Shown piece after piece: positions 1 through 64,000 of a stretch of 64,000 nucleotides of DNA. The position numbers were made by a program, and so were the translations under genes. This DNA comes from Akkermansia muciniphila (GTDB lineage: Bacteria > Verrucomicrobiota > Verrucomicrobiia > Limisphaerales > UBA9464), in contig CAMDGV010000007.1 in the NCBI GenBank assembly GCA_945898055.1, positions 1 through 64,000 on the forward strand, in the 5' to 3' direction. Under the pieces are notes generated by a model. The model did not search any database, was not told the origin of the DNA, and was given only the letters and a program-made list of their open reading frames with translations. Position 1 is the stretch's first letter. Every line of letters starts with the position of its first letter.

Positions 1-871
1 ACTCGACGGCGCTGCGGTTGTAGAGCGGGCCGCCAGGAGTTGCCGGCGTCGTTCGCGGCATCCGCCGGATGAACCGGTTCTCGACAAACGCCGCCGGAGC
101 CAGTTCACCCGCGGCCGAGCATCGCAGCCCGCTGCCGGCCTTCAGTTCCTGGGCTGCCCCTGACGCGGCGGCCTCCATCCGCACCAGGCCGTCGTAAACC
201 TGCACGCGCTCGTCGCCGCTCTGACTGACGCTCACGCCGAACTCGGTACCGAGGTCGGTGACCCGCATCTGCGCCGTCTCGACCACAAACCCAGAGCGCC
301 CCTTCGGCATCCGCACCACGACCGTGCCGGACGTGAGCCGGATGTGTTGAGCGCCCAGCCATTCCGCGATCGCCGGTCCTTCGACGACCAGTTCGACACC
401 GTCAGCTCCAGCCAGCAAAATCAATCCGCTCTCCAGGCTCAAACCGCCTCTCCCGACGCTCTCAGACACACGCACTTCCCGCCGGTCCGCCCAGCGCCCG
501 TGCAGCGTCTCGCGAACCACCGCAAAGACCGGTTCTGAGTCCGCTCCGGGCACCCGGGGTGCCCCACGCATCGAGAGCCATACCGCCGCCGCCACAACGA
601 GCACCACCGCCGCCGTTGCCCACGGCAGACTCCAGCGCCACCAGGCGGACCGCAGCGAAACGCGCGGCGCGGTCGCGGCCACGGCGGCGCAGTCGGCCAG
701 TTGGCGTTGCCTGGCTTCGTGCAGCACCGTGTGGGTTTCGGCGAGTTCCCAGAAACGGACGCGATCCGCCGCCGAATGGAGCAGGAGCTCTTCGAGTTCG
801 CGCCGTTCCGCCTCCGTCATCTCGCCGTTCAGGTGCGCGTCAATCAACTGATCCAGACGTTCGTCGTTCAT
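1..871 (-). CDS. FecR-domain protein (partial, runs off window start)
   Basis: Manual translation of the minus strand from ATG at 871-869: MNDERLDQLIDAHLNGEMTEAERRELEELLL...WWRWSLPWATAAVVLVVAAAVWLSM...VETAQMRVTDLGTEFGVSVSQSGDERVQVYDGLVRM. Anti-sigma-like N-terminus, one TM, FecR motif DLGTEFGV. ATGA overlap with the upstream sigma factor stop. Absent from the supplied ORF list. Confidence 0.88.
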   Translation of the reverse strand, partial: MNDERLDQLIDAHLNGEMTEAERRELEELLLHSAADRVRFWELAETHTVLHEARQRQLADCAAVAATAPRVSLRSAWWRWSLPWATAAVVLVVAAAVWLSMRGAPRVPGADSEPVFAVVRETLHGRWADRREVRVSESVGRGGLSLESGLILLAGADGVELVVEGPAIAEWLGAQHIRLTSGTVVVRMPKGRSGFVVETAQMRVTDLGTEFGVSVSQSGDERVQVYDGLVRMEAAASGAAQELKAGSGLRCSAAGELAPAAFVENRFIRRMPRTTPATPGGPLYNRSAVE

Positions 872-1413
872 ACGGTTTCCCTCGCCAGTTGTCGTTCGAT
901 GCACTCGCGCAGAAATTTCCGGGAGCGGGAGAGGGCCACGCTCACGGCCAGAGGCGTCCAGTTCATCATCTGCGCAATGGCCTTCGGTTTGTACTCGTTC
1001 TGATAAAAAAGATCCACGATCCGGCGGGCCTGCGGAGCCAGCTTCTCCAGACAAATGTCCAGCGCCGAAATCTTGGATTCGTCGAGCCATTGCTCCGGCG
1101 CGCTGGCGACAAGGGCTTCGAGCACTGGATCCGAGAAACGCTCCGTCGCGCGCTTGTGCTGGGTCTGGGCCTTCATGACTTGGAAGCGGGCGATCTGGAA
1201 GGCCCAGCCAACGAAATTGGAACCTGGCTCAAACTCGCCGGCCTTGCGCTGGACCACTAGGAACGTCTCCTGCAACACATCCGGCACGGCCGCGAAATCG
1301 CCCATTAACGACGAGATGAAGCCCTTGATCCGCGTCTGATGGCGGACGAAAAGCTCAAGGACTTGTTGTTCACGGTCGTTCGTCACAAAAGGATAATATC
1401 CGGTCCGGGGCAA
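868..1413 (-). CDS. ECF-type RNA polymerase sigma-70 family sigma factor
   Basis: 181 aa with DVLQETFLVVQRKAGEFEPGSNFVGWAFQIARFQVMKA (region 2) and AQMMNWTPLAVSVALSRSRKFLRECIER (region 4); followed by a FecR gene. Confidence 0.9.
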   Translation of the reverse strand: MPRTGYYPFVTNDREQQVLELFVRHQTRIKGFISSLMGDFAAVPDVLQETFLVVQRKAGEFEPGSNFVGWAFQIARFQVMKAQTQHKRATERFSDPVLEALVASAPEQWLDESKISALDICLEKLAPQARRIVDLFYQNEYKPKAIAQMMNWTPLAVSVALSRSRKFLRECIERQLARETV

Positions 1414-1757
1414 AGTTTAGCAGGCGCGCAGCGATTAAAGTCAGCCCATCCGGGCAGATCTTGCGTTCGAGACGCGGCAGGCGGCAATGGAATCCCGATA
1501 CTGGTCAGCATCGGATTGCCCTGCCCAAATTGCTCGCGAGCAGATCGCGCCACGCATTACCAACGGCGGTTTTCTGCTGCTTGTTGAGGGTGCCGGCAGC
1601 GACTTCCCCGAGGGCTTTGGCCTGCTCTTGCGCTGACATGTTCGCAACCTTCACCTTCGACTGCTCGCCCAGATTCTTGATGATCTCATCGGTCTTCTGG
1701 TTTGCCGCCGTGAGGAGGGTCTTCGGAGCGCTGCCGTAGAAGAAAATCATCTCCACC

Positions 1758-1991
1758 TTGTCGGTGGGTGCCCCTCCCACTTGGAAGGCGACTTTGGGCG
1801 CAGCCAGACTGCGGCAGAAACCTCGCGTGACCCAGGAAGAGTTGGTCGCCCGCCTGGCGGTGCGCGGGGTTTTGATGGATCGTTCAGCCATCTCCCGCAC
1901 CGAGGCCCAGCAGCGCTATCTACGCGATTACGAGAGCGTCGAAATTGCCAAGTGCTTGAAAGTAGAGATGGCTTGGCTGTTCGAAAATTGA
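1758..1991 (+). CDS. Truncated XRE-like helix-turn-helix protein (possible gene remnant)
   Basis: RVTQEELVARLAVRGVLMDRSAISRTEAQQRYLRDYESVEIAKCLKVEMAWLFEN resembles a small XRE HTH domain; the N-terminus does not. Confidence 0.4.
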   Translation: MSVGAPPTWKATLGAARLRQKPRVTQEELVARLAVRGVLMDRSAISRTEAQQRYLRDYESVEIAKCLKVEMAWLFEN

Positions 1992-2323
1992 CGGGGGCTG
2001 AGGGTTCAACCAAGGCGGACTCAAACCCGGATCGTCCTGTCCTCGCCGGGATTCAGGGATGCGACTGCGAGCCAAGGGTGATGGTCTCATCGCTCTGGCG
2101 CGGCCCGCCCTCCTCGAACAACGCCTTGAGGCTCAGCACCCGGGTGAACATCGCCGGCTTCTCGTCCGCCGTGGAAAAATAGATAGCCTGTCTCAATGTT
2201 TAAGGTTACTAGATTCATTGGATTGATGCAGTCCTGCTTCGTCACTGGCTAAGTTTGACCTAAACTGCCGTTTTTAGATTTAATCGCACTAGTAGTTATT
2301 TTGCAGGTTCTCTGACTTCCGGA

Positions 2324-2848
2324 TTGGACCTAATTGGGGTATTGGGCTCATGCTATCGGTCGATGGAGACAGCATCCAAGATATTGACTACAGAAGCTCT
2401 TATCCTTTGGCGTCGCCGAATGAGCGAAGCAAATCTCAGAGTGGTGGTGACTAATGGATGCTTTGACCTCTTGCACGCCGGACACGTGGCGTATCTGGAG
2501 GCGGCCCGTTCGTTGGGTGATAGGTTGGTGGTTGGATTAAATGGGGACGAGAGTGTTCGGCAATTGAAAGGGCCTGCCCGTCCGTTGAATGTGGAAGCGG
2601 ATAGGGCCCGTGTCCTAGCGGCTTTAGAGTGTCTTTCTGTGGTAGTAATTTTTCCTGAGAAGCGGGCGGTGACCTTCCTCAATAACTGTGAGCCGGATAT
2701 TTATGTCAAAGGAGGAGATTACACTTTGGAGACCATTGATGGCGACGAACGTCGTGCCGTTGAATCCGGTGGTGGTCGGATTGTTTTTATTCCCTTTCTT
2801 GCAGGTCGGTCTACTAGTGGTCTCGTGGCAAAGATCCAAACTCTTTAA
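2324..2848 (+). CDS. rfaE2: D-glycero-beta-D-manno-heptose 1-phosphate adenylyltransferase
   Basis: VVVTNGCFDLLHAGHVAYLEAARSLGDRLVVGLNGDESVRQLKGPARPLN...DIYVKGGDYTLETI; nucleotidyltransferase HxGH motif. True start probably internal. Confidence 0.9.
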   Translation: MDLIGVLGSCYRSMETASKILTTEALILWRRRMSEANLRVVVTNGCFDLLHAGHVAYLEAARSLGDRLVVGLNGDESVRQLKGPARPLNVEADRARVLAALECLSVVVIFPEKRAVTFLNNCEPDIYVKGGDYTLETIDGDERRAVESGGGRIVFIPFLAGRSTSGLVAKIQTL

Positions 2849-2851
2849 TTT

Positions 2852-3163
2852 ATGAACGAAACAGTACCTATCTTGGCCCCCTTGAGTGGCGCCGAAATCC
2901 GGAAACTAAAATCCCGCGCCCAGAGACTTGAGGTGTTGACGCGCTTGGGGAAGGGCGGCATTTCGCCAGCCTTTCTGACCGGCTTAAATCGGGAACTTGA
3001 ACTGCACGAATTAGTGAAGGTGCGGTTATTTGAGATGAAAGATCAGCGTTATGAGGTGGCGGATCGTTTGGCTCAAGAAACGAGGAGCACTTTAGTGAGC
3101 GTGATCGGTCATGTGATCGTCCTCTTTCGAGCGTCGGCGCCCAAGCCGTCCCTGACGGAATGA
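2852..3163 (+). CDS. yhbY: YhbY family (CRM-domain) RNA-binding protein
   Basis: LSGAEIRKLKSRAQRLEVLTRLGKGGISPAFLTGLNRELELHELVKVRLFE is characteristic of the CRS1/YhbY fold. Confidence 0.85.
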   Translation: MNETVPILAPLSGAEIRKLKSRAQRLEVLTRLGKGGISPAFLTGLNRELELHELVKVRLFEMKDQRYEVADRLAQETRSTLVSVIGHVIVLFRASAPKPSLTE

Positions 3164-3828
3164 GGGGCAGTCGACTCTATTTTTGGCGGGCGACGTTTCT
3201 GGTGCTGTTCAGTATCGGGTGCGGTTGGTTCGCATTGGAGCCGGAGCTTTCTGCTGCGAACTCTGATTCTACTCGGTCCTTAGTCGTGTTAGGTGACAGT
3301 CTTTCGGCTGGATATGGAGTGGATATTTCGGAGGCGTGGCCCGCCTTAATTCAGGCGTTTCTGAGAGGGGACGGGATGCCATGGAAGGTCATTAATGCTG
3401 GGGTGAGCGGCGACACAACCGCAGCGGGGGTCCGCCGATTAGACTGGTTACTTCGGAAACCGGTTGACGCCCTGATCCTTGAGTTAGGTGCCAACGATGG
3501 ATTGAGAGGGCTACCCTTGGAAGCGACTCGGACTAATCTGCAAGCCGTGATTGATCGAACCCGCACCAAATGGCCCAAGGCGCAGATTATTTTGGCTGGA
3601 ATGCGTTTGCCCGCAAACATGGGAGCGGAATACGTCAGCAGTTTTGAGGCGATTTTCCCTGCTTTAGCTGCCAGTAACCGGATCACTTTAATTCCGTTTC
3701 TCCTAGAAGGTGTGGGGGGGCGACCGGAATTCAACCAATTCGATCAGATTCATCCCAATGCAGTCGGCCATCGGCGCGTGGCCTCGCATGTCTGGACTTT
3801 TTTGAAACCTGTTTTACTGGCACCATAA
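3160..3828 (+). CDS. SGNH/GDSL arylesterase-type hydrolase (TesA-like)
   Basis: Signal peptide, VVLGDSLSAGYG, GVSGDTTAAG, ELGANDGLRG, QIHPNAVGH blocks. Confidence 0.9.
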   Translation: MRGSRLYFWRATFLVLFSIGCGWFALEPELSAANSDSTRSLVVLGDSLSAGYGVDISEAWPALIQAFLRGDGMPWKVINAGVSGDTTAAGVRRLDWLLRKPVDALILELGANDGLRGLPLEATRTNLQAVIDRTRTKWPKAQIILAGMRLPANMGAEYVSSFEAIFPALAASNRITLIPFLLEGVGGRPEFNQFDQIHPNAVGHRRVASHVWTFLKPVLLAP

Positions 3829-4118
3829 CGGGATAGATCTGGTGCTAATTCGAGGGGAATTTTTTCAGTTGATCTCCAATCGGATTCAAAAAGAGCAAAG
3901 AGAAGTGAACCGTTCCTGTCTTCCTTGTTTCGTCGGTTATTGCTGCATCTTAAGCCTCCGATAAACCAACGGATTTAATCCCTTTTTGCCAAAAGTCTGA
4001 GGGGAGCAATTTGAGATCTGCCGTGGGCAATTAACCTTCCCCGAGGTTTTGTTAAATTCGAGCCCATTTGTTCGGGTCTAAGCTTGGCTAACGACTCCGT
4101 TTTTCGCAGAATTCTAAA

Positions 4119-5270
4119 GTGAAATATTTCCTATGGGTTTTCTCATGGCTTATTGCCATTCACCTTCGTGCCGCTGTAACCCTCGCAGACTTTGAGGGGA
4201 CTTGGTTGATGGCGGAGGCTTCAACTGATCAAGGTTCATTAACCGAAGACCAACGTGCCGCCTTGGTTATGACCTTTTCCGGAAACACCTATTCCTTGGC
4301 GGCAGCGGGTAATGTCATCGCAAAAGGCCGTGCAACGGTGGATGGTTCAAAGAATCCAGCGCACATGACAGTCAAGGAAGAAGAGGGACAGAATGTGGGG
4401 CGCGAGTTAGCCGGAATCGTGGAGAAGACGCCGGACGGATGGAGAGCGCTCTACGCGATGGATGGAGGTGAGAGACCCTCCGCCTTTGGATCGCCGATAT
4501 CGGGGCAGGTACTGATTCGTTACGTGCGCAAGCCAGGTTCGGCGCCCAAGGCATCAAAGACGCTAAAAGCGCTGTTGATCACCGGCGGTTGCTGCCATGA
4601 GTACGATCGTCAGGCCGTTACTTTGATGGAAGGTATTGCTAAGCGCGCAAACATTACTTTTACGCTGGTTCGCGATGTTGGTGCCGATGGAACGAAGCAC
4701 CGGGTGAGTGCGTATCAAAAAGACGACTGGGCAGTGGGTTATGATGTGGTGATTCACAATGAGTGTTATTCCGACGAGAAAGATCCGGCTTGGTTAGAGC
4801 GGATTGTAGCCCCTCATCGGGCGGGTGTTCCTGCGGTCGTTATTCATTGCGCTATGCATTGTTATCGCGCTCCAACCAATGAGTGGTTTCGTTTTCTGGG
4901 GGTCACCAGTCGATCTCACGGGTCGCATTTTGCTTACCCGATGACCAATGTAAAACCTGAGCATCCGGTGATGATCGGTTTTCCGGCGGTTTGGCAGACT
5001 CCGAAAGAGGAACTTTACATTATTGAGAAAATTGAAAAAGAAGCGACACCTTTAGCAACAGGTTACAGCCCAGAAACCAAAAAAGGGGAGGCAAACGTTT
5101 GGGTTCATCAGTATGGAAAAGCCCGCGTTTTTGGAACAACGGTGGGGCATTACAATAGCACGATGGCGGATCCAGTTTATTTGGACTTGGTCACTCGCGG
5201 CACGTTATGGGCGCTCGGAAAATTGGGCGAGGACGGTAAACCGATGGCCGGCTATGGTCCGGTGAATTAA
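4119..5270 (+). CDS. ThuA domain-containing secreted protein
   Basis: GTG start; LKALLITGGCCHEYDRQAVTLMEGIAKR... and VFGTTVGHYNSTMADPVYLDLVTRGTLWALGKL fit ThuA-like proteins. Confidence 0.85.
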   Translation: MKYFLWVFSWLIAIHLRAAVTLADFEGTWLMAEASTDQGSLTEDQRAALVMTFSGNTYSLAAAGNVIAKGRATVDGSKNPAHMTVKEEEGQNVGRELAGIVEKTPDGWRALYAMDGGERPSAFGSPISGQVLIRYVRKPGSAPKASKTLKALLITGGCCHEYDRQAVTLMEGIAKRANITFTLVRDVGADGTKHRVSAYQKDDWAVGYDVVIHNECYSDEKDPAWLERIVAPHRAGVPAVVIHCAMHCYRAPTNEWFRFLGVTSRSHGSHFAYPMTNVKPEHPVMIGFPAVWQTPKEELYIIEKIEKEATPLATGYSPETKKGEANVWVHQYGKARVFGTTVGHYNSTMADPVYLDLVTRGTLWALGKLGEDGKPMAGYGPVN

Positions 5271-5283
5271 AAATAGAGTGATC

Positions 5284-5502
5284 TGCGTGAAAATCACGCA
5301 TCCACTGAAGAAGAAGCGTGCTCGGTCCCATTTCTTCCTCCTTGTTTAGCTCTAAGTTCTGCTATTCTGAGGGTAATGGCCTCATTTTCGAGGTTGGCAT
5401 GGTATTCGCTTTCGAAAGACTGCATCCGAGCTGAGTGGCTCGGTTTGGTTGGGTAGTTTTTGGGGAAGGCCTTCTGTGGCGTGAGCTGCGGAAGGTCTTT
5501 TT
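5284..5502 (+). ncRNA. Candidate small RNA / structured intergenic transcript ending in an intrinsic terminator
   Basis: Hairpin TGCGTGA-AAA-TCACGCA, internal CCGAGC..GCTCGG hairpin, then AAGGCCTTC..GAAGGTCTT stem followed by TTTTT. No ORF in the track. Confidence 0.25.
5466..5502 (+). terminator. Rho-independent terminator-like hairpin
   Basis: 9-bp stem (one G:U) AAGGCCTTC/GAAGGTCTT followed by TTTTT. Confidence 0.5.
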
Positions 5503-5641
5503 GTCAGCCAACGGCGCTGCCGGGAGATGCCTAGGCGAGGATAGGTTAGAGTAAGATTACTACGGAGAGTTTGACAGTTGACGCCGGTCGACGTAGGGCT
5601 TTGGTCCGTTTTTGGAAAAACAAACTCTAAGACTTAAAAGT

Positions 5642-6121
5642 ATGCCTATTTCTGTTGGAACTAAAGCACCGGATTTCAAGTTGAAATCCAAAAATGCCAC
5701 CGGGCTCGTTGATGTTCAATTGAGTACTCACTTTGCCCAAAAAAACGTGGTTCTGTTGTTCGTCCCCCTCGCCTTCACTGGGGTTTGCACTCAGGAATTG
5801 TGCGACATTACCGCTGGGCTCTCTCAGTATAGTGAATTGAACGCTGAGGTTATTGGCGTGAGTGTGGATAGTCCCTTTGCTCAAGAAGCTTGGGCGACCC
5901 AAAGCAAGATCGGGATTACTTTAGTGAGCGATTTGAACAAGGAGACCACCAAGGCTTATGGGGTGTTGTTTCCAATGTTAGCGGGTGTGGGTGACACTTC
6001 AGCACGTGCGGCCTTTGTGATCGGAAAAGACGGTGTGATCCATTATGCAGAGCAGACCGCAACGCCCAAGGACTTGCCTAATTTCGCCGCAGTGAAGGAC
6101 ATTTTGGCAAAGTTGAGCTGA
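5642..6121 (+). CDS. Peroxiredoxin (AhpC/TSA, redoxin domain)
   Basis: ATG at 5642: MPISVGTKAPDFKLKS...VVLLFVPLAFTGVCTQELCDI; peroxidatic Cys in FTGVCTQE. The ORF-track start (TTG 5612) is probably too early. Confidence 0.9.
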   Translation: MPISVGTKAPDFKLKSKNATGLVDVQLSTHFAQKNVVLLFVPLAFTGVCTQELCDITAGLSQYSELNAEVIGVSVDSPFAQEAWATQSKIGITLVSDLNKETTKAYGVLFPMLAGVGDTSARAAFVIGKDGVIHYAEQTATPKDLPNFAAVKDILAKLS

Positions 6122-6151
6122 TTCATCGATCGCTCTTGGTTTGCGTGTGCG

Positions 6152-6182
6152 AAGGAGCAGTCCGATGAACTGCTCCTTTTTT
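6152..6182 (+). terminator. Rho-independent terminator of the peroxiredoxin gene
   Basis: Perfect 10-bp stem AAGGAGCAGT-CCGATGA-ACTGCTCCTT followed by TTTT. Confidence 0.85.
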
Positions 6183-6186
6183 GGTG

Positions 6187-7129
6187 GTGCCCCCGGCAGG
6201 GCGCACTTTCCAACGGCTTAACGTCCCAGGCAGATCCGACAAGGGGTCCGCCGTGAGGCAGGATTCGCATGAAGTCGGAGGCAAATCACTGGATCACGTA
6301 ACAGGAAGCGGCTACGAGTCGAGCGTGCGGGACGAGAGGGCCAAAATCTTCAAAGTTCAAAACTTGTCCGAAGCCCATGAACCTAGATCCGACGGTCATA
6401 AGGCCGAAGGAGTATGAGCATTACCCGGGGAGATCTCTGGCGTTGCGATAAAGCTAGCGTCGCTGCAAGGCGGTGACGATGACGACCGAGAAGTCAGCCG
6501 ATATCTTAGCAGGTTGTCTTGCGACTAAAGGATCGAACATGGAGATAGGGTAGGAGATCGAGGACGCCAACCGAAAGAGCGAGGCAGAAAAGCGGACCGA
6601 AATACACGAAGTTGAACTGCAAGAGTCGGGTAGGAAGCCCAGACCAAAGCAGTTGTGAGGCTCGAATCCGGTGCTCACTCCGGTCTGCACTGAACTTGGA
6701 GAGTCGGGTTTGGTCGAAAGAATGCTCGGGCGAGAGAACTTGGTCGATGCGTTGAGGGCCGTGGCGGAGTGGTAGCATCGTGGAAACAAGGGCGATGTTT
6801 GAAGGCCTCGACCAATCGATACGTAGGAAGTGGAAGCGCCCGCGTCGTTGGATGCAACGATTGACCGCCTAGGGACTGGATCGGGAAAGAGCTCAGGCCA
6901 GTGCCTTTGTTGGTCTGAGTCCGAGGTGAAACGCCGGTGACCGCACATAAACGCAGCACTCACCTACAGACTGCTTCCGGAAGTGGGCCGCATCTATCTT
7001 TAGGGAGGAAGTCAACTAGCTCACTCCAAAGCGCACCCTTCGGTCTTTATGAACCGCCGGATACGGAACTATAAGTCCGGTGGTGTGGGAGGACGGCGGG
7101 GATAGAAGTATCTTCCTCCTCCTACCCGC
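6187..7129 (+). mobile_element. Group II intron (probable class C) with internally deleted reverse transcriptase ORF
   Basis: 5' end GTGCCCCCGGCAGGGCGCAC; domain V-like GAACCGCCGGATACGGAACTATAAGTCCGGTGGTGTG near 7051; remnants LVERMLGRENLVDALRAVAEW* (RT N-terminus) and LDQSIRRKWKRPRRWMQRLTA*GLDRERAQASAFVGLSPR (maturase C-terminus) only tens of bp apart. Boundaries approximate. Confidence 0.8.
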
Positions 7130-7138
7130 TGGGAAATG

Positions 7139-7170
7139 AAAAAAAGAAGGCCGGTCGGGTGACCGGCCTT
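7139..7170 (-). terminator. Rho-independent terminator of the minus-strand LamG gene
   Basis: Perfect 10-bp stem AAGGCCGGTC-GGGT-GACCGGCCTT; minus-strand side followed by CTTTTTTT. Confidence 0.85.
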
Positions 7171-7211
7171 CGAGGCTATCGAGAGGTTGGGTATTTGAAA
7201 CCCTGCAGCGT

Positions 7212-10200
7212 TTATTGGTAACGAATTACCAATTTGCCACCGACGATACTGATATTGGTGATGGTCACCTTGGGTTGAATAGAGAAGAAACCTTGGCTGC
7301 CAGCGGTGGGAAGGTTCGCGGTAAGAGTCTTGGTAGCGGCATCGATAACAACGCCGGTCAAGGCAGTAGCACCGAAGGCAGCGGGGGGATTTCCTGCGCT
7401 GATATTGACCGCAGCATCACTGTAAAGAGTGCGACCTGCGACACTGATACCGACGCGGAAGACGGCGGTAAGATCCGCTTGAACTGTTGGGAAAAAGCGG
7501 TAGGAAGCCGCGTTTTCATTGGGTAAATTGACGAATCCTTGCCCGTCGTTCCGTTGCCATTGGTAGGTAAATGGAACTTTAACTCCTTGTCGTGCGGCGG
7601 TACCGGCGGCTTCTAAAACCACCTGCTGCGGAGCGGAACTGTAAGAGAGGCTCATGTTTTTAACGATCCAACTGGGTGTCTGAGCGGTGGAGCAATCATC
7701 CCATCCTCCAAGGAACTCGACCACGACGGTGTCGTTTTTCTTCAGGGCACCTAAGATAGCGACACTGGTGATGAACGTTTCCTGCGAGTAACCCGGTGAA
7801 TCGGCGTTGAAAGCCCGTTGATCTTTGAGGATGCCATTGCCGACGATGAGTCCGTTGGCATAGCCGTTCGCAGTAAAGTTAGCTGGTGGCACATTGGTGA
7901 AGTCTCCGCCGTTGACGCTAATGCGGACTTGACCACCGTCGTAAAGATCACCTTCGAATGAGTAGCGATGAGTAAACTTAAGGGTGACTGTCTGGTCTTG
8001 GGGAACGACGAATGGCGTGCTCTGCAATCGAGAGTTGTAGGGGCCTCCGCAGCCGCTTACGGCGCCGTCGGCCACCCATCCGCCCGCACCTGGATTGTAC
8101 ACCCAAGGACCCGGAGGTTCAGGGGTGGTGTTGGTCACAGAAAAGCCAGCATCGGTGCTGGAGAAGTCAAGGCTAGCAAAGTTGATAGAGGTGGAGGGGA
8201 GGACACGGCTTGGGTTTTCGGGCAATTGAGTGAAAGCCAGTTCAGCATTCGGATCTGAGTAGGAGGAGAGGAACTGTCCGTCGATCGGGGTGAGGCTTGC
8301 GGCAGCAGTGCTGTCCGTTGATTTACGCCAAGCGAGACGCAACCAGTCGCCGCCGCCGCCTTCTTTGAGATAGGCGAGAATGGCATAGTTTTTGCCCGCT
8401 TGAAGAGAGATTGGAGTTGCCGTGGTTGCGGTGTCGCCGGAATCCGGTTCATAGAATCCATTGCAGCAACCCGTCTCGAAGACAATGGGGCTATCGGTGA
8501 ACGGATCGGGCATTCTTTCGGTGGCGCTCAAGAAGACGCGTGACGCATCGTCGGAAGCCAAAAAGAAGTAGTAATCGCCCGTTTCTTTCGGGGTGATGTA
8601 GCCGGAAATTTTAGCCAAATAGTTTTCGTGACTATCGTCTGGGAACACAGTTCGGGTATCAAATTTACCGGAGATAGCCCCCAAGGTCGTAGGAGTGCCG
8701 GCGAGTACGCGCGGATCAGATAAACCGCCGGTGAGAGCCGAGTCTGCCGCGCCTGGGATATTGTCATAATGTTCGAAGCGCAGCGTTCCCGAGCTAAGCG
8801 CCCAAGAGCCAAAGGTGATGGTGCTGGCGGCCGCAATCGTGGAGGCTGGGGACATTTGGTCCTTCACGCCAGAGAGGGTGATGGTGTAGGTCTGACCCGG
8901 AGTTTGGGCGGAAGTGGTGAGGAGGACGCTGTCATCGTTGGCGGTGCCGGCTGGACTGAAGAGTTTAGCACTGGTGATGGTGAGTCCAGGGATCGTGTAG
9001 TTCGCTATATTTTGAGCACTGACTGGATCGAGGGGTTTGGACAACCAGATCCGGGCCGTAGTTAAGTCGGCGAGGCCGGCGGCGTATTTCAGCGCCGGAG
9101 CAATCCCATCAGGTGCCAGAACTGTAACGGCGACGCCGGTACTGGTCGCCGATCCGTAGGGGTTGGAGACCACGACATCATAACTTCCAGAGTCAGTCAG
9201 GGCGACCCCGGCGATATTGAGGGTAGCTGCTGTTTGTCCAGCGATAGCGGTTCCGTTGCGACGCCATTGGTAAGCAAGCGGTGGGGTCCCGGCAGCGTTG
9301 GCGGTGAGGGAAAGCGTGTAGCCTGCGTAAAGAGAGCGCGCTGGAAGCGAGGGTTGACTGCTCAGGCGAGGAGCGATATTCGCTGAATGATAGGTAGAGA
9401 GGACTTGGGCCGCAGTTAGGGCTTTGTCGAAGACAGCAACTTCGTCAATGGTGCCTTTAAAGTTATCTCCAGCGGCACCGAAGATGCCGCCTCCACCGAT
9501 ATTGAAGAGGTAAGTGCTTTCGCCGTAAGATTCGAGAGGTCCGGTCATACGTCCAACTTCCTTGCCGTTGGCATAGACCACCGTGGAGGTAGCATCACCT
9601 GTGACCGCGATGAATCCCCATTCATCATCAGCAAAGGGGAATGGGCCTTTGATATTGCCTCCGCGAGCATTGACCCAGAGTTCGAAGTTGGCACCAGCAT
9701 CGGCATCACCAAACTCGAGGAGATCGTTTTGTCCGAAGTAACCACCGCGGCCGCTCTTGATAGCTCCACGCTTAATCCAGCCGAGCATCGTGAAGGCGGT
9801 CATGCCGTTCATCGAATATGGGGTGCCGACGAAGCCGGCTGATCCGTTGAATTCACCGGCAGTGTTGGCCGCGGTGAAGCCGCTCAGTGAGGGAGGTCGC
9901 GGACCGGCAGCCCCTGACAGCATCCCTGGGTTGTAGCTACCATTAATGCTGGCGCCTGCACTGCCGGAATTGGCAGCGACGGGCAGGGCAACTGGGGCGG
10001 TATATGCGCCCTCATTGAGGCGGTAATAGGCGAGCGGCGCGTCGGCCAGTACCAGCGACTCATAAGAGGACGATGGATTGGCGGCAGTACCGTTGGCGTA
10101 ACGCGCGGCGATGACGGTTGCGGAGAGAGCTTTGGGGTAAACGGCTGCTTCATCAGCGGCACCAATCCACCAGAAGGAAGAGTCGGCCCGTCCACCAATT

Positions 10201-10853
10201 CGGAAGCCGCCTGATGCGCCTGGGACATAGCCAGTCGGTTTACCCTCGGCCGCCTTAACGCCGTTGATGTAGAAGAGGGTGTCCGTGCCGTCGTAGGTGA
10301 AAGCGAGATGATACCAAGTGCCGACAACCGGAGCGGTACCGCCGCTAATGTTGAGCGAGGTTGCGGTGCCGTTATTATTGTACATTCGCAAGTTCCAACC
10401 GGTTGCCGATTGATAAATCAACCATCCAGTGCGCGGATTAGCAAATTGCCCCGAAGAAATGGCGCAGGTCAGATCGGCCCCTGTTTTTTCTGCACCGGGT
10501 TGAAGCCAAACTTCCGCCGAAAATGGTGCGGCAGGATTCAACGAAGGCAGGTAGGGCACAAAGGTCGAAGCATCGGCAGAGCCATCATAGGAGGCGGCAC
10601 TGTCAGTCCGGCCAGCGAGCGCGCCAGGGGAGGGATGCACAGCGGCACCGGTATAGTAACCGATCGCAGCAGCGCCTAGGGATCCTAGATTGATCGCGGA
10701 ATTGCCGTTGGGAACGGTGACCGATTCGTTCAATCGCCAATTGGCGACAGGCCCAAGTCCGGTGACTGTGGAGGCGTAGTCGGCCATCACAGGAGCCGCG
10801 GCGCTCTGCAGGAGCGCCAGCAGGCTGGTGAGTTTCACTAGGTTTTTTTTCAT
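7212..10853 (-). CDS. Large secreted LamG (x2) / Ig-like / PA14-like domain protein
   Basis: Start at ATG 10853 (MKKNLVKLTSLLALLQSAAAPVMA signal peptide); two LamG-like domains (AEVWLQPG..DTLFYINGVKA; FTMLGWIKRG..GTIDEVAVFDKALTAAQV), Ig motif YQWRRNGTAIAGQTAATLNIAGVALTDSGSYDVVVSN, PA14-like YFFLASDDASRVFLSA. Confidence 0.88.
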   Translation of the reverse strand: MKKNLVKLTSLLALLQSAAAPVMADYASTVTGLGPVANWRLNESVTVPNGNSAINLGSLGAAAIGYYTGAAVHPSPGALAGRTDSAASYDGSADASTFVPYLPSLNPAAPFSAEVWLQPGAEKTGADLTCAISSGQFANPRTGWLIYQSATGWNLRMYNNNGTATSLNISGGTAPVVGTWYHLAFTYDGTDTLFYINGVKAAEGKPTGYVPGASGGFRIGGRADSSFWWIGAADEAAVYPKALSATVIAARYANGTAANPSSSYESLVLADAPLAYYRLNEGAYTAPVALPVAANSGSAGASINGSYNPGMLSGAAGPRPPSLSGFTAANTAGEFNGSAGFVGTPYSMNGMTAFTMLGWIKRGAIKSGRGGYFGQNDLLEFGDADAGANFELWVNARGGNIKGPFPFADDEWGFIAVTGDATSTVVYANGKEVGRMTGPLESYGESTYLFNIGGGGIFGAAGDNFKGTIDEVAVFDKALTAAQVLSTYHSANIAPRLSSQPSLPARSLYAGYTLSLTANAAGTPPLAYQWRRNGTAIAGQTAATLNIAGVALTDSGSYDVVVSNPYGSATSTGVAVTVLAPDGIAPALKYAAGLADLTTARIWLSKPLDPVSAQNIANYTIPGLTITSAKLFSPAGTANDDSVLLTTSAQTPGQTYTITLSGVKDQMSPASTIAAASTITFGSWALSSGTLRFEHYDNIPGAADSALTGGLSDPRVLAGTPTTLGAISGKFDTRTVFPDDSHENYLAKISGYITPKETGDYYFFLASDDASRVFLSATERMPDPFTDSPIVFETGCCNGFYEPDSGDTATTATPISLQAGKNYAILAYLKEGGGGDWLRLAWRKSTDSTAAASLTPIDGQFLSSYSDPNAELAFTQLPENPSRVLPSTSINFASLDFSSTDAGFSVTNTTPEPPGPWVYNPGAGGWVADGAVSGCGGPYNSRLQSTPFVVPQDQTVTLKFTHRYSFEGDLYDGGQVRISVNGGDFTNVPPANFTANGYANGLIVGNGILKDQRAFNADSPGYSQETFITSVAILGALKKNDTVVVEFLGGWDDCSTAQTPSWIVKNMSLSYSSAPQQVVLEAAGTAARQGVKVPFTYQWQRNDGQGFVNLPNENAASYRFFPTVQADLTAVFRVGISVAGRTLYSDAAVNISAGNPPAAFGATALTGVVIDAATKTLTANLPTAGSQGFFSIQPKVTITNISIVGGKLVIRYQ

Positions 10854-11116
10854 GGTTGCTTGAGTATTCACAAATACGAAATCAGTGCCGCAACTTTCGG
10901 GAATGTTGCGCCTGAGTAACGGATTCCGGACCAAAGCGGACAAGAGTTTGAGTCACTTCTGAAAAGTCTTGGGTTAGACACATAAGTTTCACAGAGGTAA
11001 CTTTTTTGTCACGCTAAGTGGGTTACTTTTTAAAAATACGCAACGAAGTCAAGTGTCTACTTTGAATTACCTAAATTGTCGGAGCTGATCTCTAAGAGAC
11101 TCACACGGCGAGGGAT

Positions 11117-11623
11117 ATGCCCCGTAAGATTTATGAACCCTTGAAAGAAGTTTGGGATCGGCACTTAACTGTTCGGGGCGCGATTAATTTGGGGCACAAT
11201 GGACTTCGGACTGAAGAAATTCTCTGGAACCTAATGAATGGGGAGTTGGAGTTGAGTCCCTCACCCAAGATCGTGATTTTGTTGATTGGAACTAACAATA
11301 CCGAACAAAACCGCCGATCGAAATTTTTCGCATGGACCCACCGCTCAACCGGTCGCGGAAGGGGTTGGTGCCATTGTCAGCCTGATTCGCCGGTGGCCTC
11401 CATCGACTAAAATTCTTATTCTGCGCATTTTTCCGCGAGGCGGTGACGGTCAGCAAGGGTTTGCAGCACGGGTTTTCCACGGGAGTCCTCAGTGCATTGA
11501 AACCTGTCGAGAAGCGGGTCCATTAGCACCGATAGGATGCCTGACCTATTACATCCCAACCAAGCAGGGGCGGAAGCGTGGGTGCAAGCTATCGAGCCCG
11601 AGTTAACTCGGTGGTTGGACTAG
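11117..11623 (+). pseudogene. Degenerate SGNH/GDSL hydrolase
   Basis: Pieces in different frames: GAINLGHNGLRTEEILWNLMNGEL...KIVILLIGTNN; VAEGVGAIVSLIRRWPPSTKILILRIFPRG; PDLLHPNQAGAEAWVQAIEPELTRWLD*. N-terminal GDS block missing. Confidence 0.8.
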
Positions 11624-11655
11624 GCGAGAGGACTAGGCGAGAGGACTAGGCGAGA
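11617..11655. repeat. 13-bp tandem repeat x3 (GGACTAGGCGAGA)
   Basis: Three exact head-to-tail copies at the 3' junction of the GDSL pseudogene and the DUF1501 gene. Confidence 0.95.
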
Positions 11656-13136
11656 ATACCGCGAATAGGTTGAGCTTCGGTAACACCGGTTAATTTTTGG
11701 TTTAAACCACCGTGGAAATAGGTCAATCGCTGGTGATCTATGCCCATTAACTGAAGGACCGTGGCATGAAGATCGCGGAGGTGATGTGGATTTACGGCCG
11801 CGGCTTCTCCCACTTCATCGGTTTCGCCGTAACTGGTCCCTGCTTTCACCCCCCCACCCGCTAGCCAGTAGGTAAATCCTTTAGGATTGTGATCGCGCCC
11901 ACCTGGTTTGCCGCCGGTATTAAAGGTCTCCGAAACAGGCATCCGTCCAAATTCACCTCCCCAAACAACCAGCGTTTCATCGAGGAGTCCGCGTTGTTCT
12001 AAGTCGGTCAGAAGTGCGGCGATAGGTTGATCCACCTCTGGGCAATGAAGTCGGAGATTTTCTTCGATACCTTGGTGACCGTCCCACGTATTTTGGCCTC
12101 CGGCAGCACCGCCGCCCGAATAAATTTGGACACAACGAACCCCCCGTTCGACGAGTCGTCGGGCGGTGAGGCATTGGCGGCCAAACGGGGCTGGCCCTTG
12201 GGCAAGGGGGTGCCAGTCCGGTTTAGGTGCATGAACGCCGTAGGCTTCGAGAGTGCGTGGATCTTCTTGTGAGAGATCAAGTGCTTCTGGGGCTGTGGAT
12301 TGAAGTCGAAAAGCGAGCTCATAACTGGCGATGCGTGCGGCGAGTTCAGGGTTGTCTCCTCGAGCCCGAGAGTGAGTACGATTAAGATCGTTAATGAAGT
12401 CGATTTCTCGACGTTGACGTTGGCGGGTTATTTCCGTGGGAGGATGAAGATTTAGAATAGGCTCACCCGAGGTGCGTAAGACTGTTCCTTGATGCACCGC
12501 GGGCATGTAACCATTGGCCCAGTTAGGGGCGCCGGTGGTGGGCCCCCCGCGCGGATCTAGCATGACGACAAAGGCGGGGAGATTTTGGTTCAAGGTGCCT
12601 AACCCGTAGCTCAACCATGCTCCCACGGAGGGGTGGCCTTGCAGGATACGACCACTGTTCATTTGTAGCACCGCGCTGCCGTGGGCAAAGGAATCACTGT
12701 AGAGCGATTTAACCACCGCCATTTTATCCATATGGCGAGCGATTTGTGGGAAGGCGTCTGAGCACCACAAGCCCGCCTGTCCCTGTTGACGAAACGTGCG
12801 TCGGCTCGCTTGAAGAACTGCTTGCGTTTTGGAGTTGCGACGGAACTCGTTGCTGATGGTTTGACCGTCTCGTTTTTGTAGTTCGGGTTTATAATCGAAA
12901 AGGTCCACTTGAGAGGGACCTCCGAACATAAACAGGAAAATGACTGATTTTGCTCGTGTGGGATGATGAGGTGATTTGGGTGCTAAAGAGTTTTTTTCTG
13001 TCTGTTGTTGGAAGGGTCGTTGTGACCCAAAAAAGCCGTCCGCTTCAAGCAGTGAGGTCAAGGCGAGACCAGTGAATCCGGCGCCTAGGTCCCAGAGAAA
13101 TTGGCGGCGCGGTTGGAGGTGGTCGACTGGGTTCAT
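11646..13136 (-). CDS. DUF1501 domain-containing protein
   Basis: KSVIFLFMFGGPSQVDLFDYKPEL...GRQCLTARRLVERGVRCVQIYSGG...LVVWGGEFGRMP...GRDHNPKGFTYWLAGGGVKAG. Confidence 0.95.
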   Translation of the reverse strand: MNPVDHLQPRRQFLWDLGAGFTGLALTSLLEADGFFGSQRPFQQQTEKNSLAPKSPHHPTRAKSVIFLFMFGGPSQVDLFDYKPELQKRDGQTISNEFRRNSKTQAVLQASRRTFRQQGQAGLWCSDAFPQIARHMDKMAVVKSLYSDSFAHGSAVLQMNSGRILQGHPSVGAWLSYGLGTLNQNLPAFVVMLDPRGGPTTGAPNWANGYMPAVHQGTVLRTSGEPILNLHPPTEITRQRQRREIDFINDLNRTHSRARGDNPELAARIASYELAFRLQSTAPEALDLSQEDPRTLEAYGVHAPKPDWHPLAQGPAPFGRQCLTARRLVERGVRCVQIYSGGGAAGGQNTWDGHQGIEENLRLHCPEVDQPIAALLTDLEQRGLLDETLVVWGGEFGRMPVSETFNTGGKPGGRDHNPKGFTYWLAGGGVKAGTSYGETDEVGEAAAVNPHHLRDLHATVLQLMGIDHQRLTYFHGGLNQKLTGVTEAQPIRGILA

Positions 13137-13196
13137 ATCGGCAGAGGTTCAGAGGGTTTAAAAGAAGGAGAAGGACCTCGGTTAAGAGCCCAGAGG

Positions 13197-15593
13197 CTAG
13201 TCCGCATAGATAAGTTCGCTGAGGTTAAGTAAGGCTCGGCAAAAGCTCTGGAGGGCGATGTCGTCTGGATCCGATTTCTTTTCGAGATCGGCTCGTTTTT
13301 TTTGATCTTTAATTAGCTGCAATGAGCGCCCCTGTTCGGCGCGGTTGGGTGGGCGTTGGAGGGCAAGTTGGAAGCCTCGACGAATGCGGTTTTCGATTTG
13401 AGGTCCTGCCTCCTTGCGAAGTCGGGCGGCGAAGTTGCTGGATTGATTTTGAACAAAAGTATCGTTCAAAAGTGTTAGAGCCTGAGGGGCAACGGTGGTG
13501 GTGGAGCGTAGTCCAGAAGCAGAGGTGCTATTGGCGAAGTCTAGACAGTCAAGCAAGGGTATCTTCAGAGCGCGTTTTACCACCAAGTAAACGCTGCGCC
13601 GATTCTGCTCGGAAGCGACACTCTCTTCCCAGCCTTTACCAGACGAGTCTTGGGTGGCATGGACTTCCTTGGGTAAGGTGGGAAAGACGCTGGGTCCGCC
13701 TTGTTTAGGGTTAAGTGAACCGCTGACGGCCAAGATGGAATCACGGATAACCTCGCTTTCGACCCGGCGAAGGGATTGCCGCCAGAGATGGCGATTCTCC
13801 GGATCAACGGCGAGCGCATCAGCCTGGGTAGGGCGTGATGACATTCGGTAAGCTCGACTGGTCAAAATAAGTTTGTGGAGGCGTTTTAGGCTCCAACCGC
13901 CAGTCACAAAATTTAAGGCGAGATGGTCTAGGAGTTCCGGATTAGAGGGAGCAAGCCCAGTAAGGCCAAAGTCGTCCGGAGTAGGGACAAGGCCGGTACC
14001 GAAGTGATGTTGCCAGACTCGATTGACGAGGACGCGCGCGGTCAGTGGATTTCTAGCATCGGCAATCCAAGCGGCCAGAGCCGTGCGACGACCGGTGCTG
14101 ATGTTGCTCGGTGCTTTGATTGGAACTAGCGGGGTCGGAAATCCTAAGGCTGCCGGCACAGAGGGATAGACCTCGATCCCAGGAGAATGAGGTTCGCCTC
14201 GGGTAAGGACAAAAGTTGGCTTGAGAGGCCCTCCCGATTCGCTGATAGCAAGTGCCATATCAAACGGAGCTTTGGACTCACCGATTCGTTTAAGTTCGTC
14301 TTCGATAGTTTTACGAACTATCGCGTCTTGGGTGCTGGCCAAGCGCTGGGTGGCTTCAGTAAGACGCTTCCGCCGATTCTCCTCCCACAATTTTAGTTCT
14401 AGAGGACTAGCTAAGGGGCGCATGATCCTTCCTGTTCCACGACCACCACCTCCGGTGTGATGAAGCCCGTAGCCGTCGATATTACGAATGAAGCTGAGTA
14501 AGGAATAATAGTCAGGTTGACTAATCGGGTCGAATTTGTGGTCATGGCAGCGAGCGCAACCTAGGGTGAGTCCCAGAAAAGCAGTGCCGGTAGTGCTCAA
14601 AATATCGTCTAAATCATCGTACTCTGCGGCCACTGTATTGTCGGGTTCATCGTCCCAGACATGGAGCCGATAAAATCCAGTAGCGATGAGGGCGTCACGA
14701 CGTTCCTTCAGGCTGATCGAAGAGTCGGCCTCGTTAGATTCGACCCATTCGTCACCCGCGATTTGTTCGCGGATAAAGCGGTCGTAGGGTTTATCAGAAT
14801 TAAATGAATCGATGACATAATCTCGATAACGCCAAGCGTTTGGTTTTGGGCCGTCGCGTTCATATCCATTGCTTTCAGCATAGCGAACCAGATCGAGCCA
14901 GTGCCGCCCCCAGCGTTCACCATAGTGTGGCGAGGCGAGAAGGCGATCTACCAAAGCCGCCCAAGAGAGGTCAGTCGGTTGGCGCTCGAAAGTACTGACC
15001 TCTTCGGGAGAGGGCGGAAGGCCAATGAGATCAAGGAAGAGTCGACGAACTTGTTCCCTTGGGATGGCCGGTGGATTCATCCGGAGCCTTTGCTTGTGTA
15101 GATCGGCTAGAATGAAGGTATCGACAGGGTTTAGGGCGTTTTTTGTGGGGGATTGAACCGTGGGGGCCTTGGAAAGGGGCAGGGGTTGAAAAGCCCAATA
15201 AGCACGATCTTTTTCAGTGAGTTGAAAAGGCCGGGGCCGAAGCTTCGGTTGAGTCTCGGCGTCGAGATGGAAACAACCCACCCAGAGAACGAATCTGAGG
15301 ATCGCAATAAACTGCCGCCACGAAGCTGAGGGGAATGAGGATGGAGTCAAAGGGAGTGTTCGAGAATCATTCACCACCCGAATCCTTTCGGTCGAGCGAG
15401 ATGTTTGGGGGTGATCAACGGAAATCGAGGTTGGGCGACAGTTTGAGAGATAATTCCCAGAGAGTGTGGGATGCGTGGGTGTTATTTCCCAAAAGCAAAA
15501 TGGCGAAGGGAGGGCGGCAAAGTCAATCCACCAAAAACGGGCTAAAAATCGGATGGAAATGCGATATCTCAAAGAACGAAGCGGTTGGCTCAA
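13197..15593 (-). CDS. DUF1549/DUF1553 (PSD1) domain protein
   Basis: VDTFILADLHKQRL...RRLFLDLIGLPPSPEEV...YGERWGRHWLDLVRYAESNGYERD...LGCARCHDHKFDPISQPDYYSL...TARVLVNRVWQHHFG. N-terminal start uncertain. Confidence 0.93.
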   Translation of the reverse strand: MSQPLRSLRYRISIRFLARFWWIDFAALPSPFCFWEITPTHPTLSGNYLSNCRPTSISVDHPQTSRSTERIRVVNDSRTLPLTPSSFPSASWRQFIAILRFVLWVGCFHLDAETQPKLRPRPFQLTEKDRAYWAFQPLPLSKAPTVQSPTKNALNPVDTFILADLHKQRLRMNPPAIPREQVRRLFLDLIGLPPSPEEVSTFERQPTDLSWAALVDRLLASPHYGERWGRHWLDLVRYAESNGYERDGPKPNAWRYRDYVIDSFNSDKPYDRFIREQIAGDEWVESNEADSSISLKERRDALIATGFYRLHVWDDEPDNTVAAEYDDLDDILSTTGTAFLGLTLGCARCHDHKFDPISQPDYYSLLSFIRNIDGYGLHHTGGGGRGTGRIMRPLASPLELKLWEENRRKRLTEATQRLASTQDAIVRKTIEDELKRIGESKAPFDMALAISESGGPLKPTFVLTRGEPHSPGIEVYPSVPAALGFPTPLVPIKAPSNISTGRRTALAAWIADARNPLTARVLVNRVWQHHFGTGLVPTPDDFGLTGLAPSNPELLDHLALNFVTGGWSLKRLHKLILTSRAYRMSSRPTQADALAVDPENRHLWRQSLRRVESEVIRDSILAVSGSLNPKQGGPSVFPTLPKEVHATQDSSGKGWEESVASEQNRRSVYLVVKRALKIPLLDCLDFANSTSASGLRSTTTVAPQALTLLNDTFVQNQSSNFAARLRKEAGPQIENRIRRGFQLALQRPPNRAEQGRSLQLIKDQKKRADLEKKSDPDDIALQSFCRALLNLSELIYAD

Positions 15594-15729
15594 ATGTTGC
15601 TAAAAACTGTTGAGGTTTGTTCTTAAAAAGGATTCTTCGTTAAATTTGGCTTCAGTTGATGTCCCTGCAAGAAATCAACTGTGCCGGCCGCCGTGCGATG
15701 AACCCAGTCCGTTTTAAAACTAGTATTAA

Positions 15730-16287
15730 ATGAAGGCTCTCATGTCTGTGGAATTGATTGAAACTGGGTTGACCCAACCTGCGCAGCTTTACCGCTGTCA
15801 TTCGGAGTTAATGGGTGTGGTCAGATCGAATGAAACCTATCGATTGGTTGCTGTTCAACCGATTGTTGCTGGCACAGTTTTGTTCCAGATTGAGGGCAAG
15901 TTGACCCAACGACCCACCCGGTACTCGGTTCAAATCGAAGAGGGGTGTCACATTGACCTCGATGAGGGGCACAGCTCGGAGGAGATTCTTGATCGTTACT
16001 TCTGGCGTTTTATGAATCACAGTTGTCTTCCCAATACAATGATCCGTGGGCGGGACGTCATGGCCACTTGCCCCATTGAACCTTGGAAAGACGTGACCTT
16101 TAACTATACCACGACCGAATTTGCTATGGCCGAACCCTTTGAGTGTCAGTGTGGAAATCAGGGATGCCTAGGGACCATTCGTGGATTCAAATATTTAGAC
16201 TCCGTCCATCGCGAGTCTTTACGATCCGTTCTGGCGCCGCACCTGAGGCGCCTGCTCCCCTCGGACGATGGGTGTAGGCCAGCATGA
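15730..16287 (+). CDS. SET domain-containing (protein-)lysine N-methyltransferase
   Basis: FWRFMNHSCLPNTMIRGRDVMATCPIEPWKDVTFNYTTTEF (SET NHSCxPN and FNY motifs) plus post-SET ECQCGNQGCLG. Confidence 0.9.
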   Translation: MKALMSVELIETGLTQPAQLYRCHSELMGVVRSNETYRLVAVQPIVAGTVLFQIEGKLTQRPTRYSVQIEEGCHIDLDEGHSSEEILDRYFWRFMNHSCLPNTMIRGRDVMATCPIEPWKDVTFNYTTTEFAMAEPFECQCGNQGCLGTIRGFKYLDSVHRESLRSVLAPHLRRLLPSDDGCRPA

Positions 16288-19200
16288 CCCCTTTTCAAAC
16301 CGAGTCGACTTACGAGGCTTCCTCTGACGGAGCTCAAGGGTTGCTTTTGTTCTCATTTTTGGAGCGTGCTACCCATCGTTGGCCTGACCAAATAGCCGTG
16401 GATGTACCCCCGAACGAGGGTCATCAAAGTCGAGTTCAGATCACTTACAAATCTCTTTCTCAGCAATCTAATACCCTCGCCCAGATCTTAGGTCAGTGGG
16501 TCAAACGAGAATGTGTCGTCGGTATTTTTCTTCCTCGAAATTCAGCCCAACTTTATATCGCTCAACTTGGGGTTTTAAAAGCAGGAGGAGCTTATACCTG
16601 TATCGATTCCAGCTTCCCGGATGAACGAGTTCGCGATGTGCTCGAAGATTCTGAAGCGGTAATGGTCCTGACCGATGTCGATGGATTGATTCGAATGCAA
16701 AGGATCGGATCCAGTATTGCAGCGGTGCTGGATGTCGGTGCGGCACTGGAATTGCGAGGAGATACTCCGGTGTCTCCACCGTTTATTCCTTGGCTTACGC
16801 CGTCGAGCCTCGCTTACGTTATCTACACTTCCGGAACGACGGGGCGACCCAAAGGCGTTCTTATTGAGCATCGAAGTATCGCGAATCTAGTCAGCGGCGA
16901 TCTAGCAGAATTTCAACTCGGCCCCGGAGATCGGGTCGGGCAAAGTTCCTCAGCCGCCTATGATTCATCCGTCGAGGAGACCTGGCTTGCATTGGCCTCG
17001 GGTGCAACGGTTGTGGTGATGGACGATGCAACAACGCGTCTCGGGCCGGATCTGGTTCCTTGGTTGCGTCGCGAAGGTATCACCGTTTTTTGTCCTCCGC
17101 CCACCCTCTTGCGCGCCTTAGGTTGCGAAAACCCTGAACAAGCCTTGCCGGATCTAAAACACCTCTATGTCGGAGGGGAAGCCCTGCCACGTGACGTCGC
17201 TGATCGATGGGCCCCGGGCCGTCGATTGATCAATGGCTATGGACCAACGGAATGTGCTGTTACCTCCTTGCGTGGCGATGTGCTAAAAGGCGGGACAATC
17301 ACCATTGGAAAACCGGTGCCAGGACTTTTGGCGTGGATACTTGATGAGTCATTAACAAGGGTGTCTGGGGAAGAGCAAGGAGAGCTTTGCCTCGGAGGTG
17401 TCGGGCTGAGTCGAGGGTATTGGAAACGCCCGGAGCTAACCGCTGAAAAATTTATTGAGCACCCACAGTTGGGGCGGCTTTATCGGACAGGGGATCTGGT
17501 TCATTGCGATAGCCAAGGACTCTATCATTTTCACGGGCGCATTGATTCTCAGGTGAAGATTCGAGGCTACCGAATTGAGTTGAGTGGGATTGAATCTCGG
17601 TTGATCGAGTGTCCTGGGGTCCGAGCTGCTGCGTGCCATGTACAAGACAAAGAAATTAACCCCATTCTGGTTGCCTTTCTTGTCCCAGAAGATCCGGCAT
17701 CGCCCCCTTCTTTTAAGGTTATTACCTCGTTACTCGAAGCGGATTTCCCCTCGTATATGGTTCCGGCAAGGTTCGGTATTTTGACCGACTTACCCACTAC
17801 AATTGGAGGTAAACTCAATCGAGCTGCATTGCCTCATCTCGAAGATGTTGATGGGCAGTCCAACCGAGTCGTTATTCCTCCTAGAAATTCGATGGAGGCA
17901 CTGCTTGAACGAGGTTTTCGCAGTATCTTACGACTCTCAGGGCCCTGTTCGGTCGAAGATGATTTCTTTAAGCAACTTGGTGGCGATTCTCTGAGTGCGG
18001 CACTTTTGGTTACCTTGCTTCGTGATGATTCCCTGACCGCGTGGGTCACGGTCCGCGATATTTATGAAGCACGCACAATCGCCGGGTTGGCGCGACGAGC
18101 ATCTGCAGCAGTCGAACCCAAGACGCTTGCTGAGGCTCCATCAAGTTCTCATCGGCAGGGGCATCCTTTTTGGGTAACCGTCGCGCAAGCGTGCTGGCTC
18201 TTGACCTTTTTTTCGATCGGGTCTTGGGGAACCTACCTTGTCGCCTTCTGGTTTCTGCCGCAAATAACTCAACGGGTTGGAGTTTTTACTGCCCTTCTTT
18301 CTGCGCCGCTGTGTTTAATTTTTGGATTTGCCCTTTATACACCGATTTCGGTGGGGTTTGCGGTGATAATGAAGCGTTTGCTGATTGGGACTTATCGCCC
18401 GATGCGCGCGCCAGTGTGGAGCGGATTTTATTTGCGGAACTGGATCGTTCAACAGTCCGTCCGTTTGGTGCCGTGGCGATCCCTTGAGGGTCCCTTCCTT
18501 CAACAGGCGGTCTTACGTGCCTTGGGCGCTCGGATTGGTCGGCGAGTTCATATTCATCGAGGTGTCAACCTCTTGATGGGCGGGTGGGATCTACTAGAAA
18601 TTGGTGATGATGTGACACTCAACCGCGACGCCGAACTAGGGCTGGTTGAATTAGACGCTGGGGAAATCGTGGTTGGGTCGGTCAGTCTTGGAGCTGGATC
18701 GACTTTGGATATTCGAGCGTCTGTTGGTAGCGGCACGGTGCTTGATTCAGGCGCTTATTTAACCGCGCTTTCGTCCTTACCCTCCGGCGGGCATATCCCC
18801 AGTAACCAGCGCTGGGACGGAATTCCGGCGCAAAAGAAAGGTCCAGCACCAGAGCGGCCTTTAGTATCGGGAGAAAGCAAAGGCCTTTCGGCGATAATGT
18901 ACGCGGTAGCGCTTTGCTTTGGACGCCTCAGTACCACCCTATTTTTGACGCTACCCTTCGCCGGTATGACTTGGATTATGTGCCGTTTGCGGGGAGTCGA
19001 TTTCCATGATTTTGGGGATTGGATTTACGGCTCGCATCCAAGCGGGGCAGCTTGTTTCTTTGGTCTAGTAGTGGTGATCATTTCTGTGCCAATCACCTTA
19101 CTATTCGGAGCCGTTTGGGTGCGTTTGATCGGGCGTGTGCCCGAGGGCAATATTCATCAATGGAGCGTGGACTTTGTGCGGGTTATGTTAAAAATAGATT

Positions 19201-20282
19201 TGGTTGAATCGGCAGGAAAGTGGCTGAGTGGCACATTATTTTGGCCCGTCTGGCTTCGGTGCGCCGGAATGAAGGTGGGTAAGGGGTGTGAAATCAGCAC
19301 GATTATCGATGTGGTTCCAGAGCACATTGAAATTGGGGAGGAGACTTTTCTGGCAGACGGTATTTATTTAGGTGGACCACGGATTCATCAAGGTGTGGTA
19401 ACCCTTGCCAAGACAAAACTCGGACGTTCAAACTTTTTAGGGAACCATGTGGTAGTATCGGCGGGGCAACGTTTACCAGACGAGATTTTGTTGGGAGTTT
19501 GCACTGTCGCGGATGACTCGATGCTTCGTGCAGGAAGTTCATGGTTTGGGCTTCCGCCCTTTGAATTACCACGACGTGAAGTTGTGGATTATGATCGAAG
19601 TTTAACCCACGAACCCACTTGGATTCGATACTGTGATCGGCTGTTTTGGGAGTTGTTGAGGTTTGCTTTGCCAGTAACCCCTTTCTTTACGCTGATTCTC
19701 TGGTATCGAGCCTTGGCAGCGGTTGACACAGCGGGCGGTTCCAGATCAATTCTGCTGACAGCTCCACTGGTAAGCTTTTGTTTAGTCAGTTCAGTTTGCT
19801 TCTTAGTTCTAGCCTTGAAGTGGTTACTCTTAGGCCGAGTTCGGCCGGGGCAGCATGCCCTGTGGTCTTGTTGGTGTAGTCGTTGGGACTTCCTCTATGT
19901 TGCTTGGGGTCAATATGCGGCCCTTCCCTTGACGACTCTCGAAGGCACCTTGCTTCTTTCTTGGTACCTGCGTGCGATGGGCATGAAGTTGGGTGCTCGA
20001 GTCGTTCTGGGGAGAGGGTTTGCCCATGTAGTCGATCCGGATATGATCCACATTGAGGAAGGCGCAACGGTTAACGCGATGTATCAAGCGCATACGTTTG
20101 AAGACCGAGTGCTTAAGCTCGATTATATCTATGTGCGACGCTGGGCCACCCTTGGCAGCAGATCCGTGCCTCTCTATGGGGCCGATGTCGGTGAGCGTAC
20201 TCATGTTGCGCCCCATAGCGTCATCATGAAGCGAGAACGGTTAATCCCAGGGCGCTACTATGTCGGGGCACCAACCCGTTAA
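16284..20282 (+). CDS. Pls/PosA-type non-ribosomal peptide synthetase (A-PCP plus C-terminal multi-TM/left-handed beta-helix region)
   Basis: A domain [89 protein letters not shown]; then TM segments alternating with hexapeptide-like segments ([38 protein letters not shown]). Confidence 0.92.
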   Translation: [1332 protein letters not shown]

Positions 20283-20350
20283 ACAGGCAGTAGCAACCGA
20301 AAGAAAGCTGGGGTTTCTAAGAAGGGTCGAAGAGGCTAAAACTTCGGTCA

Positions 20351-21007
20351 TTAACTTCTAATCGAGGGTCGCAGGGTTGTTAAAACATTGACCACGGGGT
20401 GATTAGATTCCCAGAGTTTTTCAACTAAAGGATCAGCAGAACCACCTTGGACTCGGGCAACGGCCAGCCGCCGTGCGCCCTCAAAGTAACTAAAGACGCT
20501 CACCAGTTCTAATCGAAGGGCCTTGGTAGTGCTGACTAGAAACGGGAGAGCGTTTTCATTAGCGGTGACATCAAAGGTGATTCGAGTGGAACCGGATTGC
20601 CCAGACAACAGTTTGCTAAAAGTACGAAAGATATCGGATTCTGTGACGATACCTGCCAACCGATGGTTCTGGAGGACCGGCATACCTCCGATATGGTGTT
20701 GGGTCATCATCTGAGCAGCGGCCTCAATAGGTTGGCCTGCATCGATGGTTATCACTGGCTGAGTCATGCAACTGTGGACCCGGCCAGAGGGTTGGTTTTG
20801 GTCTAGAGCGATGGCGGAAAAGGGATTTATGTTCGCCGGTAAAGCTCGAACGATATCGTGATGGCAGATGATACCCACGATCGATTCACCGTCGAGCACC
20901 ACGAGGCGTCGGATATGCCGAGAGGTCATCCGACGGACGGCTTCTAACAAAAAAGTGTCTGGTTGAACTGTCTCGACATTCTTGCTCATGCACATCTCGA
21001 CAATCAT
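20351..21007 (-). CDS. CBS-domain pair protein
   Basis: Two CBS motifs: VRRMTSRHIRRLVVLDGESIVGIICHHDIVRA and AAQMMTQHHIGGMPVLQNHRLAGIVTESDIFRTF. Confidence 0.92.
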   Translation of the reverse strand: MIVEMCMSKNVETVQPDTFLLEAVRRMTSRHIRRLVVLDGESIVGIICHHDIVRALPANINPFSAIALDQNQPSGRVHSCMTQPVITIDAGQPIEAAAQMMTQHHIGGMPVLQNHRLAGIVTESDIFRTFSKLLSGQSGSTRITFDVTANENALPFLVSTTKALRLELVSVFSYFEGARRLAVARVQGGSADPLVEKLWESNHPVVNVLTTLRPSIRS

Positions 21008-21651
21008 AGAAGCTGGGGCAGTCTAAAGAGGGTTATCAATAAAAACTCATCCGATCATTTCGCCGAAAGCGATGAAAAGTTAGAGAGCCCTTAACGATTA
21101 GGATCTTTTACCTGATGACCTTAAAAAGCAACCGATCAAATCTCTATTAGAGTAGAAATACGACAGTGCCTGATCCGTCTTGGGGTAGTGGTCTTTCGGG
21201 CAAACGCCGGTTCCGGTACGCAGGTTTGAGAAGAACCGGAGCATTGATGCGATCCGTGCCTAGGAAAGTCGTTCAGTGGCAGACCACGGCATTTGGCTGC
21301 CAAGCTCAACAATGATTGATGTCAGGTTTGGAGCCTCAGCGGAAGGAGGACATTGGCGCGACGCGCTGGTTGGAAACAAGGCTCCTTCACGAATCGCGAA
21401 GCTCCCCACTTGACGCGCCACGCCTCGAACTCACCGAATGCTGATCCTCAAAGGCGAGCCGATTCATCTCAAGCGTGCACTTTCGCGACCAGAAATCGCC
21501 TAAAAATCACTTGCCCCAATGCAACTCTACGGACTGAAAATAATATATTTCACCTTCTTTTAAGTTGGTGACGCGAGTCATTCTAGCTACTTTCCAAAAG
21601 GCTTGGTATTTGCGCTAAGGTCGAATTAATTAGGAAGACGGTAGGCGTGGG

Positions 21652-23295
21652 ATGAAGATGTGGGATGACAAATCGGGAGAGAAAACTAAGCAGATGCGGT
21701 GCGTGAATCTAACACGCACGGCACTTCTTGTAGGTGTCGCCTATAGCTGCTCAAATGCTCCATCAGCGTTTGGAATGAGTGCGTCTGATCTTGATCAACT
21801 TTTCGGCTATCGCCTCAGTGGAGTTCGGGTTCTCCCCCAATTCGGCCTATCCTTCGCGTTCGACGACAATATCTTTTTCGCTGGAGAAAAATCGGAGGTA
21901 CGATTCATTGAACTTGGACCGCCTCAGTATCGGGTTGTTTCTCAAAATGGACTTTACTCGTACCAACCCACCGAGCAGAGCCCTTTCGTTCCCTATCAGG
22001 GCTTCCTCCAGCAACAGTCTTTTTCAATCTCCGCACGGCCCAGTTTACTTGCTGCATCGCCCCTCTTTTCCTCTGAGCAATCTCCGCCACCTCCATTCCA
22101 AGTTCTCAATAATTCCTTCGGGATTCTCGCCGGCTTCGCCCGTCCCGCGAGTGGATACAGCACCAATAGCATTTTCTTACAACCGAAGGTCTCTGATTTT
22201 ATCGGAACGGTAAGCCCTGGCATCAAACTGCTGTATGGATCTGCCAACTTGTTATCGGTAAGCTATCACGCGGACATTGTTCGTTACGTAGAGTTAGGAA
22301 TTGCACCGCCCTTGATGCACCGAATCGAGAGTAAATTCAGCAGTGAACCCAGCCGAATTAAGTTCGAGGTTGGCCAGTCAACCGCGTTTCTGTCCACTTT
22401 TCTGGGACGCGGTCAAAACCTTGAAAACCGAGCACAGTTAGTCGATCGCTGGATCTCAAACTTTGACGTGAGGATCACCTATGACACATCGACCAAGACG
22501 GACCTTTATCTGACGCAAAATTTCAATACAATTGATTACTCTTCCGGAGTAAATCTCTACGGGACTCAATCATGGGGGACCGGTTTCGGCGCTAGTTACA
22601 AGCCGTCCGAGAAAACTTCGTTTTTCGCCGAGGTTGGCTATGGTCGATCAACGCAGATAGCGTCTTCACTTAATCTCCCAACTCAGGCTTTTTCGCAAAC
22701 CTACAGCGGTTCAGTGGGTATCCGAGGAGAACTCACCAGACGAATCAATGGTACTGTGAGCGCTGGATACCAAGTTCGAGACGATCCAAATACCTTGACC
22801 GGAAGCTTCGGAATTCCTACCGTGGCAGTCGATATTAATTACATTCCTCGAGAGACCACAACGATCCAGCTTGGCTACGGCAGGCGCACTGGTGGCGCTA
22901 GTCAATATGCTGGCCAATCTTTGACCACGGACAACGCGCAACTAACGTTAACGCAACTTATTGGAAGACAAGGCAAGTGGAGTGCATTAACCGGAATCAA
23001 TTTCGCGTCCACTGCGTTCGGCGCCTCAACTCGGGACTTAGGCGTCGCCTATGATTTTGTCGCTGGCTCCGATGTGCGAGTTCGCACACTGCGGGAAATC
23101 AACTTACAACGAACGGACCATATTCTCAGTTTAAATGCTGGAATTTCTTATGCTCCGCGTCGTTGGCTGACAACGGCCCTTAACTATAATTTTGAGGATT
23201 ACCGACTCACTTTTAGTGACGCTGGTTTACAGGATGTGACTCTGCAAAACTACACCGCGCACCGAATTATTCTTTCTTTAAATCTGGGCTATTAA
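21652..23295 (+). CDS. Outer-membrane beta-barrel protein (exopolysaccharide locus)
   Basis: Signal-like N-terminus, repeated amphipathic beta strands to an aromatic C-terminus (HRIILSLNLGY); immediately upstream of Wza/Wzc-like genes. Confidence 0.75.
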   Translation: MKMWDDKSGEKTKQMRCVNLTRTALLVGVAYSCSNAPSAFGMSASDLDQLFGYRLSGVRVLPQFGLSFAFDDNIFFAGEKSEVRFIELGPPQYRVVSQNGLYSYQPTEQSPFVPYQGFLQQQSFSISARPSLLAASPLFSSEQSPPPPFQVLNNSFGILAGFARPASGYSTNSIFLQPKVSDFIGTVSPGIKLLYGSANLLSVSYHADIVRYVELGIAPPLMHRIESKFSSEPSRIKFEVGQSTAFLSTFLGRGQNLENRAQLVDRWISNFDVRITYDTSTKTDLYLTQNFNTIDYSSGVNLYGTQSWGTGFGASYKPSEKTSFFAEVGYGRSTQIASSLNLPTQAFSQTYSGSVGIRGELTRRINGTVSAGYQVRDDPNTLTGSFGIPTVAVDINYIPRETTTIQLGYGRRTGGASQYAGQSLTTDNAQLTLTQLIGRQGKWSALTGINFASTAFGASTRDLGVAYDFVAGSDVRVRTLREINLQRTDHILSLNAGISYAPRRWLTTALNYNFEDYRLTFSDAGLQDVTLQNYTAHRIILSLNLGY

Positions 23296-23298
23296 TTT

Positions 23299-23862
23299 AT
23301 GAAAAAGAAATCTAAAATAATATTATTGTTGTATATATTATTAGGTATTGCACCGATCTTTGGTCAAGATTCTAACCGCGTTCTCTCGTCTGGCGATATC
23401 ATTTCTATTAAGGTGGCAGAAGAAGTGGAGATGACCCAAAGAATCACAATCCCGAACGACGGTCTAGTCACTTTTTGGTTACTCGATCCGATCGTGGTAA
23501 CTAACCGTACAGTCGCCGAGGTGCGAAATACTCTGTATACGATATTGGATAAAGATTACATTATCAAACCCGCTATCTCCGTCGAAGTCGAAGTTTATTC
23601 AAAAAAGTTTATAAACCTAGTTGGTTCCTTTGTGATACCGGGTCGCAAGGAATTACCATCGGAACAACGGATTGATATTATCGATGCCTTTGCAATCGCA
23701 AGTGGTTTCAGTCCACGAGCAAACCTAAAAAAAATTATTCTTCGTCGTAATGGGCAACCAACTATTTACTCCAAAAAAGAATTGGAAGCTTTATATAAAA
23801 ATGGTAAGCGAATATTTGTTGAGGCAGATGACACCATTGAAGTTGAAGAATCAATTTTTTAA
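23299..23862 (+). CDS. Polysaccharide biosynthesis/export protein (Wza-like, SLBB)
   Basis: LSSGDIISIKVAEEVEMTQRITIPNDGLVTFWLLDPIVV...VNLVGSFVIPGRKELPSEQRIDIIDAFAIASGF-type sequence. Confidence 0.88.
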   Translation: MKKKSKIILLLYILLGIAPIFGQDSNRVLSSGDIISIKVAEEVEMTQRITIPNDGLVTFWLLDPIVVTNRTVAEVRNTLYTILDKDYIIKPAISVEVEVYSKKFINLVGSFVIPGRKELPSEQRIDIIDAFAIASGFSPRANLKKIILRRNGQPTIYSKKELEALYKNGKRIFVEADDTIEVEESIF

Positions 23863-23877
23863 CTAGATTTAATTCTG

Positions 23878-26034
23878 ATGCAACAAGATTTTCAAAAAAC
23901 ACAAGATTCGGTTCAATCATTCCACCAAGATACTCTTAATATAAGGCAAGTTTGGCATTCAATTTTAGAGCGGCGGTGGTTAATTATTTCGATTTGGTTT
24001 TCGGTGATTGTGGCTGGGAGTATCTACGCGTTTAAAGCGGTTCCGATCTATGAATCGTCTATTACTTTGCAGATTGATCCTGACTCGGCAGGATTTCTCT
24101 ATTCGAAGGACCTTTATGCTGGTGGAATGGCCGATCAGAATTATGTATCGACCCAGCATCGAAATTTGCGAAGCCGCAGTCTTTTGTCTGACGTTTCTCA
24201 GGCTCTAAACCTCAAAACTGAGGATCCTCGTTACAGTAAATCGCTAGATGAAATAAGAACCCTTCAGGCGGATATTAGTATAATTCCAATTCGTCTGACT
24301 CGGCATGTTGAAGTCCAGGTGTCGCATACTTCACCACTTCAGGCTCAGAAAATTGCTAACAAAATCGGGGAGTTATTTCTACAAAAAAATCTTGATGATA
24401 AGAAACAGAAGTCGTTAGCAGGATTTAGAGTGCTGAATCAAGAAGCGGATGCTAAGGAGATAGAGTTAGAGACGATCCAGAAGCAACTTCAGAAATATAG
24501 GTCGGACAAAACGATGATATCTTTGTTGAGTGACCAAAATATTGATGGGCAAACCCTGAAAGATTCTAAGTCTGCCTACGAACAGATGCGTTCTCAGAGT
24601 GATTTGGCCTCCCAGACAGCGCAGCAGGCGCAGGAATTTATTGCTACAGGTAAGGATATTAGCGAATTTGGACCTATCGGAAAAGATGAGCAAGTGTCAT
24701 CTCTCAGGAAATCTATCAACGCAAATAATACAAAACTTGCTGCTTTGAGGACTCGATATCGCGATCGCCATCCGAAAGTTCTCCAGATTTTGACTGAAAT
24801 TCAAGCAGATACCCAGAAAGTTAAAGACGAATCAGAACGCGCTTATCGAACTTTGTTGGCTGAAGCTGAGCGAGTTAAGTCCTTGGAAGCTAATTCTCTG
24901 GAGAAATATAAAGAGTCTGAAAAGAAAATGTTTACCTTGGGTGACGCTAAGGTTCAGCATGATATTATGATGCAGAAGATGAAGCGTGTTGAAATGATTT
25001 ACGATACGATTCTCTCGAAAGCTAAGGAGTTTGATATCGGGACCAAGGATCTCTTTCAGAACCTTAAAATAGTCGAGTTGGCTACTCTTTCGGTTAAACC
25101 CGCTAGACCAAATAAGACTTTAGCATTAGCGAGTTCGATTCTAGTTGGATTAGTTTTAGCCTTGGTCGGAGCGTTTTTTATAAGTTATTTGGACGATTCT
25201 ATTAAGAGTCAAGAGGATGTTGAGAATATTCTTCATGTCCCCTTTCTTGGGTATATTCCCAATATTAAGTCCACAAGTGTAGTGGAACGTGATTTACAAG
25301 CCCATCTGCATCCTACTTCTAGTTCAGCAGAAGGTTTCCGAACTCTTAGAGCGGCGATTTCGTTAATCCGAAATTCAGAGAGAATGAAGGTGATTGCTGT
25401 AACAAGCACTATTCCTTCTGAGGGTAAATCCCTCGTTGCGTCCAATTTAGCGATTGTCACAGCCCAAACGGGTCTTCGCACCGTGTTAGTTGATGCTGAT
25501 TTAAGGCGACCATCCGTTCACAAAGCATTTCAATTACAGAGTCTCACTGGTTTGACCTCTTATTTGACTGAGAGAGTTAGTAGCATTGGCGATATTACTC
25601 ACTCGAGTGTTGTTGCTAATCTAGATATTATATGCTGTGGTTCTACTCCCTCCAATCCTTCCGAGTTAATAAGCTCACGGCGAATGGTTCAATTTCTAGA
25701 AGAGTTGTCGAAGCGGTATGATCGTATTATTCTCGATTGCCCTCCAGTTTCAGCAGTAGCGGACCCTTTGGTAGTTGGGGCCATGGCTGACGGGATTGTT
25801 TTCGTCACAAAATTTAACAAAATTCGAAAAGGCCACGCTGTTCGTTCTATACAACGAATTCAGGACTCTGGAATCAACATTATTGGATTAGTTCTTAATG
25901 ATATTGATTTTGAAGGAAAAGATTCCTATTACTACAGTTACCACTATTATCAGAACAGATATTATGCATCTCACTATAGTGGCAAGATTGCTGATTCTGC
26001 AGCAGTAACACCGCCTGTAGATTCAGTAAGCTAA
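23878..26034 (+). CDS. Polysaccharide biosynthesis tyrosine autokinase (Wzc-like BY-kinase)
   Basis: Wzz domain, coiled coil, Walker A VTSTIPSEGKSLVASNLA, Walker A' VLVDADLRRP, Walker B RIILDCPPV, C-terminal Tyr cluster SYYYSYHYYQNRYYASHYSG. Confidence 0.93.
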   Translation: MQQDFQKTQDSVQSFHQDTLNIRQVWHSILERRWLIISIWFSVIVAGSIYAFKAVPIYESSITLQIDPDSAGFLYSKDLYAGGMADQNYVSTQHRNLRSRSLLSDVSQALNLKTEDPRYSKSLDEIRTLQADISIIPIRLTRHVEVQVSHTSPLQAQKIANKIGELFLQKNLDDKKQKSLAGFRVLNQEADAKEIELETIQKQLQKYRSDKTMISLLSDQNIDGQTLKDSKSAYEQMRSQSDLASQTAQQAQEFIATGKDISEFGPIGKDEQVSSLRKSINANNTKLAALRTRYRDRHPKVLQILTEIQADTQKVKDESERAYRTLLAEAERVKSLEANSLEKYKESEKKMFTLGDAKVQHDIMMQKMKRVEMIYDTILSKAKEFDIGTKDLFQNLKIVELATLSVKPARPNKTLALASSILVGLVLALVGAFFISYLDDSIKSQEDVENILHVPFLGYIPNIKSTSVVERDLQAHLHPTSSSAEGFRTLRAAISLIRNSERMKVIAVTSTIPSEGKSLVASNLAIVTAQTGLRTVLVDADLRRPSVHKAFQLQSLTGLTSYLTERVSSIGDITHSSVVANLDIICCGSTPSNPSELISSRRMVQFLEELSKRYDRIILDCPPVSAVADPLVVGAMADGIVFVTKFNKIRKGHAVRSIQRIQDSGINIIGLVLNDIDFEGKDSYYYSYHYYQNRYYASHYSGKIADSAAVTPPVDSVS

Positions 26035-26288
26035 GATGTTTGGAACTGCTCAGGTATACCCCTCGATGACACTGCGGCTTTGCAGCAGTGTTACGTTGGG
26101 CTGCCTTCCAAGAATTACAGGGCCGATTCCAGCGACTGGCGGACAAAGGTGGGTTTTTGAAAGATGTTATGAGGGGTTTGGTCGGGAAGGCATGTTCTGG
26201 GGCTCGAGTTGAGCAGGGTTTCGATGCGATGGACTTTCTTGGTTCCTCGCTGTTTCCAGTGGGAAGGGGGGCTTGACGGGTGACGACC

Positions 26289-26509
26289 GATGACACCGGA
26301 ACAGACCTTTGGTCAGTTGCTCGGACTTGGGAAAAGCTCGAAGAGGGTGGAGGCTCGGTTTGAGCCGGAGTCCCCGACATTTCTCCCGAAGGTTGAGGAG
26401 ACGCCCGAGTTGTGGCCTGAGGAAAGCCACCCGCTCTGGCACCCCGGTGGTCGGTTACGACCACGTCGAGCCGATGAGGTGGCGGCACCTGAACGTCTTC
26501 AACAAGGAG
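26289..26509 (+). pseudogene. ISL3-family transposase remnant
   Basis: MTPEQTFGQLLGLGKS...VEARFEPES..F..KVEETPELWPEES and, in another frame, GTPVVGYDHVEPMRWRHLNVFNKE; recalled as an ISL3-type N-terminal region. Ends at the IS66 terminal repeat. Confidence 0.6.
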
Positions 26510-26539
26510 GTAAGCGTACGCCCAACCCCATGGTTCCCT

Positions 26540-27773
26540 CGTTGCCGAAAGTAGGATAGTCCACGATCGAAGGCGGGGGCGAAAGTTCGACCAACCAGAC
26601 TAGCCTTTCGCCGGTTTCCAGTTCTACGGCAGGAGTTCGGCAACCGTAAGGTTCGTTGCCTGTGGAATACGCCGCAACACATCTGTCAACCATGCCACCG
26701 GATCTAACCCGTATTGGCGTGCTATCAAGGCGATCATCCCTTTGGCTCTGATCGGATCATCGCTCAAAGCATCGTGAGACTTCCGCCGCGCCTGTGCCCA
26801 ACACGCTAACCGTTTGAGTCCCGGGCGATCCCGCTCCATCTCTCCATAAAGGGCGTACCCACCACTTTGGATTGTTCCACTAAATGTCTTCAGAATTTCG
26901 TCCGGCCCAGCTCGTCCCCGACTCCTTTGAAAATCGAAGAGTACGCCGCCTTTCGGTCGAGCGTAAACCCAGAGCCAACCCGATGCAGTTTTACCTCTCA
27001 CCTCCGGATCCATTGCTCGCACGGGTGTTTCATCGACTTGAAGATAATTGCCTCCGATTAAATCCGTCCGGATCGCTTTGTAAATCGGCTCGAGCGCGAC
27101 GGCGGCGGCATCAACTCAATCGACCAAAATTGTGCGAATGACTTCCACGCCGCTGCGCGCTCATTCTTGCTGCACTCGATACAGCGGACGGTGCTTGAGG
27201 TCTTTTGCGAGAATCGAGTGAGTTAAAAGGCCCGGGGCCGCAGAGTCCTTTTTCAATCACCTTCGGAGGCATCGGCGCTTGCACTTGACTTTGATCCTTG
27301 CCGCAGTTGCAACCGTAGACAAGGCGAAGGGTCCGACGACGAATTAACTGAGCAGGAATAAGATCTAAACGCTCCGAGGCTTCTTTACGAATCAGGCAGC
27401 GATCTTGACCACAACGATGGCACGTCTTGTCGGCCGACTCCAAACGTTCTTCCACGACTTGGATATTTTCCGGCCCAGCGCGGCGCACCGGCTTCTTGCG
27501 ATCGACCTTTTCAAGATCAGGCGGCACAACCACGTCTACAGTGACCGGTGGTTCGACTTGAACAAAGACGGTGGACGAAAGTTCGAGCTGATTTTCCTCC
27601 ACAGAAAGCTTCTCTGAACGAGATCCATAGAGTTGTTTTTCTAAGGCCTGAATCCGGAGTTCCAAGAGCCGTTTTTCAGAGCGCAGTTGCTCGGTAAGAC
27701 GAGTCCAAAAAGCGACGACCTCCCTGAGGGTCGCCGGGCACTTTTGAAGGTCTTTTTCCACACTGATTGCCAA
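26540..27773 (-). pseudogene. IS66 transposase TnpC, frameshifted
   Basis: N-terminal half RIQALEKQLYGSRSEKLSVEE...CHRCGQDRCLIRKEASERLDLIPAQ; C-terminal half GWLWVYARPKGGVLFDFQRSRGRAGPDEIL..YALYGE...LACWAQARRKSHDAL; frames broken between about 27022 and 27230. Confidence 0.88.
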
Positions 27774-27944
27774 GCAATAACAGTGCCATAATTTTCCCTA
27801 AGAACGGGAGATTTTCGCCTCTTTTAAACCTGAGTTAAGCCTCTGAGTTTTACCTTAAAAAGAAGCGGGTCTAAGGCGGGATTCCGAGCCTTTTTTGCCA
27901 AGGTGATTGAGCCATGGACGGACCCGCGTTTGATTCAAATCGAT

Positions 27945-28343
27945 TCAGCTCAGGAGCAGCGTCCGTTGTTGATTTGAGAGCTCGATAACTCGCTCTGCTG
28001 AGTCAGGCCAGGCCAGAGTGCCTGATTCTAGGCGTTTAGCGCAAAGCCACCAACCCGACTTATCCCAAAAGAGAATTTTGACCCGATGACGACGCTGATG
28101 GAAGAGCACGGGAACGAAAGCCGGACTATTTTGGGAGGCGATGAAATGGGGTGGCTGTGGTGCCGGGGTTGGATGAGTGATCCGTAGCCAGCGATCCATC
28201 GAAAGAGGATGAACACCCACTCTCGCAGGAAACGCAGTCTTCGAGGGTCCCGAGCTTTTAAATTCAGCGATCCGGAGTTGGATTTCCGCAAGACCACGAC
28301 GCTTCCGAGACGGTACCATTGAGTTCATTCGCGCAGGCTGCAC
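27945..28343 (-). pseudogene. IS66 TnpA N-terminus fused in frame to TnpB C-terminus (deletion fusion)
   Basis: HTH part RRGLAEIQLRIAEFKSSGPSKTAFPARVGVHPLSMDRWL joined to RVKILFWDKSGWWLCAKRLESGTLAWP. Confidence 0.75.
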
Positions 28344-28522
28344 CCAAGTAGGACGAATTGGGAACCATGGGCGTGGGCGTACGCTTACTTTTCATCGGCC
28401 CCTTCCAACTACCAGCCAAACGCCTTGGAGCAGAATCAACTCCTCATTTTTCTTCGTTGAATGATTCGGAAACTTGGTTTTGTCTCTGGTCATTACTCTA
28501 TTCCTAATTTGAGAGATTTGGC

Positions 28523-30667
28523 ATGCTTCGACGTTCCATCAGAATGCTCAGTTTCCTAGCTTTTGGCTGGGCCGGTCTGCTTCTCTGTCTTCTCAGTGAG
28601 GCAACTTTGTTTGCTGCCGATGAGCCTCTCCTAAATCCAGGGAAGGCCTTGAGCTTTTGGGCTCTGCAGGCTGTCTCCAACCCGGCGGTTCCAGCGGTCC
28701 GGAACGAGGCATGGGTGAGGTCGCCTGTGGATGCCTTCATCCTCGCAACGCTCGAGCAAAAGGGGATCAAACCGGCTCTTCCCGTGGACCGTCGCTCACT
28801 GATTCGCAGGGCGACCTTTGATCTTACTGGGCTTCCGCCGAACCCAGACGAGGTTCAGGCCTTTCTCGAGGATCGATCACCCGATGCTTTCGCCGGGCTC
28901 GTGGAGCGGCTTCTCGCCTCGCCAAGGTATGGTGAGCGCTGGGGACGTCATTGGCTCGATGTGGCGCGTTATGCTGACTCAAATGGCTTGGATGAAAACG
29001 TCGCCTACGGCAATGCTTGGCGCTACCGCGACTATGTCATCCGGTCGTTCAACGCAGACAAACCCTACAACCTCTTTCTGATCGAACAGATTGCGGGCGA
29101 TCTCCTGCCAACCACCGAGGACCTGTCCCTTCGACACGATCGACTCGAGGCCCTTGGTTTTCTTTGTATCGGACCGAAACTCTTAGCGGAACCCGACAAA
29201 ATGAAGCTGGAGATGGATATTATTGACGAGCAGATCGAGACTTTCGGTCGGGCGTTTCTCGGTGCAACTCTGGGCTGCGCTCGCTGTCACGATCACAAGT
29301 TTGATCCTATCCCGACAGATGATTACTACTCCTTGGCAGCGATTTTCAAAAGCACTCGGACCATGGACGATCTTGCGACCATCGCCAAGTGGCACGAGCC
29401 TTCGGTCTCCACACCGGCCGACCTTCAGATCCAGAAAGCCTATTCTGAGCGTCTTGCCGCTCAGAAGACTTCCCTGACCAACCGGGTCTCAGAAGCGAAG
29501 CGTTTGCTTCTCTCCACACTTGGTACGAATGCGCTACCTCGGGAGCCGGAACGACATTATTCCAGCAATACAGTCGCACAGATTGAGGCACTGCGCACCG
29601 ATCTGAAGGCATTGGAGGCCGAGGCTCCGGAGCCCGCCAGTACCATGGGAGTGGAGGATGGCACGAATATTTGGAAGACGATTCGAGTGCATCTAAGGGG
29701 AAGTCATCTGACCCTAGGAGAATCGGTCCCTCGCAGAGTGCCGCGGGCGATGAGCTTTGGTCCTCCTCCTGAATTTGGCGAACGTCAGAGCGGACGACTG
29801 GAGCTTGCTAGTTGGTTGGCCGACCCGCGGCATCCACTGACGGCTCGCGTGTTTGTCAATCGAATCTGGCGTTGGCATTTTGGGCGGGGATTGGTGGCGA
29901 GTCCGGACAATTTCGGACTCTTAGGGGAGCGGCCTTCGCATCCTGAACTCCTCGACTGGTTGGCCCGCCGTTTTGTGTTAGATGGATGGAGCATGAAGTC
30001 TATGCACCGCCTCCTTATGCTCTCCAGCACCTACCAGATGTCGGTGAACGGGTCACGCGAAGTCGAGGATATTGATCCCGAGAATGCGCTCCTCTCACAC
30101 TTTTCGTTGTTGCGCCTCGGTGCGGAAGAAATTCGCGACAATCTGTTATCCGTCGCCGGCAAACTTGATCTGACAATGGCCGGCAAAACGATTCCTCTGA
30201 AGAATCGTGAGTTTGTCTTTAATCATACATCCAAAGATGCCACCACTTATGAGAGCCTGCGGCGAGCCGTGTACCTGCCGGTGATTCGAAACCATCTCTA
30301 CGATCTCTTCCAGCAGTTCGATTACCCGGATCCCGCTATCCCTAGTGGCAATCGGGCGACGACCGTGGTAGCGCCTCAGGCCCTGATGATGATGAATAGC
30401 GAGCTTGTTTTGGAGGCCGCCGAAGGCTTCGCTAGACGTCTGCTGGCTCCTCCCCATTCTTCGGACCGCCAACGGCTGCTCCAAGCCTATTTGCGTGCGT
30501 TTGGTCGGATTCCCTCTGGGCTGGAGCATCGTTTGGCTGAGACGTTTCTCCTTTCCTCCCAGGCGGCGCAGGGCGGGGGAGTTGCTTCGGAATCTGCACG
30601 CCTGGAAGCGTGGATAACCCTTTGCCAAACTTTATTGGCATCGAGTGAATTCATCTATTTGAACTGA
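28523..30667 (+). CDS. DUF1549/DUF1553 (PSD1) domain protein
   Basis: VDAFILATLEQKGIKPA...YGERWGRHWLDVARYADSNGLDENVAYGNAWRYRDYVIRSFN...LGCARCHDHKFDPIPTDDYYSL. Confidence 0.95.
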   Translation: MLRRSIRMLSFLAFGWAGLLLCLLSEATLFAADEPLLNPGKALSFWALQAVSNPAVPAVRNEAWVRSPVDAFILATLEQKGIKPALPVDRRSLIRRATFDLTGLPPNPDEVQAFLEDRSPDAFAGLVERLLASPRYGERWGRHWLDVARYADSNGLDENVAYGNAWRYRDYVIRSFNADKPYNLFLIEQIAGDLLPTTEDLSLRHDRLEALGFLCIGPKLLAEPDKMKLEMDIIDEQIETFGRAFLGATLGCARCHDHKFDPIPTDDYYSLAAIFKSTRTMDDLATIAKWHEPSVSTPADLQIQKAYSERLAAQKTSLTNRVSEAKRLLLSTLGTNALPREPERHYSSNTVAQIEALRTDLKALEAEAPEPASTMGVEDGTNIWKTIRVHLRGSHLTLGESVPRRVPRAMSFGPPPEFGERQSGRLELASWLADPRHPLTARVFVNRIWRWHFGRGLVASPDNFGLLGERPSHPELLDWLARRFVLDGWSMKSMHRLLMLSSTYQMSVNGSREVEDIDPENALLSHFSLLRLGAEEIRDNLLSVAGKLDLTMAGKTIPLKNREFVFNHTSKDATTYESLRRAVYLPVIRNHLYDLFQQFDYPDPAIPSGNRATTVVAPQALMMMNSELVLEAAEGFARRLLAPPHSSDRQRLLQAYLRAFGRIPSGLEHRLAETFLLSSQAAQGGGVASESARLEAWITLCQTLLASSEFIYLN

Positions 30668-30670
30668 ACA

Positions 30671-32107
30671 TTGCCCATGAACGCACCCGATTCGAGTTCA
30701 CCTCCAACGATCTCTCGGCGGCGGTTGTTGCAAGAGCTCGGCTTGGGCTTTGGTTGGCTCGCGGCCACTTCCCTGCTGACGTCCGCAGGGGAACCTGCGA
30801 CCGCTGTGGATCCGCTGGCCCCGAAGCGCCCTCACTTCCATGGCAGAGCTAAGCGGGTTATTTTTCTCTTTATGAAAGGAGGTCCTTCGCAGGTGGATAC
30901 CTTTGATCCTAAGCCGCTGCTCGACCGCGACGATGGAAAACCATTTCCCGGTCAGAAACCGAGGGTTCAGTTCGCACCAACGGCCGAACTGCTCAAATCT
31001 CCATGGAAGTTTAGGAATCACGGAGAGAGCGGATTGCCCGTCAGCGAATTGTTCCCGCATGTGGCGCACTGCGTGGATGACCTGTGCATTCTTCGTTCCG
31101 TGCATGGAACCAATGCTGCGCATGGCGGCGCGGCCTTGAAACTTCACACCGGCAGCGACAATTTTGTCCGTCCAAGTATGGGCTCCTGGATCAGCTATGG
31201 ACTGGGCACAGAGAATCAGAATCTGCCTGGATTCATTACGATCTGCCCCACCTTCGCCCACGGGGGGGTGAATAACTGGGGTGCGGCCTTTCTTCCAGCG
31301 GCTTACCAAGGAACGCCGCTCGGCAATGCGACTGTTCCGGCAGGGGACGCCATGGTACGTCACATCCGAAATTCGCGCCAGAGCTCAGCGCAGCAGCGAG
31401 AGCAACTCGATCTGCTTTCTGCGATGAATCGAGAACATCTCCGGCAGGTGGGGAGCCATCCAGCACTCGAAGGCCGTCTCAACTCATTTGAGTTGGCCTT
31501 CCGGATGCAGATGGCGATGCCGGAAGCCCAAGATTTTACTGGGGAATCCGAAATCACCCGGCGGCTCTATGGATTGGATGACAAGACTACAGCAAACTTT
31601 GGGCGGCAGTGTCTGATGGCACGACGTTTTGCGGAGCGGGGCGTGCGCTTCATCCAAGTCACCCATAGCGACGGGGAGGTTCAATGGGATCAGCACGGTG
31701 ACTTACGGAAGGGGCATGCCAAGAATGCAGCGGAAGTCGACAAGCCGATTGCTGGATTGTTGAAAGATTTAAAAGCGAGAGGACTTCTGGACGACACATT
31801 GGTGCTCTGGGGTGGAGAGTTTGGCCGCACCCCAACGGCTCAAGGAGGCCGCGATGGCCGCGACCACAATCCTGAAGGTTTTACAATGTGGATGGCTGGA
31901 GCGGGGGTAAAGGCGGGCACGGCCTATGGTGCAACCGACGATTACGGTTGGTATGCCACTGAGAACAAGATGCATATACACGATTTGCACGCCACCATTC
32001 TTGCCCTGCTCGGATTGGACCATGAGAAGCTCACTTGCCGGTTCGCTGGACGAGATTTTCGACTGACCGATGTCAGTGGGACCGTTGCGACAGGTGTCTT
32101 CGGCTAG
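30671..32107 (+). CDS. DUF1501 domain-containing protein
   Basis: KRVIFLFMKGGPSQVDTFDPKPLL...GRQCLMARRFAERGVRFIQVTH...LVLWGGEFGRTPTAQGGRDGRDHNPEGFTMWMAGAGVKAG; 3 nt after the PSD1 gene. Confidence 0.96.
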   Translation: MPMNAPDSSSPPTISRRRLLQELGLGFGWLAATSLLTSAGEPATAVDPLAPKRPHFHGRAKRVIFLFMKGGPSQVDTFDPKPLLDRDDGKPFPGQKPRVQFAPTAELLKSPWKFRNHGESGLPVSELFPHVAHCVDDLCILRSVHGTNAAHGGAALKLHTGSDNFVRPSMGSWISYGLGTENQNLPGFITICPTFAHGGVNNWGAAFLPAAYQGTPLGNATVPAGDAMVRHIRNSRQSSAQQREQLDLLSAMNREHLRQVGSHPALEGRLNSFELAFRMQMAMPEAQDFTGESEITRRLYGLDDKTTANFGRQCLMARRFAERGVRFIQVTHSDGEVQWDQHGDLRKGHAKNAAEVDKPIAGLLKDLKARGLLDDTLVLWGGEFGRTPTAQGGRDGRDHNPEGFTMWMAGAGVKAGTAYGATDDYGWYATENKMHIHDLHATILALLGLDHEKLTCRFAGRDFRLTDVSGTVATGVFG

Positions 32108-32386
32108 GACCAAAAGCTACGGACCGAGGGCATAAGAGGTAACCGTCGCTGTTTACTCAGTTAAAGGTGCAATTTCCCCATCAAAGCGGACCCGTTTTCC
32201 GTACTCATTGGAATAAATACTCCCCCCGAGGCTCATTTAGATCAAAGGGCTTAGTCATCGCAGAGCGAGAACGAGGGCAGGCGATCTATTTCCTTTTTTC
32301 ATGAAGCGCACCAGAGGACGGTGGCGAAAACGAGAGTCAGCACTCGGGAATTCACCGACGAGAGTTACCCAAATGAAGGTCTCAAA

Positions 32387-33913
32387 TTATTCCACCGCGC
32401 AATGGATCGCCCAGAGCTGCCGTTCGCGATTCATCTGGTTGTTGGTTTTGATCAAGAGTTGGTTGTCGCCCTTGTTGAGCGTGACGTGAATCTTTACCGT
32501 CTCGAATTCCTGAGCATGATTGATCATAGCCACCTGCTGCCCGTTGAGGTAAACGATGGCCCAATTGTCTAAACTGAGACGCAATTTGACACGCCGCTTC
32601 GATCCGCTGGTCACAGTGGCGTGGACATAGAACGACTGATCTGTGCGCGGGTAGGGGTAACGCGTTTGATACATCCCTTCGAGCCGAACCCAGCCGAACT
32701 TCGCGAGGAGGTTGTGGCTCGTGAATTCTTTTCCGCCCAAGGTAACTTTTCCGGGCCAGTTCCCTTGAGACAACTGCCGCACGAAATCGGGGTTGGGTTT
32801 CCTGAACGATTCAAGGTTGTTGCCGTCGGGAAATGGGCCGAGGACTTGCCAACCTTGTGGTGCCAAGAACGGCGGGGCCTTCGATCCTAGGACCTTGTAA
32901 AAGTAGGAGACGGCCTCGTAGTCATCTGGACGCGCGGCGGACGTGAAAATCAGCGATGAGCGGAATGGGATCGGATCTGGGCCGAAGAATCGGTAGTAAA
33001 CACCATCCTGATCGGTGCGCCCGCGGTTGTTGCGATAGGGGCAACCGGCCCAGCGCGTCTGATACTGGTTAAAGCCCCACGAGAAGCCGAAGTCGTCCTC
33101 GACGTTGTGACCGCAAATGACGTGAGGATCGGTCTGGCCATCGATGAGCAGGCGCGTGCCGCTATTGTGGAAGACCATGTCGCCGTGATCCCGCTGACGC
33201 CAGCCCATGATGTAGCCGGCGAGGAATCCAGTGCCCTCGGTCTCCGCGATCGGAAACGGTTCGGTGGGCTTGCCCGGTTGGGCGATATTCCGTTGCGCGT
33301 GGAAGCGGAGCGGCGTCAGGTTCACTCCGGCTCGGTACTGCTGCCAGTCGATCATTCCGCCGCCGTTCTTCGCGGAGCCCGCATGCAGCGCGATACGACA
33401 GGCCTTTGAGAACGGGATTGGCAGGTAGAGGTTCCATCCCGGCGACGCGTTGGTGGGGATGTGGACATCATTGGTGATCGTGAAGTTCGGGAAATTTGCT
33501 AACCCAGCGCTGTTGATGTGGTAATCCTCGAAGCCCAACATCGCGCCGAAGAATGAGCGGAAGGGCATCCGCACCTGAGGTTCGGCCGCCCCATCGACCG
33601 TGATCTCGATCATCAGATCTTCGATGTTTTTCTCGCCGAACACGAACCAGAGGTGGCGTACGCAACCCGCGCCCGTGGCGTTGAAGATTTCGACTGGCTT
33701 GCCCGGCAGCAAACTAATGTTTGCCGTGGCGCGCCGGGCGCGGAAGTCCGTCGGCAGTTGCAGTAACGGCACCGCCGGATCGGCGTAGGTTGGGGGGAAG
33801 GGTCCAGCCTTTTGGGCGTGGGCAGAGCCGGCGGGAAGGTAGGCAGACGTAAGGACGAGAACCGCGAGCACGAGTTGCAGAGAGTAAAGATATCTTAGTC
33901 GATTGATTCGCAT
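32387..33913 (-). CDS. DUF2961 (GH172-like) secreted protein
   Basis: FNATGAGCVRHLWFVFGEKNIEDLMIEITVDGAAEPQVRMPFRSFFGAMLG...YLPIPFSKACRIAL...GFLAGYIMGWRQRDHGDMVFHNSGT..DDFGFSWGFNQYQTRWAGCPY. Confidence 0.85.
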   Translation of the reverse strand: MRINRLRYLYSLQLVLAVLVLTSAYLPAGSAHAQKAGPFPPTYADPAVPLLQLPTDFRARRATANISLLPGKPVEIFNATGAGCVRHLWFVFGEKNIEDLMIEITVDGAAEPQVRMPFRSFFGAMLGFEDYHINSAGLANFPNFTITNDVHIPTNASPGWNLYLPIPFSKACRIALHAGSAKNGGGMIDWQQYRAGVNLTPLRFHAQRNIAQPGKPTEPFPIAETEGTGFLAGYIMGWRQRDHGDMVFHNSGTRLLIDGQTDPHVICGHNVEDDFGFSWGFNQYQTRWAGCPYRNNRGRTDQDGVYYRFFGPDPIPFRSSLIFTSAARPDDYEAVSYFYKVLGSKAPPFLAPQGWQVLGPFPDGNNLESFRKPNPDFVRQLSQGNWPGKVTLGGKEFTSHNLLAKFGWVRLEGMYQTRYPYPRTDQSFYVHATVTSGSKRRVKLRLSLDNWAIVYLNGQQVAMINHAQEFETVKIHVTLNKGDNQLLIKTNNQMNRERQLWAIHCAVE

Positions 33914-34119
33914 AAATTGTTTGCGTTGGGTTTAAAGAATCGTCCTTGCCTGCATCGGCACAGGGTGGGTTTGTGCCTCAAGAATTTGATTTTACGGTTG
34001 AGGAAAGCTAGAAGAATTGTTTTTTGACGGCGTACTTTCAGACCCTGTATTTCTCGGATGTGAGCTATGAAAGTACCCGTTGACTGGTTTTTTGCAGGCT
34101 CTTTAATGATTTTTTGGAG

Positions 34120-34700
34120 TTGGGCTAAGGGGCAGGCTACCTGTGACTGTGACGTGTGCGGTGAGGTGTTCACCGCGCCGCTGCTCGCGGAGGCCGGGAC
34201 CCAGAAATAGGATGTCAGCCTAGGGACGATGATCGGTTGGCTGCGTTTTGGGTGCGGGGTGCCGCATTACCGGTTGGCACGCAATGGGAGGCGATGCTGC
34301 CGGTGGCGCAGGCGGCGGAACCGGTTTTCCGAGAATTGATCTGGCAAGCCTCGGTGCTGTACGTGGACGCCACCACGATGCGGGTGCGAGAAATGCGCTC
34401 CAAAGGAGGAAGCGGAATCGATCCAAAACGCACGGGCACTTTCACCATCGCGGTCGTGGGGGAATGGGGGCGGTAAACGATTATCCTCTACTTCATCGGC
34501 TGGAAACATGCTGGGGAGAACCTCCCCGAGGTCCTCCGGCACCGGGAGGCCGGCCTAGAGCCACCGATCCTGATGTGCAATGCATGCGAAACGTCCCTAG
34601 GGAATTCTGGACCGTGCTCGCTCCAGCGAAATCTCTCGAAATTCAGGGACTTAAAGTCTCACCTGATTTCTGGTTTTACCCCGCCACTTTTCTGACGGCT
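34120..34700 (+). pseudogene. IS66-like transposase (TnpC) fragment
   Basis: CDVCGEVFTAPLLAEAG.QK.DVSLGTMIGWLRFGCGVPHYRLAR; AEPVFRELIWQASVLYVDATTMRVREM; DPKRTGTFTIAVVGEWGR*TIILYFIGWKHAGENLPEVLRHREAGLEPPILMCNA. Multiple frame breaks. Confidence 0.8.
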
Positions 34701-34752
34701 GAAAAATAGACACAGCGGCATCTCTTTAAATACCTAGGGTGAGCCTTGGATT

Positions 34753-37476
34753 TTATTGACGACTGGGAAAGCGAAGTTCCACGGCCCCCTTGTCGGAGAG
34801 TTCAAGGATCAGGCGATCGCTGAGGGGATCATGATCGATTTTCGCGGTCTTAAGTCTTTTCCCATTCAGAAGCACCGTTGTTTTCTTAGGGACTCCAGTA
34901 ATCAGCACTCGCCAGCCATGACGACTCCAACTGGCGACTTGAAAACGAAGTCGATCCTCAGATTCAGAGATGATCTGCACCAAACCGGGTGCGTGAATAA
35001 AACCACGATGAGAGGGACGGGCGACGGACATTTGCACAGGAGGTTCACCATAGAAGGCGAGAGAACCTGGAAGAAGAGTTGCTGGGTTAATGGGGACCGG
35101 ATTTCGAAACTGGGCTTTGAGATCGTAACTGTCTGGGAGGAGACCTTGATTAAGAGTTTCGGAGGCAGGATGGACGTGTTGGATCCCGGCTGCAGCAATG
35201 CCATCGGCGAGACTATTCCAGCGAGAAGCTTCATCGTGCCAAGCCAGATGCCGAAGGGCTTCAGCGTAGACTAATCCGCACCATTGAACAGGGAGACCGA
35301 TCCAGTTAGGCGCGACAAACTGGGTGGCCCCTAGCACCGGAATTGTGGAATAGAGTCCCACCCTATCTGCGACCGGTGGAACGAGATAAACAAAGGGAAC
35401 TCCGGTCCAAGCCCAATAGCGGGCTTCATCGAGATGATTGGGATCGCCGGTAAGTTCAAAGGCAAGAATCCCAGCCTCGCAGAGGTGAGCGCTGGCAAGA
35501 ATATCCGGCGTGTGCAATGGAACTTCCCACGTCTGAGCTCCACGGGGAACTCCCCCACGCCAACGTGAGAGGGTCTTGAAAAGACGAAGCCCTTCCGATT
35601 TAAGTTGAACATCTCCGGTAAGCGTCGCGGCGCGCAAAATTTGGACCAGAGCGGTTGCGGCAAGCCCATTGGCTTGGCTTTGCCAATGCGTGCGCGCTAA
35701 ATTAAGTCCAGACTGAGGCGGTCGATAGAGAAGTGAATCTGAGGTGTCAAATTGACTGACAAGCTGGGCGGCCTGAACGGTTATGCTGTTCAATTGTGAC
35801 CGTACATTTCCATGGAGCAGGGCTGGGAGAAGCCAACGAATATGTCCCACTTGACGGTGCGGTGAGGGGTCTGCGGTGGCTGCGACCTCGGCGTGGGCTT
35901 CGATGGCGGCAATTTCGAGACGCTTGGCTAGGTGCGCATCATCGACCCGTGAACTGAGCCACTCCATCCAGAGGGCGGCGTCGATGGCGGGGGCCGGTTG
36001 AAATCCATTGCCGATCGCGTGCCGATATTGAGCTCCCTTACGAATCCCCGAATCCAGCCATCCGCCGGCTTCCAATCTCCAAAAATCTCTCGCACTTATT
36101 CCAGTTGCGGGGATTTGAGGAAGGGGATGCGTGGCAAAATAAGCTTCCAAGGCAGGAACCATATTGGAACCGAGTCCACCCCTCAGGGTTACGGTGAACT
36201 CGAGAGGCTTTGTTGGGTCAAGTCGAAGGGGCCCATACGGCAACAGCGCTCCATCGGGACGTTCGGTCCCATTACTTCCGGGGGCGATAATACCGAGAAG
36301 ATGCCGACCGGAATGGAAGACTCGATCCGGTGAATCAAAGAGTGGGGCAACCGAGTTAGCCCGGATCCAGTCCAAGGAGAGCCAACGCCCTCCGGCAGCC
36401 AAACTCATGAGAGGCAAAGTGAGTTTACTGGAGTCAGGGACCCGACGGAGCGAGCTCGGTCCGATTATATCTCGTTCGGAGCTTGAGTCTTCATTCTCCA
36501 AATACTCGACGCCAGCAAGAAGCGCTTGCGACTTATTCGTCCCGAAGCTACGCGAACCAGCCAGAAGCAGGGTACCTGGGACAAAGATGCAATCGCGGAT
36601 TTGATCCACCGAAAGAGAGGTGCGAATCCGCAATCCTCCCCCATTCGAATCGACGCGACGCGTCCAACGCCAAAGAGCTCCCTGGGGATCGGTCACCGTA
36701 GTTTCTAGGCGCAACGCAGCTCCGATGGTCCGAAAGATCGGTTCGGCACCGCGTAGATTAAACCAGACCGCTTTTGATCCCTGCAGGTAGCCAATTGGAC
36801 TGTCTGGGCTTGAGAAAGCAAACGGCTGTCCCTGAACGTCTATGGTGAAGCCGTTGAACTCCTGGCGATCTTGGTTAAATCGCAAACCTGGACCGACTAC
36901 CGAGACTTTGCGTGAGGCGGAGTCCGACTCGGCGAGATCAGGCCAATCGGGTTCAGTCAGAAGAGGGCGAGGCTCGAACCAGATCCGTTGAATGCGAGTC
37001 GTATCGCCAGTGCTGCCAGGGCAATCGAAACGTAAGGAGAAAGATCCTTGGAGTGCAGGAATAGGAACACGCGCTTCGAACCACTCGGTTGAGGGAACAA
37101 GAAAGCGAACAGATTCGGCCTCTGATGCGTTGGATTGAAACCAAAACAATTGTCCCCAACCAGCTGTTGAGGAACGCATTCTAACCTTTAGCCAAAGAGG
37201 GGATTCCCCAGTAAAAGCGAGGGGAGATCGAAAAAAGTAAGGATCCGAGCCAGTGACCTGCAGGCACAGTCCGTTGGTACCATCGGAAGTGACGGTGAGT
37301 TCATGTGGATTAGCCCAGAGGCGGGCCTCGTCGGGACGACAAAAATCTAAAGCCGGCAGGGAAACGGCGGCCGAGCAAGCCACTCGATCAAAGTCGAATA
37401 GCAACAAAAAGAGAAACCAGGAACGGGCTAGGCCAAGTTTAATAACGGCTTTTAGATTTGAGGGTTTTTGTCTCAT
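34753..37476 (-). CDS. Large secreted protein of unknown function
   Basis: ORF with signal-like N-terminus; ATG at 37476 overlaps the stop of the upstream PQQ-propeller gene as ATGA. No confident family recognised. Confidence 0.75.
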   Translation of the reverse strand: MRQKPSNLKAVIKLGLARSWFLFLLLFDFDRVACSAAVSLPALDFCRPDEARLWANPHELTVTSDGTNGLCLQVTGSDPYFFRSPLAFTGESPLWLKVRMRSSTAGWGQLFWFQSNASEAESVRFLVPSTEWFEARVPIPALQGSFSLRFDCPGSTGDTTRIQRIWFEPRPLLTEPDWPDLAESDSASRKVSVVGPGLRFNQDRQEFNGFTIDVQGQPFAFSSPDSPIGYLQGSKAVWFNLRGAEPIFRTIGAALRLETTVTDPQGALWRWTRRVDSNGGGLRIRTSLSVDQIRDCIFVPGTLLLAGSRSFGTNKSQALLAGVEYLENEDSSSERDIIGPSSLRRVPDSSKLTLPLMSLAAGGRWLSLDWIRANSVAPLFDSPDRVFHSGRHLLGIIAPGSNGTERPDGALLPYGPLRLDPTKPLEFTVTLRGGLGSNMVPALEAYFATHPLPQIPATGISARDFWRLEAGGWLDSGIRKGAQYRHAIGNGFQPAPAIDAALWMEWLSSRVDDAHLAKRLEIAAIEAHAEVAATADPSPHRQVGHIRWLLPALLHGNVRSQLNSITVQAAQLVSQFDTSDSLLYRPPQSGLNLARTHWQSQANGLAATALVQILRAATLTGDVQLKSEGLRLFKTLSRWRGGVPRGAQTWEVPLHTPDILASAHLCEAGILAFELTGDPNHLDEARYWAWTGVPFVYLVPPVADRVGLYSTIPVLGATQFVAPNWIGLPVQWCGLVYAEALRHLAWHDEASRWNSLADGIAAAGIQHVHPASETLNQGLLPDSYDLKAQFRNPVPINPATLLPGSLAFYGEPPVQMSVARPSHRGFIHAPGLVQIISESEDRLRFQVASWSRHGWRVLITGVPKKTTVLLNGKRLKTAKIDHDPLSDRLILELSDKGAVELRFPSRQ

Positions 37477-38822
37477 TTTTCGCGGATGCAATAGAGAGAC
37501 TTTACTCCCCGAAGATAAATTTCTCGATCCACCAACGCCGCGCTTGAACTGAAAGAATCGTCTAAATGGTTGATCGCCAGGGTAGCATTTTCTTTGTCGT
37601 GCTGAAGGACAACCGTAGTGCCATCGCGGGCAGTGACGTAGATGCGCCCGCTCGCTCCAACCGGTGAGGAAAAGATAAAATCTCGAATACCATTTAGACG
37701 GAGAGGTTCACCACGAAACTGCCCGGTTGAAGGGTCGAGACGCACCAGTATATTTTGATTATGACGGATGTGATAAAGCGTGTCGTCATAGAGCAGAGGA
37801 GAGGCGACGTAGGGGGTTAGACGGCTGAGACGCCAAGCCACATGGGGGGTGTTGGCGAGGTCACCTTTGGCACCGGCTAGGCGGATGGCTATCATGGCCT
37901 GCGAATAGTAACTGTTCCCAGCGATGAGAAGTCCCTGCCAATAGACCGGAGAGGCCACCACGTTGTCGGTAAGTCCGGGACATTCCCAGAGTAAGGCACC
38001 GCTCTCGAGGTCATAACCCCGCAAACGTTTTGTGGCACTGACAATGACCTGATGCTTACCGTCGACCTCGATGACGAGGGGCGTAGACCAAGATGTTTTT
38101 TCGTCACGGGCAACCTTCCAAAGCCGTTGACCGCTACGTTTGTTAAAAGCGTGCAGGAACGAGTTACCTTCATGATCCCAGTTTACCAAGAGGGTTTGCC
38201 CCTGAAGAACCGGCGAACTGCCTTCGCCATGGGAGTGCAATGTTTGCATTTTTCCGAGGTCAGCCTCCCACTTCACTACCCCATTTGGGTCGAGGCAATA
38301 AAGACCGCGTGAACCAAAGAAAGCGTAGATAAACTCGCCATCCGTGATGGGCGAGTTAGAGGCTTGGCTTCCGGTGTTATGACCGCCCTCGTGAGGCCAT
38401 TCCTCGCGCACGATTCGGGTCCATAAGATGCGACCCTCTTTCCGGTCTAACGCGATGACTTTGTACTGATGCCTATGAGTCACCGGCAGGCTATCATGCA
38501 CCCCGGGAGCAGAATCGTGGACCGGCTTTTGCTCGTTACCCACTGGGTTTGCTGCGGTTAGATACACCTGCCCCCCGTAGACAATAGGCGTGGAATGTCC
38601 CAGTCCGGGGAGGTTGACTTTCCAAGCAATATTCTTTTGCTCACTCCATTCAATCGGCGGATTTGCCAGAGGCGCAACCCCATTTGCCAGAGGCCCGCGC
38701 CATTGCATCCAGTTGCGGAGCGTCAGGTTATGAGGGGTGTCTGCAATGATTGAGCAGGTCAAAAAGAGGATGGCGATAAGCCAAGCGGGGAACCACTGAG
38801 CCTGTGAACTTGGAGCGCGCAT
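37473..38822 (-). CDS. PQQ-like beta-propeller repeat protein
   Basis: NWMQWRGPLANGVAPLANPPIEWSEQKNIAWKVNLPGLGHSTPIVYGGQVYLTAAN...VIALDRKEGRILWTR...GLYCLDPNGVVKWEADLG. Confidence 0.92.
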   Translation of the reverse strand: MRAPSSQAQWFPAWLIAILFLTCSIIADTPHNLTLRNWMQWRGPLANGVAPLANPPIEWSEQKNIAWKVNLPGLGHSTPIVYGGQVYLTAANPVGNEQKPVHDSAPGVHDSLPVTHRHQYKVIALDRKEGRILWTRIVREEWPHEGGHNTGSQASNSPITDGEFIYAFFGSRGLYCLDPNGVVKWEADLGKMQTLHSHGEGSSPVLQGQTLLVNWDHEGNSFLHAFNKRSGQRLWKVARDEKTSWSTPLVIEVDGKHQVIVSATKRLRGYDLESGALLWECPGLTDNVVASPVYWQGLLIAGNSYYSQAMIAIRLAGAKGDLANTPHVAWRLSRLTPYVASPLLYDDTLYHIRHNQNILVRLDPSTGQFRGEPLRLNGIRDFIFSSPVGASGRIYVTARDGTTVVLQHDKENATLAINHLDDSFSSSAALVDREIYLRGVKSLYCIREK

Positions 38823-39108
38823 CTGTTGGGGGTTAGGGTGTTCGTTGATGAGTTAAAATTGAAGGCTAGAACTAGGACTGTACACCTGCCATCCTCTGAC
38901 TCTTTAGGGGGATCAGCGTGAAAATGAGTTCACTGAAGCTAGCCTCAGAACCGGAAAAGTCCCACTCAATCCTGAGCTGACCGCGCGTCTTTTTCGATCA
39001 CCGATTCTCGTCAATCGACGATCCTCCCTTTCACTTTGGAAGATCGAGGAGAAGGAGAGATGAATCCGAACATTGCCTTCTCAGACAATTTCCTCCCAAA
39101 ATCACTCA

Positions 39109-39969
39109 ATGAAACTCTGCCGCTTTTATTCCTCCGCACATCCATTTCCGCGGGTTGGTTTAACCCTTGACGAAGTTACCTTATTGGATCTGTCCGGAGC
39201 CGGCGTGAGCTCACTGACCGAACTTCTCGAAGTACCTAATCTGTCTGAAACCCTTCGACGATTAGCTGCAGGCGCGGTGCGCAGGGTGGCCCTTTCCGAA
39301 GTTTGTTTTGCGTCACCAACCGAAGCGCAAGAAGTCTGGGCGGCCGGGGTTACTTACCTGCGCAGCAAGACGGCTCGAATGGAAGAATCTGATTTCAGTG
39401 CGACAGCTTACGACCGTGTTTATGATGCCCCAAGGCCGGAACTCTTTTTTAAATCACAAGGTTCTAAAGTCATTGGTTCTGGCGGAGCTGTCGGAATTCG
39501 GAGCGATGCAAAATGGAATGTACCGGAACCGGAATTGGCCCTGGTCTTCAATAGTCGGGCTAATTTAGTAGGTTACACCATTGGCAACGATATGAGCAGT
39601 CGCGATATCGAGGGAGAGAATCTTTTGTATTTGCCGCAAGCTAAAACCTATCGTGGATCATGCGCGTTAGGTCCCTTTATTCGAGTGGCAACGAGCGAAG
39701 AAGAAGCGAGGAATTGGAGTATTCGGATCACCATTCACCGAGCGGATACGACGATATTTTCGGGAGAAACAAAGGTCGGAAATATCAAGCGAACCTTTGA
39801 TGACCTAGCGAGTTGGTTGCACCGTTGCCAAGAATTTAAGCAGGGAGTCGTTCTATTGACAGGCACGGGCGTAGTGCCACCTAACGAGTTTACTCTCGCA
39901 TCGGGAGATATTGTACGGATCGAGATTGAAGGGATAGGCGTGCTTGAGAACGCTGTGGAGGTGGTGTGA
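39109..39969 (+). CDS. Fumarylacetoacetate hydrolase family protein
   Basis: ATG 39109; EVWAAGVTYLRSKTARMEES...ELFFKSQGSKVIGSGGAVGIRSDAKWNVPEPELALVFN...GYTIGNDMSSRDIEGENLLYLPQAKTYRGSCALGPFI. Confidence 0.93.
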   Translation: MKLCRFYSSAHPFPRVGLTLDEVTLLDLSGAGVSSLTELLEVPNLSETLRRLAAGAVRRVALSEVCFASPTEAQEVWAAGVTYLRSKTARMEESDFSATAYDRVYDAPRPELFFKSQGSKVIGSGGAVGIRSDAKWNVPEPELALVFNSRANLVGYTIGNDMSSRDIEGENLLYLPQAKTYRGSCALGPFIRVATSEEEARNWSIRITIHRADTTIFSGETKVGNIKRTFDDLASWLHRCQEFKQGVVLLTGTGVVPPNEFTLASGDIVRIEIEGIGVLENAVEVV

Positions 39970-40231
39970 ATCGGGGCGTCGGCCCCCATCGCCCCCGACT
40001 TTTGGATAGGGCCAAACTTGGTGGATGGTTTGAAGTTCAGATCGGCTTTAATTGAGTTCATTCGCGAGGAGTAAACTCTTAATTAGGAAAATGTCTGTCC
40101 CTGATGCCCCTTGGAATTAGTTAGACTGAAATACCACTTTTGTCCCAATAGTTACTCAGTCTAAGCAGTCTCATTCTTAAAGATTATGTAGAGCTCGACT
40201 CCTCGTGCCGAGAGTCATTATCCTCTCGAAT

Positions 40232-40588
40232 ATGCTCGAGAAAAAGCATCAACCACTCGCCAGCCGGGGTCGTTTCTCTCGGCGTTTACTGGCCAGTTTT
40301 GGGGCTGCCATAGGGTTGATTTTAGGTACCTTAGGAATTGGCACGGCGGGGTATCATTTCTTTGCTGACTTTACTTGGGTCGATTCCCTGTTGAACGCAG
40401 CGATGATCCTCACCGGCATGGGACCAGTCGGAGTCCTGGTTACGACCCGCGCCAAGCTCTTTGCGGTGGTTTATGCCCTTTTTTGCGGATGTGTCTTTCT
40501 CACGATGATTGTCACGGTGTTAACGCCGATGGTTCACCGATTGCTTCACCTCTTTCACCTCGAAGACCCAGATTCTAAGCGGCACTGA
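40232..40588 (+). CDS. Small TM-P-TM (potassium-channel-pore-like) membrane protein
   Basis: LLASFGAAIGLILGTLGIGTAGYHFFADFTWVDSLLNAAMILTGMGPVGVLVTTRAKLFAVVYALFCGCVFLTMIVTV: TM, re-entrant-like helix, TM. Confidence 0.7.
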   Translation: MLEKKHQPLASRGRFSRRLLASFGAAIGLILGTLGIGTAGYHFFADFTWVDSLLNAAMILTGMGPVGVLVTTRAKLFAVVYALFCGCVFLTMIVTVLTPMVHRLLHLFHLEDPDSKRH

Positions 40589-40607
40589 ACTTCTAAAAAA
40601 GACAACG

Positions 40608-42080
40608 ATGGGGCATTCTAAATCTGAGCAATCGAGAGAGGAGCCTAATGTTAATCAGGGACTGAGGGCGCAATCTCCTCTGCCGATTCAAGATACCAAG
40701 ATCGCAGTGAGCGGAGAGAATGAGTCTGTCCCCGTCCCTGATAGTGTGTCGCAACCACCCAATTTGCCGACATTTAGAGAAGCGTTTTTATTTTGGTTAA
40801 AACTTGGATTCATCAGTTTTGGGGGGCCGACGGGGCAGATAGCCATCATGCACAGTGAATTGGTCGAAAAACGGCGGTGGATTTCAGAGGACCGATTCTT
40901 TCATGCCCTCAATTACTGTATGCTACTCCCCGGACCGGAGGCTCAACAGTTAGCTATCTATGTGGGATGGTTATTACACCGAACATGGGGTGGCATTGTT
41001 GCCGGAGTCCTCTTTGTCATCCCCTCAGCACTGATCCTTTGGGGGCTCAGTATTGTTTATGTCACCTTCGGTGAATTGCCTTGGGTGAGGGGTGGCTTCG
41101 ACGGTTTGAAGCCGGCGATTCTTGCCATTGTTCTGAGCGCGATGGTTCGGATAGGGCGGCGAGTCTTAAAAAACCCAGTGATGTGGGGAGTCGCACTGAT
41201 GGCTTTCTTTTTGATCTTCCAATTTCATCTTCCCTTTCCGCTAATTATTCTGACTGCGGGCCTTGTTGGTCTTCTAGGTGATCAGGGTGGCTTTAGTCCG
41301 TTTAGAGTCCTCACGGCGCATCGGCCCAAGGCGGGAAGGATCAGTTTTGTAGGAGATGACTCCGCCATTCCTATTCACGCTAAGCCCTCATTAAAGCGCG
41401 CTTTAAACGTCTGTTGGATCTGCTTAACTCTCTGGTGGGCTCCAGTCCTATTGAGCGGAGTTGGGTTTGGTTTTGATCATCTTCTTTTCAGACAGGGCCT
41501 CTTCTTTAGCAAAGCGGCGATGGTTACTTTTGGAGGTGCTTATGCGGTTCTGCCCTATGTCTCGCAGGAGGCCGTAGAGAACTATCATTGGGTGACCGCG
41601 GGACAAATGTTGGATGGGCTTGCCCTAGCAGAAACCACACCTGGGCCCTTGATTATGGTCTTACAATTTGTTGGCTTTCTCGGAGGATGGAATTCACCGG
41701 CGCCATTATCGCCACAAACCATGGCGACCCTTGGGGCTCTCCTCACAACGTGGACAACCTTTCTACCCTGCTTTCTCTGGATTTTTCTGGGGGCGCCTCA
41801 TATTGAAGAACTGCGTGGGAACAAAAGAATATCCGCTGTCCTTTCGACTATTACCGCTGCTGTCGTTGGGGTGATTTTAAATCTCGCCGTATGGTTTGGA
41901 ATTCAGGTCCTTTTTCCATCGGCCACGTCGATCAACCTGTTTAGCCTGACCGTTTGCTGCGTCGCCCTCATTGGCATGGCCCGTTGGAAGTGGGGGATAA
42001 TTCCGGTGGTCCTGAGTGCTGGAGCGGTAGGGATGCTGTGGAAGCTCTTACAAGGGTGGGTTGATTTGGGCCGTCCGTGA
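40608..42080 (+). CDS. chrA: Chromate transporter (CHR family), long two-domain form
   Basis: FREAFLFWLKLGFISFGGPTGQIAIMHSELVEKRRWISEDRFFHALNYCMLLPGPEAQQLAIYVGWLLHRTWGGIVAGVLFVIPS and second half FFSKAAMVTFGGAYAVLPYVSQEAVENYHWVTAGQMLDGLALAETTPGPLIMVLQFVGF. Confidence 0.95.
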   Translation: MGHSKSEQSREEPNVNQGLRAQSPLPIQDTKIAVSGENESVPVPDSVSQPPNLPTFREAFLFWLKLGFISFGGPTGQIAIMHSELVEKRRWISEDRFFHALNYCMLLPGPEAQQLAIYVGWLLHRTWGGIVAGVLFVIPSALILWGLSIVYVTFGELPWVRGGFDGLKPAILAIVLSAMVRIGRRVLKNPVMWGVALMAFFLIFQFHLPFPLIILTAGLVGLLGDQGGFSPFRVLTAHRPKAGRISFVGDDSAIPIHAKPSLKRALNVCWICLTLWWAPVLLSGVGFGFDHLLFRQGLFFSKAAMVTFGGAYAVLPYVSQEAVENYHWVTAGQMLDGLALAETTPGPLIMVLQFVGFLGGWNSPAPLSPQTMATLGALLTTWTTFLPCFLWIFLGAPHIEELRGNKRISAVLSTITAAVVGVILNLAVWFGIQVLFPSATSINLFSLTVCCVALIGMARWKWGIIPVVLSAGAVGMLWKLLQGWVDLGRP

Positions 42081-42092
42081 TGCTCGGAGAAG

Positions 42093-42815
42093 GTAAGCGT
42101 GCGCCCAACCCCATGGTTCCCTGGTTGCCGAAAGTAGGATATTCGACGATTGAAGCCGGGGGCCAAAGTTCGACCAAAATCGCATGGACTTTTCGCACTC
42201 CACCATTGATTCAATACTGCCGCGACTGGCTTTCAGCACAGTCGTGCTCCAAACACCCGCCATCGGAGCGCGGTTGGAAAGAGAGCCAATTGCAGCGAAC
42301 TGCGAACCACCCCGGCCAGCGGATCGAAGGACTTGCGAAGATCGGTCTGCCCGGCCGCTCGATAGACCTGAGTGTTGGAGATAAAGCTCAGCATCTGGGA
42401 AAAATATCAAGAATGGACCGCAAGGTTGAGGGATCCAAACCTGGGGGTAGTCGAAGGGCCCAACCGGATGGGGCAACACTTTCCGGCCCGTCGGTAGAAC
42501 TCGCCGAGGCTGACGGCGTGCAGAGCACGGGAACGAAGGCTGGAGTGTTTTGGGAGGCGATGGAATGGGTTGGCTGTAGTGGCTGTGGTGACTGGGTTGG
42601 ATGAGTGATCCGTAGCCATCGATCCATCGAAAGAGAATGAACCCCCAATCTCGCAGCAAACTCAGTCTTCGAGAGTCCCGAGCTTTTAAATTTAGCGATC
42701 CTTAGTTGGATTTCAGCAAGACCACGACGCCTCCGAGACGGTACTCTTGAGTTCATCTGCGCAGGCTACCCCAAGCACGACGAATCAGGAACCATGGGTT
42801 TGGGTGTACGCTTAC
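42093..42815 (-). mobile_element. IS66-family deletion derivative (MITE-like, 723 bp)
   Basis: Termini GTAAGCGTGCGCCCAACCCCATGGTTCC / GGAACCATGGGTTTGGGTGTACGCTTAC; retains a TnpA-like HTH and a TnpB start (VYRAAGQTDLRKSFDPLAGVVRSSL); most of tnpC lost. Both ends homologous to 26510-28388. Confidence 0.85.
42388..42756 (-). pseudogene. IS66 TnpA-like HTH protein remnant
   Basis: RRRRGLAEIQLRIAKFKSSGLSKTEFAARLGVHSLSMDRWL, near-identical to the 27945-28343 N-terminus. Confidence 0.7.
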
Positions 42816-43016
42816 TGGGTGGTGGTTTCGGCATCTGCCAATCCAAAACTACCCCCAAACGAAGGTGCTGCACAATCGCACTATTTTAAATCTCTCAGTG
42901 ACTTTTCCATCGGAATTGAGGCTGCCCTGTGCGTCAGTTGAGAGGCTCCGTTGATGTCTAATAGTGAAAGGTAGTCTCAAGTAAGAACGGTTATTCGAGC
43001 CGGAAGGAGCGAGGGG

Positions 43017-44720
43017 TTAGAGCCAAGAGGCAATCAATTTTCTCTCCTGAGTTGAGAGAGAAGAAAGGTTGATTTTGAGGGCAATTTTCCGCGCCATTTC
43101 TCGATGTTGAACGGCCCCAGAAATGAGAACTTGTACGACTCGGTCATGATCAGTGAGTTGGTCCTCGGGTCGTTGTTCTTGATTGAAAATGGATTGAGCT
43201 GTTGTTGCATCTCCCTGTAAAAAGTGGATCAGAGCCAAAGCTGACAGAAATTTCTGTTCGGTCTTTCGAGTGGTGTTGGCGAGGTAGGACTCCAGCGCGA
43301 GGCGCGCTTCTTTAAGATTAACTCCGAGGATAGATTCCAAGATCGCTTTTTCGGCCTTGATCCGCTTATCTGTCGATAAAACATTGCACTTCAACGTGAG
43401 GGCAGCGAGTTCGATATCGAGGCGGTCTTTGCCTCGTGCAAGGCGGAGCAATTCTTCTGATGCAGGACCGGTGAGCGAAGGTAATTTGCTTATTTTAGTC
43501 CATATCGTAAAGGCCGTATCGAGGAGGTTAGCTTGTTCTGCCAAGCGCGCAGTATAGACTAACGATTCGGGATTACCGCTGGACTGATTCATCGCATTGA
43601 TAAACAGACTAGCGGCCTCTGATTGACGAGTGTCTGCAATCGCAAGGCGTGCTCTAAAAATTGAACGATGAAACTCGGAGATGTTGGTACTCGGTCTTTT
43701 GAGAACATCTTGGAGTTTTGCCCATTGAAGGCTTGTCGCAAGGGCTTCAGCTTCGATTAAATCGAGGTTTCTTGGCCGATCCACTTTGCTTTCGGAGAGA
43801 GCTCTGAGGAGTGCAGATGAGTTTTTCTTCAGTAACCATTCACAGAGAATAGTCAGCTTTTTTGGATCGGTTTCACTTTTAATTCGAGATTCAGCACTGG
43901 CGATGATTTCTTTTTGGTCATCCGGGTAGGCGATCCAGCGAAGTTCGAGATCGTTGATGCTATTGGTTAAGTTAACCGGGGAGAGGGAAAGGGACGCCAG
44001 CAAGATTGGGGCGATCTCTTTGTTAACGGCCCCGTACCGAATCAGTAGACTGAAAGCATTAGATTTGAGCGAGGGATTGAACATCGCGATTGAGTTGACG
44101 AGTTCACGGCCCCGCTGACGTGATAGGTCATTGGTGGATTGCAGCAGCAATGCCCCGAATTGCAGTTGATTCGTCTGATTCTGTGGCTCGTTTTGAAAGG
44201 CTATTTGGGCCCAATAAATAGCTCGTTCGATCAGTCCGTTGTTGGCCAGGTGTTGGATCCCAAGATCGAGCACTTGAGCATTGGTGAGTGCCATTGGTGC
44301 CAGTTCCTTGAAGAGCGAGTCGGCTAGGTCGGGACGTCGAAAAATCAAGGTCGATTCCAGGGCGTTAATTTTGTCATCGAGCGTGACCTCATTTTCGGCC
44401 AAAAGTTGCTGCCAATCCGAAACAGCTGACACTAATCCGGTCCGCATGGAGTAGATCGCTCGGACCCGGATGACCGAAGGATCAAATGGGGCGAGTTGAT
44501 TTGCCACTCTGAGTGCTGGTAAGGCTTCGGCGAATTTTCCATCTCTTAGAAGGACTGCGACCTCGGCGGCTAATTTACGTCCTCGAAAGATCTTAAGAGA
44601 CGAATAGGAAAGGCGGAAAGCAAAGCCAAGTCCGATCGCCAAAAGGATGCCAATAAACAAAAAACGAACCGTGCGAGGCACCTTGTCTCCCCTCTTTTTT
44701 TGAATCTTTCTCTCTCTCAT
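43017..44720 (-). CDS. TPR-like repeat membrane-anchored protein
   Basis: N-terminal TM (FLFIGILLAIGLGFAFRLSY) followed by helical repeat sequence (FAEALPALRVANQLAPFDPSVIRVRAIYSMRTG). Confidence 0.65.
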   Translation of the reverse strand: MRERKIQKKRGDKVPRTVRFLFIGILLAIGLGFAFRLSYSSLKIFRGRKLAAEVAVLLRDGKFAEALPALRVANQLAPFDPSVIRVRAIYSMRTGLVSAVSDWQQLLAENEVTLDDKINALESTLIFRRPDLADSLFKELAPMALTNAQVLDLGIQHLANNGLIERAIYWAQIAFQNEPQNQTNQLQFGALLLQSTNDLSRQRGRELVNSIAMFNPSLKSNAFSLLIRYGAVNKEIAPILLASLSLSPVNLTNSINDLELRWIAYPDDQKEIIASAESRIKSETDPKKLTILCEWLLKKNSSALLRALSESKVDRPRNLDLIEAEALATSLQWAKLQDVLKRPSTNISEFHRSIFRARLAIADTRQSEAASLFINAMNQSSGNPESLVYTARLAEQANLLDTAFTIWTKISKLPSLTGPASEELLRLARGKDRLDIELAALTLKCNVLSTDKRIKAEKAILESILGVNLKEARLALESYLANTTRKTEQKFLSALALIHFLQGDATTAQSIFNQEQRPEDQLTDHDRVVQVLISGAVQHREMARKIALKINLSSLSTQERKLIASWL

Positions 44721-44866
44721 TTTCTTTGTTTTTTTATATCAAATCGCTTCGCAGCGGCAGTTCCGCCTGATTGTAAAAGCAGGCTGGAAACTCAACCGAT
44801 GACCGAGCGGGTATCTTGTACGGATAGCGCAGCAAAAATCATTACTATTCTTGCTTGGACTTCAGC

Positions 44867-46495
44867 TTAAGGCGATTGTCGATAGTGAAATAGTTTAGAA
44901 AGCGACTGGGCACCAAAATCGATAGAGGGTTCTTGGGTGTTAGGTGGAAAAGCAATGAGGCAGGAGACCAGTTCCACGCCGAGAAGGTGACGGTCGGTAG
45001 GCCAAGGTCGGTAAACCTCTGGGTTGGGAGTGTAGCCGGCGCTGTAACTAAGCTCGATCGGCTTTCCATTGCGCCAGACCCCCCAAAGTTGAAGGATATT
45101 TATGTCGGCCCGTTCAAATCGAAAAACGTGAAAGGTCAGATCAATGCCATCGATCACAATGTTTGTTTTTTGGACCCCGCCGACCTGCTTCCATCCAGAA
45201 CCAGGCATGCAACTGTCCGGGCGATGGCCGAGGGCGAGTTTACTCTCCGGCGATGGTTTCCAAAAGAGGTGATAGGCTTCCACAAATCCGAGCGGAGCAG
45301 ATGCACTGGTGAGCTTCAGTGATTCACCCGAATGAGCTTTTAGTTGACGCCACGCTTGTTCGTTGAAAGGAATCTTTTGAACTCCCGATCCAGTTTCCAA
45401 TCGGGCGGTAAAATAGGGAATTGTTTGGGGAAGCGCTTGTCGTGCGAGAATCCAGTACCAAGTGTGGGCCCCAATTAGACAGGCCATAACAATGCCGAGC
45501 AAGGGCCGTAGATCAGGAACTCGATCCCAGCGCAATGCTCCGAAACGGGAACCCCATTTCGCTCCGGATCCAGAGGGCCATTGATCTCCAGCGAGGCTTC
45601 CTTTTGAGAATTTTTTTCCGACAACCCAGATGGCTAAGTAAAAAGAATACATGGCGCTGTTTCCCACCCAATCATGGGCTTTATCCACCGCTTCAGAGCC
45701 GCTTTTTTCCATAATCCAACAGAGAATTAAGGTTCGTATTAGATTGCTGATCAGCGCAAAGAAGGTGGTGACACAGGTGAGTCCCAAACGTTGAATCGGA
45801 GTGAGCAGGAGCAGTTCACCGATGGCGAGACTCAGCATCAATCCGGACTGGAGAGAGCGGATGCCACTGCAAGCTTCCACGATTCCCACGGCACCGCGAC
45901 TTAGTTTTAAAACAGCCCCACTCATCGTTTCGACGGGAATCCCAAGCCACAGAAGGATCTCCGCGACCACTTGGGCAACTCCGATCATTAGACTTTGCTG
46001 GAGAGGATGTGCAATCCTATCCGGCCAAGGTACAGCGGTCAGAAAGAGGAGAAGAGGAAAGAGCGAAAGACGCAGGAGTCGTACGCCTCCAACCCAGGCT
46101 AGAGCCGTCAGCGTGCCTCCGACCGCAGCCCCATTGATGAACCAGAGAACGATACCAGACTGATGGTATTCGTTTCGGTACACTTCAATTGGAAAGAGAG
46201 CCAAGGCCGGGAGGGCGATCAAGGCGGGGTGCCAGCACTTTTCGAGGCCTGTATTTTCGGAGATCTCTTTCCAAAAAGACTCGGGTTGAATTCCCCAACG
46301 CCGCCAGAGATAAATCACGACGAGAAAGGGAACGATAAAACCATAGGAGTAATTATCGTCATGAGACCAGAAGGTAGAGCAGATAACCAAGGCCCAGCTC
46401 CAAAGGACCGTCAACAGAAAGAGGAGTGCGGGCGCGTTCTTTGCAGACCGAGGCGGAGCGGATGAAGGCGAGGTGAGGATTAGTGGCGTCGTCAT
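44867..46495 (-). CDS. Exosortase with fused EpsI-like C-terminal domain
   Basis: Multi-TM; catalytic EACSGIRSLQSGLM and LISNLIRTLILCWI, HDWVGNSAMYSFYLAIW; C-terminal soluble domain with CMPGSGWKQV (EpsI-like). Confidence 0.9.
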   Translation of the reverse strand: MTTPLILTSPSSAPPRSAKNAPALLFLLTVLWSWALVICSTFWSHDDNYSYGFIVPFLVVIYLWRRWGIQPESFWKEISENTGLEKCWHPALIALPALALFPIEVYRNEYHQSGIVLWFINGAAVGGTLTALAWVGGVRLLRLSLFPLLLFLTAVPWPDRIAHPLQQSLMIGVAQVVAEILLWLGIPVETMSGAVLKLSRGAVGIVEACSGIRSLQSGLMLSLAIGELLLLTPIQRLGLTCVTTFFALISNLIRTLILCWIMEKSGSEAVDKAHDWVGNSAMYSFYLAIWVVGKKFSKGSLAGDQWPSGSGAKWGSRFGALRWDRVPDLRPLLGIVMACLIGAHTWYWILARQALPQTIPYFTARLETGSGVQKIPFNEQAWRQLKAHSGESLKLTSASAPLGFVEAYHLFWKPSPESKLALGHRPDSCMPGSGWKQVGGVQKTNIVIDGIDLTFHVFRFERADINILQLWGVWRNGKPIELSYSAGYTPNPEVYRPWPTDRHLLGVELVSCLIAFPPNTQEPSIDFGAQSLSKLFHYRQSP

Positions 46496-46580
46496 TAGCG
46501 GCGGCTTTATTATTTTAAATCCCAGTCGATCTAGGGTCAGACAGTTTTTGTCCTAGATCGGAATATACAGTTTGGGCTGC

Positions 46581-46784
46581 GTGAAAACATTAAAGAGACT
46601 AATTGGTGCCCAGATTGAGACTCAAGTGATTGCTCGGTTTGGTGAAGCGAGATTGCTTTGTCATAGGGGAGGGCACTACGAGGTTGTGGGAGGTTCTCCG
46701 ACCGATGAACTCGAAGCTCGGGAGTGGGTTGCTCATTTTCTTCACGAAGCGTTTCCGTCACGAGGCAGATGGTATCGGATTTGA
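46581..46784 (+). CDS. Small hypothetical protein
   Basis: GTG start; KTLKRLIGAQIETQVIARFGEARLLCHRGGHYEVVGGSPTDELEAREWVAHFLHEAF; protein-like composition only. Confidence 0.4.
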   Translation: MKTLKRLIGAQIETQVIARFGEARLLCHRGGHYEVVGGSPTDELEAREWVAHFLHEAFPSRGRWYRI

Positions 46785-46794
46785 TGTAGTTACG

Positions 46795-47442
46795 TTAAGC
46801 ATCAATTAGCCCCTCACGAATGGCATAGCGCAGCAAGCCGGCAAGGGATGTAACTCGAAGTTTGCGCATCAGATTGGTTCGGTGTGAGTCCACGGTCTTA
46901 ACGCTTAGGTTTAGTTCCGTGGCGACCTCTTTGTTGCTTTCGCCCGACGCTAACAGGCGGATAATTTCCAGTTCCCGTGGCGATAGATTTGAAGGCTCCG
47001 TTTGATTTTCGACACGATCTTCGACGTACTGCTCGATGACCATACTGGTAATTTTATCAGTAAAATAAGTGCGAGAGTGTCGGATGGCGTGGACTGCCTC
47101 CGCGAGTTCACGGCCGGCGTCAGATTTGAGCAAATAACCGCGTGCACCGGCTTTGAGCACCTCGCGGACGACCTGACTGGAATCAGAGACGGTGAGGATC
47201 AAAGTCGCTGTTTCTGGGGAGACCTCACGAATAGCTGCCGCCGTTTCGTACCCGTTTAATAAAGGCATGTAGACATCGAGAATAGCCAGTGAAGGACGTA
47301 ATTTTCGGACCAATGCAAGGGCAGACTCTCCTTCGCTGGCTTCTCCAACGACACGGCAATCAGGAATACACTCCAGAACAGTCCGAATGCCAAACCGAAC
47401 AATTTCGTGATCGTCGGCGATGATCAAAGTAAACTCGCTCAT
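46795..47442 (-). CDS. NarL/LuxR-family response regulator
   Basis: LIIADDHEIVRFGIRTVLE...LAILDVYMPLLNG...LSPRELEIIRLLASGESNKEVATELNLSVKTVDSHRTNLMRKL. Confidence 0.96.
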   Translation of the reverse strand: MSEFTLIIADDHEIVRFGIRTVLECIPDCRVVGEASEGESALALVRKLRPSLAILDVYMPLLNGYETAAAIREVSPETATLILTVSDSSQVVREVLKAGARGYLLKSDAGRELAEAVHAIRHSRTYFTDKITSMVIEQYVEDRVENQTEPSNLSPRELEIIRLLASGESNKEVATELNLSVKTVDSHRTNLMRKLRVTSLAGLLRYAIREGLIDA

Positions 47443-48539
47443 GGAGGAGGGGAGGGCAGTGGGAGATGCACTTCAATTCGAGTTAACCCAGGACGAGATT
47501 CAATGGAAAGATGCCCTCTCAAGTGGCGAATCCTCTCCTGGAAGCTTAAGAGTCCAACCCCGGCCTCTGTCGAGTCTATTGGACTATATTTTCTCTCCGG
47601 AAAACCGCGGCCGTGATCCTCTATTTTTAAAAAGAGGGAGTCTCGATCTGAGTCGAGTTGGACGTGGGCATCTGAGCCTCCAGAGTGTCGAAGGATATTT
47701 AAAAGCGCTTCCTGAGTGATTCGAAAAAGTGCGAGCTCCAGAATTTCAGGCCAGCGGGTTCGGTTATCTGGGGCGATTACGTGGACTGCGACCCCGCTTC
47801 GTTCAGTAAAGCGGGCTGCATACCAGCGAAGGGTTTGGCAAAGTCCGAATTCTTTGAGAAGGGGTGGATGTAGTAGGACGGAGAGAGAGCGGAGCTCTAG
47901 GGAACATCGGGCGGCCATTCCAATACAGTCTTGAACCATCTGATCTCGATCAAATTGGGGTGAGGCGTTTTGTCCCCAACGGCTTAATTGGATTTCAAGG
48001 GCCGCCAGAGTCTGCGCGGTCGAGTCGTGGAGATATCTGCCTATTTGCCTTCGCGCTTCATCCTGACATCGAAGGATCTCTTCGGTCAGAGCACGTTCCG
48101 CCTGATAGCGCTGGGTTAAAGGCCTCAATTGAATCAGTATCCGCTTCTCGCCAGTCGGATGAGGGGACGTTGTCATCACGACTGAAACGGGGAAATCGGC
48201 CACAGCACCACCCACCAAGAAAGCCTCTCCACTCCAGCGACACGACGACATTGATCCGTCGAGTTCCTTCAGTAGCCTTGATGGTGTCTCTCGGTCCGAA
48301 AAGATTGAAAAAATGGAATAGGGCTCAGGTCCGAGACGAAAACCAGTTTGGCGATATCCTTCGGCATTCATGTAGAGGCATCCACCGTCTGCATCTACGA
48401 GGAAAACCATGTCGCTGGTCGCCTCGAGGCAATCGAGCAGACTCTTTTCCAAAGCCGCACTGAGGCCAGTGGGCGTTGTCGGGGCAACCTTCCCCAGCGG
48501 ATATTTGGCTGACAATGCTGGAGAGCTTTCGGTGTTCAC
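47439..48539 (-). CDS. PAS-domain sensor histidine kinase (HisKA_3 type)
   Basis: RQIGRYLHDSTAQTLAALEIQLSRW (phosphoacceptor His), ALFRITQEALLNILRHSGGSDAHVQL, DHGRGFPE, GVGLLSFQERIRHLRGHLSIES; 4-nt overlap with the regulator gene. Confidence 0.93.
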   Translation of the reverse strand: MNTESSPALSAKYPLGKVAPTTPTGLSAALEKSLLDCLEATSDMVFLVDADGGCLYMNAEGYRQTGFRLGPEPYSIFSIFSDRETPSRLLKELDGSMSSCRWSGEAFLVGGAVADFPVSVVMTTSPHPTGEKRILIQLRPLTQRYQAERALTEEILRCQDEARRQIGRYLHDSTAQTLAALEIQLSRWGQNASPQFDRDQMVQDCIGMAARCSLELRSLSVLLHPPLLKEFGLCQTLRWYAARFTERSGVAVHVIAPDNRTRWPEILELALFRITQEALLNILRHSGGSDAHVQLDSDRDSLFLKIEDHGRGFPERKYSPIDSTEAGVGLLSFQERIRHLRGHLSIESRPGLTRIEVHLPLPSPPP

Positions 48540-48719
48540 AAACGATAGTCAGACTAAGGGTAAATCTTTAAGGTGCTTAAATATAAATATTCAGTGCATT
48601 AAACTAGGATGGATTTTTATTAAAATCAGGCCTGAGTCTAAGGCTCTCCCTTAATGTTTGTTTTTTGGCCCGCTTTAGGACTTTGGTTTTAGGGTTAGCG
48701 CCGCTGCGGTTTTACTTTT

Positions 48720-49382
48720 TTGTGCCTGAAACTGATTTCAAAAAATGCCGCCTTAACGTCTGATCGAACCGTCGTGGGAGTAAGTTTAAAGCAATTTGCG
48801 GAAATGAAGTCGAGGTCGGGGGGGCGATCTAGCTCTCAATCTGATTCCCCTCTTGGGGACGATGTTTCTCACTATCAAACTGGGGATCTTGTCCTTGGCA
48901 TCGATCCGTCCCTTCGCGGCACCGGTTGGGGGGTAGTTCGGGTTGCTCAACCCGAACCGGTTCATATCGGATCGGGTACAATCCATTGCCCTGCTGCGTG
49001 GGAACGAACCCGTTGTCTTGGGGAAATTGGGCGAATAATCGCCTGTCTCATGGTTGAATTTCGTCCAGTTGCCTGCGTGTGTGAAGGCTTGTTCTTTGCG
49101 CAAAATCTTCAAACTGCCTTAATCATGGGAGAGGCTCGGGGTGCTGCTTTAGCCGCAGTGGCGGTGTCTGGTATTTCGATTCATGAAATCTCTGCACGAA
49201 AGGTGAAACAAGCGATTGTGGGGTATGGGGCAGCTCAAAAGATGGCGGTGGCTCTGATGGTGCAACGACGGCTCTCACTCGATGTGTTACCAACTCCAGA
49301 TGCCGCTGATGCTCTCGCTTTAGCGATTGTCTTCGTTCAGGAAAGTCGCCGATCTCTCTTAAGAAGTGCTCGGCGCATTTGA
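48720..49382 (+). CDS. ruvC: Crossover junction endodeoxyribonuclease RuvC
   Basis: LVLGIDPSLRGTGWGVVRV...VCEGLFFAQNLQTALIMGEARGAALAAVAVSGISIHEISARKVKQAIVGYGAAQKMAVALMV...DAADALALAIVF. ATG 48804 is a likely start. Confidence 0.93.
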   Translation: MCLKLISKNAALTSDRTVVGVSLKQFAEMKSRSGGRSSSQSDSPLGDDVSHYQTGDLVLGIDPSLRGTGWGVVRVAQPEPVHIGSGTIHCPAAWERTRCLGEIGRIIACLMVEFRPVACVCEGLFFAQNLQTALIMGEARGAALAAVAVSGISIHEISARKVKQAIVGYGAAQKMAVALMVQRRLSLDVLPTPDAADALALAIVFVQESRRSLLRSARRI

Positions 49383-49483
49383 GGCTCCGGCACTAGGTCC
49401 CGATAAAAACGGCTCAGATCCAGTGTAGCATCTTTTGAAACTTGTTGCGTGCGACAAGTCAGTCCGTCGGTTTTACTTCGGCC

Positions 49484-49966
49484 ATGAAGATTCAGACAGG
49501 TATTATTACTGTTTCCGATCGCGCATTCAGGGGACTTTATGATGACTTAGGCGGCCCCGCTTTGAAGACGGCCGTGCTCGCATGCGGATGGGAGGTGCTG
49601 GATGAAGTGAGGGTCCCAGATGAAAAATCAGACATCCAAAGGGCGATACGCGCACAGTGTGCCAAAGGTTGTCAGTTGATCCTGACCACAGGGGGCACTG
49701 GGGTCGCCCTTCGTGATGTGACACCCGAGGCTGTGCGCGAGATTGCTCGTCGTGAATTGCCGGGATTCGGCGAGGTGATGCGGTCGGAAAGCCTTAAGCT
49801 GACTCCTAATGCGATCCTCTCTCGCTGTCTTGCGGTGGTAGTTGATCGTACTTTGATCGTGTCCCTCCCCGGAAAACCGAAGGGAGCCGTTGATTGTCTC
49901 AGCTTTGTGACCTCGGCCATTCCTCACTGTATTAAAGTGCTACAAGAAGTACCGACGAGTTGCTGA
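49484..49966 (+). CDS. MogA/MoaB family molybdenum cofactor biosynthesis protein
   Basis: ATG 49484; IQTGIITVSDRAFRGLYDDLGGPAL...LILTTGGTGVALRDVTPEAVREIARRELPGFGEVMR...LIVSLPGKPKGAVDCL. Confidence 0.93.
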   Translation: MKIQTGIITVSDRAFRGLYDDLGGPALKTAVLACGWEVLDEVRVPDEKSDIQRAIRAQCAKGCQLILTTGGTGVALRDVTPEAVREIARRELPGFGEVMRSESLKLTPNAILSRCLAVVVDRTLIVSLPGKPKGAVDCLSFVTSAIPHCIKVLQEVPTSC

Positions 49967-50179
49967 CAGTTCGCTGTTTTGCAGGTTAGAAAGCTCAATC
50001 AGAGTCTAGAAAAAGAGGGTTAGCCTTCAAATTCAACCGCGCATCGGTCATTAGCCTCGTTGAGTGGGTCCGCGCGGTTCAAGGATGGGAGGACTCGTCG
50101 GATGGGGCTCAGCATGAAAGTCTCTACGGCTGAGGAACTCCCCTTGCCTCAAATCAGATCCTCTCGTTAGCGTCCCGCG

Positions 50180-50953
50180 ATGCCCTTCAAGTTTCTCTTG
50201 GTCCTCGGATTGACCGTAGGAGTCCTCGCCTCAGCCGCTCCTGTTGAGAGGTTCACCCTCGATGGCTTTAGTGTCACTATCAAGGAACCGGAGAGGGCCG
50301 CCGTCGGCAAGCCTTGGCTTTGGGTGGGGGAATTTGCCGGTCACTTGAAGACGCTCGAAGATGGCTTAGTGGAAAAAGGTTGGCACGTCGTCTCGGTCAG
50401 TGTGAGTGATCAATTTGGCTCAACTCGCTCGATGGGTGTTTGGGACAAGCTCTACACGGAACTTCACGGCAAACGCGCATTTTCGGCCCGCCCCGCCCTG
50501 CTGGGGATTTCACGCGGCGGCCTTTACGTCAATGCTTGGACTCGCCTGCACCCAGACCGAGTCAGTGTTCTTTATCTCGATAATGCCGTCTGTGATATTC
50601 GTTCGTGGCCGGGCGGTTTCAAACTCACGCACCAGAGTAAAGGGAGCGCCAATGATTGGTCCCTCTATAAGACTGAGTTCAAATTTCCTGACGATGCTGT
50701 TGCGCTGGAGAAGTCGTTGCATCCAGATGATGGCTTGCTACCTGCGATCAAGGCGGGGGTTTTCTTAATTTCGTGTCACGGCACCGCTGATAAGACCGTG
50801 CCTTATGAGGACAATAGCGCGGCAGTCGTCAAATTATGGCAGAACAAGGGTGGAAAACTAAAAGTGTTCCCCAAGGAGGGTGGGGATCATCATCCTCACG
50901 GGCTACCTGATCCTAAACCGCTCATTGATGTGCTCATTGCCGAGGTAAAGTGA
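50180..50953 (+). CDS. Secreted alpha/beta hydrolase
   Basis: Signal peptide; ALLGISRGGLYVNAWTRLHPDRVSVLYLDNAV (nucleophile elbow), LISCHGTADKTVPYEDN, GGDHHPHGL (His). Confidence 0.82.
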   Translation: MPFKFLLVLGLTVGVLASAAPVERFTLDGFSVTIKEPERAAVGKPWLWVGEFAGHLKTLEDGLVEKGWHVVSVSVSDQFGSTRSMGVWDKLYTELHGKRAFSARPALLGISRGGLYVNAWTRLHPDRVSVLYLDNAVCDIRSWPGGFKLTHQSKGSANDWSLYKTEFKFPDDAVALEKSLHPDDGLLPAIKAGVFLISCHGTADKTVPYEDNSAAVVKLWQNKGGKLKVFPKEGGDHHPHGLPDPKPLIDVLIAEVK

Positions 50954-51107
50954 TGGAGGAGTTCGGTCCCCTGCTGACGAAAGAAGTCAGCACAGTGAAC
51001 TGGAGACTTTCGGTTTTGCGGTGCTTCGCTGCGGGGAGGGCGGATGGCCCCGAGCGGCCGTAGGTGATGTGAACCTAGTAGCACTGAATTTTGTCTCAGA
51101 AGAAGAG

Positions 51108-51195
51108 TGGTGGTAGGAGAAGGATTCGAACCTTCGTAGGGCGTTAGCCCGACAGATTTACAGTCTGTTCCGATTGACCGCTCCGGCATCCTACC
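51108..51195 (-). tRNA. tRNA-Tyr (GTA), class II long variable arm, CCA encoded
   Basis: Minus strand GGTAGGATGCCGGAGCGGTCAATCGGAACAGACTGTAAATCTGTCGGGCTAACGCCCTACGAAGGTTCGAATCCTTCTCCTACCACCA; acceptor GGTAGGA/TCCTACC, anticodon GTA. Confidence 0.97.
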
Positions 51196-51293
51196 AAGGA
51201 TTTTCCGCAAGTCGCGTAGACGGCGGACGCGAATGAACTCAAACCTTGAGAGCGGGCTCAAGGTGATTTTTAAGAAAAATCACTTTTAGAGGG

Positions 51294-51737
51294 TCACTTG
51301 CCGCCGACGGGATTGTTTCCGCCAGCCTGCCACGCTCGGATACCGCCAAGGAGATTGACGGTATCTTTGAATTTTAAACCATCCATTTGAGTGCACGCCT
51401 TTGCACTTCGTCCGCCAATAGCGCAGTAGACAAGATAGGTTTTATCTTTGCTGAGTTTCTTCACGTTCTCAATGAATTCGGCCGCTCTGATATCAATATT
51501 GATGGCTCCCGGTATGTGACCGCTGGCGAATTCTTGCGGGCTCCGAACATCGAGCACAATCCGGTTTGTATCTGCCCGGAGAGTTTCCCATCCCGCCCAT
51601 TCTAGGTTGCGGGTGCTGACACCGATCGCTTTTGGCGGTGTCGGGGTTGGAAAGTTAGGAAATGGATTTTGGGCAATCGCCGCCGTGTGAAAAATCGCTA
51701 GAAGTAGGGAGAAGAAGAGGGGAATCCAAAGTTTCAT
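51294..51737 (-). CDS. Rhodanese-like domain protein, secreted
   Basis: NRIVLDVRSPQEFASGHIPGAINIDI...TYLVYCAIGGRSAKACTQMDGLKFKDTVNLLGGIRAWQAGG. Confidence 0.95.
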   Translation of the reverse strand: MKLWIPLFFSLLLAIFHTAAIAQNPFPNFPTPTPPKAIGVSTRNLEWAGWETLRADTNRIVLDVRSPQEFASGHIPGAINIDIRAAEFIENVKKLSKDKTYLVYCAIGGRSAKACTQMDGLKFKDTVNLLGGIRAWQAGGNNPVGGK

Positions 51738-51797
51738 ACTAGAGAGATGAGTTGGCAGGTTTGAGTGACGTTTAAGGAGTGAAGCGCTTTTTTAAAC

Positions 51798-53552
51798 TTA
51801 GGGCTTAATAGGAAAACTAGTCCAGTAGGCTTCGATTTCGTTTATCGCTGGTACCTTCAAAGGGCGAACGATACGAAGTCCAAGGAATTGAGCGTCGGTT
51901 AGGTACCACTTTGACTTAGGTAATTGGGGATCTCTCATCTTCCAACTAGCGTCGCTGGCTCGACGAGCACCGCTGCGGAGGATTTCAGCTTCATCGTCCC
52001 AAGAACCGCCTCGGGCCACGTGAGGGAATTCCGACGCACCGGGTACATAGGCGACATCGCCTCGCTGGTTGTAGTCAGTCACGTAGGCGTCCAGCACCCA
52101 TTCAGCAACATTTCCGTGCATATCATACAAACCCCAAGGATTGGGCTTCTTTTTGCCGACTTGCTGATACTTGCTGTCCGAATTGCCGTAGTACCAAGCG
52201 TAATCGCCCAGTTTAGATTCGTCGTCGCCGAAAGAGTACCGAGTGTTTGAACCCGCTCGGCAAGCGTATTCCCACTCGGCTTCGGTCGCTAATCGGTAGA
52301 AATGCCCCGTCTTGGCTGTGAGCCACTTGCAGTATTTCACCGCCGCATAGTGCGTCATGGAAATAGCAGGGAAATTTTCTTTACCCATCCCAAAACTCAT
52401 CTCGACATACGGAGTGGTTGGACGTGATACAGCGTCCGCTTCTCGTCCGGTATAGGGGTTCTTGCCTGGAACCGCATTGGCTGGAATCAATTCTGGATAG
52501 GCCAGCCACAATTCTCGCTCCATTCGCTCCGTAGGAACATTGGTACCCCTTTCAAGTGAGGGGAATTGAAACAACTCATACTCGTTCCAAGTAACCTCCG
52601 TCCGCCCCATCCAAAAGGGGTCGATTTTCACTTTTCTACGCGGACCCTCGTCAGCTTTACGCTTGGGTTCCGAATCGCTCGTACCCATTTCAAAGACGCC
52701 GCCAGGAATCGGGACTAAACTAAACTCGACCTTAGATTCCCCAATCGTCTCCGCATAAGGTTTCATATCGGCCGCTGTTGATTCCGGAGAGTTGGCGAGG
52801 ACGCGCGCGTGAATCGCCTCGAGCATTGCTTGGGGATCTCGACTCAGTGTGGACCCCGCTTCCTTTTGGCTCAGGGTCATGCCGTCTGGCCAGAAAGCCC
52901 CTTGATCAATCCAGTTTCTAATTAAATCCGTTTTTGACTTGGGCAGTGGCCCCCCCTTCTTTGCCGGTGGCATCAGGTCGTCGTGGTCCGCAGGCAGCAC
53001 CGTGGAGGTGTAGACGGTCGAGGCATTGGCGTCGCCAGGGACAATAGACTTTGATTTAAAGAACTCGGCTTTGACGTCCAATCTCAGCCCTCCTTTTGCA
53101 TTGCCCTCTTTGTGGCAGGTCACGCAGTGGACCTCGAAAATCGGTCTTACATCCCGAACAAATTCAGCTTTGTCCTTTTGTCTTAAGCTCTGGTCATCGG
53201 GCCAAGGTGCCCCTTGCTCTATCCAAACCTTCAGGACGTCACGCTGAGATGGCGTCAGACGATCCCCCTTCGGTGGCATCAAGTTGTCGTCTCCATCAGG
53301 TAATCCGGTCGACACATACAAGGGACTCCTCGCCGGATCTCCAGGCACCAGCGAGGTTCCAGACTCACCACCTTTCAATGCCCCAGCGCGGCTTACTAAG
53401 GAGAGCCCTCCTTTTGGCTTCTCCACTCCGTGACATTTTAGGCAGGAAACCTCTAGAATAGGCTTAACCTGCTTCCGAAAGTCAACCGGGTCAGCGGCAT
53501 ACAGTGGGACGGTTAGGGTGAGAAGTGCGGAAAGTGCGACGATGCGATTCAT
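51798..53552 (-). CDS. Tandem planctomycete-type cytochrome c domains fused to a formylglycine-generating-enzyme-like (SUMF1) domain
   Basis: Two CxxCH: SCLKCHGVEKPKGGLSL and HCVTCHKEGNAKGGLRLD; SUMF1 part VPIPGGVFEMGTSDSEPKRKADEGPRRKVKIDPFWMGRTEVTWNEYELF...LATEAEWEYACRAGSNTRYSFGDD...NPWGLYDMHGNVAEWVLDAY. Confidence 0.95.
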   Translation of the reverse strand: MNRIVALSALLTLTVPLYAADPVDFRKQVKPILEVSCLKCHGVEKPKGGLSLVSRAGALKGGESGTSLVPGDPARSPLYVSTGLPDGDDNLMPPKGDRLTPSQRDVLKVWIEQGAPWPDDQSLRQKDKAEFVRDVRPIFEVHCVTCHKEGNAKGGLRLDVKAEFFKSKSIVPGDANASTVYTSTVLPADHDDLMPPAKKGGPLPKSKTDLIRNWIDQGAFWPDGMTLSQKEAGSTLSRDPQAMLEAIHARVLANSPESTAADMKPYAETIGESKVEFSLVPIPGGVFEMGTSDSEPKRKADEGPRRKVKIDPFWMGRTEVTWNEYELFQFPSLERGTNVPTERMERELWLAYPELIPANAVPGKNPYTGREADAVSRPTTPYVEMSFGMGKENFPAISMTHYAAVKYCKWLTAKTGHFYRLATEAEWEYACRAGSNTRYSFGDDESKLGDYAWYYGNSDSKYQQVGKKKPNPWGLYDMHGNVAEWVLDAYVTDYNQRGDVAYVPGASEFPHVARGGSWDDEAEILRSGARRASDASWKMRDPQLPKSKWYLTDAQFLGLRIVRPLKVPAINEIEAYWTSFPIKP

Positions 53553-53677
53553 GCGTGTTGCGTACCGAACGATATTACTTGGTCAAGGTATGGGTTTGTC
53601 AAACGCCAGTAGAGTGCTAGGTGCCGACGAACCTGACATCAAGTAGAAAGTGTCGGATCGAGAGGCTCGCTAAAAAA

Positions 53678-54454
53678 CTACTGCCCCCCTCTTGCCGGAT
53701 CCAACCACGGAGTCCCGGCCCAGTACCAGCGGGACGGCTTGAGTAATTCAACATGCCCTTCGCCAAAGGCAACAACACTTTTCCCTCCATGACGCACATG
53801 GGGCCCTCCCCAATTCCCGTCGTCTGAGGTGACACATCCGGAACAGGGGGCGTCATTTTGTGGGTCGTGAAGAACCCAAGCACCGGGTTTCTCGGGGGTC
53901 TTGTCAGTCACGCACTTCAATGGGTCTCGGATGTCCGCTGCTCGTGGTTTCGATCCACCATCGGTGATAACCACAGTCCCAGCGGGCGAGGCAATCGAGG
54001 TGTCACGAGCAGGTGGGAAGTCCTTAACATCCCAAATCCCGGGCCAATCGCAGCCTCCAACCTTAAAATTCATCGCATAGTTCGAAATTAATCGGTCTAA
54101 CTGATCCGACGCGTAGTTGGCCCAGGCACGATTGAAACCCGGTGTTCGGGTTGGGCAGATGACAATGTTGGTCGTCTGCAAATAGGGTTTGAGAAAAGTA
54201 AACCAAAACTTGCGATTTACGTTGTCGCCGCGGACCCAGAAGGTGGGGGTATAACGTCCTTGGTTGTCGCTCGCGTAGAGAGCCTCCCCGATCATTACCT
54301 GCCGCAGGTTACTGGTGCAGTTAGCTGATTTTGCCTTTTCCTTTGCTTTACTGAGGGCCGGCAAAAGCATTCCGGCTAGAATCGCGATAATCGCGATGAC
54401 AACGAGTAGCTCGATCAGAGTAAATCCGTACTGTAATCTCTTGGAAAAAGTCAT
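53678..54454 (-). CDS. Prepilin-type N-terminal cleavage/methylation domain protein (type II secretion pseudopilin-like)
   Basis: [62 protein letters not shown]-terminal [20 protein letters not shown]. Confidence 0.93.
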
Positions 54455-54576
54455 ATTAGTTTCTGACTAGCACGGCGAACCGTGTCAGCTAAAATCTTCT
54501 ACTTAAAAGTCCGCCGGGTCATTCGATTACAGACGAGGCTTGATTCTCAACGCTTAAAACTGCATTTCCGATCTGC

Positions 54577-55191
54577 GTGATTACCTTTCTGCATGGCCGC
54601 CTCGTCGAGGCTCTTCCCTCTCTTATCGTTGTGGAGGTAAATGGGGTCGGATATGAGGTCCATGTTCCTCTCTCGACCTTTGATCGCCTGCCGTCAACGG
54701 GAAGCGAAGTGCAGATTCTCACTCATTTCGCTGTTCGCGAAGACGCACATATTTTGTACGGTTTTCTAACTGCAACGGAACGGGATCTCTTCAGATTGCT
54801 TATAAATACAGTAAGTGGAATAGGCCCGCGGATCGCTCTGAGCATCCTCAGCAGCCTGAGCGTTTCGGCATTTCGTTCCGCCGTTGCTGCTGGCGATTTC
54901 AAAGCCTTATCAGCAGTTAACGGAGTTGGTAAAAAAACCGCGGAACGGATTGTGGTAGAGCTAAAGGATAAGTTGATTGCTCTAGGTGGCCCCGGAGCCT
55001 TGCCAAGTCACCCTTTAAATCGCTCAATGCAAGAAATTGACACCCGAATTAGCGACGCTGTCTCGGCTCTAATGGCTCTCGGTGTTAAGCCTCAGGAAGC
55101 TACCGACACCGTGCGTGCGTCTCTTCAAATGCTAGGGAATGACGCCACCACGGACCAAATTATACGAGCGAGCCTACGCCGCAACGGATGA
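54577..55191 (+). CDS. ruvA: Holliday junction branch migration protein RuvA
   Basis: MITFLHGRLVEALPSLIVVEVNGVGYEVHVPLSTFDRLP...LIRTV-type block LLINTVSGIGPRIALSILS, LSAVNGVGKKTAERIVVELKDKL. Confidence 0.96.
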   Translation: MITFLHGRLVEALPSLIVVEVNGVGYEVHVPLSTFDRLPSTGSEVQILTHFAVREDAHILYGFLTATERDLFRLLINTVSGIGPRIALSILSSLSVSAFRSAVAAGDFKALSAVNGVGKKTAERIVVELKDKLIALGGPGALPSHPLNRSMQEIDTRISDAVSALMALGVKPQEATDTVRASLQMLGNDATTDQIIRASLRRNG

Positions 55192-55901
55192 GAGAATCTC
55201 CCGATCAACCGTCGCCCGCTAGAAAAGCCCGAAGATCCATGGTGCCTGAAAAGGCTCGATGGCATGGGAAAATAGCCGCCTCCTTAATTTGGGCGCTGAT
55301 CTCTTGCTTTGCAGCCACCTTACGATGGCGGTGGCATGATCCAGAGTCGTTAAAAACAGCGGCAAACAGTCAGCGCTACATCTTTGTTATCTGGCATAAT
55401 CGTCTCTCACTCTCGCTCATTATCTACCGACATTTGATGCGTCATCGAGGCCCTCATCGACATCTAGCGGCTTTGGTCAGCGCAAGTAAGGATGGAGGAA
55501 TGGTAACCGAGATTCTCAAACTCTTTCGTGTGACTGGGATTCGTGGATCCTCCAGTCGTCGTGGAGCTCAAGCGTTAAGAGAGTTAGTGACACAAGCGGG
55601 TCAAGGGAGAGACCTAGCTCTGACGCCCGACGGCCCGCGGGGCCCGTGCTATGAACTGCAACCAGGAGTCATTGCCCTCGCCCAAATCACTGGGTTGCCT
55701 CTTGTCCCAATTTCCTTTCGGCTTGGGTGGAAATGGAGCCTCAAAAGCTGGGATAGATTCCAAATTCCTCTCCCATTCAGCGTCTGCGAAGTTTATGTGG
55801 CAAAACCCATCCTAGTCCCTTCCGATACTAGCGAGACCGGCCGTGAAAGTCTGAGGCTGCATCTTAAAAGCATCCTTGCGGAAATAACTCACGACTCGTG
55901 A
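55188..55901 (+). CDS. Lysophospholipid acyltransferase family protein (DUF374-like)
   Basis: IFVIWHNRLSLSLIIYRHL...ALVSASKDGGMVTEILKLFRVTGIRGSSSRRGAQALRELV...LALTPDGPRGPCYELQPGVIALAQITGLPLVPISFR. Confidence 0.92.
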   Translation: MRESPDQPSPARKARRSMVPEKARWHGKIAASLIWALISCFAATLRWRWHDPESLKTAANSQRYIFVIWHNRLSLSLIIYRHLMRHRGPHRHLAALVSASKDGGMVTEILKLFRVTGIRGSSSRRGAQALRELVTQAGQGRDLALTPDGPRGPCYELQPGVIALAQITGLPLVPISFRLGWKWSLKSWDRFQIPLPFSVCEVYVAKPILVPSDTSETGRESLRLHLKSILAEITHDS

Positions 55902-56008
55902 CAACCTCTGCGTCGAACGTTCTCGGCTTTCGGCCGAATGCTTGTTGACCCGACTTGGTTCCAACGGTTGAGGCAACCAAGTAATAACCGAGCGTCTCCC
56001 ACACCAGA

Positions 56009-56590
56009 TCAAGCCTTGCGGCGTGTCGCTTGCAAACGAGCCTTGGTTTCAGTCTGCAATTCATCGACATCTTCGCGAACATCGGACCTGACCGCCGAGC
56101 TCATTCGATCGATAAAAAGAAGCCCATTTAAATGATCAGCCTCGTGCTGAATCGCACGAGCAAGGAGGCCTCCCGCCGTAAAGTGGAACGATTCGCCGCG
56201 CTCATTCAGAGCGGTAACCTCTATCTTGGAAGGGCGACGAATATCACCGTAAATCTCCGGAAAACTTAAGCAACCTTCGGGTCCTACTTCGAAATCCCCA
56301 GAGGGCATAATTAGGGGATTAATCAGGACCAGAGGCATAAACGAATCGACGTCACAGGTGTGACCCTCCACCCAAAGCTGACTGGGACGATCCTTAACCC
56401 CGCGGACATCGACAACCGCAACCTGCTTCGCCACTCCAATTTGCTGGGCGGCGAGTCCAATCCCATGCGCCGCATACATGGTCTCAAAAAGATTGGAGAT
56501 CAACTGTTTCAAGGCCACGTCAATCTTGACAATATTCTCGCCCCGACGCCTAAGGACGGGGTCGCCATACTTCACCACTGGAAGAACCAT
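56009..56590 (-). CDS. def: Peptide deformylase
   Basis: GIGLAAQQIGV, EGCLSFPEIYG, IQHEADHLNGLLFIDRM motifs. Confidence 0.97.
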   Translation of the reverse strand: MVLPVVKYGDPVLRRRGENIVKIDVALKQLISNLFETMYAAHGIGLAAQQIGVAKQVAVVDVRGVKDRPSQLWVEGHTCDVDSFMPLVLINPLIMPSGDFEVGPEGCLSFPEIYGDIRRPSKIEVTALNERGESFHFTAGGLLARAIQHEADHLNGLLFIDRMSSAVRSDVREDVDELQTETKARLQATRRKA

Positions 56591-56653
56591 TGAGGAGAGC
56601 GTGGGCTAAAAATTGACCCATGCCAAGACTCCAACTGAGGCAACCAAACAACA

Positions 56654-56675
56654 TTTCTGAAAATAATTTCAGAAA
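56654..56675. promoter_or_regulatory. Perfect palindrome in the divergent def/rplB intergenic region
   Basis: TTTCTGAAA-ATAA-TTTCAGAAA, 9-bp perfect arms, 4-nt spacer, in the 250-bp gap between divergent genes. Confidence 0.5.
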
Positions 56676-56840
56676 ACAATTGCAGCTTATTCGAATTTGC
56701 ATAGGCTCTTGCCTCCATTTCGGACTCATTTGGTCGGAAATAGGAAAGAGGTTTCGCCGAAAACCGAACTGCTCCAAGCAGTCGGGAGTGATGGCAAAGC
56801 CGCTACGGAGCAAATGCTCGGTGGAATTTAATTTGATTCA

Positions 56841-57689
56841 GTGAAAACGTTCAGACCGCTAACGCCGTCCACACGGTATATAACCGTGGAGGATTTCTCG
56901 GACATCACCAAGACGAGTCCGGAGAAAGCCTTGGTATTCACCCGCAAACGAACGGGTGGACGAAACACTCACGGCCGAGTTACAGTTCGTGCTCGTGGAG
57001 GTGGCCACAAGCAAAAGATTCGTACCGTCGATTTTCGTCGGACCAAGTTTGGTATCTCAGCGACCGTCATCGCCATTGAGTATGATCCGATCCGCAGTGC
57101 GCGTTTGGCGCTTCTTGAGTATGCTGACAAAGAACGAAAGTACATTGTCTGCCCTGACGGATTAACAGTCGGCAAAGTTGTGGTGAGCGGGCCTACCGCA
57201 CCCCCAGACCTTGGTAACGCACTTCCTCTTTCAAAAATCCCGGTGGGTATTCCGATCCACAACCTCGAAATGGTTCCAGGTAAGGGTGCTCAGATGGTTC
57301 GCTCGGCGGGTGCCTCTGCAACCCTAATGTCGAGAGACTCTGGCTACGCTCAGGTCCGACTACCCTCGGGCGAGATCCGCAAGGTCCATGAGAATTGCTT
57401 GGCTACGATTGGCGCGGTTGGAAATGCCCAGCATGAAAACGTGGTGATTGGTAAAGCTGGACGAGCTATCCATATGGGAATCCGTCCTCTGACCCGCGGT
57501 ATGGCGCGTAACCCAGTTGACCATCCCAACGGCGGCGGACAGGGAAAATCCAAGGGTGGCGGTGGACGTCAGCATCTCGCCTCTCCTTGGGGTGTCCTTT
57601 CCAAAGGCTTCCGGACTCGGAAGAAATACAAAATCTCAAACCGCTTCATCGTCACTCGCCGTGACGGTCGGCCCATGAAACAGAAGTAA
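56841..57689 (+). CDS. rplB: 50S ribosomal protein L2
   Basis: [31 protein letters not shown]...[32 protein letters not shown]. Confidence 0.98.
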
Positions 57690-57693
57690 TCGT

Positions 57694-57975
57694 ATGGCTC
57701 GCTCACTTAAAAAGGGTCCCTTTGTTGATAGTCACTTACAGGAAAAAGTGACCAAGGCAAAGGCCATCAAATCAAAAGCACCGGTTAAGACTTGGTCTAG
57801 GCGCTCAACCATCACTCCCGAATTTGTCGGCCTGACAGTGTCCGTCCATAATGGACGTGCATTTGTACCTGTTTTCGTTACCGAAAATATGGTTGGTCAT
57901 AAGCTGGGAGAGTTTTCTCACACTCGCACATTTAAGAAGCACGGTTCGCACACAGCCAAGGCGGAAGCCAAGTAA
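57694..57975 (+). CDS. rpsS: 30S ribosomal protein S19
   Basis: [19 protein letters not shown]...[51 protein letters not shown]. Confidence 0.98.
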
Positions 57976-57981
57976 GGTCCT

Positions 57982-58314
57982 ATGGAAGTTCAGGCTATTC
58001 TCAAAAATTTTCGAATGTCTCCCCAGAAGGTGCGCGAAGTGGTTCGCCAAGTTCAGGGGCTCAAAGCAGATGCAGCTTTGTCTGTCTTAAAAATGGTGTC
58101 GCGCAAGTCTGCGCGGGCTGTTGCTAAGACCTTAGCTTCTGCGATTGCTAACGCTGAAAACAATCATGGTCTCAAACGTGAGAAATTAATTGTTCACCGC
58201 GCTTATGCGCAGACAGCGGGCAGCATCAAACGATTTATACCAAAAGCTCGCGGGTCTGCTGGACCCATTTTAAAGCGAAGCTCTCACATCAAGATCATTC
58301 TGACCGAATCCTGA
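57982..58314 (+). CDS. rplV: 50S ribosomal protein L22
   Basis: LKNFRMSPQKVREVVRQVQGLKADAALSVL...RKSARAVAKTLASAIANAENNHGL. Confidence 0.96.
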   Translation: MEVQAILKNFRMSPQKVREVVRQVQGLKADAALSVLKMVSRKSARAVAKTLASAIANAENNHGLKREKLIVHRAYAQTAGSIKRFIPKARGSAGPILKRSSHIKIILTES

Positions 58315-58318
58315 TCCT

Positions 58319-59002
58319 ATGGGCCAGAAGACTAATCCAATTGGTTTGCGTATTCCTGTAAATAAGGAATGGCGCTCAAAGTGGTACGCAAATAAGAGAG
58401 ACTTCGGTGCTCTCTTGGTTGAGGACAACCTCATCCGTACAACTCTGAAAAAGAAACTAGGCTCGGCCGCTGTGCCGAAAATCCACATTGAGCGCGCTTC
58501 AAGTCGATGCCGCGTCACGATCTTCACCGCCCGACCAGGCGTGGTGATCGGACGTAAGGGATCTGAAATTGATAAGCTCAAAGAGGATCTTTCGAAACTG
58601 ACTGGGAAGGAGATCTACGTCGATATCCAAGAGGTCAAGAACGAAAAAGGTGATGCCCAACTGGTGGCTGAGAATATTGCCATTCAACTTGAGCGGCGCA
58701 TTGGGTTTCGGCGCGCCATGAAAAAAGCGGTTCAGGAAGCTCGTCAGACAGACGGCGTCGAAGGAATCAAAGTCCGTTGCGCCGGCCGTTTGGGCGGTTC
58801 TGAAATCGCCCGTGTAGAAAAATATCACGAGGGTCGAGTGCCTCTGCACACACTGCGTGCCAACATCGATTATGGATTTGCTGAGGCTAACACCGTCTAT
58901 GGCAAGCTCGGGATCAAATGCTGGATTTGTAAAGGGGAGATCAAAAAAGTTGATCTCCGTAAGGTTGAGGAAAAGCGGGTCGATGCGCCCCCCTCCAAGT
59001 AA
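58319..59002 (+). CDS. rpsC: 30S ribosomal protein S3
   Basis: MGQKTNPIGLRIPVNKEWRSKWYANKRDFG...RPGVVIGRKGSEIDKLKEDL...GRLGGSEIARVEKYHEGRVPLHTLRANIDYG. Confidence 0.98.
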   Translation: MGQKTNPIGLRIPVNKEWRSKWYANKRDFGALLVEDNLIRTTLKKKLGSAAVPKIHIERASSRCRVTIFTARPGVVIGRKGSEIDKLKEDLSKLTGKEIYVDIQEVKNEKGDAQLVAENIAIQLERRIGFRRAMKKAVQEARQTDGVEGIKVRCAGRLGGSEIARVEKYHEGRVPLHTLRANIDYGFAEANTVYGKLGIKCWICKGEIKKVDLRKVEEKRVDAPPSK

Positions 59003-59027
59003 TTAAACAATTTTCCTAAGGACGATT

Positions 59028-59447
59028 ATGGCCATGATGCCAGCACGTGTTAAGTATCGCAAAATGCACCGCGGTCACCGGACGGGGATTGCTTCCCGTT
59101 GCAATGCCGTTGCTTTTGGTGCTTATGGACTCCAAGCACTTGAACGGTGCTGGATGGACACAAAGCAAATTGAGGCGGCTCGCGTGGCGATCACTCGCTA
59201 TATGAAGCGCCGGGGCAAGGTCTGGATCCGTATTTTTCCTGACAAGAGTTTCACCAAGAAACCTCTCGAAGTCCGAATGGGTACAGGTAAGGGAAGTGTT
59301 GAGTCTTGGGTGGCCGTTATCCGACCCGCCACCGTTCTTTTTGAAGTTGATGGGGTTCCGGAAGCAGTTGCTCGCGAGGCAATGCGTCTGGCCTCGACCA
59401 AACTTCCGATCTCCACCAAGTTCATCTCGCGTAACAAGCTTTCCTGA
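59028..59447 (+). CDS. rplP: 50S ribosomal protein L16
   Basis: [18 protein letters not shown]...[69 protein letters not shown]. Confidence 0.98.
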
Positions 59448-59457
59448 GGTATTCTGC

Positions 59458-59652
59458 ATGGCTAAGTCTGTCTTAATTGATCTAACAATCCCTGAACTCG
59501 CTGCCAAGGGCCGCGAACTCAGGCAGGAACTCTTCAATCTTCGCATCCAAAAGGCTACCGCCCGCTTGGAGAAGCCGCATCGGCTTCGTGAGATCCGTCG
59601 GGAGATTGCCCGGTGCGAAACTAGGGCGAGTCAGCTATCCAAGAAATCTTGA
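59458..59652 (+). CDS. rpmC: 50S ribosomal protein L29
   Basis: ATG 59458: [56 protein letters not shown]. Confidence 0.93.
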
Positions 59653-59657
59653 ACTCT

Positions 59658-59939
59658 ATGTCCCAAGAAATACCCGTCCGAGGTCATCGCAAGGACCGTG
59701 TTGGTGAAGTAGTCTCCAATAAAATGGAGAAAACAATCGTCGTACGCGTTGAACGTCGTTTTCGGCATCCCAAATTTAAGAAGGTCGTCACCAGTTTCAA
59801 CAAACTGTACGCCCATGATGAAACGAAACTCGCTCAAATGGGTGATCTCGTTCGCATTCAGGAGACGCGTCCCTTGTCGAAGCTGAAGTCATGGCGCCTC
59901 GTTGAAGTCCTCAATCCTGACGGTTCACCTAAAGTCTAA
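59658..59939 (+). CDS. rpsQ: 30S ribosomal protein S17
   Basis: [70 protein letters not shown]. Confidence 0.96.
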
Positions 59940-59951
59940 CCCCACCCGATT

Positions 59952-60317
59952 ATGATTCAAATTCGTTCAAGCCTAGATGTGGCTGACAACACTGGGGCTA
60001 AAGTCGCTTGGGCCATTGGTGTGGTCGGAAGTAATCAGGTTTATGCTCACGTCGGTGATGTGGTTAAAGTTCACATCCGAGAGGCGTCTCCTGACGGAAC
60101 CGTCAAGAAAGGCGAAGTTCAGAATGCAGTGATCGTTCGCACACGTCATCCTTTGAGAAGAAGCGATGGTTCCTACGTTCGCTTTGATCGCAATGCTGTT
60201 GTTATCATAGACAAAGACAATAATCCGAGAGGTACTCGTATTTTCGGGCCTGTGGCCAGAGAGTTGCGGGAAAAGAAGTTCATGAAGATCATCTCGCTTG
60301 CTCCTGAGGTGATTTGA
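59952..60317 (+). CDS. rplN: 50S ribosomal protein L14
   Basis: [26 protein letters not shown]...[53 protein letters not shown]. Confidence 0.98.
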
Positions 60318-60332
60318 GTACGGAGTTCAAGT

Positions 60333-60635
60333 ATGCCATCCCAATTTCATGTTAAAAAAGGCGACGATGTCGTCGTCATTTCAGGGTCATCCAAGGGTCG
60401 ACGTGGTCGGATCTCCAAAGTGATCACCTCCAAACACGCCGTTTTGCTCGAGGGCTCAGATGAGCGGTCGAAAGAACAAGATGACCGGCGGCGCTTGGTT
60501 AAACCAGTCCTGCACCATCTAAAGAAGAGCCAGCAGCATCCAAACGGGGGTCTGCTCTGGCTAGAGGGAGCTATTCACGTCTCAAACGTCATGAAGGCCG
60601 AAGCTTTTGACGCTAGGAAAACCCCGCAGCGCTAA
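60333..60635 (+). CDS. rplX: 50S ribosomal protein L24
   Basis: [27 protein letters not shown] (KOW); position between rplN and rplE. Confidence 0.92.
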
Positions 60636-60643
60636 GGAATTCG

Positions 60644-61183
60644 ATGAAACCACGTCTTTTTGAAAAATACCTCAATGAGGTTCGGCAAGCCTTAAAAGAA
60701 AAAAGAGGCTACCAAAATGTCCACCAAATTCCCCAGATTGAAAAGATTGTTATCAATATGGGTGTGAGTGCTTCCTTGGAAAAAGGAGCGTTGGAGGACG
60801 CGATTAAGGAATTAGGTCAGATTTCTGGACGCAAGCCGGTTATCAATGTCTCGCGAAAGAGCATTGCCAACTTCAAGCTTCGAAAGGGCCAGAACATTGG
60901 ATGCCGAGTGACGTTGCGCCGGGAGATCATGTATGAGTTCTTCGATCGCTTGGTGTCGACGGCACTTCCTCGTATTCGTGACTTTCGTGGGGTGAGCCCC
61001 AAGCAGTTTGATGGCCGTGGTGCTTATTCTCTTGGTGTGCCTGACCAGACAATCTTCCCGGAAATTGAGTTGGAGAAGATTAAACGTACACAGGGTATGG
61101 ATATAACTATCGTTACCTCTGCGCCCACCAACGAAGAGGCTTACGACCTTCTCAAGATGCTCGGTATGCCGTTTTCCAAATAA
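60644..61183 (+). CDS. rplE: 50S ribosomal protein L5
   Basis: [16 protein letters not shown]...[85 protein letters not shown]. Confidence 0.98.
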
Positions 61184-61191
61184 CTAATTTT

Positions 61192-61461
61192 ATGGCCAAG
61201 AAATCGTGGCTCGCTCGCAATAAAAAAAGAGTGGCGACGGTGAAGAAATTCGCTGTCATCCGTGCTGAAATGAAGGCAAAGGGGGATTATGCTGGTCTCT
61301 CAAGCCTTCCTAGAAACGCTAGTCCGGTCCGGTTAGTCAACCGGTGCCAAATAAGTGGACGGCGTCATGGATTTATCCGCAAGTATGGGGTGTCAAGATT
61401 GACCTTCCGTGAAGGAGCGCTCAATGGTTTGATTCCAGGTGTCACTAAGGCGAGTTGGTAA
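61192..61461 (+). CDS. rpsN: 30S ribosomal protein S14 (long, zinc-independent form)
   Basis: [54 protein letters not shown]; no CxxC zinc ribbon. Confidence 0.97.
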
Positions 61462-61482
61462 CGGCCCTTCACCACCAAAACT

Positions 61483-61872
61483 ATGAACGCCGATCCAGTT
61501 TCTGATCTCTTAACTCGTATTCGCAATGCAGGAATGGCATTGCTTCCGACGATTTCGATGCCCCATTCTATCTACAAGGAAGCAATTGCTCAGGTCCTCA
61601 AACAAGAGGGGTATGTTGCGAGCGTTGTGACTGATGGAGATAAGAAGAAGACTTTAAAGGTCACCTTGAAATATCAAGGCAGGAAACCTTCAATCGTTGG
61701 TCTGAAGCAAGTGAGTACGCCAGGGCTGCGACGTTATGTTGCCAGTACTGAAATCCCGAGGGTCCTAGGCGGACTCGGGGTAGCTATTGTCTCGACTCCT
61801 CAGGGAGTTATGTCAGGAACTCAGGCTAAAAAACAAAACCTGGGTGGCGAACTTGTTTGCTACGTTTGGTAA
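61483..61872 (+). CDS. rpsH: 30S ribosomal protein S8
   Basis: DPVSDLLTRIRNAGMALLPTISMPHSIYKEAIAQVLKQEGYV...GLGVAIVSTPQGVMSGTQAKKQNLGGELVCYVW. Confidence 0.98.
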   Translation: MNADPVSDLLTRIRNAGMALLPTISMPHSIYKEAIAQVLKQEGYVASVVTDGDKKKTLKVTLKYQGRKPSIVGLKQVSTPGLRRYVASTEIPRVLGGLGVAIVSTPQGVMSGTQAKKQNLGGELVCYVW

Positions 61873-61882
61873 AGGATCAATC

Positions 61883-62419
61883 ATGTCTCGAATTGGCAAA
61901 ACACCGGTAGTAATACCGCCAACGGTAAAAGTGGCGGTAGCGGGAACATCTGTTTCCGTCGAAGGTCCCAAGGGTAAACTGGATTTTAAGTTGCCCAAGC
62001 ACACCAGTGCTTCGGTCATCTCAAATACTGTCCTAATTGCACGGAGCAATGATACAGCTGAGGCTAAATCAATGCATGGTCTCTCCCGTGCCCTAATAGC
62101 CAATATGGTTAAAGGGGTTTCCGAAGGGTTTCAAAAGAAACTAGAGATTCAGGGGGTTGGTTTCAAGGCCAACATTCAGGGCAATATAGTGAATCTCGTC
62201 CTCGGATACAGTCATCCAGTCCACTATTTGATTCCCGCAGGGATAAAGGTTGTAGTTGAGGAGAACACTAAGATTTCCATCGACGGGCCGAGCAAAGAAC
62301 TCGTCGGACGGGTGGCCGCTGAAATCCGTTCTTACTATCCTCCTGAGCCCTACAAAGGCAAGGGTGTCCGTTACGCAGGTGAGAAGGTCATACGCAAGGA
62401 AGGCAAGACCGTTCAATAG
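61883..62419 (+). CDS. rplF: 50S ribosomal protein L6
   Basis: ATG 61883: MSRIGKTPVVIPPTVKVAVAGTSVSVEGPKGKLDF...YKGKGVRYAGEKVIRKEGK. Confidence 0.97.
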   Translation: MSRIGKTPVVIPPTVKVAVAGTSVSVEGPKGKLDFKLPKHTSASVISNTVLIARSNDTAEAKSMHGLSRALIANMVKGVSEGFQKKLEIQGVGFKANIQGNIVNLVLGYSHPVHYLIPAGIKVVVEENTKISIDGPSKELVGRVAAEIRSYYPPEPYKGKGVRYAGEKVIRKEGKTVQ

Positions 62420-62451
62420 CAGTTGGGCCGAAAGGTCTAAAACAAAAATTT

Positions 62452-62814
62452 ATGAGAACCGATCACAAATTAAGACTTGCTCGACTTCGACGCTGGCGCG
62501 TTCGGAAGACTGTAGTAGGATCCGAAGCTCGCCCTCGGATGAGTGTCAAGTTTACTGGGCAACATATCTATGTTCAATTTATCAACGATCTGGTCGGTTT
62601 GACCATCGCTGCCGTTGGAACTCGCGATAAGGCAAACCCTGTCGAAGCCTCTGGTGCCAACTCAAAGTGCGCTGTGTTGACGGGCAAAAGAGCTGCAGAG
62701 GCCGCTCTGTCAAAGGGTATCTCAACTGTCGTTTTTGATCGAGGGAGCTTACGGTATCACGGGAAGGTGAAAGCTCTGGCAGATGCCGCTCGTGAGGCAG
62801 GTCTCAAGTTTTAA
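62452..62814 (+). CDS. rplR: 50S ribosomal protein L18
   Basis: RPRMSVKFTGQHIYVQFINDLVGLTIAAVGT...AAEAALSKGISTVVFDRGSLRYHGKVKALADAAREAGLKF. Confidence 0.97.
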   Translation: MRTDHKLRLARLRRWRVRKTVVGSEARPRMSVKFTGQHIYVQFINDLVGLTIAAVGTRDKANPVEASGANSKCAVLTGKRAAEAALSKGISTVVFDRGSLRYHGKVKALADAAREAGLKF

Positions 62815-62850
62815 TTATTCTAAAGAAATTTTTTTGGTGACGAGAAGGCA

Positions 62851-63462
62851 ATGACAACAACATCTACTGGGACAACTCCTGTTGCTCCCGCGACTTCAGG
62901 CAGGTCCGGACGTGGTGACCGTGAGTTCCGTGGTCGTGGTCCACGACGACCGAACCGCGACTCGCGCGACGATGAACCCAAGGACGGCTTGGTTGAAAAA
63001 GTTATCTTTATCAACCGATCATCGAAAGTCGTCAAAGGCGGTCGCCGCTTCAGTTTTAGTGCTTTAGTGGTAATTGGCGATAAGCAGGGACGCGTGGGAC
63101 TTGGACTTGGTAAAGGGACCGAGGTCAGCGAGGCGATCAAGAAGGGTGGGGAGAACGCGCGAGCTCATCTCACGACCATTTCGCTTTCGGCGAGCACAAT
63201 TCCCCATGAGGTCTACTCTCACTATGGTGGGGCTAAGGTCTTGCTCCGCCCTGCAAGTCCCGGCACGGGATTAATCTGCGGTAAGGTTGTCCGAGCGGTT
63301 GTAGAATCCGCTGGCGTCAAAGATATGTTGTCGAAGTCCCTCGGTTCTAAGAATGCGGCGAATGTCGCGAAGGCGACTCAAGCAGCGCTTCTTATGCTGA
63401 GAACTCGTGAGCAGATCTTAAAAATCCGCGGACTTGAGCACAGGTTAGTCAAAAGTATCTGA
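62851..63462 (+). CDS. rpsE: 30S ribosomal protein S5
   Basis: VEKVIFINRSSKVVKGGRRFSFSALVVIGDKQGRVGLGLGKGTEVSEAIKKGGENAR...GTGLICGKVVRAVVESAGVKDMLSKSLGSKNAANVAKAT; RGR-rich N-terminal extension. Confidence 0.98.
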   Translation: MTTTSTGTTPVAPATSGRSGRGDREFRGRGPRRPNRDSRDDEPKDGLVEKVIFINRSSKVVKGGRRFSFSALVVIGDKQGRVGLGLGKGTEVSEAIKKGGENARAHLTTISLSASTIPHEVYSHYGGAKVLLRPASPGTGLICGKVVRAVVESAGVKDMLSKSLGSKNAANVAKATQAALLMLRTREQILKIRGLEHRLVKSI

Positions 63463-63465
63463 TTT

Positions 63466-63912
63466 ATGCGTTTACATGATTTAAAACCGCGTCCTGGGTC
63501 AAAGCACAGGCGCAAACTGCTCGGTCGTGGTGAGTCGAGTGGACACGGAAAAACCTCTGGTCGCGGTGGTAAGGGCCAGTCGGCACGGTCCGGCAGTTCC
63601 ATTCGTATTGGGTTTGAGGGTGGTCAGATGCCTCTTGCGCGTCGAATGCCCAAGAGGGGATTTAATAATACCCGATTCCGAGTCAGCTACCTTCCGGTCA
63701 ACCTGAGTATCCTTAATAACTTTGAAGAGGGATCTGTTGTCGACATTGCTCTCTTGAAACAGGCTGGGCACGCCACTGGTCCGTCTGACGGTGTTAAGAT
63801 TCTCGGCAGAGGAGAGCTCCTCAAGAAGCTAACAGTGCGGGCTACGGCTTTTAGTGCTTCCGCAAAGGCTGCGATTGAGAAGCTCGGCGGCACGGCAGAA
63901 CTCTGTCCTTAA
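63466..63912 (+). CDS. rplO: 50S ribosomal protein L15
   Basis: MRLHDLKPRPGSKHRRKLLGRGESSGHGKTSGRGGKGQSARSGSSIRIGFEGGQMPLARRMPKRGFNN. Confidence 0.98.
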   Translation: MRLHDLKPRPGSKHRRKLLGRGESSGHGKTSGRGGKGQSARSGSSIRIGFEGGQMPLARRMPKRGFNNTRFRVSYLPVNLSILNNFEEGSVVDIALLKQAGHATGPSDGVKILGRGELLKKLTVRATAFSASAKAAIEKLGGTAELCP

Positions 63913-63942
63913 TTTAGTAGCGCGTAGCTCAGGAAACCACCG

Positions 63943-64000
63943 ATGATAAGAACACTCTTCACCACCTTTCAGAATTGCTTTAAGATTCCAGAGTTACGCT
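63943..64000 (+). CDS. secY: Protein translocase subunit SecY (start only, truncated by window)
   Basis: Manual translation MIRTLFTTFQNCFKIPELR directly after rplO, the canonical spc-operon order; absent from the ORF track. Confidence 0.85.
   Translation, partial: MIRTLFTTFQNCFKIPELR

Follow-up and report, generated by a model that had tools for sequence, protein, structure and literature searches.

Gene pair and domain architecture

The window, that is, the whole stretch of 64,000 nucleotides that was analysed, carries on its forward strand a gene for a small SET-domain protein that runs into a gene for a single-module non-ribosomal peptide synthetase (NRPS). The coordinates of the pair, its overlap and the motifs NHSCLPN, FNYTTTEF and CQCGNQGC, all reported in an earlier sequence-only reading of this DNA, were found as described. 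The features are as follows:

15730–16287, + strand: SET-domain methyltransferase, 185 aa (PF00856, 27.8 bits against a cut-off of 22.4)
16015–16026, + strand: NHSC motif, residues 96–99, invariant in the 12-protein alignment A2
16099–16107, + strand: F124-N-Y126; F124 and Y126 invariant, Y126 aligned with BurB Tyr124 at the SET catalytic-tyrosine position
16144–16167, + strand: post-SET CxCGxxxC with Cys139, Cys141 and Cys146, invariant
16284–16287, + strand: ATGA stop/start overlap of the SET and synthetase genes
16284–20282, + strand: single-module NRPS of a SET-associated Pls-like clade, 1332 aa
16359–17831, + strand: adenylation (A) domain, residues 26–516 (PF00501 at 26–380, PF13193 at 436–510; A-domain matches in the PDB)
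16962–17264, + strand: specificity-pocket region, code residues D227, S228, E231, C270, Y295, G297, G318, V326 and T327 (plus K510)
17919–18098, + strand: carrier (PCP) domain with the phosphopantetheine site GGDSLS (PF00550, residues 546–605)
18231–20273, + strand: TIGR02353-type terminal domain (361–364 bits; AF2 model, pTM 0.80)
20085–20117, + strand: motif [11 protein letters not shown] in the third beta-helix segment

The SET protein passes the Pfam cut-off, has the NHS motif and a tyrosine at the catalytic position, and its Cys99, which we take to be the first zinc ligand, is invariant like the three post-SET cysteines; F124 occupies the 'F/Y switch' position of SET enzymes. It was the sole SET match in the window's own genome assembly.

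The synthetase matched the profiles AMP-binding (236 bits), AMP-binding_C, PP-binding, AA-adenyl-dom and TIGR02353. The last describes the terminal domain of Pls and PosA, the synthetases of epsilon-poly-L-lysine and delta-poly-L-ornithine, and was matched at 361 bits, under its curated cut-off of 423. One A-PCP module followed by a terminal domain of beta-helix segments and membrane helices is the Pls/PosA architecture, and the likeness proposed from the sequence is thus borne out. In the AF2 model of the terminal domain, three left-handed beta-helix (hexapeptide) segments lie between long, presumably membrane-embedded helices. A fold search with this model returned weak matches, to hexapeptide acyltransferases only, and a sequence search gave no convincing solved relative. 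The third-segment motif of the clade differs from that of ordinary Pls/PosA synthetases, where it is typically QTHLFEDRVMK; this change suggests an acyl-transfer domain that is still working, with an altered acceptor geometry. As a possible activator of the carrier domain, the genome showed a single match to the ACPS family (PF01648), in a 140-aa frame (L140; G000:C89:4149-4430).

Recurrence of the pair

When genome contigs were searched with the SET protein, matches came from 12 loci, in Verrucomicrobia, in the actinomycete genera Planosporangium, Lentzea, Actinocrispum and Streptomyces, and in a metagenome-assembled genome (MAG) labelled Gammaproteobacteria. A complete A-PCP-terminal-domain synthetase lay directly 3' of the SET gene in 10 of the 12, with terminal domains 48–60% identical to that of the window. 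At the S. melanogenes locus (L010) the synthetase was ~13 kb from the SET gene, a spacing recorded for G453 and for four Streptomyces plasmid records, on which clade synthetase and close SET gene share one region. At L002 (L002:8001-8801, L015; 84% SET identity) the first residues of a synthetase were followed by unrelated sequence, and this locus looks broken or misassembled. In all, an adjacent SET gene and clade synthetase were found in ~16 genomes besides that of the window (Verrucomicrobiota, Actinomycetota and the MAG labelled Gammaproteobacteria). The 4-nt overlap, as ATGA or GTGA, occurred in 9 of 15 examined pairs, and most of the others had a possible start at most 14 nt from the stop. 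Even a diverged SET protein (37% identity, in G1030) was still encoded abutting the synthetase.

This recurrence across phyla rules out chance adjacency, and it excludes a pairing unique to this genome, one of the outcomes that the sequence-only reading had named as telling against itself. An apparent SET-synthetase fusion at L009 in the longest-ORF listing was rejected, the two frames being separated by a TAG stop. A phage origin was likewise rejected: viral contigs and phage records held no close relative, and there was no PHROG match.

The SET-associated clade

In a tree of 65 synthetases, made by a quick method that printed long-branch warnings, the SET-associated enzymes (18 rows) formed one side of a branch with an SH-aLRT of 100 and a length of 1.42. 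Their C-terminal domains were 23–29% identical to those of ordinary members. In searches that showed both groups, the SET-associated synthetases scored ~336–386 bits against TIGR02353 and full-length ordinary Pls/PosA synthetases 523–886 bits; all clade members scored thus fell below the 423-bit cut-off, with the full-length ordinary members above it.

The clade is rare. TIGR02353 was found in 74 of 297 sampled actinomycete genomes and a clade member in the centre genome only; in the other 73 there was no close SET gene, one of them having a remote SET match, away from the contig of its synthetase. Clade members were found in 1 of 239 genomes of Streptomycetaceae and in 1 of 240 of the order of Lentzea, each time the centre genome. 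Weak, distant SET matches did occur among the verrucomicrobial and gammaproteobacterial genomes that carry ordinary synthetases; all lay off the synthetase contig. Across these ~35 genomes and the 73 actinomycetes, no SET gene shared a contig with an ordinary Pls/PosA synthetase, which rules out SET pairing as a general trait of Pls enzymes.

Within the clade, SET and synthetase distances were correlated (Mantel r=0.76 over 14 pairs); shared descent alone could give such co-inheritance, the correlation included. Besides L002, three genomes depart from the pattern. The synthetase of G327 (L124:5717-11153) is nested in the clade near that of the window and has the same code, and its genome lacks a close SET gene; a class I/II aminotransferase gene lies ~110 nt upstream. 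In G1097 the locus is truncated by the end of the contig, and no close SET gene was found elsewhere in the genome. In G008, of the same genus, the SET gene (84% identity, as at L002) is present with a stop codon inside the matched frame, and the terminal domain was not found.

The cassette is thus rare and scattered but its two parts stay together, the pattern to be expected if both genes serve one function. Co-function is strongly supported, and we regard it as very probable that the SET protein and the synthetase act in one pathway.

Gene neighbourhood

An all-against-all comparison of neighbourhood ORFs revealed no fixed third gene, only SET and synthetase recurring broadly. In three genomes, G029, G1165 and G1184, a MetH-like methionine synthase gene lies no more than a few kb from the pair (L125:1-3804, L131:16676-19999 and L129:1825-5634), and a SulP-family anion transporter gene lies directly 3' of the SET gene on Streptomyces plasmids (L043:14941-17050) and in S. 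melanogenes (L010). Neither the three verrucomicrobial MetH neighbourhoods nor the Streptomyces SulP genes are general; together they lean slightly towards sulfur or methionine. In the window, the region downstream of the pair (21652-26034) holds an exopolysaccharide-export set of a putative beta-barrel, Poly_export and Wzz/kinase-like proteins. PSCyt2/PSD1- and DUF1501-type genes lie at 28523-32107 and an exosortase (EpsH) gene at 44867-46495.

An invariant specificity code

The synthetase motifs were aligned by hand on what we take to be the GrsA code positions; the mapping was checked against the published PosA residues D217, M218, E221, H260, N280, T304, V312 and S313, and the other residues were read from the alignment. 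The resulting code is DSECYGGVTK in each of the 18 clade sequences of the tree, and the A domains of G1030 and G1184 carry it unchanged, despite the divergence of the G1030 SET protein. It is not among the codes known to select a diamino acid (Lys, Orn, Dab, Dap or beta-Lys). Ordinary members carry the lysine code DAESIGTVVK, the ornithine code DMEHNGTVSK or others, and a plain lysine or ornithine code is ruled out by this reading of the pocket.

In cationic-homopolymer synthetases, an Asp and a Glu (DxE) bind the alpha- and side-chain amines (PMC10522769), and both are kept at code positions 1 and 3 of the window synthetase. The position of PosA Thr304, mutation of which costs that enzyme 33-fold in catalytic efficiency (PMC10522769), is Gly in every clade member (G318 in the window). 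Bdello_A (OFZ39577.1), a CHPA-type synthetase of Bdellovibrionales, has been published with an identical code. None of the four known diamino-acid substrates was favoured by its A domain, L-Arg gave modest activity, and its authors raised a possible preference for a larger substrate or analogue (PMC10522769). In addition, Ser at code position 2 predicts, by the chain-length rule, a side chain of at least lysine length (PMC10522769). A pocket that keeps the Glu, loses the Thr and gains a Tyr would suit a methylated cation, and the orphan pocket of the Bdello_A type would be fitting for a larger one. The lysine or ornithine polymer of the sequence-only reading therefore stands in part: the DxE pocket and the Pls-like build agree with it, but the code is of neither type and the enzyme with the identical code favoured none of the four known diamino-acid substrates.

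The synthetase might instead use arginine or a methyl-arginine-like substrate, with the SET protein serving an unrelated or minor step, which we consider very improbable. To our knowledge, arginine methylation is not generally known for SET enzymes. The activity of Bdello_A with L-Arg favours arginine, but its authors themselves term it modest and propose the larger analogue (PMC10522769).

Kinship of the SET protein with BurB

The best PDB match of the SET protein by sequence was BurB (E 9.5e-9), with histone methyltransferases next (1e-3). BurB was also the best fold match of its AF2 model (pLDDT 80), at 7e-10 (ASH1L, 2e-7); TM-scores ranged from 0.54 to 0.63. BurB methylates free methionine in a SAM-dependent reaction, giving S-methylmethionine (PMC12542666), and its pathway supplies an NRPS-PKS (PMC7496086). 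As BurB shows, the substrate of the SET protein need not be a protein lysine. A distant SET gene (31% identity) on a conjugative plasmid of Tabrizicola piscis (L045:1124-6128) is accompanied by genes for a GHMP kinase, a PLP-dependent enzyme, a DMT transporter and an alanine racemase; this locus looks like an unusual amino-acid pathway and suggests that SET proteins of this sort may act on small molecules.

The SET family has RFMNHSC and F-x-Y, as in lysine methyltransferases, versus LLLHSC and M-x-Y in BurB, which has Met at the F124 position in the sequence alignment. By the F/Y switch rule, Phe at this position permits di- and trimethylation. Because of these motifs and this rule, lysine is ranked before methionine as the methylated amino acid, by a small margin.

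If the SET protein were instead a BurB-like methionine S-methyltransferase, the synthetase would activate S-methylmethionine, a sulfonium compound, and join it to an acceptor. This is the very product of the closest relative by sequence and fold, the MetH and SulP genes near some of the pairs would be in keeping with it, and the sulfonium could be held by Glu231 and Tyr295. We think it unlikely all the same. NHSC stands in place of LHSC of BurB, and the BurB substrate and SAM residues are not conserved (His72 to Asp76, Arg133 to Glu135, Met122 to Phe124), although this hand mapping weighs little, as BurB contacts Met by its main chain. The second code residue, Ser, points by the chain-length rule to a side chain of lysine length or more, and S-methylmethionine is without a side-chain amine for a Pls-type chain. 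Moreover, only SET and synthetase recurred broadly among the neighbourhoods compared, and the S-methylmethionine decarboxylase, aminotransferase and dehydrogenase genes of a BurB-type pathway did not recur beside the pair in that comparison.

A proposed two-gene pathway

From the genes and domains, their conserved pairing, the clade with its invariant code and the kinship with BurB, we infer a substrate, its methylation before activation, and a product. The SET protein probably prepares the substrate of the synthetase, if all precursor-supply readings are taken together. The form that we favour, and to which we give about an even chance, is a compact pathway cassette in which a free amino acid is first methylated by the SET protein, and the bulky cation so formed is what the synthetase activates. 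The SET protein would be a BurB-like, SAM-dependent enzyme whose free substrate is most likely L-lysine, di- or trimethylated at the epsilon-amine, and less likely methionine, methylated at the sulfur. In the A domain, Asp227 would recognise the alpha-amine and Glu231 the side-chain cation, and the pocket, opened by the change from Thr to Gly and given a Tyr, would take the methylated bulky cation instead of plain Lys or Orn. The cation would then be loaded onto the carrier domain and coupled to an amine acceptor by the membrane-bound, hexapeptide-type terminal domain, and the product might be an oligomer or a conjugate of the methylated cationic amino acid. Since a fully methylated epsilon-amine is unable to form the Pls isopeptide, trimethyllysine would have to be linked via its alpha-amine or to another acceptor.

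Where the sequence-only reading had the synthetase, its product or the residue on the carrier methylated, the BurB kinship and the specialised pocket point rather to the free amino acid. The constant adjacent pair by itself also fits methylation of the synthetase or of the product, and G327, with the clade code and no close SET gene, counts against the favoured cassette. A SET enzyme acting after loading, on carrier-bound or polymer lysine-type residues, would yield an N-methylated cationic homopolymer. The conserved coupling to a Pls-type synthetase is compatible with this, as is a DxE pocket able to bind a side-chain amine, but it seems to us decidedly unlikely: the pocket is altered in every clade member, no preference for the known diamino-acid substrates was seen with an identical pocket (PMC10522769), methylation beforehand fits better, and the nearest SET relative works on a free amino acid.

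Proteins are the substrates of most studied SET enzymes, and a constant adjacent partner whose distances correlate with those of the SET protein is a possible target; the SET protein might therefore regulate the synthetase through lysine methylation, for instance in its A domain or terminal domain. To this we give little credence, as ordinary Pls/PosA enzymes function without a SET partner, the closest SET relative is a small-molecule enzyme, and the special pocket would be left unexplained.

Returning to the free amino acid as the methylated species, we advance a more specific version tentatively: the two-gene pathway, scattered but recurrent, would start with free N-methylated, perhaps trimethylated, lysine made by the SET protein. 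From it the Pls-like membrane synthetase, its terminal domain re-tooled for a non-isopeptide linkage, would build an amino-acid oligomer or conjugate with permanent quaternary-ammonium charge, an undescribed product class. A search of the open-access literature found no papers on trimethyllysine NRPSs, on SET-NRPS clusters beyond bur or on N-methylated cationic homopolymers; relatives of each part are known, and as far as that literature goes neither their combination nor the invariant orphan code nor the distribution has been described. The products of Pls and PosA are antimicrobial cationic polymers, and the published Bdello_A is an orphan lacking a good substrate, for which the SET tie of enzymes with the same pocket suggests a specific and easily tested substrate class. 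If the proposal is true, it would add to BurB a second case of an NRPS pathway served by a SET enzyme, and could lead to methylated polycations whose properties are new.

Comparison with known systems

Histone lysine methyltransferases (ASH1L, NSD, SETD2 and MLL) share with the SET protein the NHSC and FxY motifs and the post-SET CxCxxxxC; unlike it, they have extra domains, which are absent here, and they scored below BurB, whereas the window protein belongs to a bacterial pair with an NRPS. BurB is alike in being a small stand-alone SET and post-SET protein that supplies a precursor to an NRPS pathway, but in the fold alignment the window protein is ~21% identical to it, with different residues at the SAM and Met sites. 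BurA loads DMSP and is without the alpha-amine-binding Asp (PMC7496086), a residue that the window synthetase keeps. Also unlike the bur (malleicyprol/DMSP) pathway, the DMSP gene set does not recur by the SET-synthetase pair. With Pls and PosA the clade shares A-PCP and a membrane-bound terminal domain, the DxE residues and an HxFED motif in the third segment; it differs in its code, its Thr-to-Gly pocket, its own version of the third-segment motif and its near-constant SET partner. With Bdello_A, in a comparison drawn solely from the published code, it has all ten code residues in common.
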